The position numbers and the translations under genes were made by a program. From Ianthella basta (Eukaryota > Porifera > Demospongiae > Verongiida > Ianthellidae): a stretch of DNA of 64,000 bases. Shown here piece after piece: positions 1 to 64,000 of this stretch. Location of the stretch: contig OZ025881.1 of the NCBI GenBank assembly GCA_964019415.1, positions 6,080,524 through 6,144,523 of the forward strand, read 5' to 3'. The first letter of the stretch is position 1. Every line of letters begins with the position of its first letter. The notes beneath the pieces were generated by a model, which worked only from the letters and a program-made list of their open reading frames with translations, did not search any database and had not been told where the DNA came from.

Positions 1-630
1 AGCTGTGTGGACACAAGTTGTCATTCTCAGGCCGGCAAGCCTAACCATTGTCTTATTAACTTTTGCCGAATACACTGTCAAGCCCTTCTACCCCTCACAG
101 AGCCCGTCTACCACCTTCCTCAAAGTGTCCATTGCTTGGGTGGCCATGTGTAAGTTGTGTCTGTCCACTTAAGTCCATTTTCCACATACCCCACTAATAC
201 TGTGCTGTGTTGGTGTACGCGTGAGTCACGTGAGACTCCCTTTCACCTTGCAGTGTTCCTTGCCTTTGTCAATGCCTATTCCTCTAAAGGGGTGGTGCGG
301 GTAGCAGAGGCACTGTCCACGATGAAGTTCTTAGCCCTTTGCTTCATCATCTTGGTGGGCCTGTCCAAGCTATTCACTGGCAGCTTGCAGGTCTTTGCTG
401 CTCACTTTGCAACGGGGTATAGTGTGGATGCTGGCACTGTCTTTGTGGCATTGTACGCTGCCAACTGGGCTTACGAGGGATGGTGAGTGGCCTGGGGATG
501 GCATGTTGGTGGTTGGATATGGCGGTTTGGTACTCAGCTGGCTGGTTGTATTCAGTGACAATCTCTGTGTGAGCGTGTGTGCATGTGCGTGTGTGTACAT
601 GTGTGTGTGTGTGTGCGTGTGTGTGCGCGT

Positions 631-685
<55 letters not shown>

Positions 686-3129
686 TGTGTATGCATGTGC
701 GTGTGTGTACATGTGTGTGTGTGCGTGTGTGCGCGCGTGTGTGTTTGTGTGTGATTGTATGCATATACGTATGTGTATAGGTCTGGACCAGCATTTGTTA
801 TTGAAGAAGTAAAGGACATTACAACGTGAGTTGTACAGCTGCAGATGACACTGCACAGATGCTATTGTCTTACACTATACATACATACTTGGTCCTATGC
901 TTACATACAGTGCCCTTTTGGTTGTTCACTGCATTCAGAAGTTGGGATAGAGAACCATCACTGTTAGGGATGTAAATTTGGTTGACTTATTCAAACCTTT
1001 GCAATAGGAATGAGAGATCTTACTGCCCACCAAATGGGCCTCACTTGCAGTGATGATGTTTGATTGCAGTGTGCATATCGTCCAGACTGGACAATTTGTG
1101 TAAAAATTGTTTGTGTTGATCTCACCAGCAGCTTGACGATTCCCTCCCCACTTTAATATCTACCCCTTGCGTAGTGTTCCGTTTGCAACTGCTCTGTCAG
1201 TCTTTCTGGTGTGGGCCTGCTACATGTTGGTGAACTGTGCCTACATGGCTGCGTTGGAACCCGGAGAGATTACGGGACTTGACATGGCCATTGCAATTGT
1301 GAGATGTGTAGCCGTGTGAAGTAAACTTGCACATTAGCAGAGACTTCAATAGAGATGGTTATACATACGTATATCAAGGCATTTCTCTATTGTTCATCTC
1401 TCTGCTGTCCTCTCTCCACCAATAGCCTGCCACCAAGAAGGTCATTGGGAACATGGCACTGGTGATTGTTCCCAATCTAGTTGCGGTTTCTACTTTTGGA
1501 GCTGCACATGGGACTGTGTACTCAGCTGCTAGGTATGGACTAACTTTTACACTGTGCATACATTTCAATTGATAATTTATGTTTTAGGTGTAGCTGAATG
1601 CCCGCCCTTTGGGGTGGGTTCCCAGTCTACGGTTCGTAATTTGAGTGTTGAACCAATCAAAACTGTCCATTTAATTGGGAGCATTCCATAGACTTGCTCT
1701 GTAAAACTTCATGCGTACAGAATTTACTTATGTTAGCCCATTATTTTGTCTAAAGAAGTTCAGCAGCGAAGGTGCTAACCACCCCAGGTCGCCCCCCGTA
1801 TTGCCGTGATATACTTGGCCAAGTTTGGTGAAGATTGGTGGAAAATTGAAGGAGTTTCTGGACAACGAAACACGTTCATTTCCCTATATCTTACTGTAGA
1901 TATGATGGTGACTGTAAAAGTGGCAAGAACTCGGATGGAATGACTTAAACCAAATTTCAGCTCAACCAGAATACTCTCACTACGCCTTTTCGTAATCCTA
2001 CCACTTTTTGTGACGTTCTGTCCAAAATTGAAAGAGTATATTCTGCACATTGAAAATGTGCGTTATGTTTATTATAATAAGATTACATTAGTCTGACAGA
2101 ACAGCTGTCCCGGTGTAGCTAAGTGTCCAGATGTGGAGAGAGCTCTGGCTTGCTAGATTAGTAGTAACATACGTGTTATGGTACACACGCTTACTGTAGT
2201 TGTTGTGTGTGTTGTTCTGTGTATTCTTTGTTGGCTTAGAATATTCTTCTCCGCTGCTCGAAGTGGCTACCTCCCAGAGGCTATCAGTGGGCTGCACTCG
2301 AAGCACAGCACGCCCATACCAGCCATAGGCCTACTGGTTAGATTTTGCACATTGCACATTGTACATTATACACACATATACGTAGCACCTACCCATGATT
2401 TGTGGATAGAGTCTTTGTGCATGTAAGTGTTGGGATGGTTGCTGCTGCAAATCCTCTTACGTAACTCTGTCTGCTGTAGCTGGACATAGAATAATGTGTA
2501 ATACAATGCTCTAAAGGTACGGATGTATGTTAGCTAGCAAGGTAGAACAGTTCATACATGCAGAGTAGCAGCTGTGCAGTGTGGAACACTGTGTGATGGT
2601 TTGCTGTCTTGCTGTCCACGTACTCCTGCAGGTTGTCTTAAGCACCATATACATTATGGCTGGGGACATCTCAGACCTCATCTCCGCCTTCAATGCCTCC
2701 ATTTGGACCTACTACTGCCTCTCCTTTGTCAGCCTTCTGATCATGCGGGTGACTTACCGCCACGAGTCCCGACCCTTCAAAGTATGGGTCATTGTTCCTG
2801 CACTGATGGTGCTTGTCTCTCTGGCCATTGTGGTTGTGCCCCTATGGGAACAAGGGATGAAGACCCTTGGTGCATTTGGCATCATCTTGTTCTCCATACC
2901 AGTGTACTTTGTATTTGTTTGTGAGAAGTCACACTTACGAATACTCCGTAGACTTTCACGTAAGTTGGGAAGCAGAAAGCCGTGGAGTGGCGGGCATGTG
3001 ACCGCCAACATAACGTGTTGCTCAGATAATGTACAGTACGTACAGTATGTACGCAGTGCTGTCATCTCTTCTACGTGTGGTGTCTCAGTTTTGTTGCAAG
3101 GGAAGCTGACCTCCACTAGTCCCACTTAG
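1..3129 (+). CDS. SLC7-type amino-acid transporter light chain (5' end outside window)
   Basis: This is the C-terminal part of a 12-TM APC-superfamily amino-acid exchanger of the heteromeric (LAT/y+LAT/b0,+AT) type. Such proteins work at the plasma membrane with an SLC3 glycoprotein. Seven exons join in frame: 1-149, 254-482, 781-825, 1175-1298, 1426-1532, 2240-2336 and 2632-3129, giving about 415 visible residues. Family signatures are the segment reading NAYSSKGVVRVAE, the ANWAYEGW...VIEEVKD loop after a TM helix, the IPNL-like VPNLVAVSTFGAAHG segment, and ARSGYLPEAISGLHSKHSTPIPAI before the last helices. The third exon is only 45 nt and lies after a (TG)n intron. The tail after the last TM is short and basic. 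The Cys that bonds SLC3 would be upstream and cannot be seen. The subtype (LAT versus y+LAT) is not resolved. Confidence 0.9.
483..780. repeat. (TG)n microsatellite in SLC7-type intron
   Basis: The intron between the 254-482 and 781-825 exons is mostly an interrupted TG/TGCG dinucleotide tract from about 565 to 770. Long open frames read through it on both strands are only His/Thr or Cys/Val dipeptide repeats and are not genes. Confidence 0.95.
1533..2239. other. Long SLC7-type intron, no gene seen
   Basis: This 707-bp intron lies between two transporter exons. It holds a 90-codon open frame on the minus strand at 1775-2050 that resembles no protein I know and is best treated as non-coding or an old repeat. 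Confidence 0.6.
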
Positions 3130-3854
3130 CCAGACCGCTTTTGATGTCATAGGTCAGGTGACCTAGTGTATGACATCAGAATATAAAACGGAGGGCAAAG
3201 CTGTCTAGATAAGCGAGACTAAGCTTCCACCGGTGTATCTTACCCATAGCCACTGTGCCAGTCAACTGAAGTGCATACATACATGTGTACACTTACCAGA
3301 AGTCATTAGCTAATGTTGTATTGCATTTGTATACTAACACTATGTGTGCGTACATAATATTATATGCATACATATGTATGTGTATGTGCAGTGTAGTATC
3401 TAGAATGGGGCATGTTAATTTTACCTCTGCCTTCCTTCTCCTTCCCTGTACAGAATACCTCACTAAGGTTGTATCTCATGTTTTCAGTACTGTGCCATGT
3501 ACAGAAATGAATATTGAATAATAGCCACGTATATCTTTCCATTCTTAAGCTCCTTTGGTACAATTATACAAGTCATGCATTTTGATTCAAATTAGTAATT
3601 CTCACCGTTTCTTGTGTATTTATGATGCATGTGGTGTGCGAGAGCTTTTAGTGTGTGTGGGGTGCATAGCTGTATGTGTTAACCACTGTACATTCAGCCA
3701 ACCTGGGTATGGTGTGCATGTGTGTAACAATGACAACATTCACTGCAATCCTGCACTGCGTGAAGGACGATGCCATTTTCATGCTGTAAACGAATGCACA
3801 GAGCACAGAAAATTGAATATTGACTTGAGCTACATCACGTTCACAGTGTCTCCC
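3130..3854. other. Convergent 3' intergenic region with a hairpin
   Basis: This is the 3' space between the SLC7-type stop and the PSMB5 stop, so both 3' UTRs should lie here. I see no AATAAA close to either stop. A 10-bp perfect inverted repeat (3142-3151 and 3169-3178) encloses AGGTCAGGTGACCT, itself nearly palindromic. A TATAAAA-like sequence follows at about 3182. No other gene is seen. Confidence 0.6.
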
Positions 3855-6049
<2,195 letters not shown>

Positions 6050-6197
6050 CTTGTACAGTCAGCAAACAATAACAATGCACAATCTTGTGTGGTATTCCAC
6101 AATAATGCATATTAATGTCTTCTATGTATAAGGGAATATGCATATACTACGCATAAGTACACCATATAAATTAAAATACCCAGACCACGCCATAAAA
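6050..6197. promoter_or_regulatory. Putative bidirectional promoter PSMB5 / SACM1L
   Basis: Only 148 bp separate the two divergent start codons, so both promoters must overlap or lie in the 5' UTRs. The SACM1L ATG sits inside AAAATGGCGGC, which matches the YY1 consensus. No clear TATA box is placed for either gene. Confidence 0.6.
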
Positions 6198-9100
6198 ATG
6201 GCGGCGATCTCCACTCACGACGGTCTTGTTCTGTAAGTGACTCAAGACGTGTCATAGTTTGCTGCGAGGCGCACATACGCCGGTACGAAGAAGCATGATT
6301 TTCTCTGTAGGTACTCCACGGAGGAAAAGTTCTATGCTGTCGGACACCAGCCCAGCGAAGTGCTGGAAATAGACAGGATCAACTTCGAGCTAAGGCTTAT
6401 CAGTAAGGACTGGTGTGCAGACGGGCGCTGGAGTGTCGTGTGTGTGTGCGCGTGAGTGTATGTGTAGACAAAAAAGATAGGCGTCCTACTCAAGAGTGCT
6501 GGCACTGACATATGCTACTGTCAAGGCGCGCTCTTTGACGTGAAGTAGGAATCTCCTGTTTCAGAATTAATATTAGCACTGCCATTCGTCTACACTCGAT
6601 ATAATGGCTTCTTACTGTGTCCCAGTTAGTTTGGGAGTGAAGGTGACCAGGCACACAGTACGTCGCTGTTCCGTTGCATATCGCTCTGCCCACAAGCAAC
6701 GTACGGACCCTTCTCAGCTGACACATGCTCCGTATCTAGGCGTGATTCCTTGTGCTACCCCCATCCTGTGTTGTATGTTGTACGTACACTGTCTCATCTC
6801 CCCTCTCTTTGCAGACTCTCTCCCGCCATTGCCACCTGCCACACCACAGCGCCCCATAAGTGCTATTGTGGGCATCATTCATCTCCTAGCAGGCACGTCA
6901 ATGAGTTGCAGGGTGTACTGAAGTGTTTGTGGCACAGCTGGGAGTGGGGTCATATTCGATGACGTGTGAAGATTGAGTTTGTAGTTCAGTGTTATCTTTC
7001 ATACCTTTGAATACGAATATAGGTGTGATGTGGTTATGGATATGTTTGTGGGTGTCTGTGATGCGGTATTGTTCATGGCATTTGCATTCTTTCCCTGCAC
7101 AACCAGAGACCTGCGTACCTTGATTGTGTTAAAACATGGAGCTTGCTCTCATCCCTTCATTGTCCTTCTTTAGGTCCTTACCTGCTTGTGGTGACTCAGA
7201 AGCAGAAGGTGGGAGAGCTAGAAGGGCACGTAGTGTGGGAGGTGAAGGGAAGCGATGTGATTCCCTTTACCAAGACCAACATCCATCTCAATGAGCAGCA
7301 GGTAAGGGAGGCAGCTTAGGTGATTGCCCCCCCCCCAGTTGTTAGCATTGATTGGTTCTGACCACCGCCACTAAGTCATTTTGGCCACTTATGGTAGTGA
7401 TAGATTCAGGTAGGCAACTTGGTTGTGGCCATAGTTCAGCTGTCTTGAGGAGGGCAAAAATCAATGAAATGGCAGTCAGGCTATACGAGACTAGGTTTTA
7501 GTAATTACTGCTGGTTTGATTCATGCTTGTGGCAATGAGTACTTACATGTAGAAGTGAGTACATTATTGTGGCAGTGAATGTGTTGGTTTGTGTATGCAC
7601 TTCTCAATTCAGTGCAACGCTTCACCTGCCATGGGCATCATCAGGCATGCACTAAACTGACTTTTGAGTAGAAATACTAAGTAATGTACACCTAGCAAAA
7701 CATTGATTGAATTAAGAAGTGTTTACTGGTGTGTTCAATGGTCCGAAGAAGGTTCAGTCTGCTAATCAACTCAGCTTGACTAATTATTCCTTTCATGACA
7801 GAGTGTGTGTATGTGATGGTTGTATGACTACATGAGAGTGGCACTGCCTTTTCTAATGCACCTTTCTGTGCTTACCCCCTCCCCGGTCTCTCCCTCCCTC
7901 TCCCCTTCTCTCCCCGTGGGGTGGTGTGCAGGCGAGAGACAACAAGGAGTACATTAGCCTGGTACAGCAGGCCCTGTCAACCCCAGGGTACTACTTTTCG
8001 CACACATACGATCTCTCTCACAGTCAGCAGCGATTTCACAATAGCATGGAGAACAGGCCCAACTTTGCACAGCTTCCACTTCATGAAAGAGTGAGTTATT
8101 GCACAACACTACCACAGCTACATCAGTGGTAGCCCTTACTTGCACTCTCAATGATACTTCAGTTAATCTTACACCAAATGACATAAAGGCCGACATGGAA
8201 CTTTTCCATCCGCACACTACCTACCCCAGTCTAAAGTCCTGATTAAAATTGTGTCCGCATTGCTGTAGTCAGCTCTATGGCCCATACTTTAGACCTACCT
8301 ACGTACGTACGTACGTACGTACTCTGTGAAAGTGCTCTTAGGGATTAATGTGACTGGACACATACAGGTATGCTCATACATACAACCTGCTAATCTGCAG
8401 TCACGTAGAGGGATTTAAATGACAACCGTGGTGGTGTATTGGCTCACAGGGCATCGTTTTGTTCTTTGCAGGGTGATGAAAGGTTCATCTGGAACGCTCA
8501 TGTCTTGAGGGATCTCACTGCACAGCCGGAGGTGAGTGAGCGGTGGAGGGTGGAGGGCAGGCTATGTACGTAGTTCACACTTGCCTCCACCTATAACATC
8601 ACACTGTGATGGGTGGGTGCATAACAGTTTTATTCACATCGGATGAAAGACTGACATAGTCAAACCATCCTGCAGTCTGTGCTTGTCTTTGCTACGTGAT
8701 TGGTGCTCCCAAACCTATGGTGGTATGCTTGTGTCTGCATTGTAGCAATAAGCGTTTAATGACCCTGCACCTGTTCTCCCGCCTGTCCCCACCACCTGTC
8801 CCCCCGTCCCCCCTCCCACCTGTCCCCCACACCTGTCCCCCTGTCCCCCTCATGTCCTCCCACTGTCCAATTCACCTGTCCCCCCACCTGTCCACCCCCT
8901 GTCCCCCCACCTGTCCCCCCACCTGTCCCCCCCACCTGTCCCCCCACCTGTTCCCCCACCTGTCCCCTCCCCTATCCCCCCCTGTCCACCCCCTGTCCCC
9001 CCACCTGTCCCCCTGCCTACAGCTGAGACGGTTTGCAGTACCACTGATTCATGGCTGTATCCTTCTCTGTGGAACATATGGCTCACGGTCCTTTATACTG

Positions 9101-10736
9101 TACTGCATAATGTGTACGTATGTATGTGTGTATGTATGTGTGGTATTTATGTGTGTATGTGTGTGTGTACGTTTGCATGTATGTGTGTATCTACAGTAAA
9201 AGTAAGATGTACCGTAGTGTAATGTGGCGGAGTGTATAGTGGAGCCTGCCCAATGTGGTCAGCTGTGTGTCCTCGTGACCTTGCTGCTTTAGACTGGTGT
9301 GGCTGTATTGAAATGTAGTATTGTGTCTAATGTGTGCTCACTGGCTCCTTAACTTGACCAGTTGTGGCCATCAAGAATGTCACTGTGAATGGGAAGACAT
9401 TTGTGTTTGTTCTTATTTCAAGAAGGAGCTGGCACAGAGCAGGTTAGCCAAGGAGCGGGTAGGAGGCACTTTGGCCTTGTACCTACTATGCTACACACAC
9501 CACAGGCACACCACACCACACTACACACACCACAGGCACACCACACTACACATGACACTTGTACATATAGTATATAGTCACGTGCACTCTGTTGTCATGG
9601 CAACTGTGTGATGTGTGTATTGCTGCCATCTTGTAGGCACCAGGTACTTTGTGAGGGGCCTTGATGGTGATGGCAACGCTGCCAACTACGTGGAAACAGA
9701 GCAGATGATCTGGTACTCTGGACAAGTGGCATCCTATGTTCAGGTGATCCCTCTAGCCCTCCCCACCACCTCCCCATCCCATGTGTCGGTTGCAGTTTAG
9801 TGTAGCTCAGTGTCTTGTATCCCATCATGTCTTAGGTCATAATTACGCACATGCGCTCTGTTTTTGTAAAAGTTGCAACAATTCTTACTGTTAATTGTTT
9901 CTTGCTCCCCTCCCCTCCTCCCTTCTCTCCTCGTCCCTCCCCTCCCCCTCCCCTTCTTCCCTGCCCCTCCCCTTCCTCCTCCAGACAAGGGGCTCCATCC
10001 CTCTGCTGTGGTCGCAGACACCCAACATCAAGTACAAGCCAACACCTGCAATCCACACCTCACCCGCTACCGTGAGATGGACCTGTGTGTGTGATGGGTG
10101 TACAATGGGTGCATCACCTTGACATTCCCCCCCATCTCTTCATCGTGGTGTGTGGTTGGCACATGCAGACCGTGGCTGTTCAGCGCCATCTTGATGAGCA
10201 GATTGCCATCTATGGCAGGCAGGTCCTTGTGAATCTGGTAAGTGTGCGTACAGTGCTGGGTGCCGTGGTGTTGTGCTGGGTGTGGTGATGTGCTGAGTGC
10301 CATGGTGTTGTGCTGGGTGCCGTGGTGTTGTGCTGGGTGCTGTGGTGATGTGCTGGGTGCGGTGTTGTGCTGGGTGTGGTGTTGTGCTGGGTGCCGTGGT
10401 GTTGTGCTGGGTGTGGTGATGTGTGGTGAGGCCTATCTGGTAGTGGAGGGTTTTGATGGATTCCAGTATCGGTATGGTTGTACCAGCCATCTGTATCTTT
10501 GGTGTGTGTGCAGGGGTGCATTTAGGGGGATGGGGAAGGGGGGGAGCCGGGGCATTCGCTCCTTGCTGTAATCTCACTTCCCCCCCCCCCCCCCCTTTAT
10601 AATTTGGCAAGCCATATGTCAACATAATATCCCCTTTCCCCCTTGCCTCCTGTGTTGCCCCCTGTGTTCTTGGAACCTTAGTTTTGCCCCCCTCCCCCCT
10701 TCTAGATAGATAGATAGTTTCTAGATACAACACTGT

Positions 10737-10776
<40 letters not shown>

Positions 10777-11130
10777 CGTGCGTGCATGTGCATGTGCATG
10801 TGCATGTGTGTGTGTGTTGGTTAGAGTGTGCTTGCATGTAATTCCATAATCAAGTGCTACTGAGATAGGGTGAGCTGTTTGGCTGCTGCTCCAGATTGAT
10901 CAGAAGGGAAAAGAGAAGAAGATTGGGGAGACCTTTGCGAGACAAATAGCCGCATACAACAATGGCCTTGTGAGGTGTGTTTGTTGAGAATATCCAGTTG
11001 TATCTGTGTGTGGTGGGGGGGGGGGGGGGGGGGGACAGCCTCCACTGTAAGTGACTCAACCTGCCTACATGTAATGTGCTGTATATAGATACTGGTAGCA
11101 CCTTAAGCACCCTCCATGCTCCCCCTTTGG

Positions 11131-11168
<38 letters not shown>

Positions 11169-13255
11169 GTACCTTCATTTTGACTTTCACAAGGAGTGCA
11201 GTAAGATGCGATGGGATCGTCTGGCCTTGCTCATGAATCAACTGGACCAAGACCAGATTAGCTTTGGGTACGTACATTCTCCTTACTTCCCAGCGTGTTG
11301 GGGCACTGCTCTGAGTCAAACCTAGAGGAGAGAAGTGGATGCTGGTGTCTTCTGTGGTGTGTACGTATGTGTGTGTGTGCGTTTGCTCCCGAGTAGATAC
11401 TTTTTTCTAAATGGCAAAGGCAGTGTCGATGCCCACCAAGGAGGGGTCTTTAGAGTGAACTGCATGGACTCCTTGGACAGGACCAATGTGGTGCAGAGCA
11501 TGCTGGCGAGACGCATGCTGCAGAAGCAGCTGCTGGTGAGACCACGCCTCCCTGTGCACATCAAATTTCAGTGTGCCCCACCCACCCTGCACACAACCAC
11601 ACCCCATCTTGCTCCTCTCTTCCCACACCTACAACCCACCCACACGCTCCACTTTCTGACTGTGTACTGATGGTACTGTTTGTTCTCTTCCTGCCAATGT
11701 GGTACATTGTCTGCCATGCTTCTTGACATTTCAGCGAATGAGGATCATCTCCCTGACAGAGAGGGTGCAGGACAAGGTGGAGCTAGAGAAGACCTTTAAG
11801 ACTGGTGATTTGTAAGGGTGGGCTCTGCTGACTGAATAGGACAGGAGGCCCATTGTGTAGACACTGACCATGTTCTTGCACCCCGCCCTCCTTCCTTCCC
11901 TCACTCTGCCTTCCTTCCCTCCCCCCTTCTTTCCCTTCAATCTCCCTACCACTACTCTCTCACCCCTTCCACCTCTACCTCCCTCCCTCCTCCCCTCCCT
12001 CCCACCTCTTCTCCCTCCTTCCTCTTTTCCCTCCCTCCCTCCTCTACCTCACTCTCCCCTCACACTCCCCTCCCTTCCTCCCTTCCTACTCCCTCCTCTT
12101 TTCCCTCCTCTCTCCTCCCTCTCACCCTACCTTCCTCCCTCCCTCCTCACTCCTCCATCTTCCCTCCCCTCCCTCCCTCCCTTCCTACTTCCTCCTCTTT
12201 TCCCTCCCTCCCTCCTCTACCTCACTTTCCCCTCTCTCCCCCTCTCTCTCCTTCTCTCCTTCCCCCTCAGTGTGGGCAGACAATGCCGACTACTGCTCCG
12301 TCCAGTATGCAGGAACAGGAGCTCTCAAAACAGACTTTACCCGGACAGGCAAGCGCACTTACCTGGGGGCCGTCAAGGATGGTCTCAACTCTGCCACCAG
12401 ATACTACTACAACAATTTCGCTGATGGAGTTCGTCAGGTCAGCACTCGAATGCCTTTGTATTTCGGGTGCACACCAAAAGGGATGCATAGCATGGGATGG
12501 CCATCTGTTTCACTGTTGTAGGCTTGTGTGCGTGCGTGCGTGCATTAGTGTGTGCGCGTGTGCGTGCATGCGTACTTTGGGAAGTTGTAGCTGCTAAATG
12601 GATATTGTATATGGACAAGTCTGTAGGTATTCACTTTCATTTGGTGCACCATTTACAGTACACATCTGTGTACCTGTCACCAACTGTCATATTGTGTCAT
12701 CACTTGTCATGTCATCACCTGTCATCACTTGTCAAGTTGTCACCTGTCATGCATTCTGCGATATGCCTAGTTGCACCTAATCGGTGACATGAGCCCTTTC
12801 ATACATATCTCTGTTGTGTGCACTACAGTAGTTCTATTGTACTCCAAATGCATAGACCTGTTTGGGGTTATTGATGGTGTGACTCATGAAATATTCCGAG
12901 TCAGCACTTAACCAGTATACAGTGCAAGTTGAATGCTTTACAGTACCTTCTTTATAGAGAGTAGCTGCTGACTCGGCATATTTTGTGGCTTACATAACCT
13001 AATTTTGTACTTCCGTACACACCTTTGTGATGAAACCTTGTGCAGCTAATTTCGGTGATTAATGTAGTTCAGTGACTGTGTGTCCCTGTGCAGGATGCTA
13101 TGGACCTTTTCCTTGGTGTACATGTGGTGTCCCGTGATGAAGGGGTCACCATCCCTTCCGTTCTGCAACAGCCTCGCAACCTCAGGATGACTGTGGTAAG
13201 AAGTGATTTCTAGTGGACTGGCAGCTGTTCACACTTGCATATGTTGCACCACTTA

Positions 13256-13305
<50 letters not shown>

Positions 13306-14071
13306 GCTGCGGACGTGGAAAATTACCCTACAGTGAAACCTGTCTACAACAGTCACCCACTGACTATGGCTGCTTTCAACAGGGCTGGTTACATTGCAGA
13401 AGTGTAATACAATCTTAGTAGGGATCTCTGTGTGTGGTTGTTATTTTTATCGGTTTGTGCTCCTCAAACTTCAACGATTTTCAGTGTGCTATTATCACAT
13501 GCTAATTGAGGTACCCTCCCAATTTGTGCCAAGGTCATGCTGTCTTCTGCTGTCCTCGCTGCAGCTGCCTCTCATTCTTGTGTTCAGTCTGGCCATGCTG
13601 TTTATTGTCCTCCTCCTTATGCCTGCAAGTGAGTACAGCAGCTGCCTCCCTTCATGGGTGTAAGGGCACATGAGGGGTGTGTTCCTGTGTCTTGATCCAC
13701 ATCTCATACAGATAGTGATGTACGGTGTTACCTAGTGATGTACAGTGCTACCTAGTTGTACCTTGAATGTATTGTAAGCCGCTTAGCTTTCCCAAGCGTC
13801 CCATTTACGTATGTAGCTTATGTGTTCCCTCCCTGCTGTGTTCCTCTCCACTTCACCCCTCCTTTATCTCTTCTTTCCCTCTGTCTTCCCCTCAATGCCC
13901 CCCTTTCCTCAACTTGTACCATTAGGTGAGGGCTCCTACCAGGTGATGTACATGCTCTTCTGGGCAGCTGCTCTTGTCTCCACGCTCCTCTACATTGTGC
14001 GCCATGGCACAGAGTTTGTGAACACACCTCGTTTCTCTGCTGATCCGTTTGCGGCCAAGAAAGGGTTATGA
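6198..14071 (+). CDS. SACM1L: Phosphatidylinositol-3-phosphatase SAC1
   Basis: SAC1 is an ER/Golgi membrane phosphoinositide phosphatase that mainly removes the 4-phosphate of PI4P and so maintains lipid gradients at ER contact sites. Nineteen exons join in frame to 598 aa (human about 587): 6198-6232, 6311-6402, 6815-6892, 7174-7301, 7932-8090, 8472-8531, 9023-9056, 9362-9442, 9637-9743, 9985-10071, 10169-10237, 10895-10974, 11169-11267, 11397-11535, 11735-11804, 12271-12437, 13094-13195, 13565-13628 and 13926-14071. The catalytic P-loop CMDSLDRT is at residues 392-399 (Cys392, Arg398). ADNAD and [18 protein letters not shown] follow. Two C-terminal TM helices come from the last two exons, as in the family. 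The intron after 6892 appears to use a GC donor. Several introns hold C-rich or polypyrimidine repeats. Confidence 0.97.
7302..7931. other. SACM1L intron with decayed hammerhead-like sequence
   Basis: On the minus strand at 7611-7653 the sequence has CTGATGA, a TGCC/GGCA hairpin, GAAG, and outer AGTGC/GCACT pairing. This is the layout of a hammerhead ribozyme with an extra three bases and a damaged GAAA box. A C9 run lies at about 7327-7336. Otherwise this is intron. Confidence 0.35.
8765..9018. repeat. CACCTGTCCCCC minisatellite in SACM1L intron
   Basis: About twenty imperfect copies of a 12-14 bp unit (CACCTGTCCCCC and variants) end just before the acceptor of the 34-nt exon at 9023. One strand is nearly all C and T, so the other has regular G runs. 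Open frames through it are repeat artefacts. Confidence 0.9.
10242..10440. repeat. GTGCTGGGTG(CCGTGGTGTT) minisatellite in SACM1L intron
   Basis: Imperfect tandem copies of a roughly 20-bp unit, with shorter 10-bp variants, lie directly after the 10169-10237 exon. There is no coding potential beyond the repeat. Confidence 0.85.
10995..11034. repeat. G20 homopolymer in SACM1L intron
   Basis: A run of about 20 G lies at 11015-11034, next to TG-rich sequence. It may form a G-quadruplex, and its length is likely to be an assembly or sequencing uncertainty. Confidence 0.8.
11870..12270. repeat. Polypyrimidine (CTCCCTCC) tract in SACM1L intron
   Basis: About 400 bp of almost pure C/T, with duplicated blocks such as TCCTCTTTTCCCTCC, leads straight into the acceptor of the exon at 12271. 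It acts as an extremely long polypyrimidine tract and may adopt H-DNA (mirror repeat). Confidence 0.9.
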
Positions 14072-14429
14072 CTAGATGGAGACGGAGGAAGTCCTGTCTT
14101 TGATGTTTGAGAAACAGATAAATAGGAGCTTGACATCTGTAATGTACCATAAGATCTTTATTTAGTATGACGTAATTGGAAACATGGCGGCCCAAAGCGC
14201 GCCCTGCATCTTATGAGAAGTGTATGAAGTTACCGAGGCTTTGCTTGCTTGTAGCACTGAGGCATCCCATTTGGTGAGTATTACCTCCTTCAGCGACTAG
14301 TAGTGTCGCTAAAAGCTTGTTTTCTGCCGCACTAAGCTGTATCTGTTGAGTTCCGCACTTCCTCCACCGCACCGTGACCGTGGTTGGATTTTTGTACCTA
14401 CACCGTAGACGAAGGGGCATTTACTCAGA
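14072..14429. promoter_or_regulatory. SACM1L 3' / CTDP1 promoter interval
   Basis: 358 bp lie between the SACM1L stop and the CTDP1 start on the same strand. The interval must contain the SACM1L 3' end and the CTDP1 promoter. AACATGGCGGCCC at about 14181 is a YY1-like element followed by GC-rich sequence. No AATAAA is seen. Confidence 0.4.
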
Positions 14430-17400
14430 ATGACAGAAAAACAAAGAGGCAAAGATTGTCTTCTACCGCTGTCCAAGGCTCGTCGCTGCGTTGTGAAGCG
14501 ATGGTGTGTGTCTGAAGGAGACAAGGTCCGCCAAGGCACCGTCCTGTGCTCATTCCTTGCAAATGGCGAAACCAAGGAGGAAGACCTGAGGTCCCCTTGT
14601 GTCGGAATCTTGACTCACATCGCAGCTCTAGAGGGACAACAAGTAGAGAAGAGGTGAGGGCGCAAATCTGTAGATGATTTCGTTGGTTCGCGCATCAATA
14701 GAACCTTGTTCGTATTAATCATTGATCAATTGTTCTTCCTAATTAAGGTCTAGGCACATGTGTCTAAGCTGTATGTGTGTCCCCCTAGCATTTATCATCT
14801 GGTCACTTCCTCTGTTCTCACTCTCCTAATCCCAACCCCTACTGATCCCTTTACCTCTCTCCTTTGTACGTTCTTCATGTGTATGACCTGCAGTGTGCCG
14901 GTTGCTGTTGTGAGCGAGAGGTGTGACCATTCAGTGGTTTTCATGGATCTATGCTCAGACTGTGGCATGGACATGAGAGGGTACGCACATGCTCAGCTTG
15001 ATAGCAACCTGGATCTTAACACATCCATGTATGAAGTGCATGACTGTGTTTGCAGCCAGCAAGTCATTTCATTAGCGCTAGGCACAGCTGTCTGATAATA
15101 TTATCGTGTTTCTCTCAATTTCCCCTTGCACCGAAAGATGTCTGTTCCTATGTAGTTAATGTAGTTGGCAGCTACTGCTATTGTAGAATCTTCATCGTAC
15201 AAAATGCGCAAAGAAGCATGTCTTGACTGTATGGTGTGCCCACATTGCCCGGTGTGACTCTCTGCCTCTCCAATCCCCTACCTCTAGTGTGAAGAGGAAA
15301 GATGTGGCAAAGGTGTCCATGATTCACTCAGAACCTGGCATAAAACTGAGTCAAGAGGTACTGTACCCTTGTGTCAAGGGATGCATGAACGATTGTAGGG
15401 TGCTCAGTAGAGGATGGATGGGATTTGAATGGGAGGTTGGAGGAAGTGTATGTAGGTGGGAGGAGAAAGTGTGAGCTGGAAGATGTGAGTGTACACCGGA
15501 GGAGGGAATCTCACTAGAGGGGAGTGTGATGAGAGATTAAAGGGAGCTGTGTGATTGCAAGGACAGGGTTGTAATTGTTGTTTTGTCAGCCTATTCCCCT
15601 TCTGCACTCTCCAGGAGGCCACAGTGCTAGCCACCCGTGACAGGCAGCTTCTTCTTGACGAAAGGAAGTTGGCCCTCATTGTGGACCTGGACCAGACTCT
15701 CATCCACACTTCCATGAACCCAGCCATACCGACGGGGCTACCAGTGAGTGTGGGCATTCCCTGGTGTGCGCATATGCCTATATTGAAACCGCAAACACAC
15801 ACAGTATTGTCAGGGAGGGATGATGAAGTTCCAGTTTGGGCAGGAGTAGTTGTTGGGACGAAATAGGTACATTGAGTAGACAGCTTGATGTTAGCTGCCA
15901 GATTTTCTCGTGTGACTGCACCAATATTCACATTCCAGGATGTTGGTTAAAGTTTTATTGTTATGTTTGTACGTGTGGTTAATGCGTCAATTGTATCAGA
16001 GGACTCCCTTTGCAAAAAGAGGCCGCCCAGACTGTCTTTTGGCAGGGCGGAGTCTGAACAAAATGGTGGTCTGGGTATGTGAGATCATTTTTATTCTAAT
16101 GTAAGTCACAACTCAAATACGACACACGAGGGAAGGAAATTTGCCCGCCGGGTTAGTTGAACCATTCCATCATTCTGTACTGGTCTATGTGAGGTGAGGG
16201 AAGGTGAACTGTCACCATTCTGTCAGGTTGGCTCAGTGGCTGACACTCTGCATTAGAGCCTGCACATAGGTCCTGGATTTGATACCACAAATTTTCTCTT
16301 CCTTGCCTGTTCTCTTTGAGTTTGATGCACTGTATGTACACTAGATCAGTCATGTTGTGTACATCTAATATATAAAGCCAAAAGTATCTGTCTGTCTGTC
16401 TGTCTGTCTGTGCACGCGTTTCTTGCACCATTGGCGTCAACTCGCTGTGGTTGCTGAGGGCACTGGGGGTCAGGTTTTAGCGGGGTTGACTTCGCCCGTC
16501 TTACAGTTCACAGAGAGTTATCCTTCCATTTCTGCTTTTTCTTCACGAACGACCGCCATTTTCTAATTATCGTTCCTATTAACTTCCGGTTTTAAACAGA
16601 CTTGAATGGCTGTCGTCCCACGGTCGAATTTAAATATAATCATCACACCAACTAATCTTTTATTTTTAGCTGTAGCAGTAACATGGTTGCTGAGGGCATT
16701 GGGGGACAGGCGTCGGGTGCCGTAGCTCGCTGAAAGGGGGACTCTCTGCTATATGTTATAACACTACAGTAGGTTCTTTGCTGTGAGTAGCTAGCTATTG
16801 GAATGGAAGGGAATGGATTCCGAGGAATATGAGTTGTATTTCATCTTGGTAGGCCATTGACCGTAGGTAGACCGAGCAAGGAGGTTACTGTTCAGCACCC
16901 TATTTGTGCTGTGCAGCTGTTTCTGTGTTAGGTGGTCATACCTGACACTACAATCTGTAAATGATATATTAGATAATCACTGCTACTGGCAACGACAACA
17001 TGCCCAGACAGTTTGTGTTCTTAGCACATGATGTGCATTGAGATACGTTGCGTGTGTGTCAATGTTTGTGTATGTGTGTTATTGGATTTGCATTCCTAGC
17101 CAACTAGCCCAACGTCTTTGCTGATCACCATCCTGGAATGTGTCTACAACCAAATACCACCTTCCTACTAGGGACATGTGTGTACTAATGTATTGCACCA
17201 CGTTTTGACACATTAAAGTTTAAAGATTGACCCTTTGCAGTCAAAGATTCGTCAGAAGTCAAAACAGCAATGAAATTATGTTTTCAAATGTTGGTAGTCA
17301 TTTAGGGGTAATGTGTAGTGTTTGCATGCCATGCATGGTTAGGGACTAGGTTTGTCATATGGAGCATGTCTAATGTTAGCCCCTCAGTAGCACATTTGAG

Positions 17401-20166
17401 CATGTGTATTGTGTGTAGATGCGTGCAGCTGTGATGAGAATTGTTTTAGCAGCAACTGTGCTACATCTTATCCCTGCCACTTTCTCGGTCTTCACTGTTG
17501 GCAGGATGTATACACCTTTGAGCTTTCTGACCACCCGTTCACATACCACTGCCGCCTCAGACCCTTTGCCCGAGAGTTCTTGGAAAATGTGGCTCAGTTG
17601 TACCAACTCCACATCTTCACAATGGGAACACGGTCTTATGCAGAAGCAGTAGCCAACATACTAGACCCTAGCAGCAAGTACTTCAGTCGAAGAGTGTTGT
17701 CGAGAGACGAGCTGACCGATCCACGCTCAAAGTCGCTGTCATTGAGGTGTGTGGCTTTGGGTGAGGGTGTAGGTGTAAGTGGCTGTGTGTGAAGATGCGA
17801 GCATGCAAAAGTAGATGCATGGACGCATGTCTAGCCCGCTAGACTAGGATGCATGGTGCTTACCATACAAGATGTTGAGCTTTCAAATGGACAGTGCACT
17901 AAGCTTGTAAAGCCTATACAACGTATGGATAGATGCAAATTTTGGCTATGGAGTGCTCGCCTGCAGACCCACCCCAAAGGTACTGGGAAGGACTCAATGT
18001 CAAGAGTCCTAACTCTTTACCTGGACAGTTGTGTAAGTGGGAATGTTGTGCGTCGACAATTCAACTAAAATGGATTGTGTTCTCTCGCTGTATGTAGATG
18101 CATCTCAAGTACAAGCTTAGGCTTTGTCGGTAGCTAGTTGACCTCTGGGATTAAATTGTGCTGAAAGAAGATGCGTTAACAGTAGAGCATTCAGAAACGT
18201 CCCGAATATAAGGACACTGAATGTGTTACATCACATTTCCCAATGAAATTTTCTAGGCCCCAGAGTTCTTAGGCAGAAGGTACATAGGGCTTAATTACTG
18301 TTGCTGTTTCCACATTTAGTTATACTTTAAAGCCAAGCATCCAAGTCTTCTATTTTCTCTGGCACTTCTAGATCTGTCTTCCCTAGTGGAACGGAGATGG
18401 TTGCAATCATTGACGACAGAGAAGACGTGTGGCTCAGGTCCCCTAACCTTGTTCATGTTAAACCTTATATCTTCTTTGCTGATGTTGGAGACATCAACGC
18501 ACCTCCACCTGGAAATGGATCGGCTGGGTTGACCCAGAGAATCCTTCCCCAGCGAAGGCCTTCCAGAGATAAAGTTGACTCCTCTCAACGAGTCAAGAGA
18601 CCAAAGGTTGGAGCTGAGGTTAAGGATCTTACTGAAGAGAATGATGTAAGTCGGCACATCACTGATGGTGTAGCACAAGAAGGGAGTGGGCTTGCCGAAG
18701 GTGATGGTGCATCAGAATCAAAGGAGAAACTCTCACTTGAGCCTTCTCACGACTACAGTCCAGATCAAGCTTCTAATGCAATGGAAGTGAGCGTAAAAGA
18801 GCAGGGTATGAATGCTGAGGATAGGCGGCTAAGTAGCATGTCTGTAGAAGAGGCTGGTGGCCCATCGGTAAAAGAACAAATTGAGGAAGATCTTGACGGT
18901 GGGAGTTCGAGCAGTTCTGAGGATAGCAGCAGCAGTAGTTCAGGTGACTCTGGCAGTGACAGTGAATCAGGTGGTGATTCAGCTGAAGAAGAGAGCAATA
19001 AGGCAGACCCCAGTAGTACTGAAGTACAACCAGATAACAACAGTGCGGGCACTGCAACTACTCAGGCAGGGGACAGTGCAGACCAGACCACACTGAAATC
19101 GACAACTCAGTCTCTGCCTTCATCCGCTATTGATAGCACTGTGACATGTGACGAAACTGTAGCGGGAGTTGATGACAGGAAGGACCAGGTTACAGCTCAA
19201 CAGGATGAAAAGATGCTTAAGCCAAAGGAGCCATCTCGAGATGATCGGAAGAAGGTGATTAAGGATAGTGACGTTTTTCTGAAGCACCTGGGAGACATTC
19301 TGACACGTCTTCATCAAAAATTTTATGAACTGCATGATTTGTACACCAGGAATGGATGCGAAGGTGTGCAGCCAGATTTGCAGTTTGTAATCTCAGGTCT
19401 GCGACTGTCGGTGTTTAAGGACATCCGCATTCTCTTCACAGGAGTTGTACCCAGCAACCAACCATTGCACCACAGCCGAGAATGGAACACCGCGAAAGCA
19501 TTTGGTGCAGAGGTCCATTCCGAGTGCGTCCTTGGGCTGGACGTCACTGAAGGTAACAGGTGCAAGGCCACCACTCATGTTGTCGTTGGGAAGAAGGGGA
19601 CCGATAAGCTCAAGAGAGCTCTGAAAGTTCCTGGACTTCACATAGTTGATGTGAAGTGGTTCTGGCAGTGTGCTGAGCAATGGAAGCACCTCCCAGAAAG
19701 TGACTTCCCTGTTAGTGGAGTGGACTACAAGGCCCTTCCTCAAATTCTGAAACCATGTCCTCCTCCTTCAATGGAGCCACCATCCAGCAATCGCAGAAGC
19801 AGTGACACTGGCCGCCCACGTTTCCCAAGCATCCCTCTAACCATTCCTATTTCCACCTCGTCTGGAGCCGCCACATCTCCTCCTCCCTTGCTTAGTCCTT
19901 CGTCGGTGGTGTCTTTCTCTATGGAGGAATGGGAGGAGATGACACATGAGGTGGACGAGGAGATCAGCAGTGAAGAGGAACAGGAGGAGAATAAAGAGGC
20001 AGAGACAGAAGAGGATGAGGAGGAAGAGGAGGAGATTATTGACTCAGATATGGACCTACCTCCTGAACATAATGAATCTCTGCTGACTAACAACGGCAAC
20101 TCCAGTGGGGGCAGTTTGGAGGACAGCTGTGATGAATCCGAGGATGAACTGGCAAAGCTTCTTTGA
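14430..20166 (+). CDS. CTDP1: RNA polymerase II CTD phosphatase FCP1
   Basis: FCP1 is a nuclear Mg-dependent phosphatase that dephosphorylates the Pol II C-terminal repeats so the polymerase can be recycled. Six exons (14430-14653, 14894-14980, 15288-15357, 15615-15743, 17505-17746, 18372-20166) join in frame to 848 aa (human about 961). The N terminus is a lipoyl-like beta domain (about 10-75). The FCPH catalytic motif is DLDQT with Asp151 and Asp153, followed by TMGTRSYAEAVANILDP and IIDDREDVW (about 263-271). A Ser/Asp/Glu-rich low-complexity linker (about 300-530) leads to a BRCT domain at about 595-700 (VKWFWQCAEQW). A Glu-rich segment follows, and the tail is acidic/hydrophobic, ending DELAKLL. 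In the family this tail binds TFIIF RAP74. The last exon alone encodes about 70 percent of the protein. Confidence 0.97.
15744..17504. other. Largest CTDP1 intron (1.76 kb)
   Basis: The intron contains a short (TCTG)6-type tract at about 16387-16412, preceded by a TA-rich stretch and followed by a roughly 300-bp moderately GC-rich segment. Such a layout is common at ends of old mobile elements, but I cannot name one. No exon is missing from the FCP1 model here. Confidence 0.5.
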
Positions 20167-21045
20167 TACGTACTACTCACAAGAGCTTATACACCCACCC
20201 ACACAGACACCCACCCACCCACCCGCACACAAACACATGCATGCGCAGACACACACCCATAAGCAACACCGTCATGTACGAGGCGTTTGAACATGTGTAA
20301 TTGTACACAGTTATATACACTTCCCAAACACCCTCATGTCCATTTTAGTACTTTGTCTTCACAGTGCTTTAAAGAGTATGTTCCCCGTTCTCATTTATTC
20401 GTTAAAGCGCATATTGAATACTGACGAAATTTGCGGCTTAATGTTTTCACAAATGGAGTGGATTTGCAAAACTTTTGAATTTGCAGATGACTTTTTGAGT
20501 CAAAACCTTTTCTCATACAGTACATGGTAGTATGCGCATGTCATTTTGGTATGCATGGATATTTAATACTGCACTGTAGCTATACCATCGGATATGCATG
20601 TGTATCTTCCTAGTGTCTGGCAATCATACTGTACATGAATGTCATATACGTAGCCGTATGTAGGTTAAGCAATGTTGTGGGTTTTTCAACTCGCAAACTG
20701 ATCTGTGGTGTAAGAGTACGATTGTCTCTGAAACTGGCGGTGTGCACTGTATTGTGTGCATCTGTATATACGTATGTACATCACAGTGCTTGCGTTATGC
20801 GTGTATGACAGCTCGGCAAGGGCAATTCCGGGCTGGGCAAGGTCTCCGCTGTGGAGGTGATGTGCTCTGTGTTTGTATGCTGCATACATACAACGCATGG
20901 TGTTGGATTCAGTCAATCGATTAAAGCATGCAGTGAATAGTACACTGAGGGAGCTTGCTTGAAATGTACTGTACTACAGTGTTTCCCTATGGTCGCACTA
21001 GAGATGCTGTAGATGGCTGGCCAAGAATGGCACTTGTTGGATATT

Positions 21046-21139
21046 AGAAAGGGTTGGTTCTCCAATACCAGCTTCACAACAGGGTTGAAAAACCTTACCG
21101 ACGTTTCGACCAGATGCTCTGGTCTTCTTCAGGGCAAAG
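21046..21139 (-). mobile_element. Short TSD-flanked element carrying a hammerhead-like motif
   Basis: The copy of TGTTGGATATT at about 21035 recurs at about 21141, which reads as an 11-bp target duplication around the insert. The part at 21047-21092 (GGGTTGGTTCTC...) is nearly identical to the arms of the inverted dimer at 37801-37905, so this is a dispersed family. On the minus strand the element ends with the ribozyme-like core. No coding capacity is visible; it would be a non-autonomous element. Confidence 0.65.
21093..21138 (-). ncRNA. Hammerhead-ribozyme-like motif (near canonical)
   Basis: Read on the minus strand: stem I 5' strand TTTGCC, core CTGAAGA, one extra A, stem II GACCAG/CTGGTC (6 bp, loop AGCAT), GAA, palindromic ACGT, then C at the expected cleavage position and the stem I 3' strand GGTAAG. 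Stem I pairs over 6 bp (two wobbles). The triplet before cleavage is GUC. The extra A between the CUGANGA box and stem II is the only departure. A stem III of ACGU cannot fold alone, so activity would need a dimer, as known for minimal hammerheads of Penelope-like elements. Confidence 0.6.
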
Positions 21140-21446
21140 ATGTTGGATATTGTACAAGTACTGTGTGAACACCACACCATCCGTACACTTCTTCACTCCT
21201 TAGCAACCATACAATTTCATTGCAATACAACTGAACGTTATAAAGAGTAGCAAATATTCTCTGTTGAGAGCTACTACTGTATGTGCATAAATGATTTAAC
21301 AACTTTGAACCAAAATTAAATCTTACTCATGGAATGTGTGATATGAGATGTATAACAACATAAAGCATACACAATAACACTTGGTACGTGCAACGAGGTA
21401 CTCTGTATTTGTACATACATATAGTTATTATGTAGTCCTTGTTTGT

Positions 21447-23306
21447 TCAGGGTTTGTGTAAGAAGTCTCTCACGGATTTTTCTCCCTTGATGACTTTCAT
21501 GAGTCGAAGGCGGTGCAGTTCTGTTGACACCTGCAAGTCTTCTTGTAGCATTGCATCCGTTAAGTTGCTCAGTATTTGCCCGTCTATGAATTCTCTCTCA
21601 AACGCTGGCCTGTACTCCGAAAGATGCATTCCGTCAAGGAGATGCAGAATGTCTCCTACCCCAAGCTTTTGCAGCTGTCTCAGATTCCCCGTCCTCGTTT
21701 TTTCTTCATTTGAGTCTGTCACTGTTACTGCAGATGCGGCTCCTTGCATCCCATGAAGTTGCTGTGATGGTGGCGAAGGGGACATTCTCATTCCCTGATC
21801 GTGTGAAATTGTTGGTTGAAGTGGGGTGTGTCTGACATCAACAATGTCTTGAATATCGAGTAGTGGGGGTGGTGATTGGACAGATGTCTGAGGTAGTTGA
21901 CTAGCTGAGTGTCCTTCACCAGTAAGGTCTTGATTGACAATTAACAGGGGTGGTGACTGGACAGTTGTCTGAGGAAGCTGACTTGCAGAATAGCTACTGG
22001 ATGAGGTTTTGGGATGCTGTGGTTTTGAAGTGATCAAAACTTCACTATAGACATTTGTTTGCTTGGGAGGCACTTTTGGTGAGGGGTGTGAGTCATTCTG
22101 GGTGGGCTGCTGCCAATCCATCACTGTCTCATAATCACTATCTGTGGCATCTTCGTCATCTTCCGGAGAGGTGGGGTGTGTAGTGCCAATGGATGGGGGT
22201 TGAGGCAGTGGCCGCATGGACACACTTTCGTAGGCCACACTGTATATACTCTCCTCAAACGTTTTGTCTGCCAAAGCTACTTTTGTCACTTGCAGCTTTT
22301 CATTTGTAGCAACTTCAAAATGTGAGCTGTTATTTACTCTGCTATATCTCTGTGCCACAAGAACTTCTTGTAAATGGGCTTCTTCTAATGTGATGACATC
22401 TTTTGGGTACTGCCCATCTTCAGGGAGCACCTTCACCGGAAGTCGGCAGTGCTGGACTACCTCTGCAAGATACAGCTTAACATCGTCAGGGTGAGAGCTG
22501 AATGTTGTTGATGAATCTGGTGCAATCAATATGCTCCTCCCACTTTGGTCCTTGGCCGTAACAGCTGATTTGCGGACTTTCCTGGAAATGGACTTAATCA
22601 TGTTTGGGCTCTTCTTGAAGAAGAGGAGGCTTCCTTCTGGTACCTCATTTCCTTTGCTATCTGTAAATGGCCCTAGTGCCTTCACCACTGGAGGAAGGTG
22701 TCTGATGGAGGCCAACTTTTTGGGGGTCAATAGTTTGCTGTGCTGGCTTTCATCAGCAATAGGAGACATTGGTTTTGTTGAGTTCAGAAAGAAAATCGAT
22801 TTCTTTTCTTTGCTATCAGCTCCCTGCACTGCTGTGACCATCTTCTTATAGAGAACCATCATAATCTCTCCGTCATCAAGCGAAATTGCTCCACAGTTGT
22901 AACTTCCTTCAATGCGAAAGAGTTGAGGCAGAGTTACTTTTGTTGGGTCTGCCACCTCCCAGAGTTGCATGGCACAGCTGGTCGGCAGAAACTTGGTCGT
23001 TTCTGGGAGTGTTGGAAGAGGTCGAAGCAGGAGGGGGTTGCCCTCTTTGATGGAAGAAGGAGGTGGAGTAGGAAGTGCCTTGGGGTAGGGAGATGCAAGT
23101 CCAGTTGAAGGCAGCTCCCCACTTATTACCAGTGGAGGGACTGGGGAGGCTGAAAGTTGAGCTTCATCAGGAATAGCTATCATACAAGGGCCAATGTCTG
23201 GACTAGGGTCTCTGTCATTTTGCCTCTCCGCTCTAGGGATCACTGTGGAATACAAGTTGCCTTCCTTGCCTGGTCCTCGAGCAACTCCAGCATTCGTACT
23301 AGCCAT
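21447..23306 (-). CDS. CABIT-SAM adaptor, GAREM-like (G1)
   Basis: This protein of 619 aa comes from one uninterrupted exon starting at a true ATG. Layout: Pro-rich N terminus (about 50-105), CABIT domain (about 110-370, beginning PTSCAMQLWEVADP and VTLPQLF, ending near YSVAYESV), a linker with YETVMDW and YSEV plus a twice-repeated ASQLPQT-VQSPP block, and a SAM domain (about 542-612). GAREM1/2 have this CABIT...SAM order and act downstream of receptor tyrosine kinases by binding GRB2 and SHP2. A role in tyrosine-kinase/MAPK signalling is therefore the likely one, but is inferred. It is the most distal member of a six-gene array on this strand. There is no intron, unlike G3/G4. Its SAM sequence is more diverged than those of G2-G5. 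Confidence 0.85.
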   Translation of the reverse strand: MASTNAGVARGPGKEGNLYSTVIPRAERQNDRDPSPDIGPCMIAIPDEAQLSASPVPPLVISGELPSTGLASPYPKALPTPPPSSIKEGNPLLLRPLPTLPETTKFLPTSCAMQLWEVADPTKVTLPQLFRIEGSYNCGAISLDDGEIMMVLYKKMVTAVQGADSKEKKSIFFLNSTKPMSPIADESQHSKLLTPKKLASIRHLPPVVKALGPFTDSKGNEVPEGSLLFFKKSPNMIKSISRKVRKSAVTAKDQSGRSILIAPDSSTTFSSHPDDVKLYLAEVVQHCRLPVKVLPEDGQYPKDVITLEEAHLQEVLVAQRYSRVNNSSHFEVATNEKLQVTKVALADKTFEESIYSVAYESVSMRPLPQPPSIGTTHPTSPEDDEDATDSDYETVMDWQQPTQNDSHPSPKVPPKQTNVYSEVLITSKPQHPKTSSSSYSASQLPQTTVQSPPLLIVNQDLTGEGHSASQLPQTSVQSPPPLLDIQDIVDVRHTPLQPTISHDQGMRMSPSPPSQQLHGMQGAASAVTVTDSNEEKTRTGNLRQLQKLGVGDILHLLDGMHLSEYRPAFEREFIDGQILSNLTDAMLQEDLQVSTELHRLRLMKVIKGEKSVRDFLHKP

Positions 23307-23919
23307 TTCCTACGTAACTGAACAACAGCACGGGCATACCACTGTGGCTATCGTTTATATGCTGATCTTTGTTGCTATACTAGCTGCACCTGGATACAGA
23401 ACTATGCGCTATGCCATCACTGGCACCTGAGGAATTTGTCTGCAGCCATACTACTGTGTGGAGGGGAATACATATACATATAGTGTGTTAAACTGTGTCC
23501 AGCTGGTCAGTTCCCCTCCCACCTCCGCTCCCACACACTGTGTATACTAGTGCCTTTGTACTTGGTTATTTGAGATATTGCTGTCATCCTTATACCTAGC
23601 TGTGAATGGTGTTGTACATGTACGTGTACATACTGTACCTGTGAATTGTATGTAGTGGCTAGACCAGTGTGTATAACAGTGTGCAGCTAGAACTATGCAA
23701 TGATACCAGTTACTGTACTTCAATACAAATGTCAGGTTGTGTGTTGCTGGTGCACACCTACTGCAGTACATTACTTCTGACACCCTGTGCCTTGCGCTTT
23801 TGCACCTTGCGTTCAATCATACGCAGACACTTTTTCCATATGCACGCAATACGCAATGTGTAGCAAGCAGCATCCTCTAACACAGCCCTCCACCTCACAC
23901 TAAGCATCCCTGCCCCTCA

Positions 23920-24260
23920 CACCAAACACCCTCTAAACACCCTGCACCTCACACCAAACACCCTCCAAACACCCTGCACCTCACACCAAACACCCTCCAA
24001 ACACCCTGCACCTCACACCAAACGCCCTCCAAACACCCTGCACCTCACACCAAACACCCTCCAAACACCCTGCACCTCACACCAAACGCCCTCCAAACAC
24101 CCTGCACCTCACACCAAACGCCCTCCAAACACCCTGCACCTCACACCAAACACCCTCCAAACACCCTGCACCTCACACCAAACACCCTCCAAACACCCTG
24201 CACCTCACACCAAACGCCCTCCAAACACCCTGCACCTCATGCCAAACACTCTCCAAATAC
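23920..24260. repeat. 32-bp minisatellite
   Basis: About ten near-perfect copies of a 32-bp unit made of two sub-blocks, (C)AAACACCCTCC and AAACACCCTGCACCTCACACC. The period of 32 is read from successive CCTGCACCTC positions (23941, 23973, ...). Variants differ mainly by A/G in ACACCC versus ACGCCC. Copies at the 3' edge are degenerate. Confidence 0.92.
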
Positions 24261-24455
24261 ACTGCACCTCACATCAAACACTCGTGTGCCTCAAACGAGC
24301 ACCCTGCACCCCACATCAAACATCTTAGCTCACACTCTCATCCCGCATGCCCCATGCAGTGTTCAGATAGTCCAGACCAATGACTCTGTGGCATTGCAAA
24401 CTATACAACATACACACATGGTATGTAACAGCTACGTACTGCACAATGTAAAGTA

Positions 24456-24461
24456 TTTATT
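24456..24461 (-). terminator. Poly(A) signal AATAAA for G2
   Basis: TTTATT on the plus strand gives AATAAA on the minus strand, about 250 bp downstream of the G2 stop codon at 24712. This is a plausible cleavage/polyadenylation signal. Confidence 0.5.
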
Positions 24462-24711
24462 GGCACTGATGAAGCCAGCCAGCTTACAGTAATAATTGTA
24501 CAATATGTACAGTTGCCATGGAAACAACATTGGACTGTGACCATATATGGGTATGAAAGGGTAATACATGATAGTAGCATAACTGTTAGCAGTGCAGCAA
24601 TGTGTCTTGTTACATGACTGCTTTACAGCACTGCTGAGTACATGCAAAACAGGATGTGGTTGCAGATGTTGATGTGCATGGTGTGTGTATGTACGTATAC
24701 TGTCAGTGAGG

Positions 24712-26928
24712 CTAAACATAAATTTGTGAGAGAATGTCCCTTGTTGAGTAGATTCCTTCAATCACCTTCATGAGGCGCACACGGTGCAGTCTCTTTTGAA
24801 TGTTGAGCTCCCGTAGCAGGTCAGCCTCAGTCAGACTGCTGAGTACCTCTCCATCGATCCTCTCCATCTTGAAGGACTCCCTGTACTCCTCAAGCTGCAT
24901 CGCCTCCAGTAGCTCAAGAATCTCATCTGCCTTCAAACTCCGGAGGTAGGTTCGATTTTCGGCAACCTTCTTCTCATTATACTCATCGGAAGTTCCAAGG
25001 GCAGATGCACCAGATAGAGGGGGGTTGCCCAGGGAGGGAGACTTGGTCCGCCTGGTGCTTGACAGGTCTTCCGATATGGTTTGTATAACACTGTGTGGCT
25101 GTGTGGCACTGGGCGAAAACACTTTCTCTGTGGGTGTGGTTTGCTTTGGACGTTTAGTCCAATCTGAGATAGTCTCGTAATTATGTGACATACCTAATTC
25201 GTCAGCATCATCGCATAGTCGTGCCTCCATTTCCATCTCCTTGCTTTGCATGATCACTCTTACCAGTTGTAGGTTGCCTTCTGCTGGTAGTTCGAATACC
25301 TTGCAATCTGATTTCTGCCGTGCATTGAACGGATAAGCCACGAGTAGCTGTTGTTGTGTTATGGACTCAAGTGTCATTTCCTCTTTTGAGTCATAGACAA
25401 GAACCTTCAGGGGAAGCTGACAGTGCTTGACAACTTCCTGCAGCACAAGTGAGGTGTCTCGAGGATGTGTGCTAAAGGTACCTGTACATTTGGCAGTGAT
25501 TGTGAACTCCTGGCCTCCTAAGTCTCGAAGCACGAGTGCACCCTGAAGCTCCTTATTGCCCTTGTTGGTATCTGAAGATTGTTCTCGTTGCAAGAATAGA
25601 ATTGTGCCTGCAGTTACCACATTCTCAGCACTTAGTGCAAACTGCTTGGCCACTGCCACAACCGGTGGCAGTACTTTGTGCATCAGCAGAGCCTTTGCAG
25701 ATAGTGACTGGCTAACTTTCATGCCCTCACAAAGAGGAGACAGCATGGGGGAAGAGGTTGAGGTCAGTGTTATCTCCTTCCCATTGCTGTGAGTCCCATG
25801 GACCTGTGCTGTAGTCTTGATCTTCACCACCATAATCACCTGACCCTTGTCAATAGCTGGTGGACCATCATAGCTGCTCTCAGCTACAAATAGCTGGGGA
25901 AGCTGAACAGTGCCAGAATTTGCAATGTTCCACAGAGAGACTGCATTGCCAGTACGAATAAACTGCTTCATGTCTTGCTCAACCTGCAATTTGTCACTTG
26001 CAGACAGTTGGTCAGGAAGAGAACTGGCCCAACAGGGGACGTCGGAAGAAGAATGTGGCCTTCGGTATGATTCTGTACCGGAATGGTTTATTGAATCAAT
26101 ACTCAAGAACGACCGTGCAATTGGGGAATCTACCTGCTTATTGGCAGCTTCGAATTGAAGCTCTGAAGCCCTCTTCATTATGTTCTTAGTGCCCTCTTGA
26201 CTAGGTGCTCCTCTCATAGTTACCTTTAGTGGTGTAGGTTCAGACATCTTCTTCCACTTGGCAGGTGTCGGCTTGGGCTGTGATTTTGGGACGCTTTGGC
26301 TAAGTTTGGCTATTGCTGCTGTAGGTGTACCTCCTTCAGTGCTGACCTGTGGTGGTATGGGCTCAGACATCTTCCTGGCAGCTATTGGCTTGGGCTGTGA
26401 TTTTGTGGGGCTTTGGCTTGCTGCTGTAGGTGTGCCTCCTCCAGTGCTGTCCTTTGGTGGTGTGGGCTCAGATGTCTTCTTCCCTTTGTCAGGTACTGGC
26501 TGTGGTTGGGGTTTTAGGGAGCTTTGGCTGGCTGCTGTAGGTGTTCCTCTTTCAGTGCTGCCCTTTGGTGGTGTGGGCTCAGATGTCTTCTTCCCTTTGT
26601 CAGGTACTGGCTTTGGCTGGGTTCTTAGGGAACTTTGGCTTGCTGTTGTAGGTGTGCCTCCTTCAGTGCTGCCCTTTGGTGGTGTGGGCTCAGATGTCTT
26701 CTTCCCCTTAGCTACTGTCAGCTTTGGCTGGGGGTTTGGGGAGCTTTGGCTAAGCTTGTCTTTGGCTACTGTAGGCGTACCTCCTCCAGTGCTGACCTTT
26801 CTGCCACCCTTGTTTTCTGTCTTCTGCAGTGGAGGCAGGACCTTGATGTACCCTGCCTGTGCATTTTTCTCTTTACCAGTCCACTTGGGCATTTCAGTCC
26901 AGCTTTCGCTCTGTTTCTGCACTGAGGC
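24712..26928 (-). CDS. CABIT-SAM adaptor, GAREM-like (G2), first exon not found
   Basis: The large exon encodes about 738 aa. No in-frame ATG opens it; instead TTCCATTACAG directly precedes GCC TCA GTG, a good splice acceptor, so a short first exon must lie upstream, probably beyond the (CA)n tract. Layout: six imperfect copies of a roughly 32-aa Ser/Thr/Pro/Lys unit (KKTSEPTPPKGSTEGGTPT type, about residues 40-250), CABIT (about 325-585, LPQLFVAESSYDGPPA), a linker with NYETISDW, and SAM (about 660-730). The last 55 residues are almost the same as in G3-G5, pointing to recent duplication or gene conversion. Function inferred as for GAREM: a phosphotyrosine-regulated adaptor. Confidence 0.82.
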   Translation of the reverse strand, partial: ASVQKQSESWTEMPKWTGKEKNAQAGYIKVLPPLQKTENKGGRKVSTGGGTPTVAKDKLSQSSPNPQPKLTVAKGKKTSEPTPPKGSTEGGTPTTASQSSLRTQPKPVPDKGKKTSEPTPPKGSTERGTPTAASQSSLKPQPQPVPDKGKKTSEPTPPKDSTGGGTPTAASQSPTKSQPKPIAARKMSEPIPPQVSTEGGTPTAAIAKLSQSVPKSQPKPTPAKWKKMSEPTPLKVTMRGAPSQEGTKNIMKRASELQFEAANKQVDSPIARSFLSIDSINHSGTESYRRPHSSSDVPCWASSLPDQLSASDKLQVEQDMKQFIRTGNAVSLWNIANSGTVQLPQLFVAESSYDGPPAIDKGQVIMVVKIKTTAQVHGTHSNGKEITLTSTSSPMLSPLCEGMKVSQSLSAKALLMHKVLPPVVAVAKQFALSAENVVTAGTILFLQREQSSDTNKGNKELQGALVLRDLGGQEFTITAKCTGTFSTHPRDTSLVLQEVVKHCQLPLKVLVYDSKEEMTLESITQQQLLVAYPFNARQKSDCKVFELPAEGNLQLVRVIMQSKEMEMEARLCDDADELGMSHNYETISDWTKRPKQTTPTEKVFSPSATQPHSVIQTISEDLSSTRRTKSPSLGNPPLSGASALGTSDEYNEKKVAENRTYLRSLKADEILELLEAMQLEEYRESFKMERIDGEVLSSLTEADLLRELNIQKRLHRVRLMKVIEGIYSTRDILSQIYV
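26190..26790. repeat. Coding minisatellite in G2
   Basis: Roughly 96-105 bp units, six copies, encode the Lys/Pro/Ser/Thr repeat of G2. Blocks such as TTTGGTGGTGTGGGCTCAGA recur with small changes, and the reading frame is kept in every copy. Confidence 0.85.
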
Positions 26929-27194
26929 CTGTAATGGAATGCTAGTGGGTTGTAGCCATTCTTATCTGCGTACACCTGTGTATACTGAAAATGCATAACA
27001 TTCCTTGTATTGTCTTTCATCTATCACCTGAGTAGTATGACATCATACAGTACCTACATACAGTATGTCCGGTTTGCTGTGTAGACACATACGTAGGGCA
27101 ACCTGGTCTACACACAGGGCATGCATATAATTAATGTATGCACACATACTGTACACACATGCTCACATGCACACACACACACGCACACACACAC

Positions 27195-27253
<59 letters not shown>

Positions 27254-27295
27254 CACACACGCACACCACACACACACAGACACACCACACACACA

Positions 27296-27351
<56 letters not shown>

Positions 27352-27358
27352 ACACACA

Positions 27359-27405
<47 letters not shown>

Positions 27406-28435
27406 CACACGTACACCACACACACAACACACGCACACACACACATGCTCGCACACGCACACACACATACAATTATACATACATGCACACATGTATGTTT
27501 ACATGCACATGTATGCTCACATGGGATGTGTAAATTCTATCCCATTCACCATTTTAATTCATGAGACTGACAGTAGAGGAATTGACTGAAAGTGTACTTA
27601 CCTCTATAGAAGAGTTAACAAAATTGCTGAAGATTACTGCAATGCTAAGGTGTTACTGGGAAGATAAATTTCAGGGCTGAAAGCAATAGCAGATATCAGT
27701 TTAGCTATACCATGGACTGATACCAGGTCCCTGCAGCCATGCACGAGCAGTATACTAACACAGTCACGGTGAGGGAGCACCATCCAATTGTAAGCTCAGA
27801 CAGGAGGCTTATCAGTTTCATTTAACAGGAATGGAAATTTCCACAGAACTGTATTTCTTTTGTCCGGATACATACCCTCTGCAGTGGCTAGTTGCAAGCA
27901 ACTGCCCCTTGAAGTACTCTTTATGTACGTATATCTTCATCTTGTCAGAGCTGCTCCAATGTCAACTGCATATATTTCCTTCCTTGAGTCATATTCCCTT
28001 GCCTTCTGTTCGTGAAGAATCGGTCTAAGTGCATCATGCTATGTATATTCTGTCCCTGTGTTCTGTGCATGACTGACCTTTTTAGATTGTGCACTTCTTA
28101 TATAACTACTTTTCCGCTACACATTCATACTCCTTGACTGGCATGCAGGCAATTGGACTGCCAGGCATGGACACTAACAGTGAACGCTGTTCAGGCACAC
28201 ATTGATTTCATGCACACATACTTTAAATGTACTTTGGTTATGCACTGTATACAATACAAATGCTTGACTGGCGCTTGACAGAGTGACAAGTTTGCAAGTG
28301 GGCAGACTGCATGCTTGAAATGAAACCATGGTTAATGGGATACTTTGTGATGATTAAATGGGCAGTTGACTGCGTATTCACGTTTTTACCATGAGGTAAT
28401 AGCAACAATGCGGAAGCACCTTTTGTAAAGTGCCC
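26929..28435. other. G2-G3 intergenic region
   Basis: The interval contains the (CA)n tract and, from about 28106, the start of duplicated unit A. The missing first exon of G2 should be here, but I cannot place it. No other gene is seen. Confidence 0.6.
27160..27480. repeat. (CA)n microsatellite
   Basis: About 320 bp of interrupted CA dinucleotides. The long open frames here in all six readings are His-Thr or Cys-Val repeats, not proteins. Confidence 0.97.
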
Positions 28436-30099
28436 TCAGATGTACAGTTCACGAAAGATCACTTGCACCGAGTAGATTCCTTCGATCACTTTCATGAGTC
28501 GCACACGGTGCAGTCTCTTTTGCATGTTGAGCTCCCGTAGCAGGTCAGCCTCAGTCAGACTGCTGAGTACCTCTCCGTCAATATTCTCCTTCTTGAAGTA
28601 CTCTCTGTACTCCTCAAGCTGCATTGCCTCCAGCAGCTCGAGAACCTCATCCAACCTTAGACTCCTGAGGTAGGTTAAATTGTTCTTAATGGTCTCTTGC
28701 TTCACTGTACTGTCCAGTGATGCAGAAGCACCTGCCGCTGATAGGGTGCCACTAGACTGCTGCGTACTGGCCAGAATGACATCGGAATGTTGTCGTGAAA
28801 CACCCTTCCTCCATTGTACGGGTGACTCTCCGAGAATCGCATATTGGTATGAGCCATCGTCGTCGCCATCGTCATCACCCTCTGGCTTCCTAAAAATGCT
28901 GTAATACTGAATCTTGCTGACATTTTGCTTGATTGCAAGGCTGACGATCCTCACCACTTGTAGGTTGCAGTCAGCTGGAAACTCATATGTCTCTGAGGTT
29001 TCTGGTTTGCCATGGCATTCACTGAAAGGTTGGGCAACAAGCACCTCTTGCTTGACAATGGATCTCAATGTAACAGCTTCGGGAGAGCTTTCCAGGTAGA
29101 CTTTGACTGGTAACTTGCATGTATGCACTAACTGTACCAGATGCAACTGAATGTCTTGTGGGTGTATGCTGAAGACGCCAGTGCAACTAGCTGTGATAGT
29201 GACTATCTGCCCAGATGTATCTTCGGCTACAATTACGTCGCTGCATCTGCCCTCTCTTTTTGTGTGAGTGTTGAGTAGGATAGTGCCGGTTTGGATAATA
29301 ACCTGTTTCTTGGGATCTTCAAAGGGCTTCATCACTATCATTGCCAGTGGAAGTGAATTGGAGGATAGAAGAGTTTTGGCTGTGAACGTCCTGCTTTCTT
29401 CTGTCTCAAGGCGCGTCAGTAGTAGCTTGCAATTGTGATGCAAAGTAATTCTGTGTCCACTGGTAGTAGTACCATATGCCACTTTAACGGTTTTCTTGTA
29501 TTGCACCATGAGCAGCTCTCCTTCTTTCACCGCTGGAGGGCCTTTGTAATTTGATTTGGCTAAGAAGAGCTGTGGCAGCTGGGTGGAGTGATGCTTGGCA
29601 ACATCCGACAGAGGGATCGTCCTGCCTTCTTCCACGAGCTTCATTTGCCCTGTACCTGGCAGCCCTTGTGCTTTGGCTTTGTGGGCTGCATATGGGACAG
29701 GCAGGGGAGGCCTATTGCGTGCAAAGTTGGCACTTGTGCTGGCTAGTAGGGGACAGGCAGGGGAGGCCTTGTCACCTGCCTCCCTAGACACAGAAGTGTA
29801 TGGAAATATTCTTGACTGAGGGGTATCTAATGAAGTGAAAAGGAGATAAGATAGTGACAGGGCACACTAACCAAAACAGGTATCTTTAGCATTGTTAGCC
29901 CTAGTGTGAAGTGTTTACCTTCTTCTGGTACCGGTTTGTCTGGGGTTGATTTAGAACGGTTGGCCTTCTTGCCACTTCCCAGTACTTCTACTTCTTTTTG
30001 TGGACAAGAATCAGTAGTTGTAGGTCGAAATGGCTGCCTTAATTCAGTCACTTTTACACCTTCTGTTGGTTCAGGACTACTACTAGCACGAGATGCCAT
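28436..30099 (-). CDS. CABIT-SAM adaptor, GAREM-like (G3)
   Basis: Two exons, 30099-29919 and 29826-28436, join in phase 1 to 523 aa. Exon 1 opens MASRASSSPEPTEGV at an ATG and ends PVPEE(G). The acceptor TTCATTAG precedes ATACCCC. Layout: basic/Pro N terminus, Pro-rich PPLPVPYAA, CABIT (about 122-375, LPQLFLAKSNYKGPPA), an acidic linker with YQYAIL, and SAM (about 449-520, ending near RELYI). It is nearly the same as G4, with scattered substitutions and one replaced stretch just after VSREAGDKA, so the pair is a recent duplicate. Relative to GAREM1/2 the linker is very short, and the GRB2-type YxN motifs seen in G6 are absent. Function inferred from the family. Confidence 0.88.
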
Positions 30100-30464
30100 C
30101 TTCCTGCACCAGGAGTTACAGTATATTACACCTGCCTGGCAACTGCATCAACATTTGTATGGTTGCTTGCAGACCACTCTGTGTAGGCCACAGCATAATT
30201 ATATGCAGATTATTCATGGTTTAGTAATGATATTCATAGCCAGGTATTACACTCATGTACTGTGCACTACAGGATGATATTAAGTGTATTATAGGACTTC
30301 CTGAATGTAGAAAGTTGGTTCTGTAACTCATCTGGATGATGAAAATAAGTAAAATACACCAATGAGTGTATCATACTTGCCATGCATAAGTGGTGATAGC
30401 AAACTTGGGCCTTGCAATTTCATCACTTTACACAAGTCCCATCGACGTAAGTATCTATAAGTAG
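30100..30464. other. Upstream region of G3
   Basis: This is the likely promoter and 5' UTR of G3. It is collinear with 42855-43215 upstream of G4. No other feature is seen. Confidence 0.5.
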
Positions 30465-30507
30465 ACACAGCCACACACACAGCCACACACACACACGTAC
30501 ACACACA

Positions 30508-30546
<39 letters not shown>

Positions 30547-30566
30547 ACACATACACACACACCTTC
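30465..30566. repeat. (CA)n tract at left edge of LINE block
   Basis: This dinucleotide tract is the left remnant of the microsatellite that is continuous (43220-43487) in unit B. LINE sequence begins right after it. Confidence 0.85.
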
Positions 30567-32880
30567 CTTCCTTCTGTTTCACTACTGAATTTGGTACGGT
30601 GACCCCCAAATGGGGGAGCAAAGCAAAAGAGTCAAGATCTTCTACTGGTCTGGGTTGCAGGAGTGAACTGTGAATCCCCCGCGACTTCTGAACCACTTTT
30701 ACAGGTTGGACACTGTACAGCTCCTTGTTGGTCATGAACTGGTTTGCGTCTTTCAGCCACACACTTGTGCCTCTTCATGTCACTTTCTCTGTGAAATGTC
30801 CTCAAGCATTTTGGGCATTGTACCTTACTGTCAGTTTGTCCTCTGTGTTGCTCTGTGTGGGTGATATCTGCACAAGCCTCTCTGTAGGTATCACGCCACT
30901 CTTCCCTTGATGTTGTTGCCTTTGCATATCACGTGTCTTCTGGGATTTGCATGTCCTTCAGATCATTGCGTATCACATCTCCAGCGTTTCAGTGGGCCTC
31001 CTTGTGGGTGAGGTTCAGGCAACTAGCTGAACAGACTGACTTTGGGTATACGTTTGTCAGGCATGCGAGCAAGATGTCCAAGCCATTCCAGACGGCATTT
31101 GTAGATTTTATCTGACACCGTTTCCATGTCTCTCCATTGCTGCCTGATGCTCTGAGATGTAATGTGGTTGTCCCACTGCTGTTGGTTTGTGATGCCTAAG
31201 GTACTTCGAGTGCATCTATGATGGAAGGAATCTAGCCTTGTCCGGTCCTTTCTCAGTGGTGTTCAACATTCAGCTCCATAGAGTAGGATGGACAGGATGC
31301 AGGCTTGGTACACCTTATGTTTGGTCTCCACCCTCAGATCTCTAGATCTGTTGTTGAACATTGGTTGACAGAGTGCTCCAAAGGCTCGTGAGGCTTGAGC
31401 TGTTCTCTTGTCAATGTCTGGTTGCACTCCTCCTGATGATGAAATCACTGACCCTAAGTATGAGAACTCATTCACACTCTCTACCTGTTCATCTCCTGCT
31501 GCAATGGGAGCATTGTCTTCAGCAGTAGCCTTTCTACCGCTCACCATCAGCCCATCCAGCTGTATAGTGGCTTGCATGTCTTGCTGGAATGCTTTGATTA
31601 GCTGGACGGTTGGATTGGGTATTCCCAACTTGGCAAGAACCTGCCACAGTGCCTCATGTGGAACCGAGTCATACAGTAGGCCTTTCTGAGATTGATAAAA
31701 GGAAGATTGTCTTTGACCAGAGCTCCCACGATTTCTCCACTAGTTGGCGTATGTCAAATATCATGTCTTAGCACCCTCTGCCTTTGCGGAAACCACACTG
31801 GGACTCGGGCAGTTCTTCCTCTGCAAGTTGTCGTAAACAGTCCTGTAGGATCCTGGCTATCACTTTACCAACCACATCAAGCAGGGAAATACCCCTCCAG
31901 TAGTCACATTTGGACAGGTCTCCTTTCTTAGGGATAGAAATTAGCACCACATCCGTCTTGGGGTGTTTCCAGGTCTGCTTGTGGATGTCTTTCTTGCAGT
32001 ACTATGTGTTGCACAAAGATGCCTCACCGATGGATAAGAAAGCCAGAAGTGCTCATCCAGACCCATTCATCTCCCCCAGTCCATGCGGGCCACGAACACT
32101 TGCCCACATATCTCCTTCACCTTGTCTGGAACCAACACAAGCATCGAAGTCTCTCATGACAACTGTACATAGCACTCACTTGGTGGTATGGCATTCAAAG
32201 CCTGCTGTACTTCATTCTTGAACTTCTTCTTGTCTGCTCTGCTTGCTGAGAATGTTGGTGCATAGCAGGAAAGAATGTGAATGAGATCTGATGTATGCTT
32301 TCCTGTAAGCAGAGTAATTATTACAAGTCGTGAGCTACAAGCCTTTAATTGCTTTCCGCCTGCCTACCATGCCTGCACTGCTAGTCCACTGAGTACAACT
32401 GCTACTCCTTCTCCCCTTTGTCTAGTCTCACCAACATGTGGTGTTGGTCTACCTGCTACAATTACAATACTCTCTCTAACCTTATACACTACATCATTAA
32501 ACTACTTAGTCTTCTGCAGAGCATCCACCGAAATTTTGTACGTCTCCAGTTCTTTCACCACTTGATCTATTCTGCGGTCATCAAATTGCCCTGTCTCAGC
32601 ATGCTGTCTTGCTGTCTCCACCGAACCCTCATAGTCCAGTAAAGTCCTTATGTTCCACGAGCCCAAGGACCAAGTTGAGCCCTTTCGCCTTGCTCTCTGT
32701 GCAGTCTTCATGTTACTCTGGGAGTGCTGCAAGTTCTCCACAGATTGATGCGCAAGAGAAGATACAGGTGGCACCATCAGTCGACGTCCAAAGCCTGAAT
32801 TCATCTCATTCCTTGAGTGTGATTCCATAGCCCCGATAGCTGGCAAGCTTCTGCCGTTCACCCAACTACCACGTTAAGGA
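30567..32880 (-). mobile_element. Degenerate non-LTR retrotransposon, internally deleted (LINE-A)
   Basis: Minus-strand pieces are in the right order: endonuclease start (WSLGSWNIRTL, about 32730), ILSCYAPTF (about 32270), a DFNARVG-like DFDACVGS with GPHGLGEMN (about 32050-32150), an RT fragment (LISIPKKGD...NYWRGISLL; QCGFRKGRGC, 31770-31950), the RT end (FSYLGSVISSSGG; SILLYGAEC, 31263-31628), a WLGHLARMPD segment (about 31080), and a C-terminal C2H2-type finger CPKCLRTFHRESDMKRHKC (about 30780-30840). Most of the endonuclease and the central RT with its catalytic YADD are missing, and frames shift several times. It cannot be active. Confidence 0.85.
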
Positions 32881-33750
32881 GGGGATGGTCTTGCATTTGG
32901 GGGACACACACACACGCACGCGCGCGCACGCACACGCACACACACACAGATCTATCCCAGAGGGGGAAATAAGGTTTTGTGGTTGTGCAGTCATATGTCC
33001 AAGCACTCCTGATTTTGTTCAGTCACACACGTCATACATGTCCACATACTCCTCATTTTGTTTAGTCATTTACATTTTGTCAGGTCAATTGGAACTGTGT
33101 TTCCTAGGAAGCATTGCCTTCTTTACAACTTTGTTATGTACTGTTGATGCAAGGCAAATGGACTACAAATTTGAACAGTTCCAATCTCCTAGGATGCACA
33201 GTAGTGTCACTACTGGAAATGGTAACACTGTTCAAGGAAACAAGGCAAACTTCCTGGGCACTGGTTCCAAAATTGTGGTCCACAAACATGCCACTCCCAC
33301 TCAAGTGAAAGCTGTTGTGTGAAACAACGTAATATGAGCTGGCTGTGGTAGTGTGCAGTGTGGTTGCAGCCTGCACAATGTCAGCCACCGTGACAGGATG
33401 TGACGTCACACCCTGCATGTAGTGCTATGCAAACATCACAATAAGATGGCCACCGAGCGAAGACAGCATTTATGGATTAAGTGCTAGTTTATTAGTCTGT
33501 ACTTCACAAAATTGTCCTTAGTACCCTTCATCCAATAACCAGTGAACATGGAAGTCCTTTGGAGAATATTGGTCAAGGTTTAGGCTGAATAATCTGATCG
33601 GTCGCTTTACTGACCACTTGAAATAATGCACAGTCATTCAACTAAAATGCTCGGAAATTGACCGATGACCAACCGTTATTTCGACCACTGCTGTCCTGCC
33701 CTGTTTTGTAGCTGTCGTTTCTGGTCTCACCATCCCAGGTCCAGGTCTGG
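32881..33750. other. Spacer between LINE fragments
   Basis: It begins with a CA/CG microsatellite (32905-32950). The rest has no recognisable gene. A 145-codon plus-strand frame at 32885-33322 looks non-coding. Confidence 0.5.
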
Positions 33751-34240
33751 TCAGCAAACATGTACCTTGAAGCCACCTTGATTTAAGAACCATCTGCCAC
33801 ATGTGGTACAGTGCACTGCTCCTCTCTGCTGGCTAGCAGGTTTCATCCTCTCTTGGATGCACTTGTACCTCTTCTTGTCTCCTTCACGGCGGAAGGTCCT
33901 CTGGCAGGCGTCACATGTGACAGAGTAGTCATGTGATGTTGCTCGCTGTGATGCTTGTGAGTTGGTGTGGTACTTTAGTCCCACGTTGCATACTGTTCCC
34001 CAGGTGTTTCTTGATGTCGTGGCACTCTCGTACCATTCCTTCTCATCTACACCAATAGTCTTCAGATCATCCCGGATTGCATCTCTCCACCTCTTCTTTG
34101 GGCTACACTTTGGTCAAGGTTGAAAGAACCATCCAAAAAGGATCTTCTTGGGCATCCCATTATCTGGTATACGTATGTGCTACATGGCCCAGCCACTGCA
34201 GTCTTCGCTTGGTGATCTTCTCTGTGATTGTCTCTATCTC
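33751..34240 (-). mobile_element. 3' tail of a second LINE (LINE-B)
   Basis: On the minus strand a RLQWLGHVA-like stretch (about 34190) is followed by a zinc-finger tail CDACQRTFRREGDKKRYKC...CTTCGRWFLNQGG (33770-33930), close in sequence to the tail of LINE-A. Everything upstream of the RT thumb is missing, as expected from 5' truncation or deletion. Confidence 0.75.
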
Positions 34241-34403
34241 CCCACACACACATAGTTACACACACACACACATGCCACATTTCAACACTTGCAAAAACAC
34301 ACAAAGCACACACACAGCACACACACACACACAGCACACACAAACACACACAGCACACAAACACACATGTGCACGTGCCATACTTCAACACTTGCAAAAA
34401 CAC

Positions 34404-34442
<39 letters not shown>
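34241..34442. repeat. CA-rich repeat with internal duplication between LINE-B and LINE-C
   Basis: A CA microsatellite contains two copies of a non-CA word, TTCAACACTTGCAAAAACAC, about 112 bp apart. The tract abuts the 3' end of LINE-C. Confidence 0.8.
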
Positions 34443-34518
34443 TTCCTTTCGCTGCTTTTATTCCTATGAGGAACAATGCAGGCCAATTCACTGTGGTTGT
34501 GTTGGAGCTTGAGGTGGT

Positions 34519-37500
34519 TCATTGATTGCAAAAACGCTCATGGTTGTGAAGGCCCTGTAGTTTGAAAGTCTGGTGGCAGAACTGGCATTGGCCAGTCGAA
34601 GATAGACCATGTGTCTGCCTCTGGTAGTTAACAAGGCTGGCATGGTTCAGTGCAATGAAACCACAACCCTCTTCAGTACAACGAAGAGCAAGGTCTGATG
34701 ATGTTTGCCTTGCTTCACGGCGGCGCTTCTGCTCATCTTTACGGGTCTTCTCTCCAGCTTCTTTGGTGTCGTTGAGGTGTCCAGTCTCTGTCCATACCTT
34801 CTGCCTCCACTCACTCCGATCCTGTGTTAGTATCTTCCATTTGTCATCAAGGTTGCAGTCTCTGAGGTCCCTGAGCACCTGGTCATTCCACCTCATCCTT
34901 TGGCCTCCTGCTGACCGCCTACCTTGAGATGGAGCACACACAAGTAGTTTCCTTGGTTGACGGTCCTCAGACATTTGCATGATGTGACCCAGGAGACGAA
35001 GACGCCTTTGGGTCAACATGGTGGAGATTCGGTGAAGCCGTGCGGTCTTTCTGATGGAGGTGTCTCTCTGTCCATCCCACAAGGACACTCCAAGGATGGA
35101 GCGGAGACAGCGCATCACAAAACTCTGCAGTCGATGTACCTGTGGCTCCAGAAGCACTGCTGTTTCTAGGCCGTACAAGAGGGTGGAGAGGACTACAGAG
35201 TCGAAGATGTGGAGCTTAGTAGACAGCTTGATCTTCTTCTGGTGCCAAAGGATGCGATTGAGGGATCCGAAAGACTGAGAAGCCTTGGTTATACGTGAAG
35301 AGACCTCAACAATTGAAGTGCAGTCACTGGAAACAGTACTTCCAAGGTACTGGAAGGATGGAACTACCTCAATGGGGTCACTCTCCGCATGGAGGAGGAT
35401 GGGGGCTGGGGGTTGGGCATCAGCATCTGGCAGGACAGCAAGAAGCTTAGTCTTCTTACAGTTGATGGTTAAACCCATGTGGCGACATTTGGAATCGAGG
35501 GACTCAAGGAGGGTGGTGAGGCCATCATAGGAATCAGAAACCAATGCCATGTCATCGGCGTACTCTAGATCTGACACTGATACCTCTGATGTTAGCTTCT
35601 TCCTGTTTCCTACCAGGTCTGCATCCAGAAGGTAGGACAAGCTCAGACCTACACCTGGGCGATGGTCGTTGATGGCAATCCGAATCACAGCGTCAAAGAA
35701 GAGGTTGAACAAGATTGGTGCCAGCACACAACCCTGTTTGACGCAGACTGACACAGAAAACTGATCAGATATCTTGCCATAAGATCTTACAGCAGCACAT
35801 GTGTTCTCATGCAGGGCTTTGATGATGGCAAGAAACTTTGGTGGTAGATGGTAGCAGTGCTGTAGAACTGTCCAAAGTATGCTTCTGTTAACAGAGTCAT
35901 AAGCCTTACGCAGGTCAACAAAGCAAATGTACAAAGGATGGTGATACTCCCTTGCTTTCTCCATCAACACCCTGAGGGAGAATAGATGGTCTGTACATCC
36001 CCTTCCCTTGCGAAAACCACACTGATTCCCACACAGGAGGGCTTAAGCTCTGGGCTTGATCCGGTTCAGAAGAATACGAGCAAACACCTTGCTGGGGATG
36101 CTCAAGAGGGCAATGACCCTGTAGTTGTCGCACTCAGATAGACTGCCCTTCTTGTGAAGGGGGATGATGAGATGGTTGAGCCAATCTGAAGGGATGCTCT
36201 CACTGCTCCAGATGGAGTTGAACAGTGAGGTGAGCCAACGGATGGTTTCAACTCCTCCTAACTTCAACAACTCAGCTGATATGCCATCAGCTCCAGGGGC
36301 TTTGCCATCTTGAAGTTGTCCAATAGCTTATCTGATCTCCTCCTCTGTGATACACTGGGTCAGATCTTCATCATCATGAAATTTATCTCTGTAGGATGGT
36401 GTGGCTGCAATGATGTCTGGCAATACTTCAGGGTCAAATTGACTGACCGAGGTGCAGCAGTTGGACACTTCAGCAAAGTGCTCTGACCAGCGTTGAAGTT
36501 TATCAGTGTCACTGGAGAGAATGGACTTGTCCTTGGCAAGAAGGTAAGAAGAGGATGGCTTCGAAACTTGCTTCTTCAAGAGTCTCAGCTCCTTGATTAT
36601 GCTTCCACCACGACCTAACAGCTGGGACATCTTGGCTTTGTTCTCTGCTTCTTCTGCCCTGGCACTCCACCAAGCATTCCTTGCTTTCTCAGCAGCGACC
36701 TTGGTTAACCTCTTAAACCTACGGTACTCAGACAAGGCAAATGAATGTTGTTCATTATCAGAGGAGGACATGTCCCGTAGACGTAACCATGCTTCCTTTT
36801 TCTTCCTGGAGAGGTTCTTCACTTCATCAGTGATCCAGTCAACCTCCTTTTTCTTTGGTAGGGACGGGAGTTGGCCACAGGCATCCTGAAAGACTGCTTT
36901 GAAAGCAGTCCACTTATCAGCAACATCAGATGGACTGGGACTTGGACTGTTGGGTGTGGTGTGGTGGCTCTCATAGGCAACTGCTAAAGAGGTACGGAAG
37001 GCGGAGACAATGTCCTTTGGCAAACACTTGGTCTGACGAGGAGGAGGGTGGTGACACTGGTGATGCTTTGCTTTGATTTTGAAACGAAGAGTGGATATAA
37101 CGAGCTCATGATCAGATTGATGATGGACTCCATGGTAAACACGTGTATCCAGGATGGAGTTACGGTACTTGGCACTGACCAGAATGTAGTCAATCATGTG
37201 GCCAGGATTGGAGCGGTCACCATTTCGGAACCAAGTACACTGGTGCTTGGATTTGTGCTGGTACCAAGTGTTAGTGATGAGGAGCTTGTTAGTGGCACAG
37301 AAATCCAACAATCGTTGCCCGTTTTCATTGACTTGACCCATCCCATGAGGGCCAAGGACTGTATGCCAGGTGTTGGTGTCAGTTCCCACGCGAGCATTGA
37401 AATCTCCCAAGATAACGACCATGTCAGTAGGCGGAATGGTAGCCAGTACAGAATGCAAGTCATTGTAAAAATCCTCAGATGGTTGATTGGATTCAGATGT

Positions 37501-38238
37501 TGAGGAGACAGGGTTAGTGGGAGCGTAGACAGCAATTACTGTAGTGTAGCTAAGGTGCGATTTCAGGCGAATATGCATTATTCTATCGTTAACAGGTGTG
37601 AACACTCTTCCAGCTGCTTCCCAGGAAGAGCGAGCGTGAGGAGAAAGGGCAATGGCTACTCCACTGGTGTGTGAAGAGTCAGAGCCAGAATGAAGAATGG
37701 TACAGGACTGGATTTGAGTAATTCCATGACCCTGCCAGCGTGACTCAGAAAGAGCCAACAAGTCAATGAAGTGGGGGCTTCTCAGCTGGCTCAGGCATCA
37801 GAAAGGGTTGGTTCTCTAATACCAGCTTCACAACAGGGTTGAAAACCTTGCCAGGTAAGGTTTTCAACCCTGTTGTGAAGCTGGTATTAGAGAACCAACC
37901 CTTTCCAACAAGTCAATGTTCTTGTCAGTCATTGTCTCAATGATGTGTTGAAGCTTTAAGCTTTGCACACTGAGAGAACCCGCAGACTGGACATTCCAAC
38001 AAGCTAGTCTAGTCTTACCCTTCACATGAAGAAAGGTATGAGACTTAGACTTTGCAGTGAACTTGGTTTTAAAGGCTGTTGTTTTCTGAACATCATTTGA
38101 TGAACATGGAACAAATTGGGACGCCAACCCAACTGACCTTTGTCGTGCCATTAGCAGGGCCTTAACCCAGTGCCCAGGGATCACCACATGGAGGTTGCAC
38201 GACTCGATCCCCCCCCCCCCCCCACACACACACAGCAT
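34519..38238 (-). mobile_element. Near full-length non-LTR retrotransposon with three lesions (LINE-C)
   Basis: The minus strand carries one main frame with an AP endonuclease (CWNVQSAG at about 37990; GDFNARVG, GPHGMGQVNENG, HMIDYILV and SDHELV at 37050-37400), a reverse transcriptase (HKKGSLSECDNY, QCGFRKGRGC, FVDLRKAYDSVN, GCVLAPILFN, catalytic LEYADD at about 35555), and a C-terminal pair of C2H2/C2HC-like fingers (34519-34680). The frame is broken by a TAA at 36328-36330, a TAA at 36043-36045 and a 136-bp insertion at 37769-37904. Few other changes are visible, so it died recently. The clade is not certain; the EN-RT-finger order fits several EN-bearing LINE groups. Confidence 0.9.
37769..37904. 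mobile_element. Inverted-dimer foldback insertion in LINE-C
   Basis: The 14-bp word CCAACAAGTCAATG occurs at 37755-37768 and again at 37905-37918, giving a target duplication. Between them are 32 bp of extra sequence and then perfect 49-bp inverted arms (37801-37849 and 37857-37905) around a 7-nt spacer. The arm sequence is the same family as the element at 21046-21139. It splits the LINE endonuclease frame between NIDLL and ALSESRWQG. Confidence 0.85.
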
Positions 38239-38250
38239 GCGCTAACACAC
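38210..38250. repeat. C12 / (CA)n remnant at right edge of LINE block
   Basis: A C homopolymer and a short CA tract form the right border of the LINE block. The next bases (AATTGCTGAACC) are those that follow the intact microsatellite in unit B at about 43487. Confidence 0.8.
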
Positions 38251-40113
38251 ACAATTGCTGAACCCAAATGTGTATAGAATTATTAATAGGCAATGCTTGC
38301 AGTGGAAGTACTAAAAATTGTGAGCCATGTAACAAGTTGTCTACAAGACAACTTAGCGTGACAGCTACATGGTATTTCCTACTGCATGGTACATCCTACA
38401 GCATTAATATATTGCTAGAATGTGAACCGCTACTAGAGTGCAGCCAGCAATCTGTGTTAGTGTAACCTGAGTAATGTTTCTAAATGGATGTGTGTGACAT
38501 TGCACATACAGGACATAGTACCTGTGGCTACTGGTATATATATTAATACAGTAGTGTACAATGTTTAAAGCATGTATGTAGTACAGTAATACAGCACCAG
38601 AATACAGTGTCACAAGTACATATCAGAGTACATACCATGGTTACTGTTACACATACACGGACAGTGAACACTGTTCATGCACACAGATTGGTTAGTTGAT
38701 TATACAGAGCATTTGAAAATTGGTGTACCCACTTACACCATATTTGCATACATTTACCAGAGTCCTATCCAGTGCTGTATTTGAATCTTTAGTCAGTTGT
38801 CCATCTGCGCTTTAAATCAATTTCAGCCATTGTTACAAATATGTAGTTGTTTAAACTGTGTATGTTTGTACTAGAAGTAGTTGAATTGATTCAAAGCATT
38901 GGACAGCTGCTATAGTTGTGAAATTTACTTTTGCAGTGTATTAGTGTTTGTATAAGCAATGAGTTCACAACACATTCCTGTGGTGCAGTAGGTAATGATT
39001 CCAGGCCAATCAGCTGCCATTGAGCACATACCACAACACACCATTCTGTAGCTAAAGCCCCAGAGGTCCCTAACAGGCACCTCCCAGATGTCACAATGCA
39101 TGAGTAAGCCACAAACGCAGTGATCCCTTTCACAATTCTCCACTTTCTCAATGTACGTGTATAAATTCTATGGCAATATATTTTGGTTGCCCCAAACCAC
39201 AAACCTTTTTAGCATGAGAAATGACCAAACGAAAAATTTTAAATGCAAGATTTTGTCAACTTACAGTACAATAGTTTCAGATACACAACTGCATGTAAAC
39301 ACAGCACCACTGTACGTATGTATGTACATATATATTTCATTACACTGCTTTAAAACAGCTGTTGGCAGGCTAATAGGGCTCATATTAAGAGCCCAGTGCT
39401 CCTATGTGAAAGTGTACCACTATACATGACACACTAGTCCCTTTGATGCATGACTTCTACCAGTCTGACTGCTAGGCCCCTCCTATCATTGACACACAGA
39501 CTGGTAGCTCCCTTCCATCCCAGTGTGATAATTGAGAAGTTGTGCCTCTGAATGAATCAGTGCAGGACAGTCAGTTGCAAGTTGTCTAAACTCTCTTTGC
39601 CTTCCTTTCCTAAGTGCCTGAGGCAGGAGTAGATATGTAACAGATAGACTAGAGGGGTGCCTGTTCCCTAAATGGTTAGAGACGTGTATGTACTGTACTG
39701 TACAATGATGTGTACGTGTGTGTGCGTGTGTGCATGCGTTCGTGCATGCGTGTGTGTGCAAGTTATGAATTTGTGGTGTGTGTGAGAGTAAGCAAGCATG
39801 TATGTACGTACAGTACGTAGTGGAATCTCAGAAATAAGGCCACCATCCAGGCCATGCAAAGTGGTCTTATTTTCGAGGTGGTCTTTCTGAGAACCATAAT
39901 TCATGTATACATGGACATATGTATACATGGATTTGGGACTAAACCATAGTGGTCTTGTTTCTAAGGTGGTCATTTTGTGGAGGTGGCCGTTTAGTGGGGT
40001 TTCACTGTATGTACAGTGCGCATGTCACTGGGTGGATTAGTGTGGGTGGATCCAATGCATATATGCGTATCCGTGTGTCAGTGACAGCAGATGCATGTCT
40101 TGTTTACATTATT
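38251..40113. other. Distal part of unit A, no gene
   Basis: This is collinear with 43487-45392 of unit B apart from a MITE-like insertion at 39814-40009 here and a ribozyme-bearing insertion in unit B. No protein-coding signal is seen. It is far upstream of G3 and immediately downstream of G4. Confidence 0.6.
39814..40009. mobile_element. MITE-like insertion with CAGTGRAAYCYC ends
   Basis: About 195 bp present in unit A but not in unit B. The left end reads ...GTAGTGGAATCTC and the right end is GGGGTTTCACTGTA, the reverse complement of TACAGTGAAACCCC. This fits terminal inverted repeats with a TA target, as for mariner/pogo-related MITEs. Internal GTGGTCTT words repeat near both ends. Confidence 0.55.
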
Positions 40114-40837
40114 ACCGAGCATAGCGAGGCTCTGAATCTGGACAGTGGGAGCTTGCCCGGAGTTTGGTGACGCTTTAGGAATGCAATTAGTGTAACGCTT
40201 CAGGAACACAATTAGTGTAACACTTCAGGAACACAATTAGTGTAACGCTTCAGGAACACAATTAGTGTAACGCTTCAGGAATGCAATCAAATATAGCACT
40301 GGCTATTGTTCGCCTCACAGTTGCCTTCGCAAGTCAGTCAGTTTCCAATAGCTTTCTGATGAAGGATCCCTGCCTACGCGTGCGCTTTCTTTGGCTTCCA
40401 GGATCTCTGCCAGCAGCGTGCATTTTCTTCGGCTTCTAGTGCTCAATAGGCGCACGGGGCACTGCGTTGATCTGCTGTGTAGCTAGGCCTTCCCAATGGC
40501 ACAGCAGGCGTCACCAGTGGACGACACGCATGCAGCCGGACCTTCTTCCAGCTGCTCGAGCAGCTCTAGGAGCGAAAGCGTGGCTGCGCTAACACCAGGA
40601 CTTGCCCAGGCAGATGGACAAGGAATACTGGAGGCTATCTCATCCTACATGATCCCACATTTCTAGGGTAGATCTCAGGGCACTTCCAGTTTGCAAATCA
40701 TACCCACACTTAGCTAAGCGCTCCATAGTGCTTTAATATCACCTCCAGTTACATAGCCGACAGCGTTAACTGCCGAGGTTGGCTCTACTTGCACAGAGAC
40801 AACAGTACAGGTATGTACTTTAAGGGGTTGAATCACC
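40114..40837. other. Single-copy spacer between units A and B, with 25-bp repeat and a 56-codon frame
   Basis: It begins TACCGAGCATAGCGAGGC and holds 4.8 copies of a 25-bp repeat (40171-40290, CGCTTCAGGAACACAATTAGTGTAA type). An ATG frame at 40496-40666 encodes a 56-aa Ser-rich peptide (ending ISSYMIPHF). The segment is GC-richer than its flanks and may be part of a mobile element. It is also the upstream side of unit B. Confidence 0.45.
40171..40290. repeat. 25-bp tandem repeat
   Basis: Five copies, the last partial, of CGCTTCAGGAACACAATTAGTGTAA with one to three changes each. Confidence 0.9.
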
Positions 40838-41169
40838 ACTTTTCTGCTACATATTCATACTCCTTGACTGGCATGCAGGCAATTGGACTGCCAGGCATGG
40901 ACACTATAGCAGTGAGCACTGTTCAGGCACACATTGATTTCATGCACACATACTGTAAATGTACTTTGGTTATGCACTGTATTCAATACAAATGCTTGAC
41001 TGGTGCTTGACAGAGAGACAAGTTTGCAAGTGGGCAGACTGCATACTTGAAATGAAACAACTATGGCTAATGGGATACTTTGTGATGATTAAATGGGCAG
41101 TTGACTGCGTATTCACATTATTATTATGAGCTAATAGCAACAATGCGGAATCACCTTTGTAAAGTGCCC

Positions 41170-42854
41170 TCAAATGTACAGTTCATGAAATTTCGCTTGC
41201 ACCGAGTAGATTCCTTCGATCACCTTCATGAGTCGCACACGGTGCAGTCTCTTTTGCATGTTGAGTTCCCGTAGCAGGTCAGCCTCAGTCAGACTGCTGA
41301 GTACCTCTCCGTCAATATTCTCCTTCTTGAAGTACTCCCTGTACTCCTCAAGCTGCATTGCCTCTAGTAGCTCGAGAACCTCATCCAACTTTAGACTCCT
41401 GAGGTAGGTTAAATTGTTCTTAATGGTCTCTTCCTTCACTGTACTGTCCAGTGATGCAGAAGCACCTGCCGCTGATAGGGTGCCACCAGACTGCTGCGTA
41501 CTGGCCAGAATGACATCGGAACGTTGCCGTGAAACGCTCTTCCCCCATTGTATGGGTGACTTGCCCAGAATCGCATATTGGTATGGGTCATCGTCGTCCT
41601 CATTGTCATCACCCTCTAGCTTTCTGAACATGCTGTAATACTGAATCTTGCTGGCTTTACGCTTGTTTTCAAGGCTGACGATCCTCACCACTTGTAGGTT
41701 GCAGTCAGCTGGAAACTCATATGTCTCTGAGGTTTCTGGTTTGCCGTGGCATTCGCTGAAAGGTTGGGCAACAAGCACCTCTTGCTTGACAATCGATTTC
41801 AACGTAACAGCTTCAGGAGAGCCTTCCAGGTAGACTTTGACTGGTAACTTGCATGTATGCACTAGCTGTACCAGATGCAACTGAATGTCTTGTGGGTGTA
41901 TGCTGAAGACGCCAGTGCAACTAGCTGTGATAGTGACTATCTGCCCAGATGTATCTTCGGCTACAATTACGTCGCTGCATCTGCCCTCTCTTTTTGTGTG
42001 AGTGTTGAGTAGGATAGTGCCGGTTTGGATAATAGCCTGTTTCTTGGGATCTTCAAAGGGCTTCATCACTATCATTGCCAGTGGAAGTGAATTGGAGGAT
42101 AGAAGAGTTTTGGCTGTGAACGTCCTGCTTTCTTCTGTCTCAAGGCGCGTCAGTAGTAGCTTGCAATTGTGATGCAAAGTAATTCTGTGTCCACTGGTAG
42201 TAGTACCATGTGCCACTTTAACGGTTTTCTTGTATTGCACCATGAGCAGCTCTCCTTCTTTCACCGCTGGAGGGCCTTTGTAATTTGATTTGGCTAAGAA
42301 GAGCTGTGGCAGCTGGGTGGAGTGATGCTTGGAAACATCCGACAGAGGGATCGTCCTGCCTTCTTCCACGAACTTCATTTGCCCTGTACCTGGCAGCTCT
42401 TGTGTATCGGTCTTGTGGGCTGCATATGGGACAGGCAGGGGAGGCCTATCGCTTGCAAAGTTGGCACTTGTGTTGGCTGGTAGGGTCTTGGCATTAGTGC
42501 TCAGTCCTTGTTTCGTCCAAGCTTTGTCACCTGCCTCCCTAGACACAGAAGTGTATGGAAGTGTTCTTGACTGACGGGTATCTAGTGAAGTGAAAAGGAG
42601 GCAAGATAGTGACAGGGCACACTAACCAAAACAGGTATCTTTAGCATTGTTAGCCCTAGTGTGAAGTGTTTACCTTCTGCTGTCACCGGTATGTCTGGGG
42701 TTGATTTAGAACGGTTGGCCTTCTTGCCACTTCCCAGTACTTCTACTTCTTTTTGCAGACAAGAACCGGTACTTGTAGGTTGAAACAGCTGCCTTAATTC
42801 AGCCACTTTTACACCTTCTGTTGGTTCAGGACTACTACTAGCACGAGATGCCAT
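41170..42854 (-). CDS. CABIT-SAM adaptor, GAREM-like (G4)
   Basis: Two exons, 42854-42674 and 42581-41170, join in phase 1 to 530 aa. The intron position is the same as in G3 and the protein nearly identical. Differences include SREAGDKAWTKQGL for SREAGDKASPACPL, and changes in the acidic linker (YQYAILGKS for YQYAILGES). Layout: N-terminal basic/Pro segment, CABIT (about 130-380), short acidic linker, SAM (about 456-527). No stops or frame breaks, so both duplicates look functional. Function inferred from GAREM/THEMIS-type CABIT proteins. Confidence 0.88.
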
Positions 42855-43219
42855 CTTTCTGCACCAGGAGTTGTGGTATTTTACACCTGCCTGGCAGCTG
42901 CAGCAGCATTTGTATGGTTCACCTCTTGTAGAGTGATCTGGGTAATTGTAGGTATGCAGATACGTAAGTCATGCTTCGGTAATGATATTCATAGCCGGGT
43001 AATACATTCATATACTATGTACTACAGAATGATAACAAATGTATTATAAGACTTCCTGAATGCAGAATGGTTCTGTGACTCATCTGGATGATGCAAACAA
43101 GTAAAATACACCAATGAGTGTATCATGCTTGCCATGCATAAGAGGTGATACGGTAGATTAATTGCAAACTTGTGCCCTTGCAATTTCATCACTTTACACA
43201 TGCCCCATCTAAGTATCTA

Positions 43220-43488
<269 letters not shown>

Positions 43489-43916
43489 TGCTGAACCTAA
43501 AGATTATATAGTATCATTAATAGGCAATGCTTGCAGTGGAAGTACTAAAAATTGTGAGCCATGTAACAAGTTGTCTACAAGACAACTTAGCGTGACAGCT
43601 ACATGGTATTTCCTACTGCATGGTACATCCTACAGCATTGATATATTGCTAGAATGTGAACCGCTACTAGAGTGCAGCCAGCAATCTTTGTTAGTGTAAC
43701 CTGAGTAATGTTTCTAAATGGATGTGTATGACATTGCACATACAGGACATAGTACCTATGGCTGCTGGTATACAGTAGTGTACAATGTTTTCTAAAGCAT
43801 GTATGCAGCTATAACAGCAATACAGTAACCTATCCAATAGTGTGTTTATATCTTTAGTCAAAGTTGTCCATCTGCACTGTGAATCAATTTCAGCCATTGT
43901 TACAAATGTGTAGTTG

Positions 43917-44230
43917 AACAAAGTGTAATCACTGGATATTACACCTACCAGCCTTCTACACCAAAGTGTTTCAGGAGGCTGGGGGGGGGGCAGCGCCCTA
44001 TTGATGACAACCAGTGATCGCCCTCCCCCATTACTAGTCATCCTACAAAGATGGAAGAGCCACAGACAGCTGTTTCGCCCTGAATCACCTGGCTCATCAG
44101 TGTGGTGTACTGATGGAATGCAGGATGACTAGTCACTCTTGTATCCACCACCAGTGAAACACTTGTTGTTTCAACAAGAGCGAACATTAATGGGAGAAGG
44201 CTAAGTCATGAGCGTGACTTGTGTGGGAGT
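43917..44230 (-). mobile_element. Insertion private to unit B carrying a hammerhead ribozyme
   Basis: Unit A runs directly from TGTAGTTG to AAACTGTGTATG (about 38845-38863), while unit B has about 315 extra bases at this point. The insert contains a G10 run, inverted ACTAGTCATCC/GGATGACTAGT words either side of the ribozyme, and the ribozyme itself on the minus strand. No open frame is seen; it is non-autonomous. Confidence 0.7.
44060..44105 (-). ncRNA. Type I hammerhead ribozyme
   Basis: Minus strand, 5' to 3': stem I strand CCACA (44105-44101); CTGATGA (44100-44094); stem II beginning GCC and ending GGC with a purine-rich loop (44093-44077); GAA (44076-44074); stem III ACAGCTGT, a palindrome (44073-44066); C at 44065, the cleavage nucleotide after GU; then TGTGG (44064-44060), which pairs perfectly with CCACA. 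All invariant hammerhead core bases (CUGAUGA, GAAA, GUC) are present and the G10.1-C11.1 pair is kept. A short palindromic stem III is typical of hammerheads in Penelope-like retroelements, where dimers are favoured. Confidence 0.82.
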
Positions 44231-44943
44231 GTTGAGAAACTGTGTATGTTACTACAAGAAGTAGTTGAATAGATTCACAGCTTTGGACAGCTGTTGAGAA
44301 TTTTGCTTTGCAGTGTACTCGTGTTTGTATAAGCTATGAGTTCACCACATTCCCGTGGTGCAGTAGGTAATGATTCCAAGCCATTCAGCTGCCATTGAGC
44401 ACATACCACAACACACCATTCTGTAGCTACAGCCCCAGAGGTCCCTAACAGGCACCTCCCAGATGTCATAATGGATGAGAAAGCCACAAACGCAGTGATC
44501 CCTTTCATAATCCTCCATTTTCTCAATGTACGTGTATAAATTCCACTGTATGTATGTGCATACATATATATTTCATTACACTGCTTTAAAACAGCTGTTG
44601 GCAGGCTAATAGGGCTCATATTAAGAGCCCAGTGCTCCTATGTGAAAGTGTACCACTATACATGACACACTAGTTCCTTTGATGCATGACTTCACCCAGT
44701 CTGGCTGCTAGGCCCCTCCTATCATTGACACAGGCTGCTAGTTCTCTTCCATCCCAGTGTGCTAATTGAGAAGTTGTGCCTCTGAATGAATCAGTGCAGG
44801 ACAGTCAGTTGCAAGTTGTCTAAACTCTCTTTGCCTTCCTTTCTTAAGTGCCTGAGGCAAGAGTAGATATGTAACAGATAGACTAGAGGGGTGCCTGTTC
44901 CCTAAATGGTTAGAGATGTGTATGTACTGTACTGTACAATGAT

Positions 44944-45121
44944 GTGTACGTGTGTGTGCGTGCATGCGTGTGTGTGCGTGTGTGTGTGTGCACGCATGCA
45001 CGCACGCATGCATGCATGCGTGCGTGTGTGTCACTGTATAGGTATAACAAGAGAGAGGCTACAGCTTACGTTGCCTCCAGACTCAATGCAACCTATTCAG
45101 TTACTTACAGAGTGCTGAATG

Positions 45122-45176
<55 letters not shown>

Positions 45177-45200
45177 TGTGTGTGCATGTATATGTGTGTG
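44944..45200. repeat. (TG)n tracts
   Basis: Two TG/TGCA microsatellite stretches are separated by about 85 bp of non-repeat sequence. Confidence 0.93.
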
Positions 45201-45529
45201 TTGTTATGGTGTGTGTGTACGTGCAAGTGTAAATTTGTGTATATGGGAGTAAGCAAGCGTGTATGCACAGTATGCACAGTATGTACAGTATGTACAATGT
45301 GCATGTCAGTGGGTGGATTAGTGTGGGTGGATCCCATGCATATACACATGTACATATATCAGTGACAGCAGATTCATGTCCTGTTTACATTATAACACAT
45401 GTACTTTCCATATCATGATACAGATGAATGCATAGGGGAAGCCATAGCTACTGCAGTAGCATGTGAGAAGCATGCGGTGATCTGCTTTCCCAAAGGCCAA
45501 TACTCACAGATGGAGCACAGAGACTGTGA

Positions 45530-45569
45530 TTCAACCTATACAGTACAGGTGTGTACTGTATAGGTTGAA
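45530..45569. repeat. 18-bp perfect inverted repeat
   Basis: TTCAACCTATACAGTACA at 45530-45547 and its exact complement at 45552-45569, with loop GGTG. It lies about 305 bp downstream of the G5 stop and could form a stable RNA hairpin in its 3' UTR or end. Confidence 0.85.
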
Positions 45570-45874
45570 ACACAGCTTGTTAGTCTTCCCATAGCAACAG
45601 ATTCCCTTATTCTGCTTTCCCACACAAACTGTGTTGCTGCAGTGACCAAAGGTTATAGCACCTATTCATGTGTGCACTCGGAACATTTAACATCAAACAG
45701 CGCAGACAATGGGAACCCGTTGGGTTGTGCAATTGAGTGATATGGTGAGAGGTACTGTACATTTGAATGCACACATGCACAATGAAGCACAGCATACAGT
45801 GTGCCACATTCATAAAGAGTGCAAACATGTTGCATACATGCAAGGATTGATCATTGAGTTACTACAAACAGGAG

Positions 45875-48103
45875 TCACTCGTAAAGTTGTGTCAGATATT
45901 CTTGTGCCGAATAGATTCCTTCGATCATCTTCATGAGTCGCACACGGTGCAGTCTCTTCTGGATGTTGAGTTCCTGCAGCAAGTCTTCCTCTGTCAAACT
46001 GCTGAGTATTTCTCCATCGATTGATTCCTTCTTGAAGGACTCCTTGTATGCCTCAAGGTGCATCGCTTCCAACAGCTCAAGAACTTCACCCACCTTCAGG
46101 TGTTTGAGGTAAGCTATGTTTTCTACTTTTCTTCTCTCATCTACTTCCTCGTATGTTCCAGTGGCAGAAGCCCCTGAAGCATTTAGCCTTTGCAGTGGTA
46201 GTACAATATTAAGATATTCAGCTGTTAAACCGGTACTACTTTCAGAGGTGGGTGCACTGGTTGAGGCTGTGGCAGATGGCTGTGGTTCAGCTGCAGTCTT
46301 CTTTACTCCAGTCTGGTTCTTCGTGCAGGTGCTACCTTCAGTGGTGGGTGTGTTGGTTGAGGCTGTGGTGGATGGCTGTGGTTTAGCTACAGTCTGCTTT
46401 CCTCCGGTCGGATTCTTTGTCCAGGTACTACCTTCAGAGCTGTGCGCACTGGTTGCAGCAGCGGTGGGTAACTGTGGTTTGGCTGCAATCTGTCCTGCAC
46501 TGGTCCATGTCTTTGTCAAGGAGGTTTCAGAGGCAAGTGCACTGGTTGAGGCCGTGGCGGATGGCTGTGGTTCGGCTACAACTTGTCCCACTCCAGTCTG
46601 TTTCTTCATCCAGGTACTACTTTCAGAGGTGGGTAGGCTGGTGGAGGCTGTGACAGATGGCTGTGGATTAGCTTCAATGTGTCCTCCTCCAGTCCAGTTC
46701 TTCGTCCAATCACCTATGGTCTCATATTCAACTTCTTCTTCAATTTCAATACTTGGACGGCTAACTCGTTTGGGCACGGTGTAATATGCGACACTGGCAT
46801 CAGGTGTACTAAGTGAGCGCGTTTTATAGCTAACCTTCACAAGGGTAAGGGGAGCTGTTGACGGTATTTCCAGGTACAGGGGTTCAACTTCTCCCTTTGC
46901 ATTGATAGGTTGGGCCACGTAGACTTCTTGCTGATACACTGAATCAAGAACTACTAGCTCTTTTGATCCATGCATGCGAACCTTCTGAGGAAGCTGTAGG
47001 TTGTGGCGGACTACTTCAATCATGTATAGCTGCACATCTTTGGGATGTGTGCTGAAGGTGCCTGAGCAATCTGATGTGATCACGACCAACTGCCCTGATT
47101 GGTCCCTTGTGTTAACACAGAATTTTTTGCCTTTCTTGTCGCATGTGTCTTCGAGGAATAGAAGAGCTCCTGCTGGCACCTTCTGCCCTTTTCCATGGCT
47201 GAAGGGCTTTACCACCTTTACTACGGCAGGCAGTGATTTGCATGACAGCAGTTCTTTAGCCTTCACGGGCTTGGAGGCACCTGATTCACTGAAAATTGGG
47301 GATATCTTTGTTAGGGAGTTGTGGGGTATGATGAATCTTCTCCCGTTTGCATCCATGCCTTTAATCACTGCAGCCGATTTCTTGTACAGCATCATCAGTG
47401 CCTGCCCCTTCTCAACAACTGGTGGCCCACTGTAGCTGTTCTCTGCCATGTAGAGCTGGGGAATCTGAATACCTTTCACAATAACCACATCTTTCACGGG
47501 TATTGGGTCCCCTATGACGATAAAGGGAGAGGTGCTGGTAGGTTTTGATGGTGTGCTCATCTGGATTGTGGTAGCAGGGAGTACCAGGGCTGAATCATCC
47601 ATGGAATACTTGGTTGGCTTGGTAGGTGGTTTGTACACCACGTCGTAAGTGTTTTCGTCTTCTTTTGGTGGCAGCAATGGACTCTTCACTGAAGGAGAGC
47701 ATGAATGCAGCTGCGGCAATGTTGTCAATTGTGCTGGCCTCTTAGTAATGCCCTTTGGCTTTGGGAGTGGAACTGGTGGTGTGCGTGTCCCTTCAGGTGT
47801 CTTAGATCGGTAGATGTGTGGTCTGGTAGGTGCCTTCAACAGTTGAGGAGACTTTCCTTTGTTGGTCTCGGCTGTCTCCTTTGCTAAATTGATGTCAGGA
47901 TGTTCTATCACTCTATTGAGAGCTGGATTTGGTCTTGGTGGCACAGGTATGCTGCTTTTCTCCTTCAATCCTGTGTTACCGATTGAAATTTTCCTTGGCC
48001 CTGCTTTCTGTACAGTTATAGCAGGTGCCATCACCACATACTCATCCATTTCATCTGAAATGTTTAAGCTTTCACCTTCTTCCTTTTCTGGGTCAGGCTC
48101 CAT
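45875..48103 (-). CDS. CABIT-SAM adaptor, GAREM-like (G5)
   Basis: This protein of 742 aa comes from a single exon starting at ATG (MEPDPEKEEGE). Layout: N-terminal acidic part with DEYVVM (a YxxM motif, the type bound by PI3K p85 SH2), a Pro-rich region with several PxxP and NTYDVVYKPP, CABIT (about 200-460, IPQLYMAENSYSGPPV), YETIGDW, then five imperfect copies of a roughly 31-aa Ser/Thr/Ala repeat (about 480-635, core EPQPSATASTS), AEYLNIV, YEEV, and SAM (about 666-738). The SAM is very close to those of G2-G4. Single-exon structure contrasts with G3/G4. Role inferred as a tyrosine-kinase pathway adaptor. Confidence 0.87.
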   Translation of the reverse strand: MEPDPEKEEGESLNISDEMDEYVVMAPAITVQKAGPRKISIGNTGLKEKSSIPVPPRPNPALNRVIEHPDINLAKETAETNKGKSPQLLKAPTRPHIYRSKTPEGTRTPPVPLPKPKGITKRPAQLTTLPQLHSCSPSVKSPLLPPKEDENTYDVVYKPPTKPTKYSMDDSALVLPATTIQMSTPSKPTSTSPFIVIGDPIPVKDVVIVKGIQIPQLYMAENSYSGPPVVEKGQALMMLYKKSAAVIKGMDANGRRFIIPHNSLTKISPIFSESGASKPVKAKELLSCKSLPAVVKVVKPFSHGKGQKVPAGALLFLEDTCDKKGKKFCVNTRDQSGQLVVITSDCSGTFSTHPKDVQLYMIEVVRHNLQLPQKVRMHGSKELVVLDSVYQQEVYVAQPINAKGEVEPLYLEIPSTAPLTLVKVSYKTRSLSTPDASVAYYTVPKRVSRPSIEIEEEVEYETIGDWTKNWTGGGHIEANPQPSVTASTSLPTSESSTWMKKQTGVGQVVAEPQPSATASTSALASETSLTKTWTSAGQIAAKPQLPTAAATSAHSSEGSTWTKNPTGGKQTVAKPQPSTTASTNTPTTEGSTCTKNQTGVKKTAAEPQPSATASTSAPTSESSTGLTAEYLNIVLPLQRLNASGASATGTYEEVDERRKVENIAYLKHLKVGEVLELLEAMHLEAYKESFKKESIDGEILSSLTEEDLLQELNIQKRLHRVRLMKMIEGIYSAQEYLTQLYE
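46240..46690. repeat. Coding minisatellite in G5
   Basis: Five in-frame copies of a 90-100 bp unit (GGCTGTGG-type blocks on the plus strand) encode the Ser/Thr/Ala repeat of G5. Units differ by point changes without frame breaks. Confidence 0.85.
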
Positions 48104-49564
48104 CTAGCTTCGGTGGCTGAAGAAGATTCAGTAACTACAGTTTTACTTTTCTACTGCCCAGCTCTAGACAGTCACTACTAACTGCTGGCTCGGTCCTCGT
48201 GTGAAGCCTATATGAAGACCCTTTGTGTGTCCTATTGGATTTCAAGTGTGGTATTCCCACTATGTAAGCTGTTTCAGTGAATGTGAGGGTGGGCTGAACT
48301 TGTCATTGTGGGATCGAATTGCACTGCAGTGACCATGGCTTCTTACCTACAATGACCATGCCAGCGCATGGACTTCAGAATCAGTAGAGCTTGCAGACGG
48401 AGTCTGGATTTGGCACAAAGCCAATTGTACTCTAAGTGAGTTATACAGGTGTCCTTGTACCATAAATAGTGACATACATCCATTGATGTCACTTTAGATG
48501 GTAAAGGTACTAGTGTAGCCTTAGTACTGTATCTATGTAGCACGGACAGGCAGAAACTAGGTATTGATTCTATTCCATTCTTGAGTGTGTGTGTGCCGTA
48601 TGGGGCCACTTTCATGTACATGGGCTGTATACTGCACGCCCACATCTCAACCAGCCCATCCTGATGCTGTATTAGACAAGAGGCTGTGTGACAAAGTTAC
48701 ATTAGTGTAGACTGTGAATGGTGTGGTTACAGACAATGTAGGTAGATTGCAATATTACCTACTGGCTCTGTCCAGCAACTGTCCACATACGCCCCTATGC
48801 ACAGTGGACTACAGCTGGGTGTCAGAACTTGAGAAGTGTGATGATATACTTACGTCTTTCCCATGGCACTGGTGTGAAATAGATGCAGTGACACATGTAC
48901 AGACTCTTAGCATTCATGGCAGGTGACCATGTAAATGTGCTCTTGAATGAGACACTTATAGGGTTGAGTGTGATAAACCTCACAACTAGCCTTCCTTTTA
49001 AGGGATGCACAACACGCCAAACCCATGAATCTGACAATACCATGGCAATGACTCATTCACTCTTTGAGGATTAAAGTCAAACAAATATGTACATACATAC
49101 ATATATATACACCCATACCAGATGAGGCGGTCATGTTAAAACCCATGCCAAGGCCGAATATCCAAATGGGAACAGACATCATGTTGAACTGTATCATTCA
49201 CAGAACTGCAAGTGGCATACTCAATGCATTAAGAATACTGAATGATTATTCATACACCCTCATCAGGAGCTTATCTTCATTACACACTCCTGATGCGGTT
49301 TACACAACCTGTCTACAGCGTAGTGAGGGAGATGCAGCAAGTATACACACAATGTCATGTAGATGAGAGAGAGTGGAGAAAGGCAACACAAATGTATACA
49401 ATCGTCATTTAATGTATTAAAACATTCTATCCACATATAATGCATACAGTGCAGTAATAATTATTATACAACATGCATGTTAAATACAGCAGCTGTACAG
49501 CACGCAATAATGTAGTTATGGATATAAATGGTACAGGACGTTATAGGAATAATTGGCATGTGAC
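48104..49564. other. G5-G6 intergenic region
   Basis: This holds the G5 promoter and the G6 3' UTR. TTTAAT at 49408-49413 gives ATTAAA on the minus strand, about 155 bp past the G6 stop, a possible variant poly(A) signal. No other gene is supported. Confidence 0.55.
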
Positions 49565-51763
49565 TCAGTTGCTTGCTAGCCTGCTGGATAACAACTCTTT
49601 TGCCGATCGATTGCCTTTGATGATTGTGCTTAGTTTCAAGCAATGTAATGGACTCTGCACCCCTAGTTCGTTCTGAAGCATCTCATTGGTTAGCTCACTG
49701 AGTAAGTGACCATCGACAGCTTCTCTTTGAAAGGTTGGTTTGTATACTTCCATGTTCATTGCATCCAATAGCTTAAGAACGTCGGCCTCATTTAGTGTTT
49801 TAAGGTAAGCAATGTTCCTCTGCTCGGCTGTATACTTTACTTGAAGGACAGCTCCAGTAACATACAGGTATTTTTCGTCATCATCACTGCCATCATCACT
49901 GCTGTACGTTGGTTTCTCTGAGTCATCCTTCCGTGGTTGATCATCATCAATTGGCCTCTCTGCTCCTGTCTGTCGTGTTGCAAATGTGTTCAGCCCGCCT
50001 GAGTGGGATGACTCGTCATTCCATAATGGTTGCTGCTCACTGGAGGAGTGGGCAATACCATGGTTGCTTCCTTTTAACATTTTCATATATGGGTTTGTCT
50101 CTAAGTACGATTTTTGCGTACTGTTCTTCTCCATGCCTGGCATTGTGCAACCTGCTTCATCTTTGTGGGCCGGCAACTGTGAGGCGTTGGCAGGTCCCAA
50201 CTCAAAACCTGTGGTGTGCGTGACCGTTTCGCTCTTCTTGTCGTTCAAAGCCACTCGGACGAGGGAGAGCCCAGAATGGTTGGCCAACTCGTGATCCTGG
50301 CCAATCGGCTGGCCATCATGCTTGTTGCACAACTGAACAACAAGGACGTCCTGTTGGTACACCCTGTCTAGTGTGACGATGTTGGCTGAATAGATGCCAT
50401 CTTCAAAGAGAACATTTAATGGAAGTGGGCACTTGGCAACTAACTCTGCAAGAAAGAGTTTGACATCGTCTGGATGAGAACTGAAGACGCCTGAGCATGT
50501 TGCAGTTAACATTACCTTATTCCCTCTGTAGTCTTGAAATACGAGCTTCTTTGTCTTTCCCTTTGCAAGTACTGTTCCAGCCATTTGCAAGAAGAGCAGG
50601 GTGCCTCGTTCAACTGTGAATTCCCTCTGTTTGAAGGACTGCATGACTCTCACGGCTACTGGATGTGGCTTGCAAGCCAGCAATTCCTCTGCTGACATTT
50701 GATGCCTTTGATTGCATTCATCAGTGATTGGCGACAAGGTTGCAGGAGTGTTTAAGGACATCTGGATCCTTGTGCCATCCTGCTCACGTCCATGCACCAT
50801 GCTGGTTGATTTTGTGTACTTCACCAGAAGGATACTTCCTTCGGCTACACTGGAGATGCCGCATGTGTACATGTAGGTGGCACTGGCCATGAATAGCTGA
50901 GGCAGAGTCACTTTCTGCGGGTCTGCTACTTCCTCAAAAGTCATTGCGCAGCTGGTGGGGATGAAGTGGGACCTGATGGATGTTGGTGTGTGTGAGGTGG
51001 TTGGTGCAGGTGGTAGTTCTCGCTTGTTGCGGGAGTCGGAGCTAGCTGAACTCCTCGTGTGTGGAGGAGGGGAATGGGGAGCAAGATTGCTAAGTTGGCC
51101 GGCATTCACTGGGGTCGAGAGCTTACGATTGGGTAGTTGTGGTGGTAGTGGAGCTCCTGAAGTGCCAAGGTAGTCTACACTAGCTGATCTCCTGCCACGG
51201 TGTCTAGGTAGAGGAATAGGCACTTCGTCTATGCTGCAACACTTCTTTCCGAGTCCACTCCGAGATGGCGGTAGAGGTGGTTTGTCTGTACTGTTACTAA
51301 CATTAGTGTGGGGTAGCCCATTGGAGCAAGCTTGAGTGTTGCCAGGTGCAGATGTTCTTCTTGGTGGAGGTGGCACAGGTTCCCTTTGTTTGTGGCTGCC
51401 CCCACTGGCTGGCCTTCTCGGTGGAGGGCTAGGTGGTGCTTCACCTATATTGTAATATTCTGGACTGGGCTGTCTGTCACCAGGAGGAAGTGAGGCTGGG
51501 GAGACAGGAGAATTTTGCGAGATTTTCTCTCCTCTCAAGGCACTGCTGGTGGTGGTCTTTGGACAGCTAGCTGCGTGGTCTCTCCTTCGTGGAGGACTTG
51601 GTGGTGGTCCACACAAGTTGTAGTATTCTGGATTGGACTGTGTAGGGCTAGAGGGAGGTGGTGAAATCCTTTGCCTTCCTGAGCTTGAACCCTTTGGGCA
51701 GCTAGCTACTCTTTCTTCACTTTTCAGCCACTCCACAGGTACAAAGATGTTTTCTTCATCCAT
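49565..51763 (-). CDS. CABIT-SAM adaptor, GAREM-like (G6)
   Basis: This protein of 732 aa comes from one exon with a true ATG (MDEENIFVPVEW). Residues 1-265 are strongly Pro-rich with SH3-type motifs (PPPSPPRR about 53-60, PPSPPPRR about 110-117, VPPPPRR, KPPLPPSR) and two copies of PEYYN(L/I) (about 46-50 and 101-106). YYN fits the pYxN consensus of the GRB2 SH2 domain. CABIT covers about 270-535 (FIPTSCAMTFEEVADP, LPQLFMAS), a linker has EKYLYV, and SAM is about 660-725. CABIT plus GRB2-type motifs make this the most GAREM-like member, supporting a receptor-tyrosine-kinase/MAPK adaptor role (inferred). The SAM is the most diverged in the array with that of G1. Confidence 0.88.
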   Translation of the reverse strand: MDEENIFVPVEWLKSEERVASCPKGSSSGRQRISPPPSSPTQSNPEYYNLCGPPPSPPRRRDHAASCPKTTTSSALRGEKISQNSPVSPASLPPGDRQPSPEYYNIGEAPPSPPPRRPASGGSHKQREPVPPPPRRTSAPGNTQACSNGLPHTNVSNSTDKPPLPPSRSGLGKKCCSIDEVPIPLPRHRGRRSASVDYLGTSGAPLPPQLPNRKLSTPVNAGQLSNLAPHSPPPHTRSSASSDSRNKRELPPAPTTSHTPTSIRSHFIPTSCAMTFEEVADPQKVTLPQLFMASATYMYTCGISSVAEGSILLVKYTKSTSMVHGREQDGTRIQMSLNTPATLSPITDECNQRHQMSAEELLACKPHPVAVRVMQSFKQREFTVERGTLLFLQMAGTVLAKGKTKKLVFQDYRGNKVMLTATCSGVFSSHPDDVKLFLAELVAKCPLPLNVLFEDGIYSANIVTLDRVYQQDVLVVQLCNKHDGQPIGQDHELANHSGLSLVRVALNDKKSETVTHTTGFELGPANASQLPAHKDEAGCTMPGMEKNSTQKSYLETNPYMKMLKGSNHGIAHSSSEQQPLWNDESSHSGGLNTFATRQTGAERPIDDDQPRKDDSEKPTYSSDDGSDDDEKYLYVTGAVLQVKYTAEQRNIAYLKTLNEADVLKLLDAMNMEVYKPTFQREAVDGHLLSELTNEMLQNELGVQSPLHCLKLSTIIKGNRSAKELLSSRLASN

Positions 51764-52246
51764 TCTCTGCCGTTAGAGCGCCGTTTTCGTGTCCTCTAGA
51801 CCTCTGTGAGAACTTTGTTATGTACAGTAGAGTTACTGGGGTGTTGCAATACCAGACAAGCAATGCATTCCTCATAGTTGTGTGGGTGGGTATTTTGTTG
51901 GCTTGCCTATGGAATGCCAAAACCATCCTACTCCAATATCTCCCCGTGACTCCCACTGTGATTCCAAGTCACTGCCATCAGATAAGGCACCACTGTACAT
52001 GTTCATGGAATGGCTGGGGATTTTTGCTGTGTTAGATATGATAGGGTTTGTAGCTGCCCGTTATTTCAATTCCAGTTGACTGATCATTTGTGACAATAGT
52101 ATCCAATACGTATGCTTGTTATATGATATGCTTGTATGAAGCATGGCACACAATGTCATATAACTGTGGAAAAGTGCATGCTTGTGGAGTAGTAGGCACA
52201 ACTTCTTACGTATGTGTCCTCACAATTTCAGCACCATGCATATGTG

Positions 52247-52297
<51 letters not shown>

Positions 52298-52324
52298 CTG
52301 TGTGTGTGCGTGCGTGTGTGTGTC

Positions 52325-52422
<98 letters not shown>

Positions 52423-52487
52423 CTGTGTGTGTGCGTGCGTGTGTGTGTCCATGTGTGTGTGTGTGTGTGTGTGAGTGTGTGTGTGTC

Positions 52488-52546
<59 letters not shown>

Positions 52547-52589
52547 ATGTATGTGTGCGTGTGTGCGTGTGTGTGTATACATACGCACA
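51764..52589. other. Intergenic, mostly (TG)n
   Basis: This is the G6 promoter side, then about 330 bp of (TG)n with CCATG and GCGCG interruptions (52246-52575). A block of about 130 bp containing GCGCGTGCTGTGTGTG recurs, showing internal duplication of the repeat. No gene is seen. Confidence 0.7.
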
Positions 52590-52814
52590 CAGCCCTTTTG
52601 GGATGTGCTGATTCTTCAACCAGTTGTTGGCCCTCGTGGCAATTAGCTCCCACTCATCCTTCAGTTCCAGCTGCTTCTTCTCCAGGTAGCCCAGCACCAG
52701 CACAGTGGCGCACACCAGCACAGTGGCGCACACCAGCTCCATCTCTCCTTCACATGCAGCAGGGCAGGCAGTCTTCAGTTCCAGTGCTTGCCAGAGCTCG
52801 CTGTACAGGAACAT
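52590..52814 (-). CDS. Possible small divergent coding exon, unrecognised
   Basis: An ATG frame on the minus strand begins 64 bp from the kinase start and encodes a roughly 75-aa peptide (MFLYSELWQALELK ... LKDEWELIATRANNWLKNQHIPKG) before it reaches the (TG)n tract. The composition is protein-like, with a hydrophobic LVCATVLVCATVLVLGYL stretch containing an 18-bp tandem duplication (VCATVL twice). A possible donor GTATGT lies at its end. I recognise no family. It may be a first exon, a small membrane protein, or chance. Confidence 0.25.
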
Positions 52815-52858
52815 GAATGCTCTATAGCTAGGTGTGGCTAGAAGTGACGTCAAACACA

Positions 52859-52879
52859 ATGGCGGCGTGGGGGAAATAA
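52859..52879 (+). promoter_or_regulatory. Upstream ORF overlapping the kinase start (TAATG)
   Basis: ATG at 52859 opens a six-codon frame (MAAWGK) whose TAA (52877-52879) shares its last base with the ATG of the kinase (52879-52881). This is a termination-reinitiation layout. The uORF start lies within ACAATGGCGGC, a YY1-like element. Confidence 0.5.
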
Positions 52880-54320
52880 TGGGGTGCACGCCTTCCAGCC
52901 GAATCGTGCCCGTGTGCGACCCCGCGCCTGGACAAGACAGCCGCCTTGACAGCGACAGTAGTGGGTTCCAGTCTAATACTAATATTGGCTGCGCAAGGAA
53001 AGGACAGAAGAACGACTCCTTCCGCATGAAAATTGCGCGGGGAATCCTGCAGGACTACACTGTTGTTGGCCTGGTAGGAAAGGGCGCCTTCTCTTGTGTA
53101 TTACAGGTGAAAGAACGACATTTGAACCAAGTGTATGCCATGAAAGTGATTGATAGGCGCAAATATCCAAAGACCCGCACTGAAGCAGAAGTGGCCATTC
53201 TACAACGCCTTTCCCATCCGAACGTGGTTTCCCTCCACCACTTGCATATGACTAAGGCACAGGTCTACATTATAATGGACTTTGCTGAAGGTGGCGACCT
53301 ATTTGAATGGCTCCTTAAACATGGACGCTTCAGTGAGCTCCACACTGCGCATTTTATTCACCAGACAGTCAAGGCCCTTCACTATTTACACCAATGCAGC
53401 ATCATTCATCGTGATGTCAAACTGGAGAACATCCTCATTCACCGTAGGAGTTATGACACCAGTCTGATGCTGGGTGACTTTGGCCTTGCTCACATGTTTA
53501 AAACAGGCGTGACTGCGGTATTGCATGGACCATGTGGGACTCTAGCCTACCAGCCTCCAGAGACAATGTCTGGCTTACTGTACAGTTACCCTGTGGACCT
53601 GTGGGCAGTTGGGGTAGTAGCATACACTCTGCTTTTGGGCCGACTTCCATTTGACCAGAAAGACCAGGACCGACTCATGAATCTCATTATAGCAGGCAAA
53701 TATAACACATCTGGTCAGGTGAGCTGCATGCATGCATTTGTTCATTTGTTCATTGCATTTGCACACATCTGACGTAGTTCAAACCAACCACGTGCACCCC
53801 TGGCTGTATATAGCTTGTACCCAGTCCCTATTTCCATTCCAACTTACAAGCGAAAGTGGGAATGGAAATAGCGACTGAATACAAGGCTACATTGTATTTG
53901 TCACTGTATGTACTATGCACACACATGGCACTACACATAAACTGTTCAGCAGAGTAGCTAATTGTTAAGTTTCAACCTTCAGTGTATTTTGTATGTCTGG
54001 CGTAGCCAGACTGCTTACCTGGAGAGCAGTCTGGAAATGTGAGACTATTTGGGTAATGGGTCCTGGGTAGATAAATAGCTACCGGTGAAAAGCTTTGTGT
54101 AGCCGTACACTGCTATAGAGTACATAATGTATTTGCACTGTACATGTGTTTGCAGACATGGCAACATTTGTCATTGGAGTGCAAGACGTTTCTCTCTGGA
54201 CTGCTGTGCATCGACCCAGAGGAGAGGATGACTGAGGTGGAAGCTCTGGAACATCCTTGGACAGTAACAAATTTGCGTTATATGGGAGGCATGGGCAGTA
54301 ACGACAATGTTGAACCTTGA
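52879..54320 (+). CDS. PSKH1-like Ser/Thr protein kinase (CAMK group)
   Basis: Two exons (52879-53718, 54156-54320) join in phase 0 to 334 aa. The start is chosen at MGC, because Gly2/Cys3 give an N-myristoylation plus palmitoylation signal as in PSKH1; the frame upstream has no ATG. The kinase domain (about 58-318) has VGKGAFSCVLQV, catalytic Lys89 in YAMKVID, HRDVKLEN with Asp179, DFGLAH with Asp200, and GTLAYQPPE where APE is usual. It ends at ERMTEVEALEHPW. All catalytic residues are present, so it should be active. PSKH1 acts at Golgi and plasma membranes and centrosome. DAPK or other CAMK kinases are less likely given the lipidated N terminus. The ZC3H3 start is only 92 bp downstream. 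Confidence 0.85.
53812..53888. repeat. Foldback repeat in kinase intron
   Basis: Arms of about 34 bp (AGCTTGTACCCAGTCCC... against ...AATAGCGACTGAATACAAGGCT) with an 8-nt loop. The inner 18 bp match with one mismatch (CTATTTCCATTCC). Probably a small MITE. Confidence 0.7.
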
Positions 54321-54412
54321 TCTCACCGAAAGTGTGCTACACGCGTTTTAACTCAATCACTTTTCATCACTTTGTATGTCTTATTTTGTCCAATGTGTAC
54401 AACTCAGATTCT

Positions 54413-56188
54413 ATGTCAAAAGCCAGTAATCGCTATACGTGGGCAAGGAACAACGATGGGTGTGGTAAGTCTGTTGTTCGGGAGGGCGCCAAAGGCGCCG
54501 TAGTACTGTCTGTTCGCACATCAGCGTTTCCCAGCCATCCCACCAAACCGAAATCGAAGAATCGAGTGTGGCGACCAAGCCGGCCCGCTGCAAATCAACC
54601 GATAGAGAAGCCTACCCGAGTCCCAGGCAGGCGCTCGTTCGCTTCCACGGCACCTGGTTCCAGTACGAAGAGCAAGGATCCTTCGCACGAGGTGTCTTTG
54701 GGACCGAGCACTACTCACAGAAGAGTGAAGGCTGCTGGGCTCCATGGTAACCGGGTGTGGGTTGCAGGCAAAGCACCTACTGCCGTTGGCGATGAAACAG
54801 AGAAGAGCGAGAGCACTGCTTCGCTGCTGGCACCTCAGAGAGTAGCCATTGTTTCTCAGAGCACCCTCCGCTACACTAAGCCACTCAGCACCATGGATGC
54901 CATAGTGGCCAACCGTCCCACACTTGACAACACAAAGACATCTACATCAAGTTCAAGCCCAGGACATGAAAAACCAGGAAGAGTTGCAGAGGCTGCTTCA
55001 GTGGTGAAGAGGAGGAGAAAGAAGACACATGGAAACCTTGTATGGCGGCCAGGTCAAGCCAGTGTCCCTGGTGTGTCCTCCGTCAAGCAGTGTGGTGCAG
55101 TACCCCCATCAAAGGGAGCAGTATCGAGAAAGGTTGGAGCTCTCCGTACTACCAAGTACCGTTGGCAGAGAAAGTTATCAGCAGAATTGCTGTCTCCATC
55201 AGGTACAGCTATATATTGCAATAGTCATCCTTTTTGTTGATTTTGTGAAAGGATTGAAGTGTGCATGTGAATTCTTGTATTGTGCGGCTGAATGGATCCT
55301 TTCTCTTTCAGGGTCAGCTGTAACTGGGCTAATGTGTTTTGTGCTTCTTCTTCTGTAGCTAAGACGTTGGTGCCTTCTGCCGTCCACTCTGTTAGCCGTT
55401 CACCTTGGTCACACAACAGGAGACTATCAGTGAGTCTTGTAGAAATGTTCTCTGATTCCATGTACATATGAGAGAATGGTACACTTTCAGTGGGTAACTA
55501 GTACTGCCATCTTTGTGCTTCTTCTTTCAGTGCTCCAGGTCTCGGTATCAGTGGAAGGCAGGTGGAAATCATCCAAACCCAAATTCTAGGTGTGGTATAC
55601 CTGTCTCTGGTTGAACTGCATTGTAGTTCAAGCAGCCCATAGCAAACAAGCATATTGCTCACATTTAACTTCGGTGTGTTTTTCTATACATACATGCATG
55701 TGTATAGGACTACGCCGAACCAGAAGCTACTACAAAGGTCCCAAGCAACTTCCAGGTACAAGTGGTACTCTGCAGGAAGTGCCACTCCCCTTGCCTCCTC
55801 CCCCTCCACTGGAAGAGTACAGAGCACTGCTTGCAGGGTGGCTCATCGGTCATCCCTCAGCTGGTTTTCCCATGCATGGCTGGCCAGCAATAGACGGGCC
55901 TCCACTGATGGCAGTAGAGAGAGGAAGAGGTCTCTTAGTTGGGACAGGTCTGGGAGGGGAAGGGTGGCTGCAAGGAGGAAGAAAGTGGCAGCAAATAGGA
56001 TTTGGATTCGTTCCCAGTTACGAGTGTACCGTAGGAGGACTTCTAGTACTAAACGGGCTAGTCTGGAGGAAGATGGAAGGTCAGTTCCATTGCATAAGTC
56101 CCCGAAGGAGACACCAATCATCCCTGCTTCTCAGAGTACAACTAGGGTTTTGGCAAGGTGTGTGTGTGTGTGTGTGCGTGTGCATGTG

Positions 56189-56252
<64 letters not shown>

Positions 56253-58092
56253 AGTGAGCTCAGCAACCCTTATCTTGATAAGGGTTAATTACTGGAGCAA
56301 ATCATAGCAGGAAAACATTCAATATAACCAGATGTTTTGATCCGTAGATCTTCATCAGTTGTAAAGTGTCTTAAAACTAATAAAGATCTACGTAGCAAAA
56401 CGTCTTGTTCTATGGAATGTTTTCCTGCTGTGATCTGCTCCAGTATTTCCCCCTTATCTTAGCAATGGTGACCACATGACTGCCATATAACATGCAGACA
56501 GACAGTGTGAGTACAATCTCCTAATATTCTCACTGCCTGTCTCCTTTCAGTCATGTAGTGCGAAGGAGCAAAGCATACTTCTGGTCTGCCAAGCTGAGTC
56601 AGAAGCAGAAGCAGCTCTGCATGTACTACTGTCGCTTTGGTGAGCAGAGCGGAGGGCAGAGAGTTACAAACATACGTAGTAGCACGTGGCATGGCATGTA
56701 CAGTATGTCTGACCCTCTGTCCCTCTCGCTCTCCCTCAAGGCAAGTGCTCCAGGGCCAACTGTCCATACATTCATGACCCAGAGAAAATTGCAGTGTGTC
56801 AAAAGTACGGTTGCATGTATTATGAAGGAATTTATGTAAATAGACTGCCAATGTATGCATGTACATATGTACATGTATATATTTCGTATGGGTGCTGTTG
56901 CCTGTAGGTTTGTGCGAGGTATCTGTGACAAAATGGACGGAGCTTGCCTCTTGTCACACAAAGTGGACAAAAGTAAAGTGAGTAATTGCCATCATTCTTC
57001 TAGTTTTGTACCAGGTGGGGCACCTCCAATCTGGATGCTGAGGGACAGATGTCCTGATTAGAGAGGTGCCCTCATTTCAGAGGTGCATAGTTTTATACAC
57101 ATCTCAATGTATGTATGTAGTTGGGACATTAGTTCTGTCACCATTGGAGACGTCCTGACTTAGGGCGACCTTATACACATATGTATGGGAGTACCTCTGT
57201 ATATGTGTTGGGGTGGTGCTGTGGCAGTGTACGAACAATATACACTCATATTAATGAGACCTGAGCAATCTTAGATGGACATTCTTTAGACAATACAGCA
57301 AGGAAGATTTCCCCTTAGCTGTTGGTGATGTGTGATGTATGTACTGTGTATCTATTGTACCACACCATGTGTGATATATGCATTAGTTATAGACACTTAG
57401 CATCACAGTTGAGTGTGGTGTAACTAATATATATTACGTTAAGCTCCAGTGAGGTATAACATTAATCACACATTAGATATGATCTGATTGCCATGGTAAC
57501 ATGATATATGTGCGTCACTGATCAACCCCTGTGCCTCCCTGTAGATGCCTGTGTGCTCTTTCTACCTGCGTGGTGTGTGTGGCCGTGAGGAGTGCCCGTA
57601 CTTACATGTCAACGTGGGCAGGGATGCAGAGGTCTGCAGGGACTTCCTAAAAGGGCACTGTCCACATGGCACAGAGGTACGTAGGCACTGGGTGCGTTAG
57701 GCCACATCTGCACTGTGTGTTACCGTAGCTGCTGCTCCTATTCTGCCCCCCCCCCCCCCCCATAGTGCCCAAAGTTGCATGCCTACCACTGTCCTGAGTT
57801 CAGCACCTCTGGAGTGTGCCCCCGAGGAGACCAGTGTCCTCTAAGGCATCAAAAGATGATCCAGGAAAGCCATGGGAGGGAGGCAGACAGGTCTACTAGC
57901 AACGTAAAAACGCCAAAAGCATTCAAGAACAGTAATTACATAAAGCAGCTACAAACAGAAGAGGATGGTGACATTACTTCTGGAGCTGATCGAGAGCAAA
58001 GTGAGGGAGAAGAGGGGGAAGTTGAACAAGAGAGTGTCCTCAGTGTGCGACCACTAGACCTCAATGAAATGCCAGACTTCATTCCCTTGTGA
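54413..58092 (+). CDS. ZC3H3: Zinc finger CCCH domain-containing protein 3
   Basis: ZC3H3 (Smicl) is a nuclear CCCH protein that binds CPSF and poly(A)-binding factors and promotes mRNA 3'-end processing and export. Nine exons (54413-55202, 55359-55429, 55531-55589, 55708-56157, 56551-56639, 56741-56804, 56908-56977, 57545-57676, 57766-58092) join in frame to 683 aa. The N half is basic and carries repeated (K/R/N)(Y/V)xW words (SNRYTWAR, KNRVWRP, GNRVWVAG, GNLVWRPG, TKYRWQRK, SRYQWKAG, SRYKWYSAG), a family trait. Five CCCH fingers follow in tandem, spacing about C-x7/8-C-x4-6-C-x3-H. The C terminus is acidic and ends LNEMPDFIPL. The start is the only ATG between the kinase stop and the first repeat word. 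The small exons 2 and 3 are supported by phase and the SRYQW word. Confidence 0.92.
56160..56251. repeat. (TG)n in ZC3H3 intron
   Basis: A TG microsatellite begins immediately at the donor site of the 55708-56157 exon, so the donor GTGTGT is itself part of the repeat. Confidence 0.95.
56277..56450. mobile_element. Foldback element with decayed hammerhead cores
   Basis: 174 bp flanked by the direct repeat CCCTTATCTT (56267-56276 and 56451-56460). The two halves are imperfect inverted copies of about 75 bp (GAATGTTTTCCTGCT...GCTCCAGTA). The inner ends contain CTGATGAAGATCTACGGATC + AAAAC on the minus strand and CTAATAAAGATCTACG + CAAAACGTC on the plus strand, which look like damaged CUGAUGA / stem II / GAAAC hammerhead boxes. 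Confidence 0.6.
57747..57761. repeat. C homopolymer at ZC3H3 acceptor
   Basis: About 15 C immediately precede CATAG, the acceptor of the last ZC3H3 exon, serving as its polypyrimidine tract. Confidence 0.85.
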
Positions 58093-58752
58093 ATTTCATG
58101 GTGAGAGCAACGAGTCAACGCTACAGCCTGAAGGGCAACGCATTTTGATGCACACATGTACATACATACGTACATGCGGTTAAAAGCACATAGATGCCAA
58201 TGGGTTTGTACAGTGTTGACATTGCAGTGTTTACCTTGAATATCTCATGAAAGCATCAATGAATGTTGTAACTGCAGTCTCTTTCATTATGTGTGTATTA
58301 AATTTTGTATGTACAATACAGACACACCATGGACGAGTGAAGGCTGGTGAAAATTCACAGGGACAATGATATTGAGGTATGTTTACGATCACATCAGTGC
58401 CACTGTTTTCTGTACTACTTGTAGCAATGGCTGTTTTACCACCTGGCCTCTTCTGTGCAGTTCACCCTGTGTGTGGTGGTGTCCGTGGACACTGGTCAGT
58501 ACTCCTGTGATGTGGAGTCACTGGTGTTCTCTTGCAGAGCGGCTGGACTTGGTGGATAATTGTTACTGATTGACTTGACCGTGAAATATTAATTTTACAT
58601 ATAATATAAATAAAATGTACTTGGCACATTGATGGCCGATTGTGCAATTGTGTTAAATTTACAGATGAATGCCCACAAATTAAATGACATTTGAGAGAAG
58701 ATTTGAGGGGAAGGAAAGGGAAGGGGATATTGTATGCTCATGCAATTAAACC
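58093..58752. other. Convergent 3' region ZC3H3 / IMPACT
   Basis: AATAAA on the plus strand at 58609-58614 is a likely ZC3H3 poly(A) signal, 517 bp past its stop. No gene is seen between the two stops. Confidence 0.6.
58609..58614 (+). terminator. Poly(A) signal AATAAA (ZC3H3)
   Basis: A canonical hexamer in an A/T-rich stretch, the first clear one after the ZC3H3 stop. Confidence 0.55.
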
Positions 58753-61700
58753 CTAGTGCTTCTTCCTCCTGTGTTTAGCCTTAGTACCACTGTCCAACTG
58801 GTGCTGCATGGGGTGGACCAAACAAGAGGGGGAAAGTCAACATATGTACAGTTAAGCATGTTCACAATTCTTAAGCATACACTGTATGTGCCACAAAGAA
58901 GAATAAATTAAAGTGCACAATCTTAATATTATCATTAACTCTTTTGTACATAACACATACTTAATATGCAGTAGACAATATAAACATAGCCTCAGTTTCA
59001 TCCCCATTCCCAATTGGGCAGAATGAAATTAAATTTGGTCTGCAGCTGCCTATGTACGTACATGAGGAGTGGTCACAACAAAACTCTAGCTCCCACACAA
59101 CACACAACGACCAGCTCACTGTAAGACCAATACGTGTGTCCTGGATTAAAGTCCTGGCGCAGTTGTTGATGTGCTTGAAGCGGTCCGGCCCGAGGTGCAC
59201 CCCTCCGTACCAGCGCGACACAACCACCACTGCATTGCGCACATCCATCAGCTACACAGCAAGCAACAAACACACACACGTGGAAAACTGTCCAACGTCT
59301 TGTGGACTACTAATACCCCATGTCCCAATACAGTGAATGGCCTATAACTTGTATGTATGTACACGTACACATTAGGTGTCCACATAGCAATGAAAGATGC
59401 AAAAGTGCACATGCGAGATATGTAACTCAGCTATGTGACAAGGGGTGTGTTAAGTTAACACTACGGAAGCTATGTACATCGGTCAGCAGGATCATGTTAG
59501 TTCTAATGCCAGCAGGCACTGTGGATGTATATTTAGCTACAAGTAGCAGGCCATCCTCTCTAGCCCAGCACATGCAGCAAACACATATACACATCTTCAC
59601 AAAGCTGCCTATGGGCGACTACACAAAGAGTGTTCCCTCCTCCCACTACATGTACAGGCCACATGACTCAAATGTACATTCCCCATAAATGTATGTACCA
59701 GACCCGAGTCCTTCATTGTGACATGCATGACATGACATGACGCGTAATGACACTGTAATTTGTTACACACCTCTAACATGTGGAGCAGTTGTGATCCTGC
59801 TGATGTCTCTCCGTCATTGTCACAGTCATGGAGGAACACTTTTCTGTCATCCTCAAATATTCGATATGCCATTATGTTATGGGTTGCCATGGCAATCTTT
59901 CGATTCTGTTTCAATACGGAGAGTACCTTCATAACCTAAACAGTGAGGGGTCATGTGATTCCATTAACAACTTGAGGAAGGAAAGCTACTGTACATAAAA
60001 GGAACATTTGTAGTGCAGTGAAACGTGTCGAAGACGGTGACTGTGTTAATTAAGCAGCCACCTCTCTATAAAGGTCAGTTACAACTGGCCCACAAGTTGC
60101 TGTCTTAGACAGGTTCCACTGTACAACAAAGCATCTTATAAGCATACCATCTTGTTACCAGAGTGCTCACAGAAGTACCACATTGATTGTGTGCAAGAAG
60201 CGATGTACGTACAGTTATCCTCAGTTATGTGAGCTGTTCTGAAGAATCCCATTGGACGGAGCTCATGTGATCAGCACTGCTACTACACTACACTACACTA
60301 CACTACACTACACTACACTACACTACACAACACCACACTACACTACATTACACTACACTACACTACACTACACTACACTACACTACACTACACTACACTA
60401 CACTACACTACACTACACTACACTACACTACATTAAACTACACTACACTACACTACACAACACCACACTACACTACATTACACTACACTACACTACACTA
60501 CACTACACTACACTACACTACACTACACTACACTACACTACACTACACTACACTACACTACACTACACTACACTACACTACACTACACTACACACATGCT
60601 ACATGACTGCATCAAACAGCACACACTGATAGTAGGCTGGGTCTAGTCTACACAACCAGACCCTCTCCACACTAGCTTCTGTGCCAGAACCCCCTGGGGG
60701 GGGGGGGGGGGGGGGGGTGGAGAGGTTGTAGTATCACACACTAGCTGTGCCAGCCTTAAATCCTTCTAATACATACGTATGCAAGCAGCAGGTAGCATTG
60801 CACCTATGTACCACCACGATACAGTCAGGTGCACTGCCCCTAAGGTGTCTCTGGGGAGGTGGCTGAAGGGCTGTCTACCAGACTTACCTCATTCTTTGAG
60901 TGCACTTGGGCCACATGGGCTTGGAATGTGCTCTTCCTGTCAGTTAGAGGGGTCCCGTGGTAGACAGAGGGTGCATCTGCATGCAGACATAGCAGAGAAG
61001 AGAGGGAGGGAGCGGAGGTGCACAAGATAGAGATGCATGCACAGAAGATTACAGCTACGTATGTACACTTTAGCACCATGGAGTTCAGCACACCTTCAGC
61101 TAAAAGGGAAGGGTCTTGTTCCACACTGTGTCTACACTGTACCATTGCACCTGTACAGTCCTTGTCAGATGTTCCTCCAACACCATCAACTTCCTTGCAG
61201 CCTGAATAGAAAACGATGCCAATTTGGTTACCATGGTAACAACGTGCAGTGAGCCCTACTTGCAATGAATTGGTGTCTAATGCATACACACCACCTAGGT
61301 AGCTGGTACACACACTCAGTCTTGTCCACTGACGTAGTCCTACCTGCTGAGTCTTCTCCCTCCTCTTCCTCCTCTTCCTCTTTACCGGTATTCTGCTGTG
61401 GCAGTCTATCCTGTAGGTACCCCTTCAGCCACTCAACACATTGAAAGACAACCACCTCTCCAGGACTGCAGGACACAAATTGAAGTACATGTCATAGCCC
61501 AGACAGTGACACAGGCAAGAATCCATGGCTTCTCAATGGGTATGTAGGATTACTGAATCATATGCAACATTCACCAAAACATGGCCGCCAAAGTGTGGGC
61601 AGCTTGTTGCACTTCATCAGCAGACAAGCAGGGACACCTGTAGAGGCCAGACAACACACACCCAGTGCTGTATAGACTTAGTCAGTCTTACTCAGAGGCC

Positions 61701-62250
61701 TCTGCTGGCCTCTCCTCCACAGGCAGTAGCGCTCATCCCTCGCACACACTTACTTGACCTCAAACACAGGACACCCTCTGGAGGGGTAGTCTGGTGGCAG
61801 AGTGACCTGATACAAAGACAAAAAAAGGATTGGAGTCACATGCATGCTAAAGCAGCCTCATACACTGAAAACCATTTGCTGGTTTAGTCAAAGATCCTGG
61901 TGTGGAGGCTTAGGGCTTGCCACCAACATCTGCACTTCAGACCACCCCCATGCATTCACAAGTTATAGGAATACCTGAATTTACCAATCACCTCAAGAGT
62001 TCCATGCAGCTGCGACCTCTCGGATGCGATGGCGATGGTGACACAGTGACAATTAGCAGTGTCTGCTACTGGAACAACCACCACTGCATCACCGTAAATG
62101 GCCTGTAACGCTTCAATCTCCTCAGTCTTACAGAGGGAACATCAAATGCATAGACATAAGTAAAAGATCTGGTCATGTAGCTGCGTCACGTGGTGCGCAA
62201 GAAGTGTTCACCTGCTCATCGATATCATGCTCGTGCAAGCTGTCGGCCAT
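58753..62250 (-). CDS. IMPACT: Protein IMPACT (RWD + UPF0029)
   Basis: IMPACT binds GCN1 and keeps it from activating the eIF2alpha kinase GCN2, so it tunes translation under amino-acid stress. Eight exons from high to low (62250-62212, 62126-61992, 61806-61754, 61465-61344, 60976-60888, 59935-59771, 59251-59120, 58803-58753) join in frame to 261 aa, shorter than the vertebrate protein (about 320). The RWD domain (about 14-100) shows EEIEALQAIYGD and VTLPPDYPSRGCPVFEV. A Glu-rich linker (GKEEEEEEEGED) leads to the Impact domain (about 118-245) with YHGTPLTDRKSTFQAHVA, HNIMAYRI, DGETSAGSQLLHML and VVVSRWYGGVHLGPDRFKHI. The tail is Lys/Arg/His-rich. It is divergent with the PLEKHM-like gene, 123 bp apart. 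Confidence 0.95.
60015..60123. mobile_element. MITE-like insertion in IMPACT intron
   Basis: The left end GCAGTGAAACGTGTCGAAGAC and the right end GTCTTAGACAGGTTCCACTGT are imperfect inverted repeats of the CAGTGRAAC type also seen at 39814-40009. Confidence 0.5.
60281..60595. repeat. (ACACT)n pentanucleotide array in IMPACT intron
   Basis: About 310 bp of ACACT/CACTA repeats. A variant block (CACAACACCACACTAC...CATTACAC) appears twice, about 130 bp apart (60326 and 60456), showing a higher-order duplication within the array. Confidence 0.95.
60696..60717. repeat. G22 homopolymer in IMPACT intron
   Basis: A run of about 22 G. Length is uncertain in any assembly; it may form a G-quadruplex in the non-template strand. 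Confidence 0.85.
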
Positions 62251-62373
62251 TTTATTGTTGAAAGGGGATCTCCCTACATTACGGACACGCCCCTGAGATG
62301 AGTCAGGGGTTCACTCGCCCGAATAATACGAGATGCTACTGTGCTGGAACGGCGAGCGGGGAAGTTACGAAGG
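62251..62373. promoter_or_regulatory. Putative bidirectional promoter IMPACT / PLEKHM-like
   Basis: 123 bp lie between divergent starts. The IMPACT ATG is in AAAATGGCCGAC, a YY1-like context. ACACGCCCCTGAG is a GC-box-like word. No TATA box is seen. Confidence 0.55.
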
Positions 62374-63898
62374 ATGAACGTGTTCAAGCGCAGCAATGGT
62401 GAGAGCGGCCGGCGAGGCCAGAGTTGGTCTACCACCGGGATGGTTGTGCACTTCGGTGGTTGTTGTTTCGTAACCGGGGCCGCACAGTGCTGCCGTCAAA
62501 GCCGCTCAGGCGGCCGGTGTGTATTTGAATGCCCTACTGTCCTTGAAATGTACTCGGATGCGAATGAGCGCCAGCTGTGCCCGTGTGGCGCTGTTATATC
62601 CGCAAGCGCCACTGTAGGGGGCCATTAGTGTCGGCGCACCCTGCTGCAACGGCTATAAGCCGCTGCTCCCCATTCTCCTCCTCCTCCTCCAGTCACCCCC
62701 GAGTACCTCCTCCAACAGGAGAAGGCGCGTAAAGCACTCATTACCTATCTTGCACGGGCTATTAAGGAGGTGGGTCGGCTCGTGCTCACACAAACACGCA
62801 AGCATCACTGACTTGGGTGCTAGGCCAGGGGCTTCCCTGTACACACTGGCTGAGAGAACGTTTGATGTGACAGTATAAACTGTGTTTTGTGTGTGTGTGG
62901 AGGGGAGGGGGGGTAAGTACTGGTTCTCCTGACCAACCAAGTTCTTCATCTGCAGCTTTCCTACTTCAGTAGCTCTTCTTGTTCTTCCCATCCACGAACA
63001 CCTACTGACGTATGTATGTACGTGCCAACTGATCTGCTCGTAAGTGCACTGACTTGCAATCTGTCTTGTGCTGCACTCCAGCTTCAAGTAATGTATGCAA
63101 CAGATGAGCCAAACACCATCACCGACTGCCCGGCCACCCAGCGCCTCTGCACCTGGTTTGAGAACATCCTGTCACATGGACTGAGAGCACGGTAAGCCAG
63201 TTGTGGAGCACAGCTCCACTGGTAGACAGCAGCTCAAGCTCTGTTGTAGCTGACTCTTGTTGCTTATGAGTATAAATGGGAGTCATGAGATGTGTCCATT
63301 CAGCGCTTTTAACGCAATTGTTTTTGTGTTAATGATTCAGGTTAAGATTGGTTTTAGTTTCAGCTGCTGAGCTTGCATATTTGGTGATGTCGTGTGAAGG
63401 ACTGGTTCACATTCCTGACAGGGCCTGGGGGCACTAAACTGTAGTTCTTGGTGAAACAGTGAAATGAAACCAATGCACTGGGTATTGGTTACGGTATGAC
63501 TCGTGCACGTGAGAGATTGTAACGAGGCACACTCTTCATAGTACAGTGGGAGAGTGTTGTGTGTGGATGGACGCACACACATGGTGGGAGGTTGGGTATG
63601 GTGCTGTTGCTAATGGCCTCTTTTAGTGCAATCATGCAGACCCTTGTACTTCCCGGGCATTTGAGTATCACAGTACACTCCCCCAGCACCACAGCCTTTG
63701 TTTGGTTCTAGTAGTAGTTGAAAGCACGCTTTTCTGTTGTAATTTTGCGGTAGTATCACCGAATTGCAGGTTATAGGTTTGGTGTTGTTTATGGTGGAGC
63801 CTTCTTTTCCTCATTAGGAAGCTGAGCTGGCACAGCCCCACCTTCTGGCCCCTTGCTGAGAAGATCACAAGGAAACAGGCCATTACACAGATTAACAG
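62374..63898 (+). CDS. RUN-domain protein, PLEKHM1/PLEKHM2-like (3' end outside window)
   Basis: Four exons are visible and in phase: 62374-62398 (only 25 nt, MNVFKRSN), 62693-62769, 63082-63191 and 63818-63898, giving about 97 aa before the window ends in an intron. The sequence is the start of a RUN domain: YLARAIKE as the first helix, then TQRLCTWFENILSHGLRAR and SPTFWPLAEKITRKQAITQIN. The HGL...FWPL...TRKxAIxxI order resembles PLEKHM1 and PLEKHM2 (SKIP) more than RUFY or SNX29 by eye. Those proteins bind Arl8/Rab7 on lysosomes to control their motility and fusion. PH or Rubicon-homology domains, if present, are beyond the window, so the subfamily is not fixed. Confidence 0.72.
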
Positions 63899-63949
63899 GT
63901 AATGCAGAAACGGTCCATTTGTGACTTGAATGGACTCAGCAGAAGTAAC

Positions 63950-64000
63950 ACACACACACATGCACACATGCACACGTACACACACATGTAGACACGCACG
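63950..64000. repeat. (CA)n at window end
   Basis: A CA-rich microsatellite starts in the intron of the RUN-domain gene and runs off the window. Confidence 0.85.

Follow-up and report, generated by a model that had tools for sequence, protein, structure and literature searches.

Penelope-like elements were proposed as candidate movers of retrozymes in PMC7229834 (2020) and PMC7761336, and LINEs or Penelope-like elements were named again in this role in PMC11722881; in the 2020 and 2024 papers, Penelope-like elements are thus still only candidate movers of the animal retrozymes. The insertion biochemistry of these elements comes from the account of Frangieh et al. 2024 (PMC11167929), according to which a purified Penelope-like protein extends both strands and initiates cDNA synthesis at two neighboring positions within the RNA. 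The two adjacent start sites give rise to a genomic "tail", which its authors call unique to Penelope-like elements. In their experiments the start site did not differ between the two strands in vitro, and hammerhead mutants still inserted. Another study (PMC3846280) places the tail on one of a pair of inverted pLTRs, together with head-to-head arms and junction palindromes, and reports that genes flanked by pLTRs were mobilized in trans; for inverted Penelope copies the authors favour self-priming, and the two Penelope types that they compared were not seen to mobilize each other.

The window analyzed here, a 64,000-nucleotide stretch of the Ianthella basta genome, contains on its minus strand a type I hammerhead core at 44060–44105, all parts of which can be located in the letters where the earlier note had placed them. 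Along the minus strand, these are the CCACA strand of stem I (44105–44101), CTGATGA (44100–44094), stem II with loop 2 (44077–44093), GAAA (44076–44073), stem III (44066–44073; ACAGCTGT, a 4-bp palindrome without a loop, whose shape matches the Rfam Hammerhead_1 alignment), the cleavage triplet GTC with its last base at 44065, and the TGTGG strand of stem I (44064–44060), with the predicted cut falling between 44065 and 44064. Stem I is extended by an outer helix, the 5′ strand of which (44119–44133) is 93% complementary to its 3′ strand (44033–44047), both likewise on the minus strand. The core is kept across subfamilies. Stem II and loop 2 are altered in the window copy (GCCAGGTGATTCAGGGC vs GCCCCAATCAGGGC in the consensus), leaving 3 bp and a changed loop as against 4 bp. 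A scan of the window returned no Rfam match for this copy at the gathering threshold; in a focused scan it scored 19.0 bits with Hammerhead_1, below the cut-off of 34, and 15.7 bits with the type III hammerhead model.

The core belongs to a single-armed insertion at 43913–44237 (minus strand), which runs from u196 to u365 and then from u1 to u149, where u1 is the first base 3′ of the hammerhead cut. It thus comprises 325 bp of a 365-bp noncoding unit and agrees with the unit of the sister locus L009 in 299 of 325 aligned columns. Its RNA 3′ end (43913–43920, minus strand) coincides with one of the two start sites described below (E1, here u147–149), and its RNA 5′ end (44232–44237, minus strand) lies at u196 adjoining the other (E2); u150–195, i.e., most of the tail, is absent. 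The two units of the segmental duplication, A (38223–39760) and B (43457–44992), align across the insertion site with the element present in B only, and the empty site in A is uninterrupted (ACAAATATGTAGTTGTTTAAACTGTGTATG, approximately 38838–38856, plus strand). A genome search places the left flank of the insertion in just two places, namely units A and B. This bears out the earlier claim that the insertion is missing from the matching place in unit A, and corrects its length from about 315 bp to 325 bp. Its description as young holds in a relative sense, given that the window copy, at 92% identity to the L009 unit, is not among the youngest copies, the young loci being mostly 95–100% identical. 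A target duplication was considered for the window copy and rejected, as the look-alike bases are already present in the empty site of unit A.

Elsewhere in the window, a series of related SAM-domain genes extends over 21447–51772, two of which sit in a 2.5-kb duplication (28102–30561 and 40832–43330) with 91% identity between its copies. A LINE-type retroelement occupies 34519–37797 on the minus strand, with reading frames for endonuclease and RT.

A loose core pattern (CTGATGAGN{5,20}CGAAACN{2,12}GTC), run on the 209-Mb genome and on a reversed control, yielded 421 matches in the former and 3 in the latter, ruling out a chance motif. These matches include other hammerhead families: among 100 listed, 85 are of the retrozyme type and 15 belong to other groups. 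Together with at least 50 genomic matches of the 201 bp surrounding the window motif, they clearly supply the further genomic copies whose absence would, by the earlier note, have refuted the claim. Eight units of L009 match Hammerhead_1 (RF00163) at 38.7 bits (E 3.1e-07; cut-off 34), and the covariance-model check proposed earlier has accordingly come out divided, with the consensus units of the family passing it and the window copy falling short. The hammerhead is nearly unchanged in older loci, which are mostly 72–90% identical to the 365-bp unit, and it displays the conserved core and the three helices of the type I class. Over 22 sequences, 94.1% of cells conform to the predicted pairing as compared to 27–41% for slid structures, with stem III paired in 98.9% of cells and the outermost four pairs of stem I in only 78.4%. 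In the outer helix, two pairs have changes in both partners, a number reached by 249 of 500 shuffles (mean 1.5), while 13 cells show both-sided changes as against 4.2 in shuffles, none of the 500 attaining that figure; the covariation score likewise lies above all 500. Given this slight covariation and the weakly kept outermost four pairs, the support for the outer helix is modest. Taken together, the excess over the reversed control and the Rfam-passing units of L009 point to a real hammerhead at the level of the family and to a window copy that is worn, with a changed stem II loop. The hammerhead of the retrozyme family is thus genuine, and self-cleavage is predicted for it.

Hammerhead-like cores also occur in a separate 9.17-kb repeat (L029:194–9363 on C2 and, flipped, L030:163–9332 on C3), which has 1.47-kb nearly identical terminal inverted repeats with one such core in each, and in a relative of this repeat in L031 (C1), whose core folds completely with helices of 6, 4 and 6 bp. 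None of these cores attains the Rfam gathering score. A 5-bp duplication (AACTC) flanks the repeat at L030 and none is visible at L029. A DNA search for the hammerhead core found 0 matches in the viral collection and 0 in the prokaryote collection.

The 365-bp unit is taken from L009, where a 914-bp antisense arm is followed, head to head, by a 2277-bp sense arm, amounting to 2.5 and 6.2 laps of the unit, respectively. Over 914 bp the two arms complement each other at 100%, and a looser count over all segment pairs finds 16 differences in 12,475 positions. The longest ATG frame on the circle is 41 aa; hence, the element has no coding capacity and lacks the RT and GIY-YIG frame that marks Penelope-like elements. 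The head-to-tail 365-bp units with a type I hammerhead in each are the organization of metazoan non-LTR retrozymes. The sister loci that we sampled lean toward the best-scoring genome matches of the 201 bp from the window, and exclude duplicates of other loci (L019, L021, L022, L035) as well as other elements (L029–L034). At L005, L014 and L020, short inverted retrozyme pieces are seen at the head-to-head junction, resembling the junction palindromes reported for Penelope (PMC3846280).

On either side, the sister copies terminate in an RNA 3′ end, the two ends being on opposite strands and falling at two sites 53 nt apart: E1, at u139–152 in young copies and ending in ...TTTGTTCA, and E2, at u200–209 in young copies and ending in ...CCTCTCA. 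The retrozyme thereby carries the two adjacent start sites of the Penelope-like tail signature. With end ranges set after inspection of the data (E1, 136–155; E2, 196–210), ends were scored in 34 loci, a set that takes in only some of the older loci among L038–L068: 22 have both ends in range, L005 and L039 are partly out of range, and 10 are single-armed (L001, L003, L008, L025, L027, L037, L047, L063, L065 and L067). Twenty-one of the 22 pair E1 with E2. The remaining one, L046, an older locus with 84–86% identity, is E1+E1 by these ranges, though by eye its arms extend past the BLAST ends. All 21 E1+E2 loci, on which the duplication test was run (L005, L039 and L046 being set aside), are flanked by target duplications exceeding 4 bp, with flank scores of 9–15, whereas 0 of 420 mismatched flank pairs score 9 or more (maximum 8). 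The two-armed loci L005 and L039, with one end outside the ranges, have no recognizable duplication. Among the single-armed loci, a wider flank test recovers a 12–13 bp duplication at L025 and L037 and none in the others, and a stricter test retains only that at L025, where inspection by eye reveals a further, tiny arm of some 8 bases; at L003, 12 flank bases are alike but are read as element sequence rather than as a duplication. Hence, target duplications go mostly with double priming.

The arms also bear on the form of the template. One lap is exceeded by 23 of 54 arms, with 18 of them, in 16 loci, exceeding 385 nt, the longest being 2277 nt and the laps reaching up to six. A hammerhead-cut linear monomer cannot have templated those 23 arms; as a candidate template it was rejected, no outer RNA 3′ end lying near u365/u1 in the 34 loci. 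In only two arms (L018:1509 and L063:1176) does the 5′ end fall on the predicted hammerhead cut (u1/u365), which is where the copying of a cleaved RNA to its terminus would stop. When the first typed segment of each arm is compared, the haplotype at u137/u140 agrees between the two arms in 19 of 19 loci (permutation p 1e-5); over all segments it does so in 18 of 19, L015 having one deviating base; this concordance spoke for one template lineage per insertion. Divergence does not separate single from multiple templates, amounting to 2.8% among the segments of a single locus, with L009 excluded, and to a similar 3.1% between loci. The 5′ ends of arms crowd at u191–213 (12 of 54, scan p 0.012), and five E2-primed arms end 4–10 nt beyond one lap. 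Snap-back of one cDNA was rejected as the source of the inverted arm, in that the two outer ends differ. The multi-lap arms, shared haplotypes, crowded 5′ ends and near-one-lap stops are consistent with a single circular molecule serving as the template for both ends.

The same genome contains Penelope-like elements, among them a separate element in L077 that encodes RVT_1 and GIY-YIG. Neighboring GIY-YIG matches, among the 55 listed, form 13 minus-plus pairs, 0 plus-minus pairs and 2 same-strand pairs; neighboring hammerheads on C1–C4, counted over the 85 retrozyme-type matches among the 100 listed of 421, form 11, 0 and 9 (tandem), respectively. The two Penelope-like insertions that were read across both ends each have a 12-bp duplication and two different 3′ ends. 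A search with the Penelope-like 3′ end gave at least 47 matches, from 40 scored candidates out of 230, and the ends fall into two groups, at query positions 126–146 (19 matches) and 154–186 (26 matches), with 2 in neither; this family, too, displays two adjacent 3′ ends, i.e., the tail signature. All 12 resolved head-to-head pairs combine one end of each group, the count leaving aside C19:3920752 and a further short stretch at the C17 locus. Thus, the retrozyme and the Penelope-like family obey the same rule of insertion, with one site per end. The two tails, 53 nt in the retrozyme and 36 nt as cut in the Penelope-like family, have in common the 10-nt sequence GCAATGAACC, whose first base lies within or next to the 3′ strand of a predicted hairpin and whose last base precedes the outer start by 9 and 12 nt, respectively. 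A match of this length is reached by 3 of 5000 shuffles; the shared motif is a single 10-mer, and the retrozyme may have a partner other than the Penelope-like family examined. BLAST of the retrozyme against the Penelope-like loci gave no match, and a search with the Penelope-like protein in viral contigs led nowhere.

We consider it quite probable that Penelope-like machinery uses a circle of the retrozyme as template at both ends of the broken DNA. From the anatomy of the element and from the published animal retrozymes, we infer a course of events, including cleavage, circularization, protein binding and their order, in which tandem-unit transcripts would be cut by their own hammerhead and closed into 365-nt RNA circles. 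A host Penelope-like protein, with its RT and GIY-YIG endonuclease, would then bind the circle at the tail with its two start sites and make a staggered break in the target. Both broken DNA ends would be extended on the circle, one from E1 (u147) and the other from E2 (u200–203), with the reverse transcriptase rounding the circle more than once to generate head-to-tail units. Joining of the two cDNAs 5′ to 5′ would leave a head-to-head array between target-site duplications. The window copy may represent a one-armed outcome, primed at E1, copied round the circle to about E2 and joined to the target without a duplication. In its fullest form, toward which we lean only slightly, a single circle would template both ends within one Penelope-like complex, with a different start site for each, such that arrays, arms, duplications and haplotypes arise in one event and the same rule applies generally to autonomous Penelope-like insertion. 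Counted against the copying of a circle by Penelope-like machinery are L046 with its E1+E1 ends, L005 and L039 without a duplication, the lack of a duplication at most single-armed loci, and the similar divergence within and between loci. The same holds for the published in vitro results, with no strand difference in start site and insertion independent of the hammerhead (PMC11167929), and for the self-priming account and the absence of cross-mobilization in PMC3846280.

The use of a circle can be questioned while retaining the Penelope-like machinery, if the template were instead a linear RNA of several units, transcribed from a genomic array. Multi-lap arms and concordant haplotypes are equally expected from such a transcript, and the Anolis element inserts in vitro without hammerhead cleavage (PMC11167929). 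Nevertheless, the L009 arms comprise 2.5 and 6.2 laps as against at most 3 same-strand units on C1–C4 among the 100 matches listed, the transcript would itself bear the predicted ribozymes, and the aforementioned stops of five E2-primed arms shortly past one lap tell against it; we therefore hold a linear multimer to be unlikely.

A different mover would be a LINE-type element acting via ordinary twin priming. Twin priming produces head-to-head structures, and it also yields 5′ inversions and target duplications; moreover, the genome has many matches to LINE-type RT and endonuclease. To our knowledge, LINEs do not use a pair of fixed start sites with one for each strand, but it is just this pattern that the Penelope-like family of this genome shows. 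Further, the 150 best RVT_1 matches include a single head-to-head (minus-plus) pair (Fisher p 1.3e-7 for GIY-YIG vs RVT_1, with matches taken as independent), and the 150 best PF14529 matches include 0, the latter a weak control as this domain lies near the LINE 5′ end. LINE-mediated movement accordingly appears improbable to us. Least credible by far is the spread of a satellite DNA by recombination with the hammerhead as a passenger: it would account for the identical units in tandem, but scarcely for copies that are dispersed, end at fixed positions and carry target duplications, or for the empty site in unit A.

If circles are indeed copied by Penelope-like machinery, the insertions suggest that Penelope-like insertion primes both DNA ends, each at its own site. 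As they bear a signature that has been described as exclusive to Penelope-like elements, the question of the mover becomes directly testable.

Set beside the known systems, the retrozyme shares with Penelope-like elements the two adjacent start sites and the extension of both strands (PMC11167929), as well as the head-to-head arms, target duplications and junction palindromes (PMC3846280); the Penelope duplications are given as 8–10 bp in PMC3846280 as compared to 12 bp in two copies here. It differs from them in having no protein, a type I hammerhead by Rfam and a 365-nt unit that is copied repeatedly. Plant LTR retrozymes, as described in PMC7229834, are likewise noncoding, ribozyme-bearing and thought to spread via RNA circles, but are about 700 bp long, with a type III hammerhead, LTR features and 4-bp target duplications. 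The metazoan non-LTR retrozymes of Cervera and de la Pena 2020 (PMC7229834) come closest, having in common the type I hammerhead, a noncoding unit of 170–400 nt, tandem copies, target duplications of more than 4 bp and Penelope-like elements in the same genome; their G+C content is below 50% as compared to 52.6% for the unit here, a trait that is descriptive and not taken as defining. The element thus fits a new family of this described kind: the earlier note was right in pointing to a small element related to retrozymes and Penelope-like elements, and the part of its proposal that stands as undescribed is the family rather than the kind (PMC7229834). The arrangement of the arms head to head and the tail signature of Penelope-like type had escaped it. 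Head-to-head arms with two fixed start sites do not appear in the abstract, the opening results and the discussion of PMC7229834, and among the open-access papers searched no title or abstract opening reports the two-start signature in retrozymes. What is new here is the mode of insertion, with two fixed ends and arms laid head to head.
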